Shown here: piece by piece, positions 1 through 64,000 of the stretch
Layout of the letters: every line of letters starts with the position of its first letter
Numbering within the stretch: the first letter of the stretch is position 1
NCBI GenBank assembly: GCA_026874595.1
Contig: CM049317.1
Coordinates: 67,670,118-67,734,117 of the forward strand
Source of the DNA: Sipunculus nudus
Taxonomy: Eukaryota > Annelida > Sipuncula > Golfingiida > Sipunculidae
Direction: 5' to 3'
DNA length: 64,000 bases
Position numbers and translations under genes: made by a program
Notes under the pieces: model-generated
What the model saw: the letters and a program-made list of their open reading frames with translations, nothing else
Databases searched by the model: none
Told to the model about the DNA's origin: nothing

Positions 1-1243
1 GTAGGCCTTTATGGTCCCAAACCTGTAGATATTGTTATTATTATTAATAATATCAATATTATTATTGTTACAACAACAATTTCAACGACAATTTTAACTG
101 TTAAAAGTTAAATAAAATTAGTCCTGAACTTTACATTACTGTAGGATTATTGACTTTTACAAATAGCGCCAGTGGTATCGATGTGCTGCTGCCTTCAGGG
201 ACAAATTTTATCATTTGTCGCATTCGTAAATTATTAAACTCTTTTGTTGAGACTGTCTGCACCGTGGCTTTCATGTGGCGCATTAAACATATCACCGCCT
301 GTCAATAAATGTGTACTCGCTTTTAGTTCACGACTTAAAGTTATTTTTTCAAAGTGTATGACAGCGTATTCAAATATGGTATGTATAATTTTACTAGGAC
401 ACCTTTGAACGGTGAAGATCTTTTAAATTGTAAGATTGACTTGAGCCAATCTGCAATAAATACGGAAGTAACTGGGAGGGGTAGGGCTAATTATTCACAT
501 GAAAACTTGGATGTCATGAATGATGGACCAATCATTTCACATGGAGGTGTGCATTACTAATAGGGGGCGAGAGTTCTTCATTTTACGGTAAGAGAGCTAC
601 GAGACTGCAGTACATAGATTCTGATCACATTTTATTGTACCCACATACCCATTCGCTCAAAGTTTTATCAGCCCAGACAGATATGTGGCTGTCTTTAACT
701 GAATTTAGCCAATATTTACATTTATGTGACTATCTTGTGCAACTTTATTTTAGGGGAGTGTTTTAAAGTCTTACATTTATGCTGTTTCATGTATGTGTAC
801 GCTATTTTTTTCAATTACATCCATGAACGCTGAAACTCTTTTAAATGAGGCAAAATTATGTATACATTTATAGGACGTTTATATGTCTATATATGTATAT
901 CTCTCATATGGCTTTGAAAAGTACCTGTACCTAGGTACTGTCTAGGTACCTGGACCTGTATTTAGGTACTTTACAAGATGTACTTTAAATATACTTTACA
1001 AAATATACTTTCACAAATACCTTTAACAAGGTAATGTCGCATGTGCCTGGGCCAAACCCTGCTAACTACCTTCCATCGCTTAATTCTTGATTCCAATCAT
1101 AACGCAGATTAAACCAAGGTGTCTTTTTAAGAAATCCTACATGTGTGTGATTTCATCTATGAATTTAATCTGTTATTCTGATAATGTTAAACAAGAGACT
1201 CAAGATTACAAGGTGTGTGAAATGTTATGTTTATACAGCTGAG
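1..1243. other. No gene recognised; short-period AT-rich text
   Basis: Apart from an ATT-rich start (about 35..75) and runs of GTACCT-like words around 925..1000, I see no coding signal or known element here. Confidence 0.4.
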
Positions 1244-2308
1244 CTAGTGCCACCAGAGGAACAAAGTGCACGGTACAAGGTTACCGGTTTCGTCACAGCA
1301 GAGGTTCCACTCAATATTGTTGCCGGTTTCGTCACTGCAGATCTGGAGGTTCCAGTCCATATTCTTACAGGTGCTCTTTTTATTATGTGTCACGGGCGTA
1401 ACTCCTGTTGTGGCACTCGTGTCTGGCCGCGTATTACATTCTCTGTTTAATCCGTACTTGTTGAACTCTCGTTGTCGTGCTGGCTAGTGGTTTTCACGCC
1501 TGGTCGTGGGTCTCATGATGACCCTGGTGTGTGAGGATACACACGGCTACGTTCTTCTCGATAATTCCTGAAATGCGTTTTTAATGTGTAGGATCCTTAA
1601 GACTGTTCGAGGAGTGGAAAATTCTCGGCTTGAGGTGTGAAGGTATATAAAGGGGTTGTGTTTTAAAAGAGCAGAGAGCAGAGAAGATTTCAGCGGACGC
1701 AGAAGCGTGAGTCAGATTGTTGGACCTTATCCGACTAATGCGGCAATTATAGATTGTCAAAGACTTTCTCCTGGATTTTATGCATTTGGACTACAGTTTA
1801 CTTTCTGGATGTTGCAAGAACTTTCCACTGGACTGTCATTGTCCGAGAGTATACATTTAGGGAACTTATCGTGGTGAGGGTGTTGGTATCCAGGTACTGT
1901 GCACATTATGTTCTATGTGATTGTATTGACTTGTTGCTGTACCGCTGTTTTACTGTATAATTGTATTGATTTAGTGTATTGTAATGTTAGGGTTGTTTTA
2001 AGAATGAATTATAGTTATTTGTTAACAAAAAAACACTGACTTCTTTATTCATTCCCCTAGACATTTCACGCTGCCTAGTGTTACAGAATCTGATTTTTTT
2101 TTATCTCCATTACAGAATTTGTGTTCATCACGCATACGTGATCTGTTTATATTAGGTTCAACAATATTGACGTATTTCCAGAACACCCTGATTTGGCGGC
2201 TCGGGCCTCTAATCTCGTATTCTGCAGTGAACACGTACATCCCGGGCAAGTAAAAACTTCAAATATCCTGTTACACTAGGTTTGACCTCATGTTGTCGGG
2301 GGATCGCT
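1244..2308 (-). pseudogene. Scr-A exon 3, interrupted by a solo LTR
   Basis: The 5' part (2308..2164) and 3' part (1362..1244) together match exon 3 of the intact copies: SDPP, then EYEIRGPS, then WNLCCDETGN and a final VPC before the stop. The two parts are separated by the LTR at 1363..2163. The 3' part contains an imprecise in-frame repeat (WNLQICSDETGN then WNLCCDETGN, unit about 45 nt) that is absent from the intact genes. Confidence 0.8.
1363..2163 (+). mobile_element. Solo LTR, copy 1 (inserted in Scr-A exon 3)
   Basis: This 801-bp block matches 42425..43232 closely over its whole length. It has LTR architecture: a TATA box (TATATAAA, 1644..1651), a downstream stretch with a mutated poly(A) signal (AATGAA where copy 2 has AATAAA), and degenerate TGTTAC/GTAACA-type ends (TCTTAC at the start, CAACA at the end). 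The flanks carry ATAT on both sides (1359..1362 and 2164..2167), a 4-bp target duplication. No internal gag-pol region is present, so it is a solo LTR, probably of a Gypsy-type element; the superfamily is inference. Confidence 0.75.
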
Positions 2309-2370
2309 CTGAAACATAAAGAATGATTAGGGACATAGCTAGAATTATAAAATTTTACACCGCGCCGTGC

Positions 2371-2410
<40 letters not shown>
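2371..2410. repeat. (AT)n/(GT)n compound microsatellite
   Basis: Alternating AT then GT dinucleotides, inside intron 2 of the Scr-A pseudogene. Confidence 0.95.
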
Positions 2411-2413
<3 letters not shown>

Positions 2414-2477
2414 ACATGGAACATGAATACACCGACATCACTCCGCTGGTTCTGTTCTAATACAAAGAGTGGTTGCA

Positions 2478-2548
2478 GGTCTGTTGTAGCTCAGTGGTAG
2501 AGCAAACGACCGGCAATCGGACGGTCTTGGGTACGTTTCCCGTTGCAT
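2478..2548 (+). repeat. tRNA-like segment (SINE head or tRNA pseudogene)
   Basis: It contains a good A box (TAGCTCAGTGGTAGAGC) and a degenerate B box (GGTACGTTTCC) at tRNA spacing. The ends do not pair as an acceptor stem, so a functional tRNA is unlikely. A tRNA-derived SINE head is the better reading. Confidence 0.5.
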
Positions 2549-2616
2549 GAATTCACTTTTCCTGAGTACTGATGTTCAATATCTCTGTACAATAAACCAA
2601 TATGGCTATTGTTGCA

Positions 2617-2652
2617 CTTCTCTCTCTCTCTCTCTCTCTCTCGCTCTCTCTC
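2617..2652. repeat. (CT)n microsatellite
   Basis: Near-perfect CT dinucleotide run with one interruption. Confidence 0.95.
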
Positions 2653-2930
2653 CATTTATATATAAACTGCAAATACACCCTCAAATACCAACGCATATTA
2701 AAAGAGTTAAACATGATATACATATCCATGTGTTTCATAATTTGGGCCTTGTTATAATATAACGACATAAATCACGAGAACTTTCTAGATGCATCAATCT
2801 TACAAACGAGGATAAACTGCATAAAAGCATATAGTTTTTTTTTAATTTCAAATTATTCCACATAAAAAATTTAAAACGTAACTTAGTGTTAGAAAAATAA
2901 TATATTTGTTGGTAATATGAATGTCACTAC

Positions 2931-3120
2931 ACCTGGAAAGGTAGCAGTGAAGTTTTGGTCGGCATTGAAAGCGGTCCTGTCGTCTCGGCACTGTTTGCGA
3001 CAGGCTTCGAAATCCGTCTCATCGCACCCCGGGGCCCTGTGCTCCCCTTAATCCTCAAGTTTATTGTAGAGGAACTCGTGTTCGATGTCGTAGATATCAA
3101 GAAATATTGCACAGTCACAG
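2931..3120 (-). pseudogene. Scr-A exon 2 with premature stop
   Basis: The reading starts CDCAIFLDIYDIEHEF and continues after an in-frame TAA with GCDETDFEACRKQC, aligning position for position with Scr-B and Scr-C. The 190-nt length is one codon shorter than the 193 nt of the other two. The end is placed by analogy at the phase 0 boundary after FPG; the following GTAGTG is a weak donor. Confidence 0.8.
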
Positions 3121-6100
3121 CTATAACGTGACAAATAGAGAAATCACAACTTGAAAATATTATGGTATTGTTAGGGTTTTTCAACATAAACTTGTTAATA
3201 CTTATTACTTTTAATTTTTAATCAGCGACATCTAATGTTTAAAAACGTTTTTCTTGTTTTTTTTTCATGTAAAAAAAATCAATTATTTCTTCCTTATCAA
3301 TATTAAACACAGGCTGGATCATTCATCTTCTGTAGAGGATATAACAATATAAAATTTCTTCCCTAAATATTTAATTGACGTCAGGTGACTCCAGTATGTG
3401 TAAATAATCTGAAGCAGCAGTGCGATGATCATAATGATGATGTATATAAAATTTTCTACTATGCTTTTTTTGTAAATTCTAAACCGTTGGTAATTATCGT
3501 TTGTGGCAGACAACTAGTCGCTTCTCAATTCATAATTGGATGCGAAATTTCATTCGCTAAATGATTATATTCATTAATCCATATTGCAAGATATCAAGGT
3601 ATAATATTTCATAAACACAGTTTTTTTTTCAAACTAATAAAAATTGTAAAAAAAGACATGTAATCAATATTGAAATACTACAAATCACGACTATTTTATT
3701 AGGGTTTACAACGACTATTTGCTTTGTGATAAAACGTATGCATGTGCAGTATCAGCGTTGTTTATAGCCTATCCAGGAGTAAATATATGAATTTATGAAT
3801 ATGTTGGAAAGTAACCAAATAGCTCGAATAAACCTCCACGCGGATCCTCGATAAATTTAATGTGTGCTACACAAGTACAAAAAATGTAAGTATACAAGCT
3901 GAGAGGAGTAAGTGTACGGTTCATTCCCTCGATGGTTGTATCAAAGTTAAGCTCTGCAGACCAGAAGAATAAAGGATTCTAATACCAATGCATGAAACTC
4001 ACCCTCTGCGGGGATAAACTAATGGCTAATTTAACAAAATTCATAGTTCATTCCAACACCTCTGTCTACTTGTTTTTCGCGTTTTTTTTTTTTTTTGTTT
4101 TTGTTTTTCAGAGTTATAGATCGCCCGAATCTTTTGCCTCTGGGGCAGAAACATTTCTTATGGAAATAATGACCTACGTTTTGTCTCGTCCCAAGACGCT
4201 GATTTCCGATTCGCTGTCACTCCTCTCCATCAACTAACATCACAGTTGTGGGTTCCACAACAAACCAACGTTATGCCATATCCCTGTAAACAAGTTAAAA
4301 CCATTTTATGAGTAACGAGTCTATTTTGTAGCGACATCTTGCCACCTGTCTATGAAATGTACATGCAATGATGACGTCATAATAGACGTGACACACAAAA
4401 GAGGCGCCTATATATTCGTATTGATTATAGCCCAATGAAATGTAATGCAAGCTTTGCGAGGCTTGTGTCACATGGCAGGCGAGCCGTTAAGGCGAGCCAC
4501 ACTGCGCAGACTCGGACTCTCAAGAGTACGACACTGCTGTCTAGGGATTGTTGGAGTCAAAATCTGACTCCAATAATGCACCCCGCGGCATCAACATGTA
4601 CAATGACAGCGGGAATACACAAGTGGTGAAAAGGAGCCAATGTAGTCTGTTAAAATGCGTTGAATTTTCTGTAAAGTAGTTCTATGTCATGTAAAACGAG
4701 TTTACTTTGCGACTCTTTGCGTTATTTATGCTGAAATACCGTGGTTGGCGTCTTATCGGCACTGCTGGACAGTACATTCCTCCATGGTACACTTTCAGTG
4801 TCTATGGCTGCGTTTTGTGTTCGTTAGAGAACAGTGACGTCACAAAGACGTCACAACGTCCGGTCGCGCGTCACCTTAATTGACTAACGTCATAAGTTTG
4901 ACTGGCTTTTTTATTATCAGTTCTCAGACAAGGAATAATTCGTAAACGCTGTGATCTGTTTTGTCATATTTTAGATTGTCTCATACAAAATCAAAACAAG
5001 GTAAGGCATTTCTTTTTATGCAGGTAGTCGGCGGAATAGCTCCTGCAACCTTTGGACAACAATGGTTAACACTGCTTTACACGTATGAAAAATTATCCCA
5101 GAAAACATGTTGACACGGGTACTGGGACTTACTAAATAAGTGCATAATATATACAGGGCTGAACTTCGGGCTTCGACAAATTAAGGGAACCCACAATTTA
5201 AGCTCCGCTGACGTCTGACTATTAGCTGATAAGTAACCCGGTATATATGTGCTGTAGTTATGGTTAATCTTGTTAAGAGAATTTGGTACATTTCATTGGG
5301 CCACAACTGATTTGTCCCACATGCCCCGACTCCCTGGTCAAAAGTCACGCGTGTCATTTTTTTTGGCTACCCACTAATTCTTTGCCATATTTGGAAAGTC
5401 ACCATGCAACTAAACTTGCATGGTCACTTTTCATGACCATGTGATGCAGGCAGATTTGAACGTACAGTTAGAACAAAGGAAAATACGCCGCGTGTGGGAC
5501 AAATGGGAGTAGCGGACCCATGTTTACAGCGACACTTGTATTCTCCTCGTGCATTACTTCATAATCATATCCAAGGAGGATAAACAATGGTCACTTGTTA
5601 TGGACGCCATGAACCACGGATATATATGAGACATGTCAACCAGGCCGTAAGGTGAATAATATTTATGTCGAAAGCAAGTAGGGTACCAAAAATTAGCCAT
5701 TTTCCTCTGTCTGCAATTCGTGCAAGGTTTGTTTACCAAGATTGTATTGTTTGGAGATAATAGCAAAAAAATCAGGTGGACAGGGGTTAGAGCCTATGTT
5801 ACTCAAGCCTGGTTATAAAACACATCTTCAAATATAAAAGCCGTTCAAAGCTATTCGAATAATATTTCTACCTGACAAACCAACCAAGATTGCGGTGGTA
5901 TCAGTGGCGGATCCAGGGGGGAGGGGAACAAGGGGGTCCTGACCACCTCCCCCCCCCCCCCCCCCTTTGAAGCCAAATCAACCTTTTTTTTAGGATTTCA
6001 AACCAGATTTTGCGACCCTGACCCCCTCCTTCCAGGACCAGACGACCTTTTTAGGTTTTCTTTCAGTTTTCCTCGGTGTAACCCCCCCCCCCCCCCCACC

Positions 6101-6154
6101 CCGCCCTTTCTGAAATCATAGTATCGCCCCTGGGTATAGTAACTGTAAACTGAC
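3121..6154. other. Intron 1 of Scr-A: non-coding, with a CRE-like cluster and one MITE
   Basis: No exon-like reading is seen. The interval contains TGACGTCA palindromes at 4372..4379 and 4835..4842, related GACGTCA words at 4847..4853 and near 4884, a CpG-richer stretch around 4430..4880, and the repeat at 5902..6132. The rest is AT-rich and unexplained. Confidence 0.4.
5902..6132. mobile_element. GGCGGATCC-type MITE with poly-C tracts
   Basis: It starts CAGTGGCGGATCCAGG and ends in ATCGCCCCTG, flanked by GGTAT on both sides (5897..5901 and 6133..6137). Long C homopolymers occupy the middle. Related sequences are at 36005..36205 and 39718..39963. The superfamily is uncertain; the better preserved copy at 39718 suggests hAT. 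Confidence 0.5.
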
Positions 6155-6209
6155 ATGTGGTCCTGAGCCGTAGCAACATACACAGGAGCAAAAATGGGCA
6201 ATGTTTCAT
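6155..6209 (-). pseudogene. Scr-A exon 1, frameshifted signal-peptide exon
   Basis: The sequence opens MKHCPFLLLCM in one frame, while VATAQDH, which matches the intact copies, is in another. A single missing base explains both the frame switch and the 55-nt length. The donor GTCAGT follows in the same phase 2 position as in the intact genes. Confidence 0.7.
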
Positions 6210-6651
6210 GGTGTACAGATCTGTAGGTTGTTTAATAATGAGGACATACCCAGGTTGTTACACTTGAACACGTGGGCAGACTTTTTTGCCGTTTCACTTA
6301 TATGTTGGAACCAGCACTATGACGAAAGATCAGTTCATTACCAATTACTACTCGTACTTATAAATAGCGATTGTACATTCGATTATTTGTTTTAAACATT
6401 GCTTTTATTTATGAGGATTATTTGGTAATCACGGTAGTACGTTTGGTGTACTTATGTTACGTCATCACCTCGGTTAGGAATCGGTGCACCTGTAGACTGG
6501 TACCCTGCTCTATTAAGACCAAAATAGCTACGACACTTTGTATAACACCCTTACACACACACACACACATACACACCAAAACACACATACTAAATTCTAC
6601 TGGGCAACACTGTGTTTAAGGGGCATTGGTGCACTCTGTGAACCTTTCTCG

Positions 6652-6656
<5 letters not shown>

Positions 6657-6718
<62 letters not shown>
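6657..6718. repeat. (AT)n microsatellite
   Basis: About 30 uninterrupted AT units, preceded at about 6550..6590 by a CA-rich stretch. Confidence 0.95.
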
Positions 6719-6722
<4 letters not shown>

Positions 6723-7191
6723 ATGTGTATTAGCTTAACACAATATGAAGCTGTTAAGTGAAACATGATATTTTATTTGTAAACATACCTCAGTTATATC
6801 AAATTACAGTGATTAATCGCAGATCAATCTATATCTGTTGCCCAATTCAACTATTTTTCAAACGTGGTCTATTGTATAAGAAAAATTAAACATTTCAATA
6901 CGGCAGTGATATTAGTGATATTTTCGATTACAACGCAAATCGATACGCCTAACCTGCCTCCCCAAATACTATTTTTTTGCGAAAAAAAACCTTCGTGAAT
7001 AATGAAGAAGAAATTTCCACTAGATAGATATTCGCTTGTGTTTTCGTCGAAAATTCATTTGTATTTATATTATAAAAATGACACCCTCGCGAAACATTGA
7101 AAAGTTGTAAAAAAAAATGAACTTGTGTCCACATTTCAGAACAAACCCTCATTCAGCTGCCCATGTTTTGATTAGTGTTTTTGATTCAGGT

Positions 7192-7401
7192 CTAGTGTTC
7201 ACACGGTTCGTGTACGCCATCAGAGTCGCAGCATACTTCCCAGGATATACCGACGGTGTCCCACACAACCCCGGGCGGACACGAGGGGCCTCTGATCTCA
7301 TACTCCGCCCTGATGACGTAATGGTACTCCGGGAGATAGTCACGAGCTCCATCCAAGATCCTCTCACAAAATGTCTCACCGTACGTAGCGGGAGGGTCAC
7401 T
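7192..7401 (-). CDS. Scr-B exon 3
   Basis: This 210-nt exon begins SDPPATYGETFC and ends EPCEH-stop. It includes EYEIRGPSC, which Scr-A also retains, and the CCDSDG pair. It ends 11 codons earlier than the Scr-C counterpart. Confidence 0.85.
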   Translation of the reverse strand, partial: SDPPATYGETFCERILDGARDYLPEYHYVIRAEYEIRGPSCPPGVVWDTVGISWEVCCDSDGVHEPCEH

Positions 7402-8905
7402 CTGTAAGGAGAAAGGTCAGAGGTCATGCAGAGTGCGCAGAATCGGATTCACAAGGATGAGACTCTATTGGTTAGTTAGCTGGCTTTGGGATGGCTACGG
7501 CCCATAATGCACCTGGGCTTCTACATACACAGATGGCGTAGGTAAAATTTCATGACGACTATAAAGTATAGTTCGTTCAGTTACGTTGGATAAAAAAATT
7601 GATTTAAGGAATATTACATAAACATGGGTGTTTTGTGGTAAGAATTTCACGGAATAAGTAATATTTTGATAGCATGCGCATGTGAAATGTTAAAGCGAAG
7701 GAGATCTGGAAAGACTGCAGCACATAACCGCTGCTTGGGGAGTGTAAACTTGGAGCATTTATTTTTAATGACTTTAAGGCAGTAGACCCACCTTATTAAA
7801 TTAACAATGAATCTTATTCAATCTTTAATCTAAACTTAAGATAATTTAGGAAGATAAAGTATATGTTTATATAAGAAATATATGGTATATGTATAAATGA
7901 ATTGCTTTCATTATTTAATTGAAAATCAATAAAAAATGTTTAAATGTCTAAAAATTGACCAGTTTTAAGACTCCTGTTAAAGCGGTAAATTTTATTGGAT
8001 ACACATTAAACTAAGTGATAATATGCCCACGCTTTTTCGTTAGCTCATCCTTTTTAATAAAATAATTGATAATGATTGAATACTTATATTTAAACCATTT
8101 TATAAAAAATATATTCTTATATGCACAAGTTGACTCAAGAGTTCAGAGATATCATGCGATATAGATTGGATTTGTTTTTCATTCCTAAGAAAAATCAGTG
8201 AAAAGGAAGCGAGTGTCATGACCGAACTGAAAGGCATAATGTCCATATTTACCCTTGGATATATGGCAGACAAGTTTTGGTAGATCACATCAATGGCGAA
8301 GGCCTCAGCCTGACAGCGGGTCAGGCAGCCAGCTAGCTCTGTCTCGTCACAGCCGGACGTGTCATGTGTTCCCAGATTTTCAAACTTCATCATGAAGTAG
8401 TCATTCTTCAAGTCAAAGGTATCCAAGAAGATAGCACAGTCACACCTGGAAAAGTTTGTATAAAGAAAATACATTTTTTTAACTCACAAATTACGCCGGT
8501 GGCAGTGATAAATGTTTATGTCACCTTATTGAGCCCGGGAACCTAGTCAGGGCGTCATCAGTACGTAAGGTATTCACATAACAAGTGTACATATAACCTT
8601 TTTCTTATAATCTTCGACTTATTACATATAAAAAATTAACTTTTAATAAGGGCGTGGATACCTGAAACACGACACCAGTATCCAAGCTCAAGAAGAGATG
8701 TCATTCTTTCTTGTGTCATATTTGTTCTCTGAATATAAGTTGAGGGAAAGCTTTGTGAATAAGAAACCCAAAGTAAACCCCCAATCATATTCAATTGCCA
8801 TATCTAAGTGTATTCTATTCACTATAAAAAAATAGGATAACAGGTTGAACTCTTAAAAGTTGTTAGAGTGGAGCCAGTGGGGAACCGTTAGAGGTTGCAG
8901 GTAGA

Positions 8906-8978
<73 letters not shown>

Positions 8979-9299
8979 CAATGGTTAGGCAAAGGAAGGA
9001 TACAGGATCTTAGATAATATAAGGAGGGTTTAACAGCCTGGCACAGATAAAGTACTGTGAAAAAAGAACAGGCACTGTTTATCTGTTAAAAGAGCAGAAT
9101 ATTGTGTTTCCGGGATTTTGATTGTCAAATAAAAGAGACGGGCGTACCTCATGACCCTTCAAATCCTGCCCTGCGTACATCATAGCACTTTTTTTATATT
9201 CAGTTCAAATCATTAAAAAGATTGTGGTTTCTCTGACACTCACGTGTGATCCTGAGCAGTAGCGATGGAAACTAGCCAAAGAATAAGCAGACTCTTCAT
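7192..9299 (-). CDS. Scr-B: secreted cysteine-rich protein (152 aa, 3 exons)
   Basis: Exons 9299..9244, 8445..8253 and 7401..7192 join through canonical sites: donor GTGAGT phase 2, acceptor tttccag, donor GTAAAT phase 0, acceptor ttacag. Residues 1-15 (MKSLLILWLVSIATA) form a signal peptide, so the product should be secreted at about 137 aa. Ten cysteines are shared with Scr-C: CxC (20, 22), C-x7-C-x3-C (51, 59, 63), then 95, 124, a CC pair (140, 141) and 150. That pattern fits a disulfide-stabilised extracellular domain. There are no membrane segments or low-complexity parts. I do not recognise the family and assign no function. It runs divergently from Scr-C, 1.29 kb away. The start is the only ATG before the signal sequence. 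Confidence 0.8.
8253..8445 (-). CDS. Scr-B exon 2
   Basis: This 193-nt exon encodes TCDCAIFLDTFDLK through NLSAIYPR and carries five of the ten cysteines. It has the same length and phases (2 to 0) as exon 2 of Scr-C. Confidence 0.85.
8910..8975. repeat. (AT)n microsatellite
   Basis: About 32 AT units within intron 1 of Scr-B. Confidence 0.95.
9244..9299 (-). CDS. Scr-B exon 1 (signal peptide)
   Basis: It encodes MKSLLILWLVSIATAQDH plus two bases (AC) of the next codon. The following GTGAGT is a strong donor. Its 56-nt length serves as the reference for the 55-nt broken exon of Scr-A. Confidence 0.8.
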
Positions 9300-10588
9300 G
9301 CCTTCCAGATAAATTAGTCTTAATATACCATCACATAAACAAACGCCTCAGGTCTAGAGATATAGACATTCATGATAACAACTTAAAAATAGCAACCCGC
9401 ACATTGATCAAGGGTATCTTCACGCGCTCTGGGAACACATGCGGGTTCCCATGTCGGTTTTGGTCTTAGTCAGTAGACTTTAAATAACTGCTGAGCTCAA
9501 TATACTTGTACAAAAAAATAATGTCGTCTGGGTATTGCCTACTTAACAATACTAGCTGTATACCCTTAATTTCGACATGTGACATCCACTTTTTTAGCCT
9601 GTACGCAAAATGGCAGCTCCTAGTTTCGAAATTGTGGGCATTGAAATGCAGTCGCAGAGTGAGAGTTCATCTGCAGAGAGAGTCAGGTGGTCAGTAGGCT
9701 AATTTCTTCTAAATAGAAGCCGGAGGAACGGTCTGAGTGTGACCGCGCCCTCAACCATAAATTACTGTAGGATGCACTCTAAGTCCTTAACAATAATTCC
9801 ATCGAATGGCAGAATAGTTGTTACTAGTGTTGAGCGTCTTTTTGGGGAAATACGATTACTTTTGAAATGATGATGAATCATGTTTTTAGTTTTATTTTCC
9901 TACATTGGTGTCAAAGCGACAAATTGCCAATAGAACGACACATACCGAACCCTAAATGTGTACAACAATAGAAATGTGCAATATCTGATATGCAAAAGAA
10001 ATATAAAAATATTATAGATGATAGTAATATTATTGTGGAAAATATGAAGAAGTATTTAAATCTTAATGAAGGAATAACCACAGCAATAAAACTTAACATT
10101 TTATTCTCCTAAAAACGAAGGGCACGTGTCTCTCTGGTCCCTCCCCCCCCCCCCCCCCCCTCTTCGCACCCCCCCCCCCCTCCTATAAACAAATCCCATG
10201 ATAATTAGTATAGAGGTAGTATATACTCTATCAATGTAGATACTAAAAATAAGGGCAATAATACCTGGATACTTGGTGTTATCGTATTTTCTTAGCAGAT
10301 ACTAAAAATAAGGGCAATAATACCTGGATACTTGGTGTTATCGTATTTTCTTAGCAGTTAACCTTTTACTTGTAATAATATTATTAATTTATTACCGACG
10401 AGGTCACATGACCTCATTACACGACCTCTTATCATTTCACATGACCATCTGACGTAGTTCCTCGATCAAGCTCTGTGTTGCTGTGTATAACATAAAATTA
10501 GGACAACACACCAGATAAGACTTGGCACCTGTCGTTTGCTCAGAGCCTGTGGGTTATTTTATCTCCAGTGACCGAAGAGCTGACTGCT
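9300..10588. promoter_or_regulatory. Divergent intergenic region between Scr-B and Scr-C
   Basis: The two genes start 1.29 kb apart and point away from each other, so this interval must hold both promoters, possibly shared. It also contains poly-C runs near 10141..10180 and a perfect 59-bp tandem duplication at 10238..10355. I could not assign core promoter elements with confidence. Confidence 0.4.
10238..10355. repeat. Perfect 59-bp tandem duplication
   Basis: Units 10238..10296 and 10297..10355 look identical base for base, so the duplication is recent. It lies about 235 bp upstream of the Scr-C start codon. Confidence 0.95.
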
Positions 10589-10656
10589 ATGCCGGGTGTC
10601 ATGAGAATCCTCTACTTTCCCCTCCTGTTTGCCCTAGCAACCGCCCAGGACCACAG
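10589..10656 (+). CDS. Scr-C exon 1 (signal peptide)
   Basis: It encodes MPGVMRILYFPLLFALATAQ, then DH, then two bases (AG) of the next codon. The hydrophobic core and the ATAQDH junction match Scr-B. Confidence 0.75.
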
Positions 10657-10813
10657 GTAATTTCAGCATGGACGTTATAGATACCCTGACAAACATGTCT
10701 GGATCAACGTTCACGTTAATGAATATCGGAATTGATTCAACAGGGTTTATGTGAAGTTAATCACAAGACTCAAGAGTTTCTGGTCGCGTAAATAGATGTG
10801 AAAACTGATAATG

Positions 10814-10880
<67 letters not shown>

Positions 10881-13800
10881 TTGGAAATTACGGTAGTATT
10901 CAATTAATCAGCGATGTGTGTTGTTAATATAAATAACCTGTTATTGCACATTAAAATGCCATAGCACCTTTCATATACACTTCTAGATAAAACATCAAAC
11001 CCTTATATATTCTTAATTGTTTGCAAGAAGAACGTGAATAATATTTACTTAATGATTTCATAAGTTAAAATGTTACAATTTCTTTATCCCTTTCCGTGTC
11101 GTCATGGCAACAGGTACTTGAGGCCGAATCGAGTAATACATGTACTTATTTCGAGTGCTGAGTTCTTTGCAACCCATTTTAGAAGTATTATTGATACATC
11201 GTATCAAAGAAGGAAGTGTGATATGATAAGGATACCTTTGGTTAGGCCATGAAATTATTAATAACTTCCAGTACTTTACTTCTAAATCACCTCAGACAGA
11301 ATGATATTATAATATCTTTTTAAATATATTTTTAAATTATATAAAAGCAAACAAGGAGCAACTAGCATGGGACGGAGAAATAAGTCAACTCTTGAATACG
11401 TTGCTTTGAAATGATTTCATCGTTTATTCAAATCACTTAATCTTTTTACAGAAGCGAGATTTATCAGTGACTTTACTTCAAACCTGGATCGACATTTAAA
11501 GTCCATAGGCCCATGATTATTTTTAACTTAATCCGACACACCATGCAATCTATTAATATATTAGACCTAATCCAAAGATTAATAAACTTAGTTTATTAAC
11601 CCGTCCCATTACAGTAAAACTATCAAATAAAACCAAAAACAGAAAACGCTAGTGAATAAAAAGGCCGTAATAATTGCCGCGTAAAACAGCAGTGCAAAGA
11701 TTTGTTATTTATTTTTTTTTGTGAAGGTTACCGCCTCCATTTTTTAATGCTGACTTAACTACGGTCCATTCCGGTTTCGGACTACGTGACAGGGCAGTAT
11801 CACACGCTTCTTCTCATGTTATATCCTTGCATCAACCAGGCCCGGTGACTACTGTACCTGCGGGCCCTGGGTGCGTAATCGTACCAACTGCTAGGTCATA
11901 CCACCGAGGAACACCCGAAAGGCGAATTCGTTCGTGAGTGAAACACGGTCGTGGGACACGACCTATTCGTTAAGCCTGCTGAGCGATCACCCAGGGTGGG
12001 GGTCCTCCGTGAAAAATCTCACCGCCTCGGCTGAGATTCGAACTCACGATCTCCTGGCTTTGAGCCCTGTGCTGTACCCCTGAGCCACAGAAGCCGGCTG
12101 CAAAGATTTATTTTTGTATAGTCGAGACGCATTGTTTGCGTCCTTATGAACGAAATGCGTCATAGTTTTTTTTTTATTATTATTATTGCTTATTATTTTT
12201 ATAACGTGTTCAATCAATTTTGACTTCGCAAGGCTTTTGTAAATAATTCATATAAATAAGGCATGGTTTCATCGTCTTTTCACGACATCTTGTCATAACG
12301 CCTGCGAAGGTCCACATTTTATTTCGTCTTAATATAAGCTACTTAATCCTGGGTCATGCTTTCTTTTCCTAATTTATTTATGTATTAAGTGTACATTTAA
12401 TGGAGTCATATAATGTATTTGCACACATACAATGTGAATACTAAATTAGAACTTCTTTCTTGCAAAAAATCTGCAATAGCCTTGAGAAATTCATTATGTC
12501 GAAATTCCAAAAAATAGTTTTTCAAATTCGACAAATTCTACTCTAAAATATGGATAAAGAGCATCAAAGTTGCAATACTTATACTGCAACGGACATATAT
12601 ATTTGGTTTATAACAGTAAACCACTTCATGCCAGGCAGCTGCGATACTGAATATTGATAACAGTATTACAAAATAACTTATTGATAAAAATATCTATACA
12701 GGAGTGACAATAAACCACCTAAACATATCGTTCTTTGTACTGTGGTAGGCATATGATATTATTCCAAGTGATAACAACCTCTCTGATGTGCAGAGACGGG
12801 GACGGATCATGGACGTTTAGAAAGGAAAGAATCATCTTTAAACCAAGTGAAAATGCCACGCAAAATTTCAGAGAGCGTAGAGAAATTACAGGAAGGGAAG
12901 TTTAGTCTAAAACATTCGGGGAAATCCGGGCAACGAGATGATCCCGGGATCAAAGTAGAATCAAAATGTAAAAAAGGGAACTGTGGTATATATCTTTTGT
13001 ATCTACTTTGAAAGGTAGATGGCGCCACACATGCATGGAATTGCAACAACTCTTATAGCAGGTTTGATGGAGATATTGGCCTCTTACTACAATTTGAAAA
13101 TGTTGGTGTGGTCCCCAAAAAGCGCTATTCCGATCCAAAGTTCTAATGATCTAATGTGATATTTTAGTTAACTCTTTCTGTCTATAGATGTATATTTTGA
13201 TATACTTTCTTAACTCTCTTAATATGCTTTTATGATTTGAGTCCATATGTTCATGTTTATATTTTTAGTCATGGTATTATTTTATGCATTGTATTGATAG
13301 TTTAGTCATTGTATGTTTTATATGTACTGATACAGGGCACCAAGTAAGACCAGTTTAATTTAAACTGATTGGTTTTCCCTGTATAAACATAATGTAAATA
13401 ATAATAATAATAATAAATAATAATAATAAAGTTTGCCGATACATGTCCCCTTGCAACCAGACTCTCTCCACAAAAAGATTTCCGTCCGGACCCTGTCCTT
13501 GGAGTACTTTCCTGTTGCATCACTTAAACCTGACAGTTTATTTCTCCAAGTTTCTCGAAACCGCTCATGGGGCAACCATTTTGTGTACACTCTAAGTTTC
13601 GAATGTCACCGGTCAAAATTATATAAAGTTGTATCAATGCAGCATAATATATTGATTAACTGTTCAAAGTACTTTTTTAAATTCTAGTACAACAGTAAAA
13701 CATCGGAAATTCCGAGCACCAATTGGACCTTAAAGTGATCGTATTTTCGAGATGGTCGTCTGAGCAAGGTTTCATATAAACAGCTAATAAGAATCGGGAC

Positions 13801-16500
13801 CCTGAACAAGTGGTCGTTAATTTTGAGGTTAATCGAAGTTTTACTGTTCATGTACATGTATACCATTTTTGACTGTTTTAACGAAGACCTGACATGGGGT
13901 GGCTAATGTATAATTTCCGTGTCGGGGGTAATGATATATATTACATCTTGATGAATGTGAATATATGTATGTTTGTCAGCGTGTTTAAGCATGCAAATTT
14001 CAGAAAGGTTTATAATAATCTGGGCGTCTGGTGAATATAGAATGAATAACCTACCAGCGACTAATACGATTGCATGGTTTGTATGGTGCCAAGGAAGCCG
14101 AGAAAAGCTACCAGAATGAAGAGCCCGATTGACCAGGAAGGCAAAGTGTAAAGTCAGATGAGACTAACCTCGTTGGTGATATCAGACTATAAACCCCCTT
14201 CTTTACTCTTTTTATGTGTTTATCAATATTGGGATTATTTTTTTTTTTTTTTGCTTCCAGTAATTAAAACATGTAAGGCCCAATAAATAGTATATTTCTC
14301 AGGCACCGCCCGCGTCATTTTAACCTCCCGCATCAAAAATTTTTATTTGATTTTCATCTTTCAAGAAAATAAAATAATACAATTTTGATCAGATTTCCTT
14401 TGTCACGTATTGCTTTTATCTGTTTATAAAAAAATATGTTATTATCATGCATTTCCCTGATCATATGACATTTTTATAGAAACATACAAAAAAAAGTAAA
14501 AAAAAATCGCACACCCTCACTAATTTAAAAAAAAAAAGTGCCTGAGAACCATACCTTTTTTTGACCATATATGTATGTGAACTGACTGATATGATAATTA
14601 TGAATTTAACACATTTGCTTTGACACTCGTTTGAACATATTATCAGAGTTACACTAAAACTGGTTATTTTTATTCTTGAATCCGATTCTTTCATGTAGAT
14701 GCCAATGTGGTCTGCTTTTCGACATTTACGACATTGAAGTCGACTTCTTCAATGCCAAGTTTGAAGATATCGGGTCACATGACGCCACCTCGTGTGGAGA
14801 AGAGGCACTAGCCGTCTGCAAGAGCCAATGCAGATCCGATGCTGAGGCGTTTCATGCCGCTCAACAGACCTTCAACGCTGTTTACCCTGGAGTATGTATA
14901 ACATGCACATGTATTCCGTATACTAGTATACCATAACGGCGCCAGGTGGCAGTGTATTATATTTCCCTGGTTGTGGTGTTACGAAGACAAATTGCTCAGG
15001 GGAAAACGTCCGATCCCGGTTTCGAACCCAGTTCCCAGGCGCACAAATCCGGCGTACCTTTCACTAGCGAGACAGTTCGGTCCGCTTTTATGTCACCCCG
15101 TAACGCATCTCTTAAGAGCGTCCTGCTATCAGAAGAAGACTAATTATCCCAGGAGTCACGCTTTCGCAAGCATATTCCCTGATCCACAAAGTTAACCGTC
15201 ACGTTGGACGAGCCCCAATTTTGTTACGAAGACAAATTGCTCAGGGGAAAACACTGGGCCGAACCGGGATTCGAACCCATGTCGGGGGCGCACACGTCTG
15301 GCGTACCAACCGCTTCGCTAGCAAAGCATGCTTCACTAGCTAGACAGTTCGGTCCGCTTGGTCATATGATTTGTCTGTTACAGACTTTACGCAATAAATT
15401 TTGAAAGGAATTTGTTAATATTTTGAGCGTTAGGGTGACACCACATAGTACTAACCGGATCCCAAAAGATACTTTTTAATTCAAAGGAGTGCGTACCATT
15501 GTTGCACATGGTCCGGGTTAGAGACCACCTATATTCGTTGATATGAGGGGCAATGTTTCATATGTAGCTCACCAGTGTAGCCCGTGTTATTGAAGCGTGA
15601 CATCACTTTGTACCATACAGATATGTTTTATAAGGGAATCCTGATCAGGGTATCCGTGTATGCTACGACTACACACCTGTTTTGGTTATTATCTGATTGT
15701 TCTCATATGTCTTGAATGTTATACAATTTTAAGTCGATATACTTAGCTGCCAATACAAATTGTTTCCTGTGCCTGTTATCAGGACATCTCAATGACATGC
15801 AGGAAAACTTTTGTGTTTACGCTCAATCTGAATAAAACAATGCACCCTACTTCAGTATTATTACATATACTAACAAAACATACAGTCATAAGTTCAAAGC
15901 TTGGTTTGATAATCATTTGTTTATAGTTTGCAATATGTTGTGTTATAATTGATTCGTTTATACGGCCACCCTCCGACATGGCGTTTTTGTTAACATTTCA
16001 ATCTTGGGATGTTTCACTACCTTAATAACTCATGACATTTTCCATATAATATTTGGTGTAATTCAAGTTGAAAAGATATATATTTTTAGGCATATAAAAC
16101 TTACTTTTTATATTATATGTACAATATTTAAAGTTTAAAAAAAAATCAGTACATGTGTGTGAGTGTTTGCACGGCCGTTAGTTATCATCGGCCACATTTA
16201 GAAATAGTCATATATGAGGTATATCATATGTATATATCATTCCATATTTCTCTCTAGAGCGACCCACCCGTCACGTACGGTCAGACTTTCTGCAGCAGGA
16301 TCAAGGCAGCAGGGGCTGACACCTACTGGAGGGGTCCGTACCCCCTGGCGGCCGAGTACAAGATTAGCGGAGAAACTTGTCCAAGGTCGGTGGTATGGAA
16401 CTACGTGGGCATGGATGTGATGTGGAACCTGTGCTGTGACGTCAGCGGGAACCACGTGCCATGTGGCAATAAAAAACGTTCAGATCTTTTGACATATTAG
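10589..16500 (+). CDS. Scr-C: secreted cysteine-rich protein (167 aa, 3 exons)
   Basis: Exons 10589..10656, 14699..14891 and 16258..16500 join with donors GTAATT (phase 2) and GTATGT (phase 0) and acceptors catgtag and tctctag. The signal peptide ends in LATA, followed by QDH as in Scr-B. A second in-frame ATG at codon 5 gives an 18-residue leader of exactly the Scr-B length, so the true start may be 10601. Ten cysteines fall in the same pattern (24, 26, 55, 63, 67, 99, 128, 146, 147, 156). The C-terminus is 11 residues longer (GNKKRSDLLTY). An AATAAA lies inside the last codons (16468..16473) and another at 16621..16626 in the 3' UTR. Secretion is well supported; function is unknown. Confidence 0.8.
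10816..10877. repeat. (AT)n microsatellite
   Basis: About 30 AT units in intron 1 of Scr-C. Confidence 0.95.
11765..12106 (-). mobile_element. tRNA-derived SINE
   Basis: Read on the minus strand, the head (about 12106..12030) has an A box (TGGCTCAGGGGTACAGC) and a canonical B box (GAGTTCGAATCTC) with tRNA spacing. It is followed by about 260 bp of unrelated body. It sits in intron 1 of Scr-C. Intactness and family are unknown. Confidence 0.6.
13430..13650 (+). repeat. Dispersed repeat R2, copy 1
   Basis: It starts AAGTTTGCCGATAC and includes GGAGTACTTTC, TTTATTTCTCC and AAACCGCTCA blocks shared with 38560..38770, 51300..51520, 51640..51745 (inverted) and, more weakly, 52440..52640. No coding capacity is evident. 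Confidence 0.6.
13693..13846. mobile_element. Short MITE, CAGTAAAAC termini
   Basis: It begins CAGTAAAACATCGG and ends in the near reverse complement (CGAAGTTTTACTG). The internal sequence includes TGGTCGT words like the MITE at 19121. Its ends resemble Tc1/mariner-pogo MITEs, although the flanking dinucleotide is not TA. Confidence 0.5.
14699..14891 (+). CDS. Scr-C exon 2
   Basis: This 193-nt exon runs from RCQCGLLFDIYDIE to FNAVYPG. Split codon AG+A restores arginine. Cysteine spacing is identical to Scr-B. Confidence 0.85.
14977..15382 (-). mobile_element. Miniature terminal-repeat retrotransposon, copy 1
   Basis: Direct terminal repeats at 14977..15105 and 15222..about 15382 both begin TGTTACGAAGACAAATTGC. 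They enclose about 116 bp with a GGGGCTCGTCC-type stretch next to one repeat, reminiscent of an LTR-element primer-binding region. It is the reverse-oriented relative of 54362..54765. The right edge is diverged and I see no clear target duplication. Confidence 0.6.
16258..16500 (+). CDS. Scr-C exon 3
   Basis: It opens SDPPVTYGQTFC after a pyrimidine-rich acceptor. It contains YKISGETC and WNLCCDVSGNHVPCG, then a lysine-rich tail and a TAG stop. Confidence 0.85.
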   Translation, partial: SDPPVTYGQTFCSRIKAAGADTYWRGPYPLAAEYKISGETCPRSVVWNYVGMDVMWNLCCDVSGNHVPCGNKKRSDLLTY

Positions 16501-17958
16501 GGTTTTTTGTCTTGAGAACAGATTGGAAGCTCAATGATTTAGTTAATATTTTTCATGATACTCCGAAACTTGATGTATACGTCTCGTTACAGAGTTTATT
16601 ATAGGGAGGTGCTTGGCTGAAATAAAGTTTGCTTCGTGTGTTATTACTTGTTACACTTATTTGTTACAGTTTCGTTAAAGGATAACAGTAAATACACGCA
16701 CTGGATATATATTGGCTCACATGTGATACTCATACGAATATATATTGTTATAAATCTATAAACTTTACAAATTTCCAAAAGTAGAGAATAACTGTCACCT
16801 GTAACAGGTATGATTCAGTATTAAACTATAAACAACTTGAAGCAGTTTAGTAAGTCACAGTTTGTATTTCCATGTAAGAAACACTCAAATAACAATTTAA
16901 AAATTAATGGTATTTTGAGGGTATGGGTCGGGGCATGCATGGTACCCCATTGGCAAGCTGGTACCCCATCTTGACGATATTCCTAAACAACATACCAGTC
17001 TCCGTAAAAGTAAACTTTAATATTTCCGTTGCATATTGATAATGCGCCAGTCAATAAGAGATCAGGTACGATAAAACCGACTTATGTTCTAGAATATACT
17101 AATTTATTCATAAAGGTGGTGATTCATGCGCCAACAAGTAGCTATAGAACAAAACAACACGCACGATATTCCAATGCATTACCACCAAAATACACAAAGT
17201 CAGATTTTGTTTGGTATAATTTGTGCGTATATGTGTATGGGTTTGGTATATTTTCTTTCTAACATATATTATCTGCAATAACTCCAGTAGAATAATTCAA
17301 TATATGTGCTTATAACATTAATACTGCATAAATACCGGTTTCCTCCACACTTAACGACTACCGAGCGTCAACCTTCGAGCCATGGAGAGAGTGCCTCGTA
17401 TTACTTATTATAACTAGTTGTACAATCCATGAAAAATAGATATTTAAAAACAAAAACACTATACATAAAGTTTTGTATGATCATTACTTTTGTTAGCTCA
17501 GTTTGATAAAATGCAATGAGCATCAACATCTGTAGTCAGTAATGTGGCAATTACTTCATTCTACAAATTCCCGGATCTAAATAGATGTAATATTTTGTTT
17601 GATGTTAAGGAGAGAAATCTAAGAAACTAAATAAGAATTTTGATTCCATTAATGAATGTCTGTATAATAAAATTAATGATTTCATGGTAAAGATGATATT
17701 AAAAAAATGTAAAAATTATTTAAGGGAAGCTTTATATCATCACTAGAAACATTGTGGGCGAATTTGTTTGTGAAAGAAACTGAGACCAAGCATACTGTCT
17801 CCGAACCACCCACCAATGTTCTATTGTAAAGTTCACTGGTGTTTTCAATGAAAACGCAACACCAATCAGCCTAGTTATCAAGCCTAAAACAAACCACAAC
17901 TTACAAATTATATTTGTTATGAGTCAAACACTTATTAATGAGATAAAATTACGTCGGA
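16501..17958. other. Downstream of Scr-C: no gene seen
   Basis: Contains AATAAA at 16621..16626, the likely poly(A) signal for Scr-C. The rest is AT-rich without coding structure. Confidence 0.4.
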
Positions 17959-18383
17959 GGGACTGCTCTGTAAAATTACATGAACGAATACCATCACTAT
18001 GGTCAAACTATTCTGGCCCATAACCCCCCCCCCCTACCAAACGGGTCACATCACTTAGATTTTGGTGAAATCTGTTTAGATTATTTTAAATATCATTCCA
18101 GCAGACAAAAGTAACCTAACAAACAACAAACTATGCAATCGCCAAGCAACCACCTTCAAACCCCTAGGGACTGCTGTGTAAAATTACATGAACGAATACC
18201 ATTATTATGGTCAAACAATTCTGGCCCATACCCCCCCCCCCCCGCCCCCTCTTCCAAAACGGGTCACATCACTTAGATTTTGGTGAAATCTGTTTAGATT
18301 ATTTTAAATATCCTTCCAGCAGACAAAGTAACCCAACAAACAATAAACTATGCAATCGCCAAGCAATCACCTTCAAATCGCAA
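17959..18383. repeat. Tandem duplication of a 208-bp unit
   Basis: Units starting at 17959 and 18167 both begin GGGACTGCT and share the order of a poly-C tract, ACGGGTCACATCACTTAG and GCAATCGCCAAGCAA. They differ by a few substitutions and by poly-C length. Confidence 0.9.
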
Positions 18384-19120
18384 CCCCCAGCCTGCAGCTG
18401 GGCGATAATCAGGGACCTGATATAGGGTATGCAACCTTGGAAATAAGGTCGAGTAAACAAAATATATCAGGTGCAGTCTGTGACCAAGAAATACTTTTTT
18501 GCCAACATTTCAGCTTTCGGAAATTAGCAATATTGGAGATGTAGCGCGAACAGAAAACAGCGGAAGAAGCATTTTGCAATCGATGGTTCTGCACTTAATG
18601 GAATCGAAGTAGGTCAACCCACAAAAAATATTTTACCCTTTAATTAATATAGGAATAAATTAATCTTACGGGGGAGGCTTAACAAAGAGACTCGGGTAAA
18701 AATATATATTCCGCTGCTGAGGTAATCAAGGAAACGAAGAGAGGGAAGAATGACGTCATAAAATTTTAATTTATATCACAAAAAAAGTCATATGGGAACT
18801 CACTTAGTGTCACTCCTGCAGTTGCGAAAATAGGAAATATGGTATTGTTTAGCCTAATTTCAACGTGAACCTGTTACTGGATCAAAATAGTTTGCAGGAG
18901 GAGTAAGCCCCCCCCCCCCCCCGTTTTTTATCAAGGTTAATGATCAAGGTTCTCGTCCATTCTATTAAGAGAATAAGGTTTATATATAGGAAATAAAATA
19001 TGTTGATAATTAGAATGATAGAATTTGGGATTTATTTTCTCATCCTGCCTTTACTAAAAAAATATCATATATCTGGTCGTAGTTTAGAACTAACCTGTAC
19101 CATATTTTTCCAGCCTTATA

Positions 19121-19297
19121 CAGTGGAACCCCGCCTTGGGACCACCCCGCAATTGCGACCACCCCCACGAATACGACCATTTGTCTTGGTCCCAAATATA
19201 TGATCTAAGTAATTAAGAGTCTCAGAAATACGACCATCCCCAAATTACGACCACTTTGGTCAGTCCCCAAGGTGGTCGTAATTGTGGGGTTCCACTG
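19121..19297. mobile_element. Tc1/mariner-type MITE
   Basis: A 177-bp element with inverted ends CAGTGGAACCCC and GGGGTTCCACTG, flanked by TA on both sides (19119..19120 and 19298..19299), the Tc1/mariner target signature. The interior repeats CGACCAC-type words, so it is largely palindromic. Confidence 0.75.
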
Positions 19298-19466
19298 TAC
19301 TTAGTGATACATAAATATGTGTGTGTATTGTGTAAAAATGCGATATTTCAATATTTACAGGCATATAGAAAAAGGTGTCCCAACATTTGATTACCATCCC
19401 TCGCCTGCAAGTCAATCGCCCCTTCCCCCTTGAAGATAAATCGACCCCACCGATAGTTTATAACAT

Positions 19467-20515
19467 TCAGGGCGCTCCATGAGTTACCCCGCCAAGCGTG
19501 TAGCTGAACACAAACTGTCCTTTATCAGGTTCTTGTGAAGTGTAGCAACAATCATCGCCAAGTCTTGGCCAGAGGACCCCGGACTGTCTGGCGTGACGCA
19601 GAGCGTCCATGGTCTTGAAGAGCTCCTTCCGTTTGGCGGGCATGTTTTCCAGAACGCCCACCTCTGCTTCCTGTGCGATGACCTTGATCTCATTAGCGAC
19701 GTTCGCAGCCATTGAATGGGCTTCTGTTTGCCTTTGCAGCGCTGCGTTTACGGCCTGATAGTAATATTGGTCTCTTTGGTCTAACGACTTTTCCACCGCC
19801 TCCTGTAGATACTCAATGTATTGTTTCAGTTTCTCTTTCGTTTCTTGCCGCTTCTTTGCAACTTCTAGTTCTGACTGTCTTTTCGTGTAATTCATAATTT
19901 TGTTCAGTTCGTTCATTTCTTGGAATAACACACGTTTTCCATCTGTAATCATAGAAGAAGTTTTGTCTTTCACTTCTTTGATTTCACAAACCTCGTGGCC
20001 GGAGTGGAGATCGGAAATAGACTGACATTCGTAGCATAGTCCGATATGGCACGTGACGCACGCATGCGTGTACTCCCTCACGTGAATCTCGCACAAATCC
20101 TCGGCAATCACGTGCTCGGCGAAATCCGGCTGCTCTTTGTGAAGCTTCACGCACGCTTTGCACAACGTAACTTCACATTTTCCACAACGGGCTGACGCGG
20201 TTTGTCTTACACCTTTATTCCGACAGAGGGCGCAGATGCTGGTGCCTTCACACGCCTTCAAAGCTTCTTCTGTGATTGACACATGGCAATCAAGTGGAAG
20301 TCCAAGAATTCCGTTTTCATCTAGTGGGGTCACTTTCCAGCATATTGGACACTGGATATGTTCGTCTGTTAGTAAAGATCCGGTGCCTGATAAACATTCG
20401 GTGCAGAAGCCATGTTTACAAATCAGCTGTCGTGGGTTCCGACCGCTTCTCTTCTGCGAGCAGATCAAGCAGTCCACCAGCAAATTGATTGATGCTTTAG
20501 CGGTAGGCCGAAATT
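19467..20515 (-). CDS. TRIM-like gene exon 2 (RING, B-boxes, coiled coil)
   Basis: A single large exon carries all recognisable domains and the stop codon after GGVTHGAP. It opens EFRPTAKASINLLVDC in the frame set by exon 1. Confidence 0.85.
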
Positions 20516-22397
20516 CTGAAATATGACGTAAACGATTAATTTAAAATTGGACATGTCCATTACATTTCAGAAAAAAAAAACTTTATATACAGTAAAAACC
20601 CAACTGATGACAACCTCATCAACATGACTTCCACAATTGTGTGTGTGTGTTTACGACTGCTCTTTTGTTGGACCTATATATGGTCGTATTATAGAAATGT
20701 TAGTATCACATAAACCACATTAACGCTACTGCTGTTGTGTCTACCACTAGTGGTTATACTGAGGTGGTGCATCGAATCCATACGCAAGAGAAAATCGTCC
20801 CATACATGCGAATAAGAAGAGATAATTTTGCTTCTGTTACTGGGGATTCCATCGGAGGGGGTTCACTTGTACCCCCACTAGGATATACCATATTTATTTT
20901 CGTCATGGTTGGTTATTTTGCTAGTTATTTGGCTTATATGTATGTGGGAATTGAACTCAAAACTTAAAAAATGATGATGAAATTTTGTGAAGGGTTAGGG
21001 TAACACCATTCATTTTAATCCGTATTATAATATGTCTTTGTGAGACTGGGCGGTATGTTTGTCCAGCACGAAATTCATTGACATCAGGGGGCCACCTTTA
21101 CGACCCGGCAGAACTAACCTGTGATATAACTGTGGAGTTGGTGGACCGTGACCCACATTTTGTTTCTGAGCTTGCATTCACTTATTTCCTGTAATTGTGG
21201 AGCCCACGCAAACATTTGATCGTAATTCTGGTTTGGGTGTCTCTGGCTACTTTTTAGTTATATATATTTACATATGGCTCATTTGTAGTGGTAATATATA
21301 ACTGGGCAACGGCCCCTCACCTTGAGCTTAATCTGTTTGTGTGCATATGAGTTTTCTACGAGGATGGGACAATCTAAATAATCAGAGTTACATATATCAT
21401 AATATGATACTAAAGTGTTTTCATCCTTTTATCTGAATGATATTGGTATAGGTACATTAAACGGGACTAAACCTCAGCTTGGAGGCTAAAATAGCAACTG
21501 AACCCACATTTTAGTTTTTAAAAATGTGATCTCAGTGCCTGATAATCTTCTACTATAGCTAATTATAAATAAAATATTATATTTTATCAATTGTATAAGT
21601 TAAGTAGGATAAATAAATGTCAGTTCTTTACTTACTTTTTCTTGAGGTGATATGTGTACGCGACGTCATTGACAAATATACCAAATGTGGGGTCATCATA
21701 AACATACATAGGTCAGCTAGAACAGGAAGTGAACCTATATTTTCTCACAAATTAATGTGGGTAAACGCCTAATAGGCGTCTATTATATACTAATATAAAT
21801 AATATATAATGGTATTTTATAAGTAAGAAATATGCAGTAAAAAATAATCATATAAAATAAATTCTTGACTTATTTTTTTTTCTGGACGTGTTACGCGGGA
21901 TCGGTGACGAAAATACTGAAAGTGTGTTCACGTTGCACAAACTACATGTGGATTCACAGACATTAATGTGGAAATTTGTATTAATAAAAATGTTGTATCA
22001 CTAGTTGTTGCGTATCTATAAGGCATTGAACCCCCTTTTTTCTACATACAAATGTGGGTTAACTTGTCATTTTAACCCCTTGAAGTTCAGCCTAGTATAC
22101 CAAAAGATCATTTTCCATTCTCACTTAAACCTATATTATTAGTGTAAGCAAAGCATACTTTAAATGGCAAACAGGTTTGAGTCTAAATTATAGGGGGCCC
22201 ATCTTTATTCTTTCATCCACTCAAGTTATACTGTTTTCTAATACTCGTGACGACTAATACCTCAATGAGTCTCCTTACTCATTAGGTTAATCCAAAAACA
22301 CCGCCGCCTGAGGTACCTTACCTAACACAGGAGCTTTAGAGGCTGTCGGAGTCTTAGGACCTGAAGTATCATCTTGCTGGCTCTGGGCGTTCCCCAT
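19467..22397 (-). CDS. TRIM-like RING/B-box protein, predicted N-myristoylated (374 aa)
   Basis: Two exons, 22397..22322 and 20515..19467, join through donor GTAAGG and acceptor atttcag in matching phase 1 (G+AA gives Glu26). Domains: a C3HC4 RING at about 41-86 (CLIC, CKHGFCTEC, CPIC), two B-box-type zinc modules at about 115-200 (CALC, CGKCEVTLCKAC, CEIH, CHIGLCYEC) and a coiled coil at about 210-310 rich in K, E and Q. It stops soon after the coiled coil, without NHL, B30.2 or FN3. RING plus B-box proteins are usually E3 ubiquitin ligases. Exon 1 begins MGNAQS, matching the N-myristoylation consensus (Gly2, Ser6), which suggests membrane attachment. Without exon 1 the long frame has no ATG. 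A CTTTTAG just before the ATG might mark an upstream non-coding exon. Confidence 0.8.
20516..22321. other. Intron of the TRIM-like gene
   Basis: About 1.8 kb with a short TG run near 20638..20650 and no exon-like reading. Several AT-rich stretches end in AATGTGG-like words (about 21140..22070), which may be decayed repeats. Confidence 0.5.
22322..22397 (-). CDS. TRIM-like gene exon 1 (myristoylation signal)
   Basis: It encodes MGNAQSQQDDTSGPKTP and ends ASKAPVL plus one base. The strong donor GTAAGG and exact phase match to the RING exon make it the likely first coding exon. The linker is Ser/Thr/Pro-rich and probably disordered. Confidence 0.7.
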
Positions 22398-23700
22398 TCT
22401 AAAAGATCGAGAAATGAACTAACACCAAGATGTATACATAAGAAATAACAGAAGATAAAAACGTGCACGCTTTGTCACAGCATATACACACAACACAGAC
22501 CCCGCTATCACGCTGGATATGGTTTAAATCTCTGCCGAAATGAGTCACTTGCGATAAGACGATTATTAATATGATATAATTATTGATTTGTGTCGGCCGC
22601 AGTCACATACTACCGGGCAGGGAGCTAGCGGACTTTCTCTTGTTAATGATTGACTCGCTCATGGTCAGTAAGGGTCTGTGTGTCTACTTGTTGGGATGTC
22701 GGGAGACGGCGCTGATAACGCTGCAGGTACTTGCGCCCAATGTGGGACCACAGACCCTCTCCAAGCATTATCTGTACAGACCCTACAATCTATCATGATT
22801 TTTTTCAGAAGTTGTACATATTAGATGTTCCTTTAATTATATTATAAAATATGTTTTTCATTTGTGTAGAATATATCCATTTCTATACTTTAATTGACGG
22901 TGGTTAAACGAGAGTGTTCTCACTCATACCTCGTGGCCACGCCACTGATAAGCAGGTTTTAGGATATGAACTGTTTGGAATGTCGCAAAGTGTGTCCTAA
23001 GGGGGACATTTCTCACATTGACATAATCAATCATAAAATATTTCACTTCAATATTTCAAGATGCGATTGCAGCGCCACCTGACTGTAACTACGATTATGT
23101 TTCACGGCAGAGAGCAGCTTGTAACTCTGCATCAAAGTTTGAGGCCCTCTCATAGAGTCCGACATCACTAAATGTATAGCTCTTCTGAGGGCATCAACAG
23201 ACACTTTTATTTTATTTATAAAATATGTAGCAAGTAGATATGTTAATTATTAATTAACGAATTATCGTTAGGCATGTTTTTTTTCTGCGTACATATATGA
23301 CCTGCACTATAAAACGTTCACCTGAGAGGCTGTCACCGGTGTTTTGTTGTAATATTTATTGATATAGCGCAGCCAGGCTTCATCATATAAAGTCACCGTC
23401 TGTCGTATTTTGGGATGAAATCATACCGGTCCTCCAGTGCAAATAATGAACGGGTAGGATAATTAAGCTATTAGTTATGAAGTAATTATGCATCATCTGA
23501 AAATCTGTAGTATCTAGACTTTCAAAGTTTCGTGCCTTCGCATTTTTTTCAATTAATTCGTTCTTCTTGTCTGATTATTTGAACACAATATATCTTTACC
23601 AAGAGCATGCGCACTGCGCGAAATGTTTGCTGTTGTGTTCGGGTTCGAAGAGCAAGCTTAGCACCCCGAGTTTTGTTAAAGGAGCCAGTTCCGATGTCTG
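22398..23700. other. Upstream flank of the TRIM-like gene; no gene seen
   Basis: AT-rich; open frames here show no domain signal. The gene's promoter should lie within it, but I cannot place it. Confidence 0.35.
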
Positions 23701-23705
23701 CCGCC

Positions 23706-24133
23706 AATTAACAAGAGATATTCCCTTGAACCTTTTATTAAAAATATGCAAGAAACTGCCCATGCCACCGCAGACAGGCTGTTCGTTGTGTGTATATCCA
23801 TGTATTTGTAACATGTGACGCCAAAAAAATCCAAAAACATTCAGGAAGGACATCTGGCGGCATTTCAGACCTAGTTTTGCATGGGCGTTTTGGTCTTTAA
23901 ACTTCCGCACATATGCGACAAACGACCCTAGGTTGCTTGGTTTTCCGTTTGTCATTCATCCTCATGCACCGGGCTTAAAAGCAGCTTGTAGATAAATAAG
24001 CTTATGCATTCGTCACATGGCGTTACGGAGAATTTTCCGAAAGGAAGTACCTGGAATTAATTAAAATGTACGCAGCGTAAGACCAAACATCACATAAATT
24101 CTGCAGTAAAGGGAGGTGAACAGCTGGCTTTAA
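23706..24133 (+). repeat. Dispersed repeat R1, copy 1 (uninterrupted)
   Basis: It shares ordered blocks with 33048..34107 and 42164..43419: TCCATGTATTTGTAACATGTGA, GGCGGCA, TTTGCATGGGCGTTT, GCAGCTTGTAG and the terminal GAACAGCTGGCTTTAAA. It has no insertion and so gives the reference structure. Confidence 0.7.
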
Positions 24134-24576
24134 ATACACCACCATTTATATATCAAACCATATATATATATATTGTATTTATGGTTTTAAATACACCACC
24201 CATGCCAGAGACTTAGCCTCCAAGGACGACATTGAACACTTAATGTAAAGTGACACCAACAGGTGGCGCTCCTGCAACGGGATTACCGCCTGCTGAATGA
24301 TGAACACAAAGCTGAGCAAGTCATCGAGAATTCATATGACAAGCGACGGACGCCGTAGCAAAAATTCTTTTGAAATCTTAAATGAGAAACAAATTGTTCT
24401 CTTTAGGAAAGTTTTATAGGAAACCTACCTAACGAGGAATTAATTATTCTAAGCTACATAGAATTTAATTTCTTCCTCTTATTCTTTATCTAAATAATTA
24501 ATTATTATTTATATTATTATAATTCAATATTAATAATATTATAATAATAACTTTATTATTTTTTTACTATTATCAG

Positions 24577-24617
<41 letters not shown>

Positions 24618-24745
24618 CATCATTATTATTATTATCATCATTATTATTATTATCATCATTATTATAACTATTATTAATTTTGTAAATACAGATACTATTA
24701 TTATCATTATCATTATTATTATCATCATCATCATCATCATCATCT
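24577..24745. repeat. (ATT)n/(ATC)n trinucleotide repeat
   Basis: Mixed ATT and ATC units with one 45-bp interruption. Frames through it read poly-Asn/Asp or poly-Ile/Met and are not genes. Confidence 0.95.
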
Positions 24746-25010
24746 CCGCCGATATCCGAGATCGGGGAAACGCTGTTTTCACGTGAGTTCATCTGCGGCC
24801 GCGTTTGTTTTCACTCATCTCTTGTAAGGTCCAAAGATGGATCTTTCTAAAACCCGGCATAATTATAGTGTCACATGACCTGATACCTAAAAAGGATTAG
24901 CCATAAATTCCGCATGTTTATCCTGTTAATCTCTCGCACATATTTCCGGTAGATAAGACTGGTGGCGCAACCTACAATCATCTATTCGTAGAATACATCG
25001 ACACAGTCAT

Positions 25011-25240
25011 TTCAGGAGTGGTTAACTGTATCCGCCTGAAAGATTGCATGTCCACAGATTCAGTAATTCATGCATTTATCTCAGGAGCAGTTTGACGTAT
25101 CGGCTTGAAATGTTGCATGTCCACAAGTCTAGGAGGGCAGTACCTCTTATGCAAGATAGGTGGTAACCATGTGTGTATATCCCAGTAGTGGTTTGATGTA
25201 TCAAGCTGGACGTTTGCATGGAAAGAGGTCTTTGATAGGT
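25011..25240. repeat. Degenerate minisatellite, three units
   Basis: Three segments (about 25011..25057, 25079..25127 and 25181..25222) follow the pattern TCAGGAGTGGTT-GTATC-GAAA-TTGCATGTCCACA with substitutions. A weaker relative may occur near 5570..5700. Confidence 0.5.
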
Positions 25241-25659
25241 TTATCTTGTTCACATGACTGATGGTGCCACCTATAATAACTCATTTTTAGTTTAGTAAGG
25301 ATGTTATTGGTATATCTAATGCCACAAATTTTTCAGGGCTGTTACGTCAAGAGACATTTCATGCCTCACATATTCCATGCCTCTGTAATTCCCGTAGTCG
25401 CTTGTCAATTGCTCATATTTTAGTTATCATTATTGTGATTATTATTATTATTAAAACATCCAAATTCTCTTAAATCCCAATTTCCCCATTTTTAAGGGAC
25501 TGGTTCAAGGACGTATTGGCTCCTTGGTATAGAGGGAGAAGTGGGTACGGAGTACAGCCGGGATATACTTTCAGAGTTAAACAGAGAAAAACCAATATTT
25601 GGGCACAGCAACATTGTATTTCAGTTTACCAGCTATAGTGGTATATACCTTGTATTAGA

Positions 25660-26163
25660 GTGAGTAATGACTCCCTGTTCAATGGAATACTAGTATTGTC
25701 CTCCATCCGCATTTCGGGCATAACCGAACATGATGATGAAAACTGTGAAAATATTACACGACGCTTCTTAAGTGAAAAACTCCAAGTCAATCTTGATGAC
25801 AGAGACATATGCAGAGTCCACAGAGTAGGCAACCCACGACTGGGACCCAGACCTATACTTGTCAAATTTACAAACTTCAGCGCTAAACTCAAAGTATTAC
25901 GGGCACGCAGAACTCTTCGAGACAACAGAAGCAATGTTTTCATCTCAGAGGACCTTACTAAGCGTAGAGCCACGTTAGCATACAAGGCAAGGCAACTGAA
26001 GAAAAATAAACTAATAAATGACACCTGGACATTTGATGGAAAGATATTCATAAAGTCCAAAGACAAAGTGAGCTGTTTTACAACTATGGAAGAACTACTT
26101 CAATATTTCCCTGGTATACAAGTTGGTTCTACTTATGAACTCGATTCTTTTTTAACTGACTGA
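25660..26163 (+). pseudogene. LINE ORF1 remnant (RRM-type nucleic-acid-binding)
   Basis: The 167-residue frame contains RISGI, CRVHRVGNPR, GPRPILVKF and KRRATLAYKARQLKK, the typical text of the RRM plus C-terminal domain of L1-like ORF1 proteins in invertebrate LINEs. These coat the element RNA. The expected N-terminal coiled coil is missing and the frame opens at GTG after an upstream stop, so the 5' part is truncated or out of frame. Confidence 0.7.
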
Positions 26164-27090
26164 CAATTTTCATCTTGTCATAATGATATATATTTTTCTA
26201 CAACTCCTGCTATTATCAGCTCCTGTTTCTTTTTTTTTTTCTATCATCTAGATTGCTTTTCTTAATAAAAGACTAATAAATATATATATATTTGAGGTGT
26301 TTCGGTGTTCATATTTATGCATATTGGTATATTCATACATATTGGTATATTCATGCATATTGGTATATATGCAGTACGAAATCAAAATCATTTTTTTTTA
26401 TCCATGTACCATACTATATGAATCCTTTGTACAGCCAAATTTTATGTGAGTACCATAGCCTCACTATTGCAGCGCACGGTGCCGCTCTAGATCTCAAGGT
26501 GGATTACAAACTACATGCTGTATGCACTCATTAAACTGTTCTCAATTCCATTATATCCATGTAGCTTACGACACGTATAAGTGGATTATAAGTTACTAGT
26601 CACACCAGGGTAACCACATGGTTACGTCTACCCTTTCATGTAGCTTACAAGACGTAAGTGGATTACCAGGTATTAGCTACCCCATGGTAACTTGTGGTTA
26701 ATTTGAAAGGCCAAATGTATTAGTACCACAAGTATCAAATCCAGCATGGGGCCCGACCGGCACCTTCTCAACAACGATTGTAATGGAGCTCAGCTCCTTT
26801 GATCGCTTGTCGTATTTATCTTTTGTTAACTTCACTCGTATATCTGTTACAACTATGTTCGTTTGTATTTTTGTTGTTCATAGCCATATAATACTTTGTT
26901 TCTATTGTGCATATTACTTATCATGTTCGAATTTATCAAAGATTATCATTACAACACAACTGTTTCCACCATCTGATGAACTGCATAAGTCATGCGAAAG
27001 CATATTCAACGAATCGCTTTCTTATTCTCATCACAGGCCAAATTATTTACATAAATCAAGGACTAGCCTAGCCTGGCACCCAACAATACG
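26164..27090. other. Spacer between LINE ORF1 and ORF2
   Basis: Holds an 18-bp minisatellite (GGTATATTCATGCATATT, about 26320..26368), a two-unit tandem repeat of about 78 bp (GTAGCTTAC-ACGTAAGTGGATTA, about 26560..26700) and a hydrophobic 103-codon open frame (26783..27094) whose stop overlaps the ORF2 ATG as ATGA. I do not recognise that frame. Confidence 0.5.
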
Positions 27091-27522
27091 ATGATGTGGC
27101 TTAAATCCCATAACCTTCATCTGTTAGACTCGAATTTGAATGATATCGGCAGCTTTCTAAAAACGAGACTCCAATTGAAACCCCTGAAAAGGCTTAATAA
27201 TGATTATTTTCTTCTCCTCATTCTTTTGTCTATATCAGGCGACGTACATCCTAATCCAGGCCCCATTAACAATACCTCCTGTCTTGGAGTTTGTCACTTG
27301 AATATAAGGAGTTTAATGTCTATTGGCAAATGTGACGAAATCAAATTGTTGGCTGAGAACAATAATTTTGATGTGATTTGCCTGAGTGAAACCTGGCTGG
27401 ACGATACCATAAATGATGCCCAGGTTACAATTCCAGGTTTTCATACGATATTTCGGAAAAACAGGTGTAGGTCTGGCGGAGGAACTGCTATTTTCTGTAA
27501 ACAAAAATTATTATGCTGGTAA
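27091..27522 (+). pseudogene. LINE ORF2 part 1: 2A-like motif and N-terminal endonuclease
   Basis: After a hydrophobic stretch comes GDVHPNPGP, then the APE motifs LNIRSL and SETWLDD. The frame ends at a stop after IFCKQKLLCW, in the middle of the domain. GDVHPNPGP resembles the 2A ribosome-skipping motif D(V/I)ExNPGP, with His in place of Glu. Confidence 0.85.
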
Positions 27523-27551
27523 AGGAATGATCTCATGCCTACACACACCGA

Positions 27552-28304
27552 ATGTGTCGGGTTGAAATTAAAACAAAAACAGGCCCAGTCTTAATCGCAA
27601 GTTATTACCGCCCTCCGGGCCAAACTCGTGATATAAGAGAGGCATTCCTAACCGCCTTAGAATCGTCGATTGATACAGCTTTAAAATGTAAACCTGCAGC
27701 CGTTATAATTACCGGGGACTTTAATGATAGATGTACTGATTGGGAGACTAATCACAGGGAAAGCGAATTGGGTCTACAACTTTACGATTTACTGTTAAGA
27801 CTTGGTTTAACACAACTAATAAAAAGACCGACAAGATGTAACGAGTACACTAATTCATTATTGGATTTATTGATAACTGACAACCCTGACGCGTTCTCCG
27901 ATATCCGCGTTTTACCACCCATTTCTAATTGTGACCACTGTCCTGTAACTGGACGGCTCGGTTTTGCACCTGTCTTAAGGAGGTCGCACAGTCGAAACAT
28001 ATGGGATTTTAAGAATGGTGATCATCCTGGCCTTAACGAAGCTTTATGTCGTGAACGTTGGGATTTCATAGATACAGAACCAACAGACGTTAACTCTTTA
28101 GCTACACTGTGGATAAACACGTTTTTGTCTATTGCGGCTCGTTTTATTCCCAGGCGAAAAGTGACTGTTCGACCAAGTGATAAGCCATGGATCACATGTG
28201 AATTAAAACGATTAATACGCAAACGAAATAGATTATGGAGGCGCTATAGAAAAACGTCGAATGAGGTCCACTTCCAGGTTTACAAAAAGTACGTAATGAA
28301 GTAG
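27552..28304 (+). pseudogene. LINE ORF2 part 2: C-terminal endonuclease
   Basis: It continues the endonuclease in a second frame: LIASYYRPPG, the catalytic GDFN, and SNCDHCPV with the Asp-His pair. It then enters the linker to the RT (KPWITCELKRLIRKRN). It ends at a stop near 28304, where the sequence switches to the third frame. Confidence 0.85.
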
Positions 28305-28336
28305 TCCGCTTAAATCGTAAATCATATTCTGATTAT

Positions 28337-30523
28337 ATGGAGAGTCTTAACGAACGGCTAGAAAGTTCTGACAGTAAATCTTTTTGGCAAAATGTGAAAC
28401 ATATAATTGGCAATAAAAGGGAAAGCGTAATTCCTCCTCTTTTACATGATGGCGAATTAGTTACTGATGACCAAGAAAAAGCCGAAATGTTTAACCAGCA
28501 TTTCATCTCACTTTTCGAATCATCTGATTCTTCAAATCACACAAATGACACGAGTTTCACAACACAGTCAACACATAATGGACACCAACGATTATCCAAT
28601 ATTAACATAAACCCTGAGAACGTCCTGAAAATATTAATGGATCTGAATCCAAGTAAGGCCACTGGGCCTGATGATATTGGTAATCATCTGTTGCGCGCAA
28701 CAGCCAAAAATATCTTCATACCTCTCACTAAGATTTTCAACATATCCTTACAGACAGCCACATTCCCGACCCCATGGAAACTGGCAAATATTACTCCAGT
28801 TTATAAAAAAGGGGATAGAAACCAAACCACTAACTATCGACCTATATCTCTGTTGTGTAACGTTTCCAAGGTATTTGAAAGAGCAGTGCATGATGCACTT
28901 TATGCATTCCTAGTAAGTAATAAAATCCTCATAGACAATAACTCTGGATTTAAAAAAGGAGATTCTACTATTAACCAGCTTGTGGCAATAATGGATAAAA
29001 TTTATCGTGGTATTGATACAAAATGTGATGTCAGAATGGTCTTTCTGGACGCCACTGCTGCATTCGACCGAGTGTGGCACGACGGTCTCTCCATTAAATT
29101 ATTTAACTCGGGGATTCAAGGATACATACTTAACTGGCTAATTGATTATGTTAAAAATCGCCACCAACGAGTTGTTCTTAATGGTAAGGCGTCAAGCTGG
29201 CAGTCGACGTCAGCAGGAGTCCCTCAGGGTTCTATTTTAGGTCCACTGCTTTTCCTTATATATGTAAATGATATTAATTCAGGTATTGAATCAGATTTGC
29301 ATCTCTTCGCCGATGATACATGTCTCCTTAATGTTGCTACTAATCCACTCTCCACTGCTCGTATAATACAGCGTGATCTGAATACTCTTGGATGCTGGGC
29401 CCGGAGGTGGCATATAAAATTTAATCCTACCAAAACTGTCGCAATGACTTTCTCTTCTCGTGTAGGTAAAACACATCATCAAACCTTGTACCTGAATGGC
29501 GAACCTTTATCTGAGACTCAAAGCCACAAACACTTGGGAATAACTTTATCATCAGACCTGTCATGGTCCGAACATATTTCTAATATTTGCATTAAAGCCA
29601 ATAAAAAAATAGGACTACTAAGGCGTCTGAAATATAACATGAGGCGACATACACTGGACCACTTATACAAGTCACATGTTCGTTCAGTCCTCGAGTATGG
29701 AAATGTAATATTCGATAATATGAGCATATCAAACTGTAAAAAACTCGAAAATATTCAATACGAGGCTGCTAAGCTGGTCACAGGAGCACTTCCAACGACC
29801 AGTTATGATAAACTTTTATCTGAACTTGGCTGGCCTACATTAGAAAGCAGACGAACAAAATCTAAGCTATGTTTATTCTACAAGTTATATCATGGTCTGT
29901 GTCCAGTGTTCATGTCACGATTAATGTGTGCGTCAGTCTCAGACGTTACACCTCGGAACCTAAGAAACGCTAGTGACTTGCGCCCGCCACGTGAAAGAAC
30001 TGAAAAATACAAATCGTCGTTCATTCCATCTTGCACAGTCCTATGGAATTCATTAGATGCGTCATTAAAAAATGCAGCGTCATTAAATTGTTTTAAATCT
30101 TCTCTAAACAGATACCTTGGCTTAGAGTCAGACCCCCCATTATATTATAGTTATGGAAAAAGAAAGCAGAATATATTAATTTCAAGACTTAGGCTCGGCC
30201 ATAGCTGCCTCCAAGATCATCTATATAGACATGGCCTGTCCGAAATAAATCAATGTCCACACTGTGGAATGGTTGAATCATCTGTTCACTTCTTCTTAAT
30301 GTGTCCATACTACGGAATCGCACGACAACTGCTACTAGAGCAATTACAAAATATAATCCCTGATATAATAACTTCTTTCATTTCAAATCCAGGCAGACAA
30401 CAAACCGATAAATTAATGTCTATCTTGTTACATGGGTCATCAGATTTCAGTATAATAGTCAATCAGTGTATACTTGATCACGTCTACACATACCTTAAAT
30501 CATCAAGACGTTTTTTATGCTAA
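28337..30523 (+). pseudogene. LINE ORF2 part 3: reverse transcriptase and zinc-knuckle-like tail
   Basis: A 728-codon frame with all RT motifs: KKGDRNQTTNYRPISLL, motif A LDATAAFDRVW, motif B AGVPQGSILGPLLF, motif C FADD, motif D NPTKT and motif E LGITL. The C-terminal part has CPHCGMVESSVHFFLMCPY, a C-x2-C-x8-H-x4-C arrangement seen at the end of Jockey/CR1-like ORF2 proteins. The RT itself looks uncorrupted, but its upstream linkage is broken by the frameshift before 28337. Confidence 0.9.
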
Positions 30524-30935
30524 ATATGTCATGAAATGTAATTGTAACTGTGATATATTATCTATATTTTTTTAAACATCAAAGTTCAATACCGTTAATC
30601 ACTGAACTTTGTTTTTGTATTTCAAATGTATTTATCAGACTTTGTTGATCATATCTTATCTTCTATAAGTATGATGGATACATCATATAATGCATGATCG
30701 ATAACAGATTTCCTCGGTTTTGATATCTCAACATATTGTTATTGAATACATATCATATATATTTGCATATTATTTAGACATTCATTGATATATTGTTATA
30801 ACGGATTTGATATATGCACAATTCTCTTTAATTGCTAGACATTTGTATATTGTATCTCCTGTTTGAAAGTTTGGAGAGTACTTATATTAGCGCTTATAAG
30901 CGCTACTTGTACAATCCAAAAGAAATAAATATGTT
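30524..30935 (+). other. LINE 3' UTR
   Basis: AT-rich, ending TACAATCCAAAAGAAATAAA. A perfect 18-bp palindrome, TAGCGCTTATAAGCGCTA, lies at 30888..30905. LINE RTs often recognise a 3' stem-loop in their own RNA, and this is the obvious candidate. Confidence 0.6.
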
Positions 30936-32662
30936 TAAACCAACATGACTGTCTGACTGACACTGACGCACGCGACACTGACAGTATCAAAGATGTGTAT
31001 TAAAAGGATAACAGATGTGGAAATTTGTTTATTGTTTGTTTATATGATAGCAGCGGTAGCAATCACCAAATTCACAGTGCGCAATTGTTAACAGCCTGAA
31101 TCATTATATATTTGTGAAAGCTGCTCTTTCACTTATATTTAAATGAATAGTCATCAAGGTATGACAGCTATAAACAAAGCAAAATTAAGGAACATATCTC
31201 ACATATTTTATCCAAGACAGATTCTGTATGAGAAGCATGGAGACAATATTTCTATTATGACAATGGATAATATTCTTAAATCCTCTTAGACAGCAGAACC
31301 CTGAAGGAAATGTACTGTGTGGTCGTGTTCGCTGTTATACAGTCGCACTGCATTACACCGCATAAGTTAACTAACCTGAACGATGGCTTTATACACATAG
31401 TAAAACATAGATATATAAGTGAACTGTTTCATGTATAATGTATATATTCTTGTGGCAATAAATGATCTGGAAAAATATTTCGTTTCTGTACAGTGGACTG
31501 TTGTGGAATATAAAAAAAAAATATTTGAGCCACAGAATCACTAGAAAAAGCTATTTATCCAATCCGATATAAACTATTTATTGATAATTAATGTTAAAAA
31601 AATTAATTGATTTCAGATTTTTAGTCGTTCTGAGGCTCCAAGTTTAAAATTAATATATTTGTGTTTTCCGAATCAGGCCGCAGTGTTTCTGCCCTTTGAC
31701 TGGTCACCTTTTTGTTGATGGGAGGGGGCATGTTGATCAGGTGAATGTTTCCGCCTGATTCCCGAGGAATAAATTCATACAGACCCTTACTTGATTTCCA
31801 CTTTTGATACACAACTCAAAACGTTTTTGTTATTTAACCTAAGTGTATGGGGTTTTATATTTCAAAACCAAATGCGGACGTATAATGTTAGTACAGACAT
31901 GTTCAACATTTGATATTTTCGTACAAACATCAGTTGCGAATCTTATGATGAGTAATATGTACAAATGGTTTAAAAAAACATGCAATTAAAAACTGCCGGT
32001 GTGGCATGATGATGTGCACAATTGAAGTGTGCACAACTTAACAGCACCCCCTAGGGGAAATTTAATGGAACTATAGCATCAGGAAAATAGCTCTACGTTT
32101 TATCATCGCATTCTCCAAATAATATTAAATGCAGGTGTTACACTGTAAGCAGCGAATGTACGACTCAGTAGCATTCATGATTGACAGATGGGACCGATTG
32201 AGCCTGATCTCAACTGCAGTGCTATGGCCAAAGATATCGCTTTACCTGGCGGGCAATCTCAACATTATGCTGAGAGTGAGGAATCAATGTCTATTAAGGT
32301 GTGATCAATGTCTGATTAATCCCATAGGACACGCCGTCATTCTCAATGCCTCGCACGACATGGCTATCATTCACATAACTCTTGGGGATATGCTTGATTA
32401 CGTGGTAAGCAATTCAATAAATATGCAAGGAGATTAACATTATACCGGGTATGGCTGGATCTTTTTTCGCTCGAATCATATTTCAGTTGGACAAAATGCA
32501 GCTAGGTACATCATATTGTTCAAAAGGTATTTCATGCCACAGTAATGTAACAATTTCAGTGGTGACTTTATCACGAACTATTCAGAGAGCGCAACCGATT
32601 TGTGCACACTGTAGTTACAATAACAGACTGATTGGTGACGTCACAGTTGCCAAGTCATGTGG
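30936..32662. other. Downstream of LINE and of the lectin-type gene: no gene seen
   Basis: Starts with GACTG/CACTGAC-type short repeats (about 30945..30985). The rest is AT-rich and unexplained. The 3' UTR of the minus-strand lectin-type gene must begin here. Confidence 0.4.
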
Positions 32663-32764
32663 TCACGGTTGCCCGCCCTTGGCCACAGAATCAATTTTTC
32701 CAACTTGGCCGTCTTCGGCTTTGATCGCCCTGCAGTAAGTGGTATTCAGAGACACACTGGAAGT
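32663..32764 (-). CDS. Lectin-type gene exon 9 (C-terminus)
   Basis: After a strong acceptor (ctgtattccag) it reads TSSVSLNTTYCRAIKAEDGQ, then VGKIDSVAKGGQP and a stop, in the phase 0 frame required by exon 8. Further exons between the two cannot be excluded. Confidence 0.6.
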   Translation of the reverse strand, partial: TSSVSLNTTYCRAIKAEDGQVGKIDSVAKGGQP

Positions 32765-35700
32765 CTGGAATACAGAAAAATGAGATGTTCGCTCTGATAC
32801 ATGGTTGCCTGGTAATATTGGTAATATTCTCCGCCAGGAATAAATGAAAACAATTTGCATTTTCTTAAAATTTGCAGAAAGCATGGAACAAGTTTGAGAT
32901 ATATGTTGGGGTTTGGTATGAATGTCGTGGTGCCGTACAGTGTGTGTTGTGTGGTGTGTGCAGCGAAAAGTATTGTGGTGAGGAGTGAAGTGAGGTGCAA
33001 TGAGTACGGCGAAAGGGGGGGGGGGGTGTCTTTTCCGATATCTGACGTATGTTAACTAAAGATAACCCCTTGACCCTTTAATAAAGAATTATCCCACGGC
33101 ACACAGGATCCTTATTTTATTTATATCCACGTGTTTATAATTATAACGTGTGGGCCAACCAAAACAATCCATACACATTCAAAAAGGCCATTTGGCGGCA
33201 AGTCAGATTAACAAGCGATTTGCAAAGGGCGTTTAGCAAACATTGACCTTTCAACTTTCGACCATATGCAACCTTAGGTCACATGATTTTTCTGTTTGTT
33301 AACATTTTTGCAGGCACCGTGTTTACAATCAGCTTTCAGATACCTAGACAGAGTGTCCGTCTCTATAATACAGAGACGGAAAGCACTGCATGCATTCTCG
33401 TGGTGCCCTGTCTGATATTACTAAATGTCCCTCCAATGGCAAAATTACCAAACATAATCTAGCTAACATACCCTTAACTACGACTCCTTACTTGTTTTCT
33501 TGCTCGAATAAGAAAATGAAACATATAATCCAGGTGCAAAGTTAAGAAGCGATGCTTCCAGGTTTCTAACCAAGCATGACATGTTGCTTTAGGGTCAAGG
33601 ACACAGGGAGAAACCCGTTTTCAAATTCCTTCCTCTGATTGGCTGTTAGGTTTCAGGCTCATTCATCATGGAAGTTCAACTTAATTCCAAGCATAACATT
33701 TACTGCCTGGTCCCTAAAATAGTGCCATCTAGTGAATAAAACAGAATGTGCAAGCAAAACAATGGTTCCAAGTGGGGCTGGTAACCACCTGCAAATTTTC
33801 TCGTTTTCACTTATTAGAAATGGTTCACACACCCAGTAAAGACCCTCGTTTGTTTATTTTAAGCTTATTATCTGATTTATCTAAATATCTGTGTCCTCGC
33901 TCGCACACCAATATTTTCAATAGAGTGCTCGTAAGCCTCGCTGGGAGGCTTACGAAGTAGGCTATCAGATACCAAGCTCGTGTATCCGTTACAAAGACGT
34001 AATAGAACTTTTCCTGACAAGACTTGCCCACAATTCATTAATACGCAGATTAAGCCAGACATCATATAACATCTACAGGTAAGGTAAGTGGATAGCTGGC
34101 TTTAAATATGGTGTATTTGTGTGGTGTGTGCGTGCGGCATATTAAACATAGTGTGTGACTTGTGGTGTGAGGTGGTAAAGTACCGTGAAGCGTGGGGTGT
34201 GTGGTCTGGTGTGGTTGGGTGTGAGGTGCTACTTGTTTATGTAGAGTGAGGAGGAATATGTGAAGTGCGTTTAAGTGGGTGAAGTGTGATATCGGGTAGT
34301 GTACCATATGGCGTAGTTTGGTGTCTGTAGTTAAAGTAGTATGCAATGGAGAAATACAGTTTGGTGTGGTATGTCCAGCGCGGCGTATGTTGTGTAGACA
34401 GTGCTGTTAAGGGTGGTGCAGCCTTAGTCGTTGTGTATAGTGTAGTTTTTTTTATATTATTGATACTTCTCTTTTTGTTGATTGTGTATCTATATATTAC
34501 TTATTTATGCATAAGAATATATGGAGATATATTTGCAAAGGAAGTAAATTTAGATATATTTCTCTTTCTTGAAACCATGAGTCATTGCTGAAAATCATAC
34601 CAAATCTAATTTTGACAAAAAATACATTTATAATTTGGAATTTTTCAATTATTCACATCAAGTCAAGGTCGTATGTGGTTGCACCAAGTACTATATGCTA
34701 TTCATTATAATGGAATACCGAAGATATGTTACCTCAGGCATTGGCGTGATGTACGTTTCGTACGTGTGTCGACCATTGTCATAAAACGACGCCATCGTAA
34801 ATGGAGGCCACTCAACACTGGGCGGAGGGGTTTTTCTGACATTCTTCCTCCTGTGAATTAAATGAAAATAAATGCATGTATTTCTTTTAAATATCAAGCT
34901 GTCTCGAATGCCCTCTGATAGATGGAGCACCCAAACAAGACACCATTCCAGAGATGTTTAGGTCTCATACAAACAGTTTGTAATACGTGTGATGAACCAC
35001 TAAAATATGCTGTGTCTGGCATGAAATATGTTAAATTAACTACAGTTGGTTTAATCATGTTTTATTTTTCGCAACAAATGTCTTTTTAATTTATAAGTGA
35101 TGCTAATGAACATTATTTTCAACAGAAGTATTCTGTTATCGCCTTGATATTTACCGATGCTCAAAGTTATCTGGAAGGAAAGTAAAATCTGAACACGTTC
35201 CTCTACTATTTCCTTGATATCGGATAGCTTTGTATTTAATACTATTAAATACATTTTTTATGTTTCACTATACTAGCGACTGTAATGGGACATCAGTGAT
35301 AACGCTCACATGATATCTAATAATAAATGAAATTATTTATCATGAAATTTTGAACTGATTAAAAGGAGATGAAAAATTAATAATAACGTTTTAATAAAGA
35401 TCATAAGCAGTATGCGAATAAATGGCCCAATTTTAAACATCTTGGAACGAAGAATTCTATTCTTGACCAAAATTTAATCCTGATATTGGTATGTCTTTAC
35501 TCACTTTCTTTGACATATGATGACTATGGCCACAGCAATTAGTGCTATAAAACATAGGCCACCGACACCTATCCCGAAAAAGAAACCTGAAACAAAAATC
35601 AAAACTTACATGTTCCAATACTTGACTGCCAATAACGAAATATAATCTCTTGTACCTTTTTATAGACACGGCGAAAACAAGTCTGATGGCTCTGTCGGTG

Positions 35701-38700
35701 GCATGTATTAAGTCTTAACCCCGCACGGATTAGACCAATCTAAAGGCACGCCTCTCTTGTCCAACTACAACGTATGCTGTATTTCATTACACTTTTATCA
35801 TGGCTTTACATGCTCACCAGAGATGCCTGCCAGGTTAAATTTGGTGCAAAATTATTCTTCAACTCAAGCAAGCATGTTGAATTTCTGCTTCCTTGTGATG
35901 TTTTTTTAATCAGAACATTTATATATTTATAGTGAAAAGATGATGTTTGCTTCTATCGTAAAATAGTTAGTACTATACATCATACTGTTAATTCAGTTAA
36001 ACACAATACATGGGCAGATCCAGGATTTAGGAAGGGGGGGGCAACGAATGAGGATTATGATAAAACCTAAAAAAGTCCTCCGATCTGGGAAAAGGGGGGG
36101 GGGGGTCCAGGCCGCAAAATTGGTCAAACGCACTTGAAAAGGTTGTTTCGGCTGAAAAAGGGAGGTCCGGACCCCTAGACCCCCCCCCCCCCCCCCCCCG
36201 CACCTGCAGAACATGATGAGTGTGAAGTCAAATCAAGGTTTCCTTTGATCCTGCACAATGTCACACTTCAGTAACGCGGGCTTACTTGGCATTACCAAAT
36301 ATACCCCTTATAACTGTGAATGAATCGATCTCCCTGTAATTAAAGATATCGCCCTGTGTTACAATGCTGTATAACTCTTGGAATTAAATATGTTATGGAG
36401 ATCTGGATTGCCTGCAAACTTTAACAGATTGTTCATTGGGTGTTCCTAAATCTCCTTTCAACAAATTTCATTCATTTCCTGACGAATGTATAATAACCAT
36501 GTATTTGTTGAATGAACCATGAATGTATTTATTTCAACGTGCAGAGTATGTTTAAATGAGTACGGTGTACTTGGTATCTAGGTATGTCGCAAACATGGCT
36601 TGACTTACCTGGACTATCTAATAAACCTCCATTGGACTCAGTTTGATCAACCTGCTGACCATCCGTTGATGATTTACTCATATCTGTTGGGAGCCAAATT
36701 TGGTCCAGTTCATTATCTCCTGGTTTTCCCTTGACCTTGGGAGTATAACCACGTGATGTAGCGTATTGTGTCTGTACGGTAGCCGGGTTTATGGTTCGCA
36801 GTATTGGTTTTGGTGTTGTAGTCGTTGATATGCCCGGTCGATGTGGACCATGGGCGTACCGTATTGTGGTTGTGGATGGCGGAATGGTAGGGCTAGTGGC
36901 AAAACCCGGTGGTCTTGGCCGACTGGTGGTTGAGATTGTTGAGGGCTTCATCCTAGCAATGCTGGGAGGTCCAGCTGGGGGAGTTGTTCTTGCGATACTT
37001 GGAGGCCCCCTTCTTTCTGATGGTTTTGTTACTATTTCATCTTTGGGTGAAATATGTATTGGCCTTGTGGGGATGAATCTGGCTATGCTAGGGGGTCCTC
37101 CTCTCACGGTTGTCTTTATTGTGTCTGAGGGCTTTAAGGGCCCCTGGGTACGATGTGGCCCTGGTGTTGTCCTGGCAATACTCGGTGGTCGGCCCCTTCT
37201 CTTCGTTGCTGGTGCCGTGTCTCTGGTACTGTATTGAACAGGAGTGGGAAATGATCGTGAAGTTGTCTTGGCAACACTTGGTAGTCGCTCTTCTCCCGTA
37301 TTTCCCCCTGTTTGAGTGGGTGCATTAGGTGTAGAGGAAAATCTTCTGAATGAGCTTGGTGTTGTAAATGTTTTACTGAGTGACTGTTTTGAAGATTCAG
37401 AAGAAAATGATAAAACTGATTCCGTCATCCTATCAGTTGGTTTAGGTTTTGTTCGACTATGTGTGCCTCGGGAAACGGTTGTCATGCCAGGCCTGCCCGT
37501 TTTTAACATTACTTGTGTACTGCCGAAGAAATCAGTAGTCGAGGGAAAAGTTTGACCTGTCCTAGATTTGGGGAAGGTGAGTTTAGTTGTCTTTTGTTGA
37601 ACAGTGGCGGGAGTTGTCTTGGTTCCATAACCGGAAGCGGAAGTCGTACCCATGGGTGTGGTAGGTCTCGCGATATCCGGAAGCCGTGGCCACGTGATAT
37701 TGCGGGGAGTTCGTCTTTGGTCAGGTAAGAAGGTTGGTCTTGGAACATCAGGTGATACACCTCTGTCATAATTCGCTGCATACAAAGAAAGTATTGCACA
37801 TTTCAAATATTTCAGTCGTTTAGCCACGATACGGTAGGGGTTTTCTGTGGTGGTTTAGATAACCTGCCTTCTTAACTTATATTTTAGCGGCCTTTCTCAA
37901 ATGAGTTGCATTAAACCTTTCGCAGAGGAACTGGTTCAACTTTCTTTTTGAGGGATAGGTCTAAGACCTCTCGGAAATTTTCTTATAAATCAAAATGAAT
38001 GTAACCACTAGATTAGTATGATCTGTAATATTATTGAGTCATCTAGCTGGGATTCAGGTTTCACATGCACCGCGCTAGGGATGAACCAGAATTCATAACC
38101 GGTCTTCAGACTGGTATAATTTCTATCTATAGCAGAAATGCGATCATTTAAAATATGAAAAAGGTAGACCTTTCTTTGATCCACCTGATCCACTACAAAT
38201 ATACACATATACGGGTACTCTACATTAATAGACAGACTCCATTCTCAGAAGCGATCTAGATCTTAGAAAAGATAATGCATCTGATACCCAAAGCTAAAAA
38301 CCTGAAATGTGGTAGTTTGCTCACATTGACAGATGACGCTCATGGTGTCATCACATTCCGTCAGACTCCATTGTCCCATTACACTGGATAACGTAGCACA
38401 CATCCCAGGAACCCAGTAACCAGGGTATCTGTTCTTCCAGTTAGTGAACGTTATCGGCTTCTCTATAATAATACATTTACGAATACAGACACTGATGTGG
38501 TCTAAAGGGCAGTTTTTACTGTAGTTTTAGGATTTTTTTAATGGTAAAAATAAGTATTATTCCGCTCCACATCCCCTTGTGACCAGTCTCTCTCCCCAGA
38601 TAGATCCTTGCCTCGACGCCGTCTTCAGAGTACTTTCGTGTTTTTCCCTTTATCGAACCCTGACAGGAGTATTTCTCCCAGTTTCTCAAAACCGCTCAGG

Positions 38701-41433
38701 GGACCTTTTGCGCAATCACTAAAACTTAGATGTCACAGATCGCATGTCGAAAATAAGGGTATACCGCTTGGCTCATGATATCACGGATTAAATTCATTCT
38801 TCGATCCTGAAAACTATTCTTAATCATAATGCCTTACTAACATTAATACACATAAATTAAACTTTCTTAACACTTTATTAACATAACCATAATTCCTTAA
38901 ATACAGAAAGAAGATGAATTCAAATTATTTAATATGTATTTTCTTTCGGAACTGTTTCCATAAGTACGTACGTTTTTCTTGCGGATACCCTTTCACGTGC
39001 CTCTTTTGAAATTGCAAGGGTGACAGGCAGGAAGAAGGTCAACATGTCTCATCACACCGGGGCACTGCTGGGAAATGTAGCCATTTTCGCCATCCGCAAA
39101 ACGGATGAATCGCTCACCGATCCGTTTCGATACTGTCCGTTTTTGCGGATACGCATGCGGAGCACGTTAAAACGTACATATGGAAACAGTTCATCTTAAA
39201 AAGAAGGATCCGATTTTTTGCGTACGAGACGTACGAGATTTACGGATGAATTGAAACACAGCTTTATACGTACGCGGAATCCAGTGTAAGCCCCATGAGG
39301 TATACCTCTCATCGCTGACCCACCAGTGATCCACCATAAACCACCTCATGTCCAAACCTCTCGGGTCCTTAGGAGGAGGACGAGCCTGTCCATCAGATCC
39401 AGGTGGCAAAGGAGAGGGCCATGGGAGGAGAGGCGTGTCATCTCGTGACGTCACGTTCCTGATTGACGACCGATCGATTCTAACGTCATCGGGAACGCCG
39501 ACGCGTCGGTCAAGGAACTGCGCGTAGCTCTTTGTTAACAGTACCGCCCCGTGCATGAAACAATACTGACGAGCTTGATACCAGGTCATACGAACGTCAT
39601 TACCAAATATGCACGTCACTTGGAATTTCAAGAAGCAATTCCCTCGAGTATTATCTGGAATGCAGAAACAATAAGCAATAGTTACGAGACCTAAATTACA
39701 TAACATATTGTTTCCTAAGGGGCGGATACAGAATTATAGAAAGGGGGTGGGGGTGGGGGGGGGGCGAAACACGTTAACACAAGTAAACAAGTTTTCGAAA
39801 GAGCTCACAGACTTTGTACATAATTCTCGCAAGCAGGAATATAGGGAAGAAAAATGGTTCGAGACGCATTATTTCTTAACGGTTCATTGTTATTCTGTTT
39901 CCCAAACAATTAGGTCGAAAAGAGTTTGCACGCGCCCCCAGTGCCCCCTTTAAATCCGCCCCTGTTTCTTAAAGTATACACTTCATTACATAATATGAAT
40001 ACATGACCCCTTAGATTTATAAGTGAACATCTCTAAAAAAATGACATATATGATATTCCCTGCATGGTAGCTACCACTCCAACGGTTTCTCAAATCCTCT
40101 GTTTATAGACTATGTATCATGTTTGTATGGTATTATATATTCCGATTAATATCTCCGTCTCATATTTACGTAAATACCGATTATTCTTATAGTGCGCGTT
40201 TATGTTTAAATGTACTTTTCTATTAATTTTTTTTATCATATGCGAATAAAACGATTTATTTCCATTTCCTAAGCCATATGGAGAAAAGAAATAATGACCC
40301 AATGTTACTTTTATTTCTCAATAAGCTTTTGGGCAAGTCAGTATAAACAAATCCGGTGATCTTATATAACTATTTATATAATATTACTTACTTAGCCATG
40401 CAAGACACAGGAAATGTCTTTTCTCGGAACAAAGGGTGTCGGTTGTGTTCTTTTTGAATGCCTTCGTCGGGCATCGAGGGGAATCTGATACAAATCAGAA
40501 AACACCTTTATTGTTAATAAATATATGTGAGCTTCAAAAAAACAGAATATATATGAAGAAAATTATGAAAAAAAATCATGTTCAACCGTATCATTATTTT
40601 TTTCATGTATATTAAACAAGTCGAGGTAGCCGTCTGTCGCAGGTTTTCCATCTGTTCTGTTGTGTGGAAAACCCTTAACTTGATAGTCATATTTAAAACA
40701 CGATGTATCTCGCATTGACTAGGTACGTCTCGTAAAACCTTTTTTTTCATAAACAGCTTGATATAAATGTTTTATACGGCCTCTTTCTTCAATCTTGTAA
40801 AGGTGTCGCTTAATAGGGGTATTTCTGGATTTATTAAATTATATGTTAACAGGACATTTATAAACGTCACCTGTTGTTGGCGTGCTTGGGGCCATGCCTA
40901 GCCATACAGTTTTCCTCGGGAACCTGTTTCTGACGTAGAGTGACTTGAGGACGTTGTAAACATCTACATTTTCCATGGTTAATACCTCCCATCCTTTTCC
41001 CTCGCAGTGTCTCCGGGAGTCATTGAATGTGAGTGAGGCGTATTCGTGCACGTAACATCGCTTCACTATGTCGCTGCATCCTGAAATTTTATCAAAGGTC
41101 CTTATCAGATAAGCTGTTTTAAAGATGTAGTAATACAGTTTGACTCCGTAGATTTGTCTCTAATCATTATTTATGGCGTTTTATTATTGCAGTGATTAGA
41201 ACATGATGCAAGATGCCATAACGTTCTACTTGGTACTAGACAAAACACAAGTCCGCTTGAGCGGACTGGCAAATCTCAAGGCTAACGTGTTATAAATACA
41301 AAATTATAGACGTTGTGCTCTTATTGTTGCATCAAATTCTGTCTTAGGCAACTTATTGTTATGTAAAACAGGAGCGTCAATGTATCTTCCACAGTGGGGG
41401 GGGGATGATTTGTAGTCACGCACACACACACAC

Positions 41434-41464
<31 letters not shown>

Positions 41465-44400
41465 TACCTTTTTAGCGACTGTATGACACATTTCAAATAT
41501 AATTACTCAATCACATTTCAGATATATTACAATTAAGAATAAGGTTTTAGAAAATAAGGTAATGTGTTTCCAGTATATGTTTATTCCAGGTTTAGATATA
41601 ATATTTCATATAGTAAACTCATAAAAAGGAACCAAAGTCTATAATACTATTTATTACTATATTTCATTTGAGATATATAAATACTGTTCTCTGAATAGTG
41701 TGAGGGGCGATGATTACATTGACCATCCCCCCTTGTCAAATAGTGGGGGGGGGGGGGGGAGGGGGAGGGATTTACACCACTATTCCACAATATTTACGCC
41801 CCTGAAAACAAACTCCTCTTTCCTCTGCATGCAATTCTGTGCATATTACATATTTAAGCACAAACACAAACAGAGAGAATAAAATATTATTTATTGTGCC
41901 GTGCATTAAATTAACAAAACATTTCCAACAAAGACTGCTTGTTTTAGCTGATGACAAGCTTGTGGCAGGAGCGTTTAGGAAGGTTTCAATAGACCCTGAG
42001 GACATTTTCTAGTCTAAGATAACCAAGAACATAAATACTTAAACATGGTTCACTGTTGACCTCAGAGAACGGTTCTGAGACAAGCCTATGCCCCAGATGT
42101 GAAGAAAGGGCGCGTAAACTCACTGTTAAAAGGGCCTATTCCGATGTTTCACTTCTATAAACTAAAGATAATCCGTTAAACCTCATATAAAATGGCCGAG
42201 TCAAAGTTGATCTAACCGAACACATCCTGTTTAACCTTTCGTTGATTTCCACGTGTTTATAACATGTGAGGAGCCCGAAAATATGCAAACACATTCAACA
42301 AGGATATCTAGCTGCAAGTCAGCCATACTAAAGTTTTGCAAATGGCTTATTGCAACCAGTGGCCTTCCAGCTTTCCCACATATGCAATCAATTCCCTTAG
42401 ATTGTTGTATATTTCTGTTTCCAATGTTACAGGTGCTCTTTTTATTATTTGACACGGGCGTAAATCCTGTTGTGGCACTCGTGTCTGGCCGCGTATTACA
42501 TTCTATGGTTAATCCGTACAGGTTGATCTCTCGTTGTCATGTAAGCCTTGGGTTTTCACGCCTGGCCGAGGTCACGTGATGATCCTGATATGTAGAGATA
42601 CACACAGCGCTGTTTTTCTAGAGAATTCCTGAAACGCGTGCTTACTGTGTTGTGTAAGATCTTATGGACTCTTCGAGAAGTGGAAAATTCTCGGCTTGAG
42701 GTGTGAAGGTATATAAAAGGCCGTGTATTAGAGGGGGCAGAGAGCAGAGCAGATCCCAGCGGACGCAGAAGCGAGTGTCAGTTTCTAGGGCCTTATCCGA
42801 CGAATGCGGCAATTATAGATTTTCAAAGACTTTCTCCTGGATTTCATGCATTTGGACTTCAGTTTACTTTCTGGATGTTACAAGAACTTTCCACTGGACT
42901 GTCATTCTCCGAGAGTATACATTTAAAGAACTTATCGTGGTGACGGTGTTGGTATCCAGGTACTGTGCACATTATTTTCTGTGTGATTGTATTGACTTGT
43001 TGCTATACCGCTTTTTTACTATATAATTGTATTGATTTAGTGTATTGTACTGTTAGAATTGTTTTAAGAATAAATTATAGTTATTTGTTAACAAAAAACC
43101 ACTGAATTCTTTATCCATTCCCCTAGACATTTCACGCTGCCTAGTGTTACACAATCTGATTTTTTTTTATCTCCATTACAAAATTTGTGTTCATCACGCA
43201 GACATGATCTGTTTATATTAGGTTCCGTAACACTAACCATTGGCCCCTGTAACGTGTTAAATCACAGCTTGCAGAAAAAAATAAGCTCAAACATCCGGCA
43301 CAGATGCCTGATAAGAAATTGTCTTAGCAGGAGTTACTTATAGTTGTTACCTATGTACGCAGCGAGAGTCAGCGAGAAATCACAAACATTTTACAGATAA
43401 TATAGGTGAATAGCTAGCTTTAACATTTATCCGATCCTTCGAGAATAGAATATTTTCTTTATACATACATCCAGTCAACAATGACAAGTAGTAATTTACT
43501 TGTTTATCCATTCAGAAGAGACTTCACTTTGCTGCGATAACCTTGGCCTGACCCAGAGCAAATGTTAATGGCTCAAAAACATGACTATCTTTCGTTCCCG
43601 TTCACCCAACACAGTTATCACATAATCATGAGCCAGTTATAATAATTATATGTTATGAGTGATGCAATTTGAGATAATTACGTACTTTGCATGATTAATA
43701 CTAAGAATTTTATTAAGATATATAATATATATTATTCGGTTAATTAAATACGCCATGCCTTTCTGCGTATCCTTCTGTCTCTGTATCTGATTTTTTGTCG
43801 TTTGTCGCGGTTTGTTCGTCTGTTCATCTATGTTTATTGTATCTATAAACTAGAAATGTGCGCCAAGAGAGTACAGACCTCCACCGATGCAGCTCATTAT
43901 CCCCATATGGCACTGTGAGAAATGCAACATTTGTTTCCTTTAAATAATTCCTGGATCCGTATAACCCCCAAATTTAATCAATCGTTCCTTTTATAAATGC
44001 CGAGCTATCCTAAATATTTAATCAAAATTCGTTGAGACCCTTTTCGAAGATTGTTTATAAAACAAACAGGCAAACCAACGCCGGCGATAACATTACCCCT
44101 TGGTAAAGGTAATCTAAGATTCCTCCCATCTTAGGTGGGAGAGGACGTAACCCTGTACCCATGGGATTAGCTGAGCTCAAGGGTCCCTAGCTCGACCTGT
44201 TCGAGCGGCTTATGATGAAATAGTATAAACGTGCACTCAGACAGTGCAGGGCTCCGCCAAAGCAGCGTATTACCACAGTATTGCATTGTCAGAAATGTGT
44301 GATAACACAGCAGGACTGAACGTTATAAAATACTGACACTGAGCGCCATAGAGTGGCAACAAAGTTAACAAGGCAGCTCATAAGCACCATATGGCATTGT

Positions 44401-46000
44401 GAGAAAAGCTTTATTTTTCCTTTGAAATATTCCTGGATCCGGATGGTGATCCGGATCACCCCCAAAATGTAACCATTTCTTACTTGTATCATTGTCGAGC
44501 TACCCTGAAAATTTAATCAAAATCCCGTGAGAACTTTTTGAGCTAACAGATAAAAAAAAACGCCGGAAAAAACAGCAGACATAATTAATAGATTTACAGA
44601 CATACGTTCTGATGCCTTTCTGGCAGGTCATGAACCCTGGATTATTTCGACCTTTATGCACATTCAGTTAAAAAAGCGGAAGGCTGAATAGTAGTCTTAC
44701 ATTGTAGCTATGCGACTTCTTCATCTTTATTCAGTATATAGCACCAATAGCTTATAAACACATCTTTAGAAGTATACATTTAGAAGTTATTTTTCAAAGA
44801 AGGAAGATTTTGTTCTGTTTGATATGGATCCAAATATGAATACAGAATTATTTTTGTCTTTTTACATCAGGTGTAGGAGAACCGTTGTCAGACCTGGCGG
44901 TCGAGTTGTTGCATGTCTGACCACGGAAATAATACACTGAGAGTTTGGGTTCGAATCTGATAGCCCTTGCCGGACTTACACGCAGTCTTAAAACAACTGG
45001 ATAGATTTTAGGCGTGCCCCAGCCGAACCGGGGACATTGGTGATTACATCACTAAGAAACAGGAGGTGACAGGCTGTGTGATAAACACGGCCGGTTTCTA
45101 AGGGAGGAATCAGTGGCGTAACAGGGTGTTTATACAAGGGTTCGCTGGCCCACTGTTAAACCTAGGATATATATTCAGATAAGTAAGTGGGTTAAGGCCG
45201 AAATAAATTGGCCCGAAACCCGTAAAAAAGATTACTGCGCTGATAAGGTTGAGGGGCATCCGAACCCTTACCAACCCCCGCTGGATCCGCTTCTGGTCAT
45301 GGATATGAAGAAATTTAGTCGATTCAAAATAATTTGGAAATTAAAGAACGTCCAAGAAGAAGGCCGCTCTCACTTTAAGCCTGTCATTAATCCAGCCCAT
45401 TTAGAAATTTACATCAAAACATTGTTTGATGCATGATAAACAAAATGTCGAAAATTATCGTTATTTGAAAACTGTATCACAAAACGCAATATACGAATAA
45501 CCGTAACGCGACATACCAATATATCGAAACTATCCCACAGTCCTAATATTTATTACTTAAGCACATAAATAGGGGTTTCATTTAATGTTTTTAACCTCAA
45601 ATAAAAATGTTCCCTGAATGAACAATTCAACAAGCTAAAACAAGTTATTTTGAATAAATACCCATGAACACTTTAATCGCTAACATGTAAGTGACAATCA
45701 GCACATTACTCAACTTGTTAATGCAACGTGGTAATTCATATTATGTATGTTTATCAATATTTTATTTTATTTTTCATGATGTATAAAGATAAGAGCACTG
45801 TGTTTGTTATTTACGCACAGTTGGCACTGAATGGTGTGACGTCAAGTGACATTTCCACTGATACAAACAACATGTGTTTAGACACGTTTGTTATGTGTAA
45901 CCTTAATTTTAAGGGAAACCTTAAGATTTCAAAATTCCTTATTGCGATTTAATACAATATTTCATTTATTCCTCTACTCTAACGATCCCAAATTAGCATC

Positions 46001-46050
<50 letters not shown>

Positions 46051-46225
46051 TGTTGTTTTTCTTCAGTGTTATATATATATATGACATAATTAAATGTTAT
46101 GATGTTAAGCAGTGTAGTTAGTCAGTCTATGTACCGTTGTGAAAATAAAGGAAAGATAACCTTTCTGTTAATTAACGTACTTTAACAATCCGAGCTCTCG
46201 GATTACACGGTATCCTTCGTCATAA

Positions 46226-46284
<59 letters not shown>

Positions 46285-49200
46285 AGGTTGCTACATTAAT
46301 GTAATATATGTACATATACATATATATGCAGGTATCTTAATACTGCAAGAAACAACTGCTAAAGTGTTCTTTGTTGTAGCAACAGACATGTTTAGTTGTA
46401 TAAATATAGAGGAATAAATTTTGTCCGACATATTTACTACAACGTATTTTGCACTCATCAGGACAGTATAAATTATAGTAAAGATGTCCCACAGCGCCTT
46501 ATGTTTAATAAATCATATCTCGCCCTATATAATTATTATATTTTTTTCCTCCACGGGTTACTCCACACGCTCACATGTGGTAAACAACTTCGTTTTTTTT
46601 CCCTTAGGGGGAGTAACACGTATAAAGTGATACTTACGTGTTTCATATGTCACATCAATCATCATTTGTTTCTGTAAGCTCATTACTCAGGAACTAATAA
46701 ATTATAAATATTATGACACATATTTTTTTAATATAATTCTTTCCAAATATCTATCAATTTTCCTAGTCTTTATTTTTAAAATACGTGTGTGAAATGCTTA
46801 AATAAGACACCCCAAAGTACATTTTCTCCTAAATCAGGGAAGGTTGTGAAAGTGGATACTTTTTGCATACGTCTGGTATTTTTCGACCTGCCATAAATAT
46901 TGAGCATTTGATTCCCTGTATGTCTAAATATGTGCGAAAGAGCTAGGTTTTCATATTGACCTATGAGTGATGTGTTTATCAGATTGCAATGTGTTGTATA
47001 CCACTATAAATTCAGTGGTCTATGTTCTAATGTTTATAACATATGATTTACTAGAGTTATAATCATGATTTGAAGATTAAAGTTTCCATTTCTTTACCAG
47101 ACAGACGGACGGATAGATTGTTTAGATTAAATAGATTAGATAGATAGACAGACAGACATATGGCTCGGATGGTAGCGTTCGGCAGCCTGTGGATGGAGGA
47201 AACCGAAGAACCCTAATGGAATCCACCAGCCTTCCCATAGCCACGCCGGAATTCGAACCCGAGTCACCAGCGGGGGACCCGAGCACCAAGTGTAATTGTA
47301 TTTAACTAGAGGTCAACAATGGCTTCCCCGACACCCGCAACTGAGCGATAATAATCCAAGTAGTTGGCGTCATTAAACTTCAGGTCATGGTAAAAAAATC
47401 AATGCCCGGGGCAGATTTGTCACATGTTAAACTTGTTTAAACAGATCTTTGCAAACACGGACAAAATACAACACGAGTTAAATAGGGAAAATATTTACGT
47501 CCTTGGGACCTATGACCCCCCCCCCCCCCCACCCCACAAAAAAAATTATAAATCGACCAAACATTTATAAAATAAATCATCAACATCCACTGCCCTCCCC
47601 TCCATACTTTGGCAAGGCTCAATTGCATGTTTGTACTAAAGTACCTTTTGCAAAACATTAGCTATCCAAACTACAACAGTCATTTAAACGTAGGATGTAT
47701 ATTAACAATTGGCGCCAAGCTCGAATGATATTGACACAAACTACTGTCATAAACAGGCGTGTATTTACTTCTAGCACAGTCTTTTAACTTTATAACTGAC
47801 AAGCACAACGCATTACCGGTTTTACTCACACGCTTAAGCTCACTAACAAAGATATATAAAGTAATAAACGGAATGTAATAAACTAAAAGCCAATTTTCCC
47901 GTAATGGGGAGATTAAACCCCTTAAATCCCTATCCTCCACCCCTTGGATCGGCCCCTGAAATATATCAGTATCACATTCTAGTAATTAATATTAAGACAC
48001 AAAGCTGTTTCATACATAAGAGTTACGGCACATGTTAATTCTTGAAGGAAACCTATCGGCTGCATGTGCTAAACTGTTGGTTGAATGTTTGAAGGGCCTT
48101 AATACTCTCAGCGGTGACATATACTGTATGTGGAAGCACGCGTCAGTACCTTCAGATATAGCATCGTCCTGACAGCTGAGTGAGCGTTACCTCTAAAGTC
48201 AGATGACGCATAAGAAATTAACATGACTTACAAAAATGGCTGTTATGTGATATGTTTCCTCGGCAGCTGAATGAGTCAGCCTCTTAAATATAGCACTTGT
48301 TAGTAGTTTGTGTGATGTACTGAAACGCAGTCGCCAAGTCTGTCATGTCTTGCTATGAAACTGTATGGTAACGTTTAGAGTTGTGTTTACGGTATCTATG
48401 CTCTCACACGGGAATAGGGTAAAGACTTCATGACCCCCCTCACACAGACAGACTTGGTCTTCTGTTTCTTTGTATATAAACAGAAGATCTAATATAAATG
48501 TGCCCAAAAATATGTACTAAGTTGGTGTATAATAAAGGGTACCAGCATACCCGCTGGCTAAAGAGTGCACATGTATATAAATGCAATATCGTTGTAATAT
48601 ATGAAGACTCAAAACAAGAAAAAAAAACTTCACCTATTAATCGACTGTTTGGAATGCATTGACCATTATCTACAGTTTCAGTGACAAGGAATAATATCAC
48701 CGGAATCACTTTCTTACAAGTAACATAATAGTACCCACATTAAAAAAAAACATATAATATAAGGATTTACAGACAGAGGTGGCATTGTCATTTGCATTCA
48801 ATGTGTATAATTTGAGAAATAACATCCCTGAGATAGATCTGTTTCAATGTATAAATAATTACTTCCAGATGAAAAAGTAAAGTACTAATGAAACATGATG
48901 AAAACATGACTGATTTATTCATTCATGCTTTTAAAATTTACTTTCATTCTATAATTGTTCGCAGATATTAAGGTTCGCATGAATAAGCTCTATTTCAACT
49001 ATATGATTAATAATTTGGAGATAAATATAAATTGTAATATTTGTTGTCATTTTTCTCTCTTAATTAGTGACGCCTAACATGTAAACTGACTAGAAGGTCC
49101 CTGTCCATAATAATGGTACATAAAAAAAATTGTTTACTGAGACTCTGTTAAGACTCTCGCCTCCATAAACTTTGTCTTTTACCATGCCACAATTGCCATG

Positions 49201-52012
49201 CTGCTTATCTCCTTTTACTGATATACTATGTCATAAATAAACTAATCAATATTATTTATAAATGTCTCTGTGCTTGCAAATGACATAATGCACTCGGTGG
49301 CACTTATTACTGCATAAAAAATTAATTAAGACAATGTGCTAAGATGTGTCGCCCAGAACTTACGCCGCTAAATCAGTCTTATTCATATCATGACAAGGAT
49401 GCATATTGAGTGCACCAGTACCTGAGTTTTACACAGGCAGCCCATAAGTGAACACAAGAATACTGATCACCACAGCATATTTAAGTCACAGTGGGTCAGA
49501 GGACTTCTCCGGTGTAATAGTTACTAGCGCAACATCATAAAAAATTATATATATAAATATATATATATTATTCAGAATGATAATTTCTTAAACGGGATAA
49601 TTAGAGCAGCAGTATAAGGGAAGTATTGTATTAAACCTGGTTACAATATCTGGAAATATAAGGGTTTACCTTTTAAAATTAAGGATACACATAACAAACG
49701 TGTCTAAACCCGTTGTTTGTATCAGTTGAAATGTCACTTGACGTTACACCATTCAGTGCCAGCAGTGCGTAAATAACACAGTACTCTTATCCTTATGCAT
49801 CGTGTTAAATAAAATATTATATTGATAAATATACAAAATGTGAATGACCACACAATACAAACAAGTGCTGATTGCCACTAACATGTTTGTGGTTACAGTG
49901 TTTAAGCGTATTATCTCAAAATAACTTCATTTGGCTTGTTGAATTGCACATTGAGAGAAAAATTTTTATTTTGGGTCAAAAGCATTAAGTTGAGCCCCTA
50001 GGTATATGTGCCAAAATAATAAAAATTAGGGCTGTACGATATTATCGATATATCGCGATACGGCCCGGGGGTTTCGCATATTGTGTATAGCGATAGAGTT
50101 TTCAAATATCGCTATTTTTCTTTATTTTTTTTCAACATGCCTAAAACTGATTTTTCTCAGAAAAATGTTTCTTTTGCAAATTTAGACATCTAAATGGGTT
50201 TGGATTAATGATATACTTAAAGTGAAGGCCACCGTGCCTTCAGACATTTAGTAAGAAATGTTCTGGTCGGCCTGACATATCATGGTTCAACCGTTTCCAT
50301 GACATGATTCCTAGCTATTCCTATTGAAGGCTAAATAATTTTAAAAAAATGCACGTTTAGGGCATATTTTTTACTTCTTGTTGGTTAACGAATCGAGAAT
50401 ATTCCCTGTTTTTTTTTAACCCAAAATGCTATTATATTTTTTTAAATTTGGAAGGAAAAATGTAAACCTTTTGCCACTGCACGCGGGGTGCATCCTGTCC
50501 CACACCCAACCCGTTCTATACATAACTCGACAGTCGCAACTTCATGAAAAATCTTGCCTCCAACAGAAGTGGGTTCTGCATCCACCACTGAAAAATTTGT
50601 TATTACTTCACTATATTTGGGATAATGGGGTAGGGTGCTTCATATGGTAAACCCCATTAAATGGGCCTGAGTGTGTAGGTGGGGTTAATGGGGTATCCCG
50701 AGGTCCCCGTCCCCCACCCCACCCCACATTGCGGAAGGCAGTTGCCCCCCCCCCCCCCCCTGAGTGTGTAGGTGGGGTGAATGGGGTATCCCGAGGTCCC
50801 CGTCCAACCCCACCCCACCCCACATTGCGGAAGGCAGTTGCCCCCCCCCCCAGGATGAAATGAGCAAAGAAAACGCATAGCCAACAGAGCTAGCCAAACA
50901 AAACACACAACTCACACATCACCTGCCTCAAGTATGGCAATAGCTAACGTGCTAGATTGGTATCACTTTGTCACCTCGGGCGCTGCTTAAAACTTATTGA
51001 CCAGATATGGTGCTACTATTGTTTCTCGAGACAGAAGGAAACTATTGAGTTTGCATGCAAGCTGATGTTACACTAACACATATTTTTACATCCCTCATAT
51101 TGCTAATTTTTATCTTTAGATTGTTTAAGATGTTACTCCTTACTCTGCAAGGAGGACACACTCCTGCACCCCATTATTATTTGAGGATTTGTTCGTGGTA
51201 AACAAAAATATTATTCTGAAACACGTTATTGTTGATACACGTCCCCTAGTCCGAGCATTCAGCCTCCATTCAGGAAAACAAAGTAGCATTGTCAGCGATT
51301 CAGGCCTATAGATACACGTATCTTTGCCACCAATCTCTATGCCACCAGATTCTCAACTAGACACTGCCTTCTCGGAGTACTTTCATTTCGAATTCCCGAG
51401 CCTTTATAGACACTGCACAACAGGTTTATTTCTCCGACAGTTTCTAGAAGCCGCTCATTTTGCTGAAACCTAGATGTCACAGGTTGCATGTGACAATTAT
51501 GGATTTACCGCTAGCCTTAACCAAAGCAACTAACACTAATTTATATCTCAATGCATTTTTGTGAGCTTTTAAAATTATATTTGGATTTACCTAGGGTTTA
51601 TTTTTGGGAGATAAAACAATCAGAATTCGATAAGGGCGCGGGGGTGCGACACGAAAGTACTCCGAGGACATGTTCCAGGCGAGGATCTATCTGCGGAGAC
51701 AGTTTGGTAGCAAGTGGACGGGTATCGGCAAAGTTTAAATCGGAATATCGTTTATTTGAACCACACCCCAATCCTAAAATTATAGTAGAATCAGGCATAT
51801 ATAGTATAAACCTTAAGTTACTACATCACTGTAGCGTCTATCTCAACACAAAGACTTGCAGACAGAGCTGTGAGCATCAACTCTGCTGAAGAGTTTAACA
51901 AGATCCTATCGCCATTGGTCAACTCACCGAGTAACTCATTTGAGCCACAATACGTGGACGATATCCATAGCAACAGCAAGACCTTAGTGACACATTCGCG
52001 CGTGGTAGCCAT
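32663..52012 (-). CDS. Type I membrane protein with two C-type-lectin-like domains and a mucin-like stalk (791 aa, 9 exons)
   Basis: Exons: 52012..51928, 41080..40871, 40484..40392, 39654..39274, 38462..38325, 37775..36609, 35586..35505, 34850..34733, 32764..32663. Every junction has GT-AG and the phases agree throughout (1,1,1,1,1,1,2,0). Layout: signal peptide 1-23, CTLD1 30-129, CTLD2 135-302, Pro/Thr/Ser-rich stalk 303-692, TM helix about 693-716, cytoplasmic tail 717-791. Neither CTLD has EPN/QPD or WND calcium-sugar residues, so calcium-dependent sugar binding is not predicted. CTLD2 has a proline-rich insertion of about 50 residues. The stalk should be heavily O-glycosylated. A receptor or adhesion role at the cell surface is inference. 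Linkage of exon 1 across a 10.8-kb intron is the least certain step. Confidence 0.7.
33048..34107 (+). repeat. Dispersed repeat R1, copy 2 (with nested insertion)
   Basis: The flanking blocks match the other two copies (CCACGTGTTTATAA, CAAAGGGCGTTTAGCAA, ATCAGCTTTCAG at left; AAGCTCGTGTATCCG and ATAGCTGGCTTTAAA at right), but 620 bp (33345..33964) are inserted between them. It lies in the last intron of the lectin-type gene. Confidence 0.7.
33345..33964. mobile_element. Non-autonomous insertion with 9-bp (or 8-bp) direct flanks, hAT-like
   Basis: TCAGATACC stands immediately on both sides (33336..33344 and 33965..33973). The sequence resumes the repeat R1 alignment right after it, which proves an insertion. 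The ends are TAGACAGAG and AGTAGGCTA, only weakly inverted (TAG/CTA). An 8-bp duplication and TAG ends would fit hAT. Confidence 0.55.
34733..34850 (-). CDS. Lectin-type gene exon 8 (cytoplasmic tail, part 1)
   Basis: Encodes RKNVRKTPPPSVEWPP, then SFYDNG and HTYETYITP. Tyr742, Tyr749 and Tyr752 lie in short acidic or proline contexts that could serve as SH2-type docking sites if phosphorylated; this is inference. Acceptor ttcacag, donor GTAACA in phase 0. Confidence 0.7.
35505..35586 (-). CDS. Lectin-type gene exon 7 (transmembrane helix)
   Basis: Encodes FFFGIGVGGLCFIALIAVAI then VIICQRK: a single hydrophobic helix of about 23 residues followed by a basic stop-transfer end. Acceptor tttcag, donor GTGAGT; phase 1 in, phase 2 out. 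Confidence 0.8.
36005..36205. mobile_element. GGCGGATCC-type MITE, diverged copy
   Basis: Begins GGGCAGATCCAGGATT, with long G and C tracts, ending near CACCTGCAG. Related to 5902..6132 and 39718..39963. The ends are too degraded to fix boundaries. Confidence 0.45.
36609..37775 (-). CDS. Lectin-type gene exon 6 (mucin-like stalk)
   Basis: An 1167-nt symmetrical exon encoding about 390 residues dominated by T, P, S and R. Four PPSIAR units stand in it, with weaker relatives LPDIAR and LPSVAK. No cysteines or hydrophobic segments are seen. Such stalks are typically O-glycosylated and extended. Flanked by tatgcag and GTAAGT. Confidence 0.75.
38325..38462 (-). CDS. Lectin-type gene exon 5 (CTLD2, C-terminal part)
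   Basis: Reads KPITFTNWKNRYPG, then CATLSSVMGQWSLTEC and SVICQ. The C-x8-W-x4-C-x7-C end is diagnostic for a CTLD. Ends at T|GTGAGC in phase 1, exactly after ICQ. Confidence 0.8.
38560..38770 (+). repeat. Dispersed repeat R2, copy 2
   Basis: Shares CCCCTTGTGACCAG, AGAGTACTTTCGTG, AGTATTTCTCCCAG, AAACCGCTCA and TTAGATGTCACAG with the R2 copies at 13430 and 51300. It sits in the intron between exons 4 and 5 of the lectin-type gene. Confidence 0.6.
39274..39654 (-). CDS. Lectin-type gene exon 4 (CTLD2, N-terminal part)
   Basis: After attccag it encodes CFLKFQVTCIFG, WYQARQYCFMHGAVLL and, after a proline-rich insert (PWPSPLPPGSDGQARPPP), RWFMVDHWWVSDERYTSW. These match the first cysteines, helix and W-rich strands of a CTLD. 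The donor is GTACGT, phase 1. Confidence 0.75.
39718..39963. mobile_element. hAT-type MITE with 8-bp target duplication
   Basis: A 246-bp element with inverted ends AGGGGCGGAT and ATCCGCCCCT. The 8-bp flanks GTTTCCTA (39710..39717) and GTTTCTTA (39964..39971) differ by one base. It lies just upstream of lectin-gene exon 4. Confidence 0.7.
40392..40484 (-). CDS. Lectin-type gene exon 3 (CTLD1, C-terminal part)
   Basis: A short 93-nt exon reading RCPTKAFKKNTTDTLC, then SEKRHFLCLAWL, giving the C...C...FLC end of a CTLD. The acceptor is tatcag and the donor GTAAGT, both in phase 1. The middle of CTLD1 is unusually short. Confidence 0.7.
   Translation of the reverse strand: MPLDARRRHSKRTQPTPFVPRKDISCVLHG
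40871..41080 (-). CDS. Lectin-type gene exon 2 (CTLD1, N-terminal part)
   Basis: It encodes CSDIVKRCYVHEYASLTF, NDSRRHCEGKGWEVLTMEN and VWLGMAP, the classical first half of a CTLD: two N-terminal cysteines, a SRRHC helix and a WLG-type strand. The exon is symmetrical 1-1, 210 nt. Confidence 0.8.
41423..41466. repeat. (CA)n/(AT)n microsatellite
   Basis: ACACAC run changing into ATATAT with one G interruption. Confidence 0.9.
42164..43419 (+). repeat. Dispersed repeat R1, copy 3 (with nested solo LTR)
   Basis: Left part up to 42424 (TTTCCACGTGTTTATAACATG, TTTGCAAATGGCTTATTGCAA) and right part from 43233 (CAGCTTGCAG, ATAAGCTCAAACATCCGG, GAATAGCTAGCTTTAA) match copies 1 and 2. The LTR at 42425..43232 splits it. 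Confidence 0.7.
42425..43232 (+). mobile_element. Solo LTR, copy 2
   Basis: An 808-bp block with perfect TGTTAC/GTAACA ends, a TATA box (TATATAAAA, 42710..42718) and an AATAAA signal (43069..43074), closely matching 1363..2163. Flanking CCAA and CTAA agree at three of four bases. The host repeat R1 continues on both sides, so the insertion point is clear. Confidence 0.8.
43858..44105 (+). mobile_element. RTE-type LINE 3' tail, fragment 1
   Basis: Contains TTCCTGGATCCGTATAACCC, CCCAAATTTAATCAAT, AGCTATCCTAAATATTTAATC and a terminal AACGCCGGCGATAACATTACC. This ordered text is characteristic of the 3' ends of RTE-class LINEs. No coding part remains. Confidence 0.65.
44218..44580 (+). mobile_element. 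RTE-type LINE 3' tail, fragment 2
   Basis: Same order of blocks as the preceding fragment: TTCCTGGATCCGGATGGTG, CACCCCCAAAATGTAA, GAAAATTTAATCAAAATC, GAACTTTTTGAGCTAACAG, ending AACGCCGG. It is about 360 bp after the first, separated by a short unrelated stretch with a CTCCCA/TGGGAG hairpin (about 44123..44143). Confidence 0.65.
44893..45070 (+). mobile_element. tRNA-derived SINE
   Basis: A box-like TGGCGGTCGAGTTGTTGC and B box GGGTTCGAATCT at tRNA spacing, followed by a body with GCCCCAGCCGAACCGGGGAC. No acceptor stem pairing suggests a real tRNA. Confidence 0.55.
45570..45945 (+). repeat. Inverted-repeat partner 1
   Basis: Matches the reverse complement of 49668..49990 over several hundred bases, including CACTGAATGGTGTGACGTCA and ACACGTTTGTTATGTGTAACC. 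Diverged by substitutions and small indels. Not coding. Confidence 0.8.
46004..46046. repeat. (AT)n microsatellite
   Basis: About 21 AT units. Confidence 0.95.
46228..46280. repeat. (AT)n microsatellite
   Basis: About 26 AT units with a small interruption at the left. Confidence 0.95.
47160..47290 (-). repeat. tRNA-like SINE fragment
   Basis: On the minus strand a B-box-like GGGTTCGAATTCC follows CCCCGCTGGTGACTC. The A box is not convincing. A short GACAGACAGA run precedes it. Confidence 0.35.
48620..48712 (-). other. Weak candidate exon with hydrophobic leader
   Basis: The frame reads VIPVILFLVTETVDNGQC, then IPNSRLI, ending at G|GTGAAG in phase 1. It has no ATG in frame and no clear acceptor. 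It could be an alternative 5' exon of the lectin-type gene, but the exon at 52012 is a better candidate. Confidence 0.15.
49668..49990 (-). repeat. Inverted-repeat partner 2
   Basis: Reverse-complement relative of 45570..45945, about 3.7 kb away. Both lie in intron 1 of the lectin-type gene model, so a transcript of that intron could fold back. Confidence 0.8.
50028..50110. mobile_element. MITE-like AGGGCTGTACGATA end
   Basis: TTAGGGCTGTACGATATTATCGATATATCG is split here into overlapping palindromic ATCGATAT words typical of a widespread class of hAT-like short elements. The other end was not located. Confidence 0.35.
50668..50850. repeat. Tandem duplication of a 93-bp GC-rich unit
   Basis: Two units (from 50668 and 50761) share TGAGTGTGTAGGTGGGG, GGGGTATCCCGAGGTCCC and CATTGCGGAAGGCAGTTG, each ending in a poly-C tract. 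Confidence 0.9.
51300..51520 (+). repeat. Dispersed repeat R2, copy 3
   Basis: Shares CGGAGTACTTTCAT, GGTTTATTTCTCC, AAGCCGCTCA and CTAGATGTCACAGG with the copies at 13430 and 38560. Confidence 0.6.
51640..51745 (-). repeat. Dispersed repeat R2, partial inverted copy
   Basis: On the minus strand it reads AAACTTTGCCGATACC, then CTCCGCAGATAGATCC and CGGAGTACTTTCGTG, the 5' part of R2. With 51300..51520 it forms a short-range inverted pair just 3' of the lectin-gene exon 1. Confidence 0.6.
51928..52012 (-). CDS. Lectin-type gene exon 1 (signal peptide)
   Basis: It encodes MATTRECVTKVLLLLWISST, then YCGSNELL and one base of the next codon. The ATG has A at -3 and G at +4. The donor is a full-consensus GTGAGT in phase 1, which fits the next exon (G+GA gives Gly29). 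It could instead belong to another gene, as the neighbouring exon is 10.8 kb away. Confidence 0.55.
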
Positions 52013-52439
52013 GATGACCAGCTTATCCAGTCAGTTTGGGACATGCGCCTGTGTGTATGAGTATTAACGTTCGGCTGCTTGCTCAAACATCGGGTCTGAT
52101 ACGGTTCAAAGAATATGTCCCGCACCAATTCGCTTTATGGCTCTTAATTAGCGGACTTGGGAATACGACAAATCATTAAATGCCTAGAAATCTCACAAGG
52201 TTAATGAGGCATTCGCAATATCAATTACCCTGTTTCAATTCTTACCAGCCTACACATATAGATTTAGAGTGCACCTTTGCCAAAAAGAAAATCTTGTCGG
52301 AAATTCAGTCGCACACGTATATGATTCATAGTATATATCTAGCACGGAGCTCCAATTACACACCGCAATACATAGCGAGACCTACCGCAAGTTATAACTA
52401 ATTCAAACCTTTTTGACGCACATATTTTTAATTTTTTTT

Positions 52440-52640
52440 CTTGATAGGCTCTCCTTGACTCTACACTGGAATACATTCTGCGTTTCGGAATATATATGTA
52501 TATATATAAATACAAATAGTTTATTGTCATTTTACTCAAACAACCAATTGCAACAACCAGTTTATTTGTCCTTGTACGCTTCGTCGCTGTCAGGTGTTGA
52601 ATGCATAAGTGTCACAGATGGAGAGTTTTTCAATTGTTAG
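52440..52640 (+). repeat. Possible further R2 fragment
   Basis: Only the right part is recognisable (CAGTTTATTTGTCC, GTCAGGTGTTGAATG, AGTGTCACAGATGG). Weak match. Confidence 0.35.
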
Positions 52641-52958
52641 CCGCAGCTGAATTTTTTCCTGTCCATTCGTGTGAGGATAGCTCACATACCAACGCGATGT
52701 CATCGTGCATGGATGAACGAATCCACAAACGCCTGTACTACATTCAGCGGCGCGATTGTGAATTTAAGAAAGTGAACTAAAACGTGTTCTCAAAAGGAGT
52801 CATATACATAATGAATGAAACTGTATGGGATATTTTGAGAAACCTTCATTCACAAATTTATAATCAAGCGTTCAAAAAAAAGATGCCAACACGAAAAACC
52901 TAAGGCAAGAGATGGAGGCTTTTTTAGTTTTAAGGTTCAACTATTCGAGGTCCATCTC

Positions 52959-52961
<3 letters not shown>

Positions 52962-53007
<46 letters not shown>

Positions 53008-53020
53008 TAGTTGTATGTAT

Positions 53021-53059
<39 letters not shown>

Positions 53060-53061
53060 AT
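52962..53061. repeat. Two (AT)n microsatellites
   Basis: Two AT runs separated by about 25 bp (TTCATAGTTGTATGTATGTA). Confidence 0.95.
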
Positions 53062-54361
53062 AATGAATTGTGAATAAATGTATGACAAAGTATGTAATTT
53101 TGCAAAAATGTAATTGATTGCTTGCAAACTGATACAAATGCAAATTAGATTTTGCAGATCACAAGTCAGATCCTGAACAAAGGCATTCCTAATATCCGTG
53201 AATAACCCTCGGCTGGTATAAATGAATTGCCTCATCTGCTCATGCTGAAAAAAAAAACATTTAAAAATCACTTCATTGTGATCAAGGTTACCCCGAACAT
53301 TGCTCTAATTTTCAAAGGTGATAACCAAACATAATTGAGTAAAAATGCTAACAGATAAAATATCAATCTAAGTTAACAACAGCAGGAAGAGACATATTCC
53401 TGTACCAGGTGACACCTAATCAAGCAATTAAAATATTAATCGACGAATTGGGAACAGGAGAAGTTAAAATATATATTAACCATGTGTGAATAGACTTTGT
53501 TTGTGCTTAGCATGCGTTGCAGCATTACAAGTCGTTTATAAATATTCTTAAAGCAGAATTTCGGATAGAATAATGCCAGCGACAGGGCTATAGCTGAATG
53601 TAAAATAATTGCAATAGAACAGGCCACCAGTTAGTCGAGCCATGGCTACAATAAACACTGTCAAAGAACAGATTTTCTCCCGTTAATTGTGATACACTTT
53701 TCCATTATAGTATAGGTACACTTTATAGAGTTAGTTCCCTTTGTTTGGTTGCTATCAATAGTTTTGATGTATTGATTTATGAATATTATAGTAAAATCTA
53801 ATGGAGACTGACGAAGAAAGACTTTATAAAAATTGTACAGAGCTTTAACACAGGTGTCGCCGTGGTGTGCAGATGCTTTATAGGTATACAAGTTTGTGTT
53901 TGCGTCTGTGCGCGAATAAAGCAACTAGGCCAGCAGATTAGGGCAGACATTTACTAAGTGATGAATGTTCTCTTAGATCAAGTCACGTTTATTTTTTCCA
54001 TGTATTTTGATGATTGATAACAAAAGTGTAATAACGCAAACATCACCTTGTGTTTCAATACGGGTGAACATACAACGAATAACTGATAACTGCCAGAGAC
54101 CTCATATACCGGAAAAACACAATGATGAAAAGAATTTGTTTTACATTATCCAGGTAAATGCAAAAGATTTCATTTTCAGTCAAGGGTTTATTTCTTTTTA
54201 GAAGAAAAGATAAAGAAAACATTTGTATTGTCCAGGAAGAAAACGCTGGAATAGATGACGCATTAAGCACAAGATCTTGTTTTAAGATTTAAATCATAAA
54301 AGAATCAGCAAATAAGTATAGCAAATATTTCTACCGGAATATTTTAACGATGTCTTTTAAT

Positions 54362-54765
54362 TGTTACAGGTCGACTTAAAAGCGGACCGAACTGTGTCGC
54401 CGGACTTGTGCGCCACCGACCTGGGTTCGACTCCCGAATCGGCCTAGGATTTTCCCCTTATTTATTTGTCTTCGTAACAAATTGGGGGCTTGTCCGACGT
54501 GACGATAAAACTTTGTGGCCCAGGGAATAAGCTCAACAAAGTGTGACTCCTGGGGAAAATTAGTCTTGTTCTGATAGCAGAACGCTCTTAAGAGGGGATG
54601 TGTTACGGGGTGACATAAAAGCGGACCGAACTGGCTCACTTGTTAAGCTTGCTTTTCTAGCGAAGCGGTTGGGACGCCGGATTTGTGCGGACTTGTGCGG
54701 ACCGACCTGGGTACGACACCCGGATCGGCCCAGGATTCTCCCCTCATTTATTTGTCTTCGTAACA
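54362..54765 (+). mobile_element. Miniature terminal-repeat retrotransposon, copy 2 (perfect target duplication)
   Basis: 404 bp: direct repeats 54362..54479 (118 bp) and 54601..54765 (165 bp) each start TGTTAC and end CGTAACA. The left copy lacks about 45 bp present in the right. The 121-bp interior begins AATTGGGGGCTTGTCCG, as expected of a primer-binding region next to a left LTR. TAAT flanks both ends (54358..54361, 54766..54769). No coding capacity. It fits a TRIM-class LTR derivative mobilised in trans. Confidence 0.75.
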
Positions 54766-54769
54766 TAAT

Positions 54770-55708
54770 TTTACACTCGTTGCATGTTCTTCATTTGAAA
54801 AACGTGAAATCGCAAATCCAGGAACTGTGTGGTTGTCATCATTGACAAGTTTAGAATCGTTAGCTTCTTAGAAGAATTCGTTGGGTTCTGTTTTAAATAT
54901 TCTTTTTAAATCAGGTAGGCTGTGAAACGGAAGACTGAACAATTTTGTTTGAGATGTGTAACAAACTGAGATTATCTGAAAATGTAATTAACATCTATTT
55001 CGTTTTTATCGATTGCTTTCACACACAAAAAAATTGACTTTGTATACGATTTTATAAAACAGACTTTGAAATTATTTTTACCATTTCTGCTGCAAATATA
55101 TACATACAAGATGCTGTTGGAGATATCAGAACTGGAGTCACATGATGCTGTAATGTGTTCACCGCTGTCACGAATCAAAAATCGTGTTCCAGGTCACCTC
55201 CACAATACAATATTACATTGAAATAGCCGTATATGTTACAATGGCAGTGTATCCTTTGAATTACCAAATATTTATGATGAATAAGATTAGTTTAAAAATT
55301 TAATGGATTTTTCCTTCTCAACAATATTTAAAAAATATGTTTAATATGTTTTGCTTAAACCTGCTGACAGACAAACCGAGGGTAGGACTGTCGTGGGTTT
55401 TTTTCCAGAATGTAGACGGTGTCCTCAATGGAAGTTTGTGAAGGATAGGTGCATTAAGATATTACGGCTTTTCACGGCTTAGCTGTTTAATAATGCTTAG
55501 AAAGCCTCAAAATGTATTTACAAGAACTGTTTAACTTTTATAGGCATTAGAGAACCTGAAATGGTATTGTTCCTTCAGGGGTTCATGGTATGAGTAATTG
55601 TCCTACGGTAACAAGAATAACAAACTGTTCCCTTCTGTAGAGCCAGAGAAGCTGCAATTCTACCAATAACGTCATTTGTATTAGTCACGTTGCTGATAGT
55701 GTATTAGA

Positions 55709-55756
<48 letters not shown>

Positions 55757-56870
55757 GGATCATTTGCACATGATTGACAAAGTAACATATGTATATACCA
55801 CTCTTCTCACTGAAAGAGTGTTCAATTTTTTTTTACAATTTACCTTTCTCATATAATAAGAAATATAAATCATTTGCACTTTATGGTCAAAATTCATATT
55901 ACCCAATGACTTAATCTTTTGCAGTAAAAACATCCATTAACATTAAAATACTGGACTACTTTAAAATTTCGAGAGAATACTGCGAGAAAATACTGCAGAG
56001 TCTGCGATAGAGGTTAAACCATTAAAAGTGGCAAAGAAAAGTTGTTAATATTGCAAAATGCTTTGGAGGAAAATCATTTAAACCTAATCTGTATAGTTGA
56101 TCTACATAAAAAATGAGGTTTGTTCGGAAGGTTCGGCTTTACTTACTTACTTACTGTACTTACTGTGATGTACTTGTAAACTGGCTGCTGACTTACCAGA
56201 AACACATCAACAGGTTAGAAGGACGTATTTCCAGGCCCTATGTATTTTCATATAAGGGGCCCATGTTGAGGTCTTTAGGGATGTGCTTTCTATCGAGTGT
56301 TTGACATCATATGATACATTAAATTAATGTTCAACTGCTGCAGGTTATTTCGTTCCTGTAAAAAATTTCATGTCATTTTTACGGAGTATGGCAGCTTCTA
56401 AAACTGGCAACAGATGTCGCCACCTGTAAAACTTTGTCATTGAATCCCAAATACAATTTTCAATCCCCACAAGCATAAAGACGAAAAAGGTCACTATTGC
56501 TTTTATTCTTTATTTTTTATTCCTCCCAACACCCAGCTATTATAAAAATGTATATATCCTCAAACATTTTTACTGTAAATTTTTGCTGCCCTGAACTATG
56601 TTCACTGCCTATACAGTTTCAAAAATATGTTGAATAATTGTCTCGATATATGTGTGTTAGAGCTGACCAATAGCAGTTACTTTGAACAATTAACCTGTCA
56701 TATGACATAGAATGTCAGGCCAGTGAACCATAAATGATAAACTGGACCATTATATGGCTGAATATGTCAATTTGTTAATGAAAATATCAGCTTATATATT
56801 ATGGCCTAATAGATTAATTAAATGATCAAGGGATGAACATAAAGGCACAAAACGGAATGCAAATAAAATA
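54770..56870. other. No gene recognised
   Basis: AT-rich with a (CT)n run at 55711..55752. No exon-like segment or known element was found. Confidence 0.4.
55711..55752. repeat. (CT)n microsatellite
   Basis: About 20 CT units. Confidence 0.95.
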
Positions 56871-57054
56871 CAGTGAAACCTCGTTGTGTCGAAGTCGAAG
56901 GGACCTTCAGAAAACTTCGACACATCCGAGGTTCGACACAAGCGGGTTTTATTTGGTTATAATTTAACTATAGTTGTCCGGAATATCGAGTCTGTCACTT
57001 CGATATAAGCTAGGTATTCGACTTAAGCGAGTTCGACACAACGAGGTTTCTCTG
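56871..57054. mobile_element. Tc1/pogo-type MITE with 23-bp inverted ends
   Basis: A 184-bp element starting CAGTGAAACCTCGTTGTGTC and ending in its reverse complement with one mismatch. TA on both sides (56869..56870 and 57055..57056). The interior contains further TTCGACAC/GTGTCGAA palindromes. Confidence 0.8.
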
Positions 57055-57119
57055 TATCTGTTTGTACATAAATCATGCATTTAAACCAAAAATTGGGTCT
57101 TTTTTTCCAGCGACAGAAC

Positions 57120-58030
57120 TAAATCCTTAAATGAAAGTCCATGCTATTGAACAGACTAACGCCTGATCTCGTATTCCTGGGTATTAATTGAAATCAAGGA
57201 GGGGTTAATGATTTCGGGAAGGCCACAAGATGGGAAGAAAATACCATACTGCCAGGCTCATAAACATTGTTCAGAAAATCTGGTAGCACGCAGAAGCTTT
57301 CCTTCATACTATATTGAAAAGTATGCGGAGTAACAAAGTTGATAATCAAACTTGTGTATATAATAAAGGGTATACGAGTTAGTACTATAGTATAATTAAA
57401 GATAATAAACGTCTTTTTGTTGTTTTACCAGTGCAAGCGGTTGTCAACAAATACAAAACCATTAAACTATTAAAAGGCAAACTAATTATTACATTCATTT
57501 TTGTATACAAAGATTATCATAAACGAGAACAAACAAAAAGCTTAGTTTGATAAGTTTATACATTTCAATTTTGCTCATAGAATTATTTAATTAGAATTAT
57601 TAATATTATTATATTTCACAGATTATATGTGTGTCCTAATGGTAATATTTTCAACCATACCCAGCATATACTGCAAAAGTGAGTTTTTAAGACCCATAAG
57701 GGTCACAATAATGTGCGCTTGAACTTTATTTGCCTTCATTCCCATGAACACTGATAGAGATAAATACCGTGATGACCAAGCGGCGTCTATACAGAAGCTG
57801 AGTTCCGGGGTAAAAAGAACAGATATTTCAGGGCACGACGGTAGGAATCATGGTCCGAATCTTCAAATCGAGCCGATTTGTGTCCCCCTCCTCTCTGTAT
57901 CCATTTTGTCCCTTTAAAGTTACACGAATCTTCATCCAACGTAATTCTAACGTCCCTACATAATGAGTCAAGAAGAGGAAATATGCAGGTAAATTCTCAC
58001 CATTTATATGTGTCAAAATCTCCCATTCAC
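57120..58030. repeat. Segment S, copy 1 of 3
   Basis: Shares the ordered landmarks CATGCTATTGAACAG, AAGATAATA-GTCTTTT, AAGCGGTTGTCAACAA, TCAACCATACCCA, GACCAAGCGGCGTCT and CGAATCTTC with 62390..62945 and 63090..64000. Frames through it carry stops in the other copies, so it is not treated as coding. Confidence 0.5.
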
Positions 58031-58034
58031 TAAG

Positions 58035-58362
58035 GAATGTCATCATATTGATAAAATAATCATACAGTTATAAAATATAATAGAAATAAAAACAGTCCTT
58101 TTAAAATGAAGTATATTATTTCAGTATTATGATCCAATGTTAAAAAATATGCCCATCAGTACAGAGAAAAGTATAAACTTATTAAGTGCTGCAAATCAAG
58201 TTTTTGCCTTTCGGTGGCCGAATATAGGTCACCGTGACCTAGTTTTGGGTTTCAAAGGAGGGGACTACAGCCACTGTACAATGTCATCCGGGAATGTCAC
58301 CATATTGATAAAATAATTATACAATTATAAAATATAATAGAAATAATAACAGTCCTTTTTGT
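58035..58362. repeat. Duplicated 67-bp block
   Basis: GAATGTCATCATATTGATAA and the following TATAAAATATAATAGAAATAA block occurs at 58035..58101 and again at 58293..58362, with the intervening 190 bp unrelated. Confidence 0.85.
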
Positions 58363-58499
58363 TGAGCCGGACTATACTTTCAGCGGTCTCCCTCTCTATT
58401 TGAATATGATGATATTGGTTTATTATTTACTACTTTCACATGATATACAAGATCTTGTCTTGTAAACTTAGATATTAGTTCCCATGAATACTCATAACA

Positions 58500-58503
<4 letters not shown>

Positions 58504-58575
<72 letters not shown>
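58504..58575. repeat. (AT)n microsatellite
   Basis: About 35 AT units with one T insertion. Confidence 0.95.
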
Positions 58576-58582
<7 letters not shown>

Positions 58583-58708
58583 GTGTTACTATGGCCTACA
58601 GACTAGGCCAGAGCGATCAACAATATTCTAACAACATTCACCAGATGATCGGGTTGCATCCCGTGAAACAGTCTGTAGTGAATTCACAGTGTTGTTTTCT
58701 TCAGTTTT

Positions 58709-58715
58709 ATATATG

Positions 58716-58782
<67 letters not shown>
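58709..58782. repeat. (AT)n/(GA)n compound microsatellite
   Basis: AT run passing directly into about 22 GA units. Confidence 0.95.
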
Positions 58783-58785
<3 letters not shown>

Positions 58786-60420
58786 TACTACTTAAGATCA
58801 AAAGAAATCTTGTTTTAGCTATATTTTACTGCACGACCGATGGATTTCGGATTGTTATTTCCCAAGGACGAAGTCAGTCTGAAGCTTAAGCGTATTGTAA
58901 ACATTGTGAGACGAATCTGCTTGTCGAACTCAACCCACAAGACGAACACGCAGTGATATTGGCCATAAGAGCAAACTCAATTACAGAGGGCTTGATGTCC
59001 CTTCGACCCAATTACAGACAGTGACAGTCTGACAGATAGCGGAGTGACAGATACCGGAGAACATAAAAGTAAGGTCTTGCAGACATGTACACTTTGATCA
59101 AAATTGCATACATTAGCATCTGTGACAGGGTACTATACCTTGGCTGTTTATCCCTAAGTAAGGCAGGAGTTCATATATATGGAGCTATGACACGTTGGTT
59201 GGAATTATATAATTTTATAGGAAATTCAATAGGCTTATGTTTTATCCATTTTTTCTTGATCAAGTAGGTCAGCAGAGTGAAAACAAATACCTTCAGTCCG
59301 TTTGTTCCCGAAACATATTTTTAAAATGTCGTTTGATTACATTCTAAATACCTGTGCCCTCATTTCATAGAAATGATTAAAAAAATTGTATGTTCTACAA
59401 CCAAGAACTGTGCACATGTCACGAATACCAAGATTAGAGCTGTGAACTACTTACATGAGATCCTAGTTTATATCTGCTTTAGGTCAGGTATACTAAACAT
59501 ATACCACATACTTTTATTATTATTATTACTATTATTATTATTATTACCGTCTATCTCTCATACCAAAAGCAGCTGGACAATAATGACCCAGTTTATGGGG
59601 GAAAAGCGGTATATTCAAAAGTGGATTCCGTAGTAACAGTAGTTTTGGATTTTAACAAATATAGTACAAATAATATAAAATACGATACCAACATGTCTAT
59701 GTGACATACACATTAAAGCTAGATAGAGAACATACAGTCCTGGTGCTAATAATTATAACGCAACTTAATGGTTCCCCTTGAGGGTTTTAGGGTACATATG
59801 AAAGACTTATGGAATACTGAAGACAATGGAATGGTATGTGGACTTGTTACTAATATCTGACGTGTGTACACAGTTATAGTAGCCATATAACATAATAATA
59901 ATACCATAATATGTGCTCAACTTATACTTAACCTGTGCTTAAAATCCTGTTCACAATGAGCGTCTTCTGTACCAACGTGTGTGCACAGCTCAATACGTAC
60001 AACTTGAATAACTTTGTGTTACACGTGCACCGGATAAAGGGCTTATGACCACTTCCATGCAGGTACTTAGTGTAATACAGAATGTAATTACAGAAATCAC
60101 GGCAGGTGGAAGCACGGAGTATGAATACAATTAAACAATTCTGCTTGCCGCAAGGATAAATAAGAATTAGATACAATTAAACGGTAACATAATTATTATT
60201 ATCTTTAATTTATTTATATAATATTTTAATTAACTTAATTATATATTCATTGATTTATTTATTTACGTTCAGTGCATTCCAGTTACTATCGGTTATCTGT
60301 TTCATCTGTGACGTTTACATTTTGTCCGATTATGCAAGATTTTACCAAATTTTCCTACTCCTAGGATCCCTATTAATGCATTATTGGCATTTGAACATAT
60401 TCACTCATTCTGGTGCAAAT
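58783..60420. other. No gene recognised
   Basis: Contains an ATT/ACT trinucleotide tract (about 59513..59547). Otherwise featureless. Confidence 0.4.
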
Positions 60421-60426
60421 TTGCAG

Positions 60427-60570
60427 AATGTAAATGGAAGGATGCATTGCGATACATCACCGCTTGATCAACTGGTTTATGCTCGTGCTGAGTGTAAGGA
60501 AATAGGTTCAGACCTGTGGCCCCCTGTAAGGAACTGTAAGGAAAAAAATCAATTGCTTTGCATCCCTTTC
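60427..60570 (+). other. Possible CTLD-like exon or fragment
   Basis: After the acceptor-like aaatttgcag the frame reads MHCDTSPLDQLVYARAEC, then KEIGSDLWPPVRNC and NQLLCIP. The C-x7-W-x5-C-x7-C spacing and the YARAEC helix resemble parts of a C-type-lectin-like domain. No clear donor or partner exon was found, so it may be a relic. Confidence 0.25.
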
Positions 60571-60664
60571 AAACATATCCTGAGAAATATTCTGAGTTCT
60601 GGGTCGGTTGGAGAAAGGAAGATTGGCAGTTTATTTGATTTTACAACATCAATTATCCTTTAAA

Positions 60665-62390
60665 ACAGGGAAAATGTTGAAATGATGAGCGGGTTTGATG
60701 AGCATGCTTTGGTTGATTCGTCATGATAGAAAAACATCATATTATCATGCCCCGTACTTGGAAAAGTGTTTTTTGTTCTTGGAATATCTAAGGTCTATGG
60801 CTTTGATTTAACCTTCTTCAAGTAATGCTATCTAATATCTCAAAAATTTATTTCAATTGTAAATCATAAATCGAAAAAAAATAAAATCCCACGAAAACAC
60901 CAGCCATAATGAACGGATAGTTGATTATGCACATGAGACACCAAAACACGCACACTTTGAAAGAAGAAAATTTAGATATACATTAGATTTACATAAGATA
61001 TACAAAGGTTACCTTTTAATTTTGGGGTTTTTTATTGCTTTCGAGTCTCAGATGTAATATCGATCAGCATGAGATTGGTATTAGCGAAAAGCAAACTAGG
61101 AATGCCAGGTTTCAAAAGTATACTGTCGGTTTTTTTAAATCACGCTTCTGTAAATCCAAATTATTTTCAAAATTTTTGCATGACATCAGCTTTTAGGAAA
61201 ATGCATATCAATGTTTTTGGTGATGTTGTCTTTTCATCAGGCTCTATATTATGTTATTTTGTCTTACTTTTCTGATTGTATGGAATTTTACAAATGTAAT
61301 AGATTTATTTATACTACATTTATTTCTATATTGAGATCAACTGTTTGCATGAAACAATAGAAATTGCCACGCGGGAGGACAGCATTTCAGGCATTGATAA
61401 GGGAAATCAGAATTATTAAAGAGAATCGGAATTCAACAAAAAAGCATACAGATCATATTCGAATCAAGAACCAATTTATTCCAAATTGTTACAGAATAAT
61501 TTAATCTTACCAGGATGATATGATAAGTACACAAATTACAGCAACCCATGTGACTGTGGACATTCATTAGTCAATTTTCAATTTACACTTTCCAGTGATT
61601 TAACCACTTGTCTCGGTCATATTCCAGTCAAACCCAAAAATAGGATCGGGCTTCAATTTCTTTTAAAATATATCAAACTTTAAAGTGAATTCAAGATAAC
61701 CGACTTTCCTACCAGAATCGTTCCAACAGATAGAATAATCAAAATATCTTATAATATTTTATTTAACCTTATCAATTAAAACTGAAATTTGAGTGTAATC
61801 AGTCTCCTGCAGAAGTCTCCTGCCGGAGTAAAATAAGCCAGTTACCTCTAAGGCATCACACAAGGCAGGTAGACAATACATTGACCACAGCTACAGTCAT
61901 GGAACAAATGGCACTCCACTGGATGCCTACCCTAGACTGCTCCAAAATCAGAAATCAACCAAGACCATAACAATGTCCCCTGTCATGTGTCCACATTTGG
62001 TGACAAATAAGATAACAGTGAAACTGAAAATACCACTTAAGCTAGCGCCCATCTTAAAGGGGCCGGCTGTAGCTGAAATTCACACAACATATAGAACAGG
62101 TTTAATATATTCTCTTTGTTTTTTATTAGTTTTAACAAACGTTTAAATCACAGTTCTAAAGACGTAGCCAGATTTCCATTAGAATATGGACTCAAGAGGC
62201 ATGTTGGACATCTGTAACTTTTCTGACGGTATGCCAGATGACTATTATTAAGCGAAGCCGTAAAACATAATTTCATCAATGGAGCTCTCGAAGTGCTGCC
62301 ACGTTCTTGCATGAGGGTATAAGTCAGTGTTATACTAATGGAAAATAGCAACTACACACACGACATGTTGAAAAAAAACTATAACCATTA
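60665..62390. other. No gene recognised
   Basis: AT-rich, with no domain signal in any frame. Confidence 0.4.
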
Positions 62391-62415
62391 AATGCAGGAA
62401 TGTGGCGTTATTATC

Positions 62416-62453
<38 letters not shown>

Positions 62454-62945
62454 GTATACAATATATATATATATATATATATATATTTGGTATACAATAT
62501 ATATATATATATATATATTGTATACCAAATTAACACAAACGAGAACTAGCAACATGCTTGATATAATACGGTTTGATACATTTGAATTACAACCTTTTTA
62601 CACTCAAGTCAGTTCCAACTAAACGAGGCATCGTAAAGACTGGATAGGTATACTTATAATTCACAGTTAAAATGTGTCCCTATGCTGTGTTCAACCATAC
62701 CCAAAATGTGGTGAAAAATAATTATTTCAGACTTTTGTGTTCAATTTCTCTGTGTTATGCGTATACACAGTGTTGCAGTTTTACACTGTTTGTCCTTAAT
62801 ATCCAGGCGGTCAAATGAACTTCGATATATTCTAATACTTTGACGACCAAGTGGTGTCTTAACAGGACGTGAGGTCCTGGCTAATGATCTTAGAATCTGG
62901 GTCACGACCCGGGAAATCATTGCCTGTATCTTCAAGTTAATGTTA
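62390..62945. repeat. Segment S, copy 2 of 3 (partial)
   Basis: Shares AACACAA-CGAGAACTAGCAA, ATGCTTGATAT, TCAACCATACCCA and GACGACCAAGTGGTGTCT with copies 1 and 3. Begins with the AT hairpin at 62420..62530. Confidence 0.5.
62420..62530. repeat. (AT)n tracts with nested TTGGTATACAA inverted repeats
   Basis: Three AT runs are separated by ATTTGGTATACAAT words. The last run is closed by the reverse complement ATTGTATACCAAAT, so the right half is a long perfect hairpin. Confidence 0.9.
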
Positions 62946-63089
62946 AAATCAAGTCATGTTAAAAAAAAGGACCAAACAAGAAACAACATGAAACCACAAA
63001 CAAAATGCAACTTAATTAAAATAATTTTTGTGAACACAAGATGTATTAAGACGGGAAACCTGCGGCCTTCTGATTGCAGCAATACGAAT

Positions 63090-64000
63090 AAATTACTTTA
63101 TGGAAACCCATGCTACTGAACGGAACAACATCCCGGGCTCTGATCTTACAGTCATTAGGTTGCAAGTATATAAATATATATAGAACTGCGAGGCGCAGTA
63201 ACATTATTTTCATATGCTGGTAGCATTCAGAAGCTGCGATTTATAGTTGAATGAAGTTGAATTCAGATGATCAAATCCGTTGTTTATAATTGAGGTTATA
63301 CGTGTAATAATCATTGTATAAATAAAGATAATACAGGTCTTTTGTCTTCTTCTCATTGTAAGCGTTTGTTAACAATAACCAAACCCTTGAAAACCATAGC
63401 CGTTAATTGCATAAGAGCGGCGATTTAATTATTATATGTATATTTATTATCCTTATACCCAAGTTAACACAATCCAGAACCTGCAAAATGCTTGATATTT
63501 ATGAGGTTATATACATTTCAATGACAACCTTTATACACTCACTTTTAAGCCAAAAGGAGGCAATTTCAAACCTCATAGAATGGATATGTATACTTCATAT
63601 TCCATCATTAATATGTGTGCAATTATAGTGCTGTTTTCATCCCTACCGATGATATGGTCTAAAAGTAAGTATTGAAGACTTCATTTTTTTTATTTCCATC
63701 TATCAGCTATCCAGTGACGTATAAACGACTGCCTAACATTAATTAGAAGGCATTCCAAAAGACGCTAATAAAAGTCTAATATCTTGATAACCAGTCGGCG
63801 TCTGACCATAACGTTCGATCCTGGGTGAAAGCCACAGAATCTAAGCCAAAACCTTAGAAAAAATCGCCCGTATCTTCGAGTCGAGTCAATCTGCATTCCC
63901 CTCTGAGTAACTCTTTTGCTCCTGGTTAGTTATAAGAATCTTCAATCAACGTTATTTTTATATACCTGGATAATGCGTCAGAGAGGAGTGTGTAAATTCT
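63090..64000. repeat. Segment S, copy 3 of 3 (runs off the window)
   Basis: Landmarks CATGCTACTGAACGG, AAGATAATACAGGTCTTTTG, GTAAGCGTTTGTTAACAA, CCAGTCGGCGTCTGA and TATCTTCGAGTCGAGTC follow the order of copy 1. Confidence 0.5.

Follow-up and report, generated by a model that had tools for sequence, protein, structure and literature searches.

Animal genomes encode many secreted cysteine-rich orphans to which no role has been assigned. TIMP and netrin-like (NTR) proteins are secreted and disulfide-rich with a CxC motif close to the mature N terminus, TIMPs beginning with the Cys itself. The cysteine-rich atrial secretory protein (CRASP) of the snail Achatina achatina is described as a secreted protein of pI 4.57 with a mature length of 158 residues and ten cysteines in five disulfides, all-helical as reported, and was an orphan at the time of publication (PMC4596865). 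Accripin11, from Pinna nobilis and pteriomorph relatives, is described as small, secreted and lineage-restricted, with an invariant frame of eight cysteines (C-x3-C-x6-C-x3-C-x12-C-x3-C-x6-C-x3-C), antiparallel helices and a disordered acidic tail (PMC9808598).

The window (the whole stretch of 64,000 nucleotides of DNA that was analysed) carries two intact-looking members, genes A and B, of what is predicted to be a family of small secreted ten-cysteine proteins, together with a relic whose sequence clearly marks it as a dead copy (Table 1). The sequence-only reading had described A and B as intact three-exon genes with intron phases 2 and 0, and both points held: the exons could be mapped, GT..AG ends are present in all four introns with phases 2 then 0 in each gene, and both products carry a signal peptide and share one order of ten cysteines (spacing 1, 28, 7, 3, 31, 28, 15 in A or 17 in B, 0, 8). 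The two proteins are 44% identical across 152 residues (BLASTP E 1e-51), the comparison showing a third-position excess (p 1.4e-6), and the signal peptide of each ends in ATA-QDH, with four synonymous and no amino-acid differences over these six codons. Shared exon lengths had also been claimed, and this is true of exon 2 (193 nt) but not of exons 1 and 3, which differ.

Table 1. Positions of genes A and B, the relic and a repeat within the window.
Feature	Position	Strand	Description
Gene A	9299-7192	-	three exons; product 152 aa
Gene A exon 1	9244..9299	-	56 nt; signal peptide MKSLLILWLVSIATA, then QDH; donor AC/GTGAGT, phase 2
Gene A exon 2	8253..8445	-	193 nt; half with CxC, C-x7-C-x3-C; one N-glycosylation sequon (NLS)
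Gene A exon 3	7192..7401	-	210 nt including stop; half with TYGxxFC ... C ... CC-x8-C
Gene B	10589-16500	+	three exons; product 167 aa
Gene B exon 1	10589..10656	+	68 nt; signal peptide end ATA-QDH; donor AG/GTAATT, phase 2
Gene B exon 2	14699..14891	+	193 nt; phase 0 at end
Gene B exon 3	16258..16500	+	243 nt including stop; C-terminal tail, absent from A
Relic exon 1	6155..6209	-	55 nt; ATAQDH codons kept, out of frame with ATG
Relic exon 2	2931..3120	-	one in-frame stop, one codon lost
Relic exon 3, first part	2163..2311	-	two stops
Repeat, ~800 bp	1365..2159		88% identity to 42427-43225; interrupts relic exon 3
Relic exon 3, last part with CC..C	1268..1372	-	partly duplicated

The relic had been placed within 7192-16500 alongside A and B; a broken copy does exist, but it spans ~6209-1268, outside that interval. 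It is disrupted by stops, by a shifted signal exon and by a repeat within exon 3. The signal-peptide end said to be common to all three copies is kept in the relic as codons, but the signal exon is 1 nt shorter than that of A, so that these ATAQDH codons do not stand in frame with its ATG. A profile of exon 2 built from A and B only scored 33.4 and 28.0 bits on the two pieces of relic exon 2, above the 11.0 that was the top score in a control of 20 shuffled windows. Among A, B and the relic the introns gave no match at E ≤0.01 in any of the six pairings, the exons still aligning, and the 500 bp upstream of each gave no mutual match better than E 0.37.

The genome assembly comprises 1.43 Gb in 153 contigs. 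A genome search with B as query gave 16 matches: seven in the window, seven in a tandem cluster of genes (T1-T7; C12:64.009-64.093 Mb, 3.6 Mb from the window), one at a solitary gene (S; C12:38.869 Mb, 29 Mb from the window) and one judged chance, the eight further members all lying on the same chromosome-sized contig as the window. An exon 2 was found beside every one of the eight newly identified exons 3. All six of T2-T7 have an exon 1, with exon lengths of 71/175/216 nt and the phases 2 and 0, and for S there is a candidate exon 1 that keeps the phase; no exon 1 fitting the family's phase was found for T1, which may therefore be a damaged copy. The layout of three exons with phases 2 and 0 and the signal in exon 1 is thus complete in eight of the ten (A, B, T2-T7). 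Outside A, B and the relic ATAQDH was not seen; the other members that have a found or candidate exon 1 carry SYAQN or ATAQN. The match judged chance, at contig 1:45877770 (E 4.5e-4), was rejected because of its four stops and missing cysteines; it runs antisense to a long open frame, and tblastn limited to its 3.3-kb locus gave E 1.4e-8, a small-database value. Matches at E 2.47, 2.6 and 6.67 were also discarded as chance, and scans of prokaryote and viral contigs, each seeded with two short peptide patterns, found no relative.

All ten stop-free sequences (A, B, T1-T7, S) align at ten cysteines in the frame C-x-C, C-x7-C-x3-C, C, C, CC-x8/9-C, with a spacing range of 1, 22-28, 7, 3, 30-31, 28, 15-17, 0, 8-9. 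The pattern proposed from the window therefore extends to the whole set except in its last element, CC-x8-C being confined to A and B and replaced by CC-x9-C in the eight other members. Five cysteines are encoded by exon 2 and five by exon 3, and ten further residues (D, Y, P, T, Y, G, E, G, W, P) are invariant in all ten sequences. In Cys-fixed shuffles 0/1000 reached the real score against A and B in any of six pairings, and a profile-profile comparison of A+B with five other members gave a probability of 98.2 (E 4e-14). Seven members were counted together with their hydrophobic leader, and their predicted mature length is 133-148 aa. N-glycosylation sequons are present in nine of the ten members, B having none, so glycosylation is predicted not to be universal in the family.

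The earlier statement that these proteins match no known domain stands for Pfam-A, NCBIfam and PDB sequences, in which only weak matches below cut-off were obtained and none appears credible. Even at E up to 10, A and B matched 0 families in Pfam, and S gave no Pfam match. T4 matched only DUF1131 in Pfam (E 0.0022) and an RpoE-regulated lipoprotein model in NCBIfam (E 0.0084), both below cut-off and in our judgement the same bacterial family; these models were unmatched by A, B and S in Pfam and NCBIfam and by T1 in Pfam, and the T4 match, below the curated cut-offs, was set aside as probably chance. The only Pfam match of T1, Pectate_lyase (E 0.01, below cut-off), was treated likewise. No TIMP or NTR model was among the Pfam matches of A, B, T4, S and T1 at E up to 10. 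HMMER searches against PDB chains gave nothing significant (best E 0.45 with the A+B profile, 0.32 with A and 0.13 with B), and a seven-sequence profile had 0 PDB matches at E up to 10. The family was not found in the literature either by words, among the matches listed, or by peptide strings, and the best reading is that it is undescribed within the libraries and literature searched. Structure prediction, proposed as a check by the sequence-only reading, gave poor models: with AlphaFold2 run per exon, two sequences each, exon 2 gave a modest mean pLDDT of 64.2 with a helix at residues 34-61 (block pLDDT 74-78), and exon 3 was unusable (mean pLDDT 46.8).

Selection is purifying among close copies and is best seen within the tandem cluster, because dN/dS values of A or B against other members (0.15 to 0.87 with dS at least 1.07, or infinite) are too saturated to interpret. 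For the dN/dS comparison of the two intact copies, a further proposed check, dS is near saturation (1.8-2.3); for the tandem copies, with dS not saturated, dN/dS is low, at 0-0.38 within T2-T7 and 0.21-0.25 for T1 vs T2-T7 (dS 0.87-1.06). The T2-T7 proteins are 94-100% identical; three tandem copies differ by 3-8 synonymous differences and 0 amino-acid changes, and T3, T4 and T5 have 0 amino-acid changes across the mature part. A and B form the more diverged branch in these sequence comparisons. With eight more members, a shared layout where resolvable, ten aligned cysteines and low tandem dN/dS, the proposal of a real, evolving extracellular family is strongly supported, and we regard it as almost certain that this is a secreted family of its own.

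As to function, we lean towards A and B being members of a small acidic secreted family with a disulfide-locked, non-enzymatic binding or structural role. The leader would be cut after ATA or SYA to leave an N-terminal Gln, and the ten cysteines would form five disulfides; with an odd number of cysteines in each half, at least one bond would have to run between the parts encoded by exon 2 and exon 3. The protein would then fold as one compact unit, in which an N-terminal CxC segment is followed by a helix bearing C-x7-C-x3-C and by a C-terminal part with CC..C at its end. It would most likely serve in extracellular fluid, mucus or matrix as a stable component that binds or gives structure and is not an enzyme, since the invariant non-Cys residues look structural. 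Binding or structure rather than enzymatic activity is, taken on its own, about an even call, weakly suggested by the absence of catalytic-looking invariant residues. In the tandem copies the protein stays nearly constant while the DNA diverges, which would fit selection for dose. A rather doubtful extension would have an animal-lineage-restricted family with a new five-disulfide fold serving two extracellular roles, one in a dosage-amplified tandem branch and one in a faster-diverging A/B branch. A copper site was rejected as the family function: QDH at the predicted mature N terminus fits NH2-X-X-His, a copper-binding pattern, but QNV or QNA stands in its place in other members. A copper site might be peculiar to A and B; cyclisation of an N-terminal Gln is probable.

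Among alternatives to a binding or structural role, defence seems unlikely. Secretion, cysteine richness, tandem and dead copies and diverged branches are common in defence families, and the predicted secretion, cysteines, tandem copies, single dead copy and diverged A/B branch seen here would suit proteins of mucus or haemolymph that act against microbes, resemble opsonins or inhibit proteases and that were duplicated under pathogen pressure. However, antimicrobial peptides are mostly cationic and these proteins are acidic (pI 4.05-4.91), the near-identity of T2-T7 shows no diversification, and the Pfam matches include no inhibitor or immune family. Acidic secreted shell, skeleton or egg-coat proteins acting at a mineral or capsule surface would accord with the acidity of the mature proteins (D+E 19-26, K+R 1-12) and with the lineage-restricted cysteine proteins known from mollusc shells, e.g. 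accripin11 (PMC9808598). We think this quite improbable, as the ten sequences show no acidic run or repeat, the source animal is not known to be a shell maker and the published accripin11 cysteine frame is unlike that of the family. Conotoxin-like venom or salivary peptides are also small and secreted with a cysteine framework and tandem copies, but conotoxins combine a conserved signal with a hypervariable mature peptide; here the mature part is unchanged in T3, T4 and T5, one ten-Cys frame is common to A, B and the tandem genes, and there appears to be no propeptide because only about 4-5 residues separate the predicted cut from the first Cys, making such an origin very improbable. That these are chance open frames or pseudogenes only is scarcely credible despite the clearly dead relic, given the conserved splice sites and phases, the purely synonymous differences among three copies and the third-position excess between A and B; conservation argues against it for the family, and A or B alone could be silent.

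The favoured reading, a secreted disulfide-locked binding or structural protein, can be set against the described systems as follows. The family resembles TIMP and NTR proteins in its predicted secretion, its CxC near the mature N terminus and its predicted disulfides, but about 4-5 residues are predicted to precede the first Cys where TIMPs start with Cys. Like accripin11 it comprises small secreted proteins with an invariant Cys frame, but the eight-Cys frame reported for accripin11 is not that of the ten-Cys family. With CRASP it shares acidity and ten cysteines, and secretion and five disulfides are predicted for it, but the CRASP spacing of 4,30,9,6,28,11,11,8,10 (PMC4596865) differs from the family's range, and CRASP as reported has neither the CxC nor the CC found in the family. 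The kind of protein is familiar; the family itself is unmatched in the libraries searched. Because a single contig carries ten stop-free members and a dead copy, the gene structure is clear and selection can be measured, the family is well suited to asking about the origin of such a family, its fold and why one branch keeps near-identical copies.

Genes A and B, two intact three-exon genes in the window that encode small secreted ten-cysteine proteins, were checked, and the gene models given for them by a sequence-only reading proved correct: all four introns have GT..AG ends, and the claimed shared intron phases are indeed 2 and 0 in both genes. The shared exon lengths also claimed hold for exon 2 (193 nt in each) but not for exon 1 (56 nt in A, 68 nt in B) or exon 3 (210 nt and 243 nt respectively). 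The genes are divergent, with start codons 1.29 kb apart, and their proteins share 44% identity across 152 residues. Codon differences between A and B stand at 61% for position 3, against 39% for position 1 and 34% for position 2 (Fisher p 1.4e-6). The introns measure 798 and 851 bp in A and 4042 and 1366 bp in B, and showed no match between the genes at E 0.01 or better; with exons alike and introns unalike, the exons have been held and the remainder lost. The tRNA-Leu-like sequence in intron 1 of B is perhaps a SINE head.

The relic, a dead copy of this gene type, exists as proposed but lies outside the span 7192-16500 in which it had been placed. A profile built from A and B alone scored its exon 2 pieces at 33.4 and 28.0 bits, against a top score of 11.0 bits in 20 shuffled windows, and its exon 3 is separated into two parts by a repeat with a second copy elsewhere in the window.

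Coordinates of genes A and B, the relic and other features (window positions)
Feature	Position	Strand	Remarks
Gene A	exons 9299-9244, 8445-8253, 7401-7192	minus	152 aa
Gene B	exons 10589-10656, 14699-14891, 16258-16500	plus	167 aa
Relic exon 1	6209-6155		signal exon one base shorter
Relic exon 2	3120-2931		one in-frame stop, one codon missing
Relic exon 3, two parts	2311-2163 and 1372-1268		two stops
Repeat between relic exon 3 parts	1365-2159		~800 bp; 88% identical copy at 42427-43225
tRNA-Leu-like sequence	12023-12094		within B intron 1; ARAGORN; Rfam 29.5 bits
Dispersed repeat pair	14977-15359 / 54363-54770		inverted, 70-84% identical; former copy within B intron 2
TRIM-like open frame	19467-20483	minus	338 aa; matches to RING and B-box, none reaching the cut-off
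LINE-type element	27552-30523		matches to endonuclease (Exo_endo_phos_2) and reverse transcriptase (RVT_1)
Pro/Thr-rich open frame	36529-37827	minus	432 aa; repeated GPPSIAR units; no Pfam match at E 0.01

Further members were found on the same contig (C12; the window is C12:67670118-67734117) in searches of the 1.43 Gb genome, for which match counts are lower bounds. Protein B gave at least 16 matches, seven in the window, seven at C12:64.009-64.093 Mb, one at C12:38.869 Mb and one on another contig, the last judged to be chance; protein A gave at least seven, six in the window and one in the cluster at C12:64.009-64.093 Mb. When the surrounding DNA was read, all eight new exons 3 had an exon 2 beside them; these eight belong to a tandem cluster of seven genes (T1-T7) 3.6 Mb from the window and a solitary gene (S) 29 Mb off. 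T2-T7 are complete (exons of 71, 175 and 216 nt, introns of 467-550 bp in phases 2 and 0, 153 aa), and exons 2 and 3 are intact in T1 and S. The nearest GT to a signal-like exon 1 candidate of T1 (C12:64018556) gives phase 1 instead of 2, and T1 may be a damaged copy or have a different first exon; S has one exon 1 candidate, 9.3 kb upstream, found with an ad hoc pattern. Directly upstream of exon 2 of S, on the minus strand, lies a long imperfect-repeat array, one frame of which reads CHNGVTRPCVTARCSF. As genome queries, a tandem exon 3 gave at least ten matches (the seven T genes, S, B and one by chance) and a tandem exon 2 at least ten (the seven T genes, S and two by chance), with no additional locus among the matches listed for either; no member was detected in the 30 kb flanks on either side of the window (tblastn, E 0.1).

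In an alignment of exons 2 and 3 of the ten stop-free sequences (A, B, S and T1-T7) all ten cysteines align, with spacings of 1, 22/23/28, 7, 3, 30-31, 28, 15-17, 0 and 8-9, and D, Y, P, T, Y, G, E, G, W and P are likewise invariant. Identity of A and B to the remaining eight is 24-31%; profile-profile comparison of A+B with S, T1, T4, T6 and T7 gave a probability of 98.2 (E 4e-14), and when A or B was paired with T4, S or T1, the observed score exceeded those of all 1000 cysteine-fixed shuffles in each of the six pairs.

Across exons 2 and 3, T3, T4 and T5 differ from one another by 3 to 8 synonymous changes and encode the same protein; dN/dS is 0 to 0.38, at low divergence, within T2-T7, and 0.21 to 0.25 (dS 0.87 to 1.06) for T1 against T2-T7. 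DNA of T4 with 3 kb per side matches DNA elsewhere in the cluster at 75 to 91% identity (19 longest listed non-self matches, exons included); in the cluster, then, the protein is held as its DNA changes. For A or B against the other eight, dN/dS is 0.15 to 0.87 where computable, but dS (at least 1.07) is saturated and the ratios are unreadable either way.

The hydrophobic leader ends in ATA-Q in A, B and the S candidate and in SYA-Q in T2-T7. Counting T1, T3 and T5 without their N-terminal residues, the mature parts are acidic (pI 4.05 to 4.91) and N-glycosylation sequons occur in nine of the ten members, B having none; an NLS sequon near the end of exon 2 is common to A, S and T1-T7. Exons 2 and 3 each encode five cysteines, an odd number, so full pairing would require at least one disulfide between the halves. 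Structure prediction suggests a long helix across the C-x7-C-x3-C stretch of exon 2 (block pLDDT 74-78); the exon 3 model was unusable. These proteins are probably stable extracellular binding or structural proteins, whose dose the tandem copies would keep high. We rank defence, matrix and venom roles below this binding or structural one, and enzymes are unlikely, since the ten sequences hold no invariant His, Ser or Lys and only one invariant Asp and one invariant Glu.

The assertion that the family fits no known domain was borne out in Pfam-A, NCBIfam and PDB sequences, which gave at most weak matches below cut-off; pattern-seeded scans of prokaryote and viral contigs gave no relative, and searches with family peptide strings found no paper. 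Within these collections the family is undescribed. Passages of PMC3374290 showed no match, and Accripin11 (PMC9808598) has eight cysteines in a frame other than the ten-cysteine one here. Nearest in kind of the proteins compared is CRASP of the snail Achatina (PMC4596865), which is likewise acidic and secreted and holds ten cysteines, in five disulfides, although their spacing is unlike that of the family.
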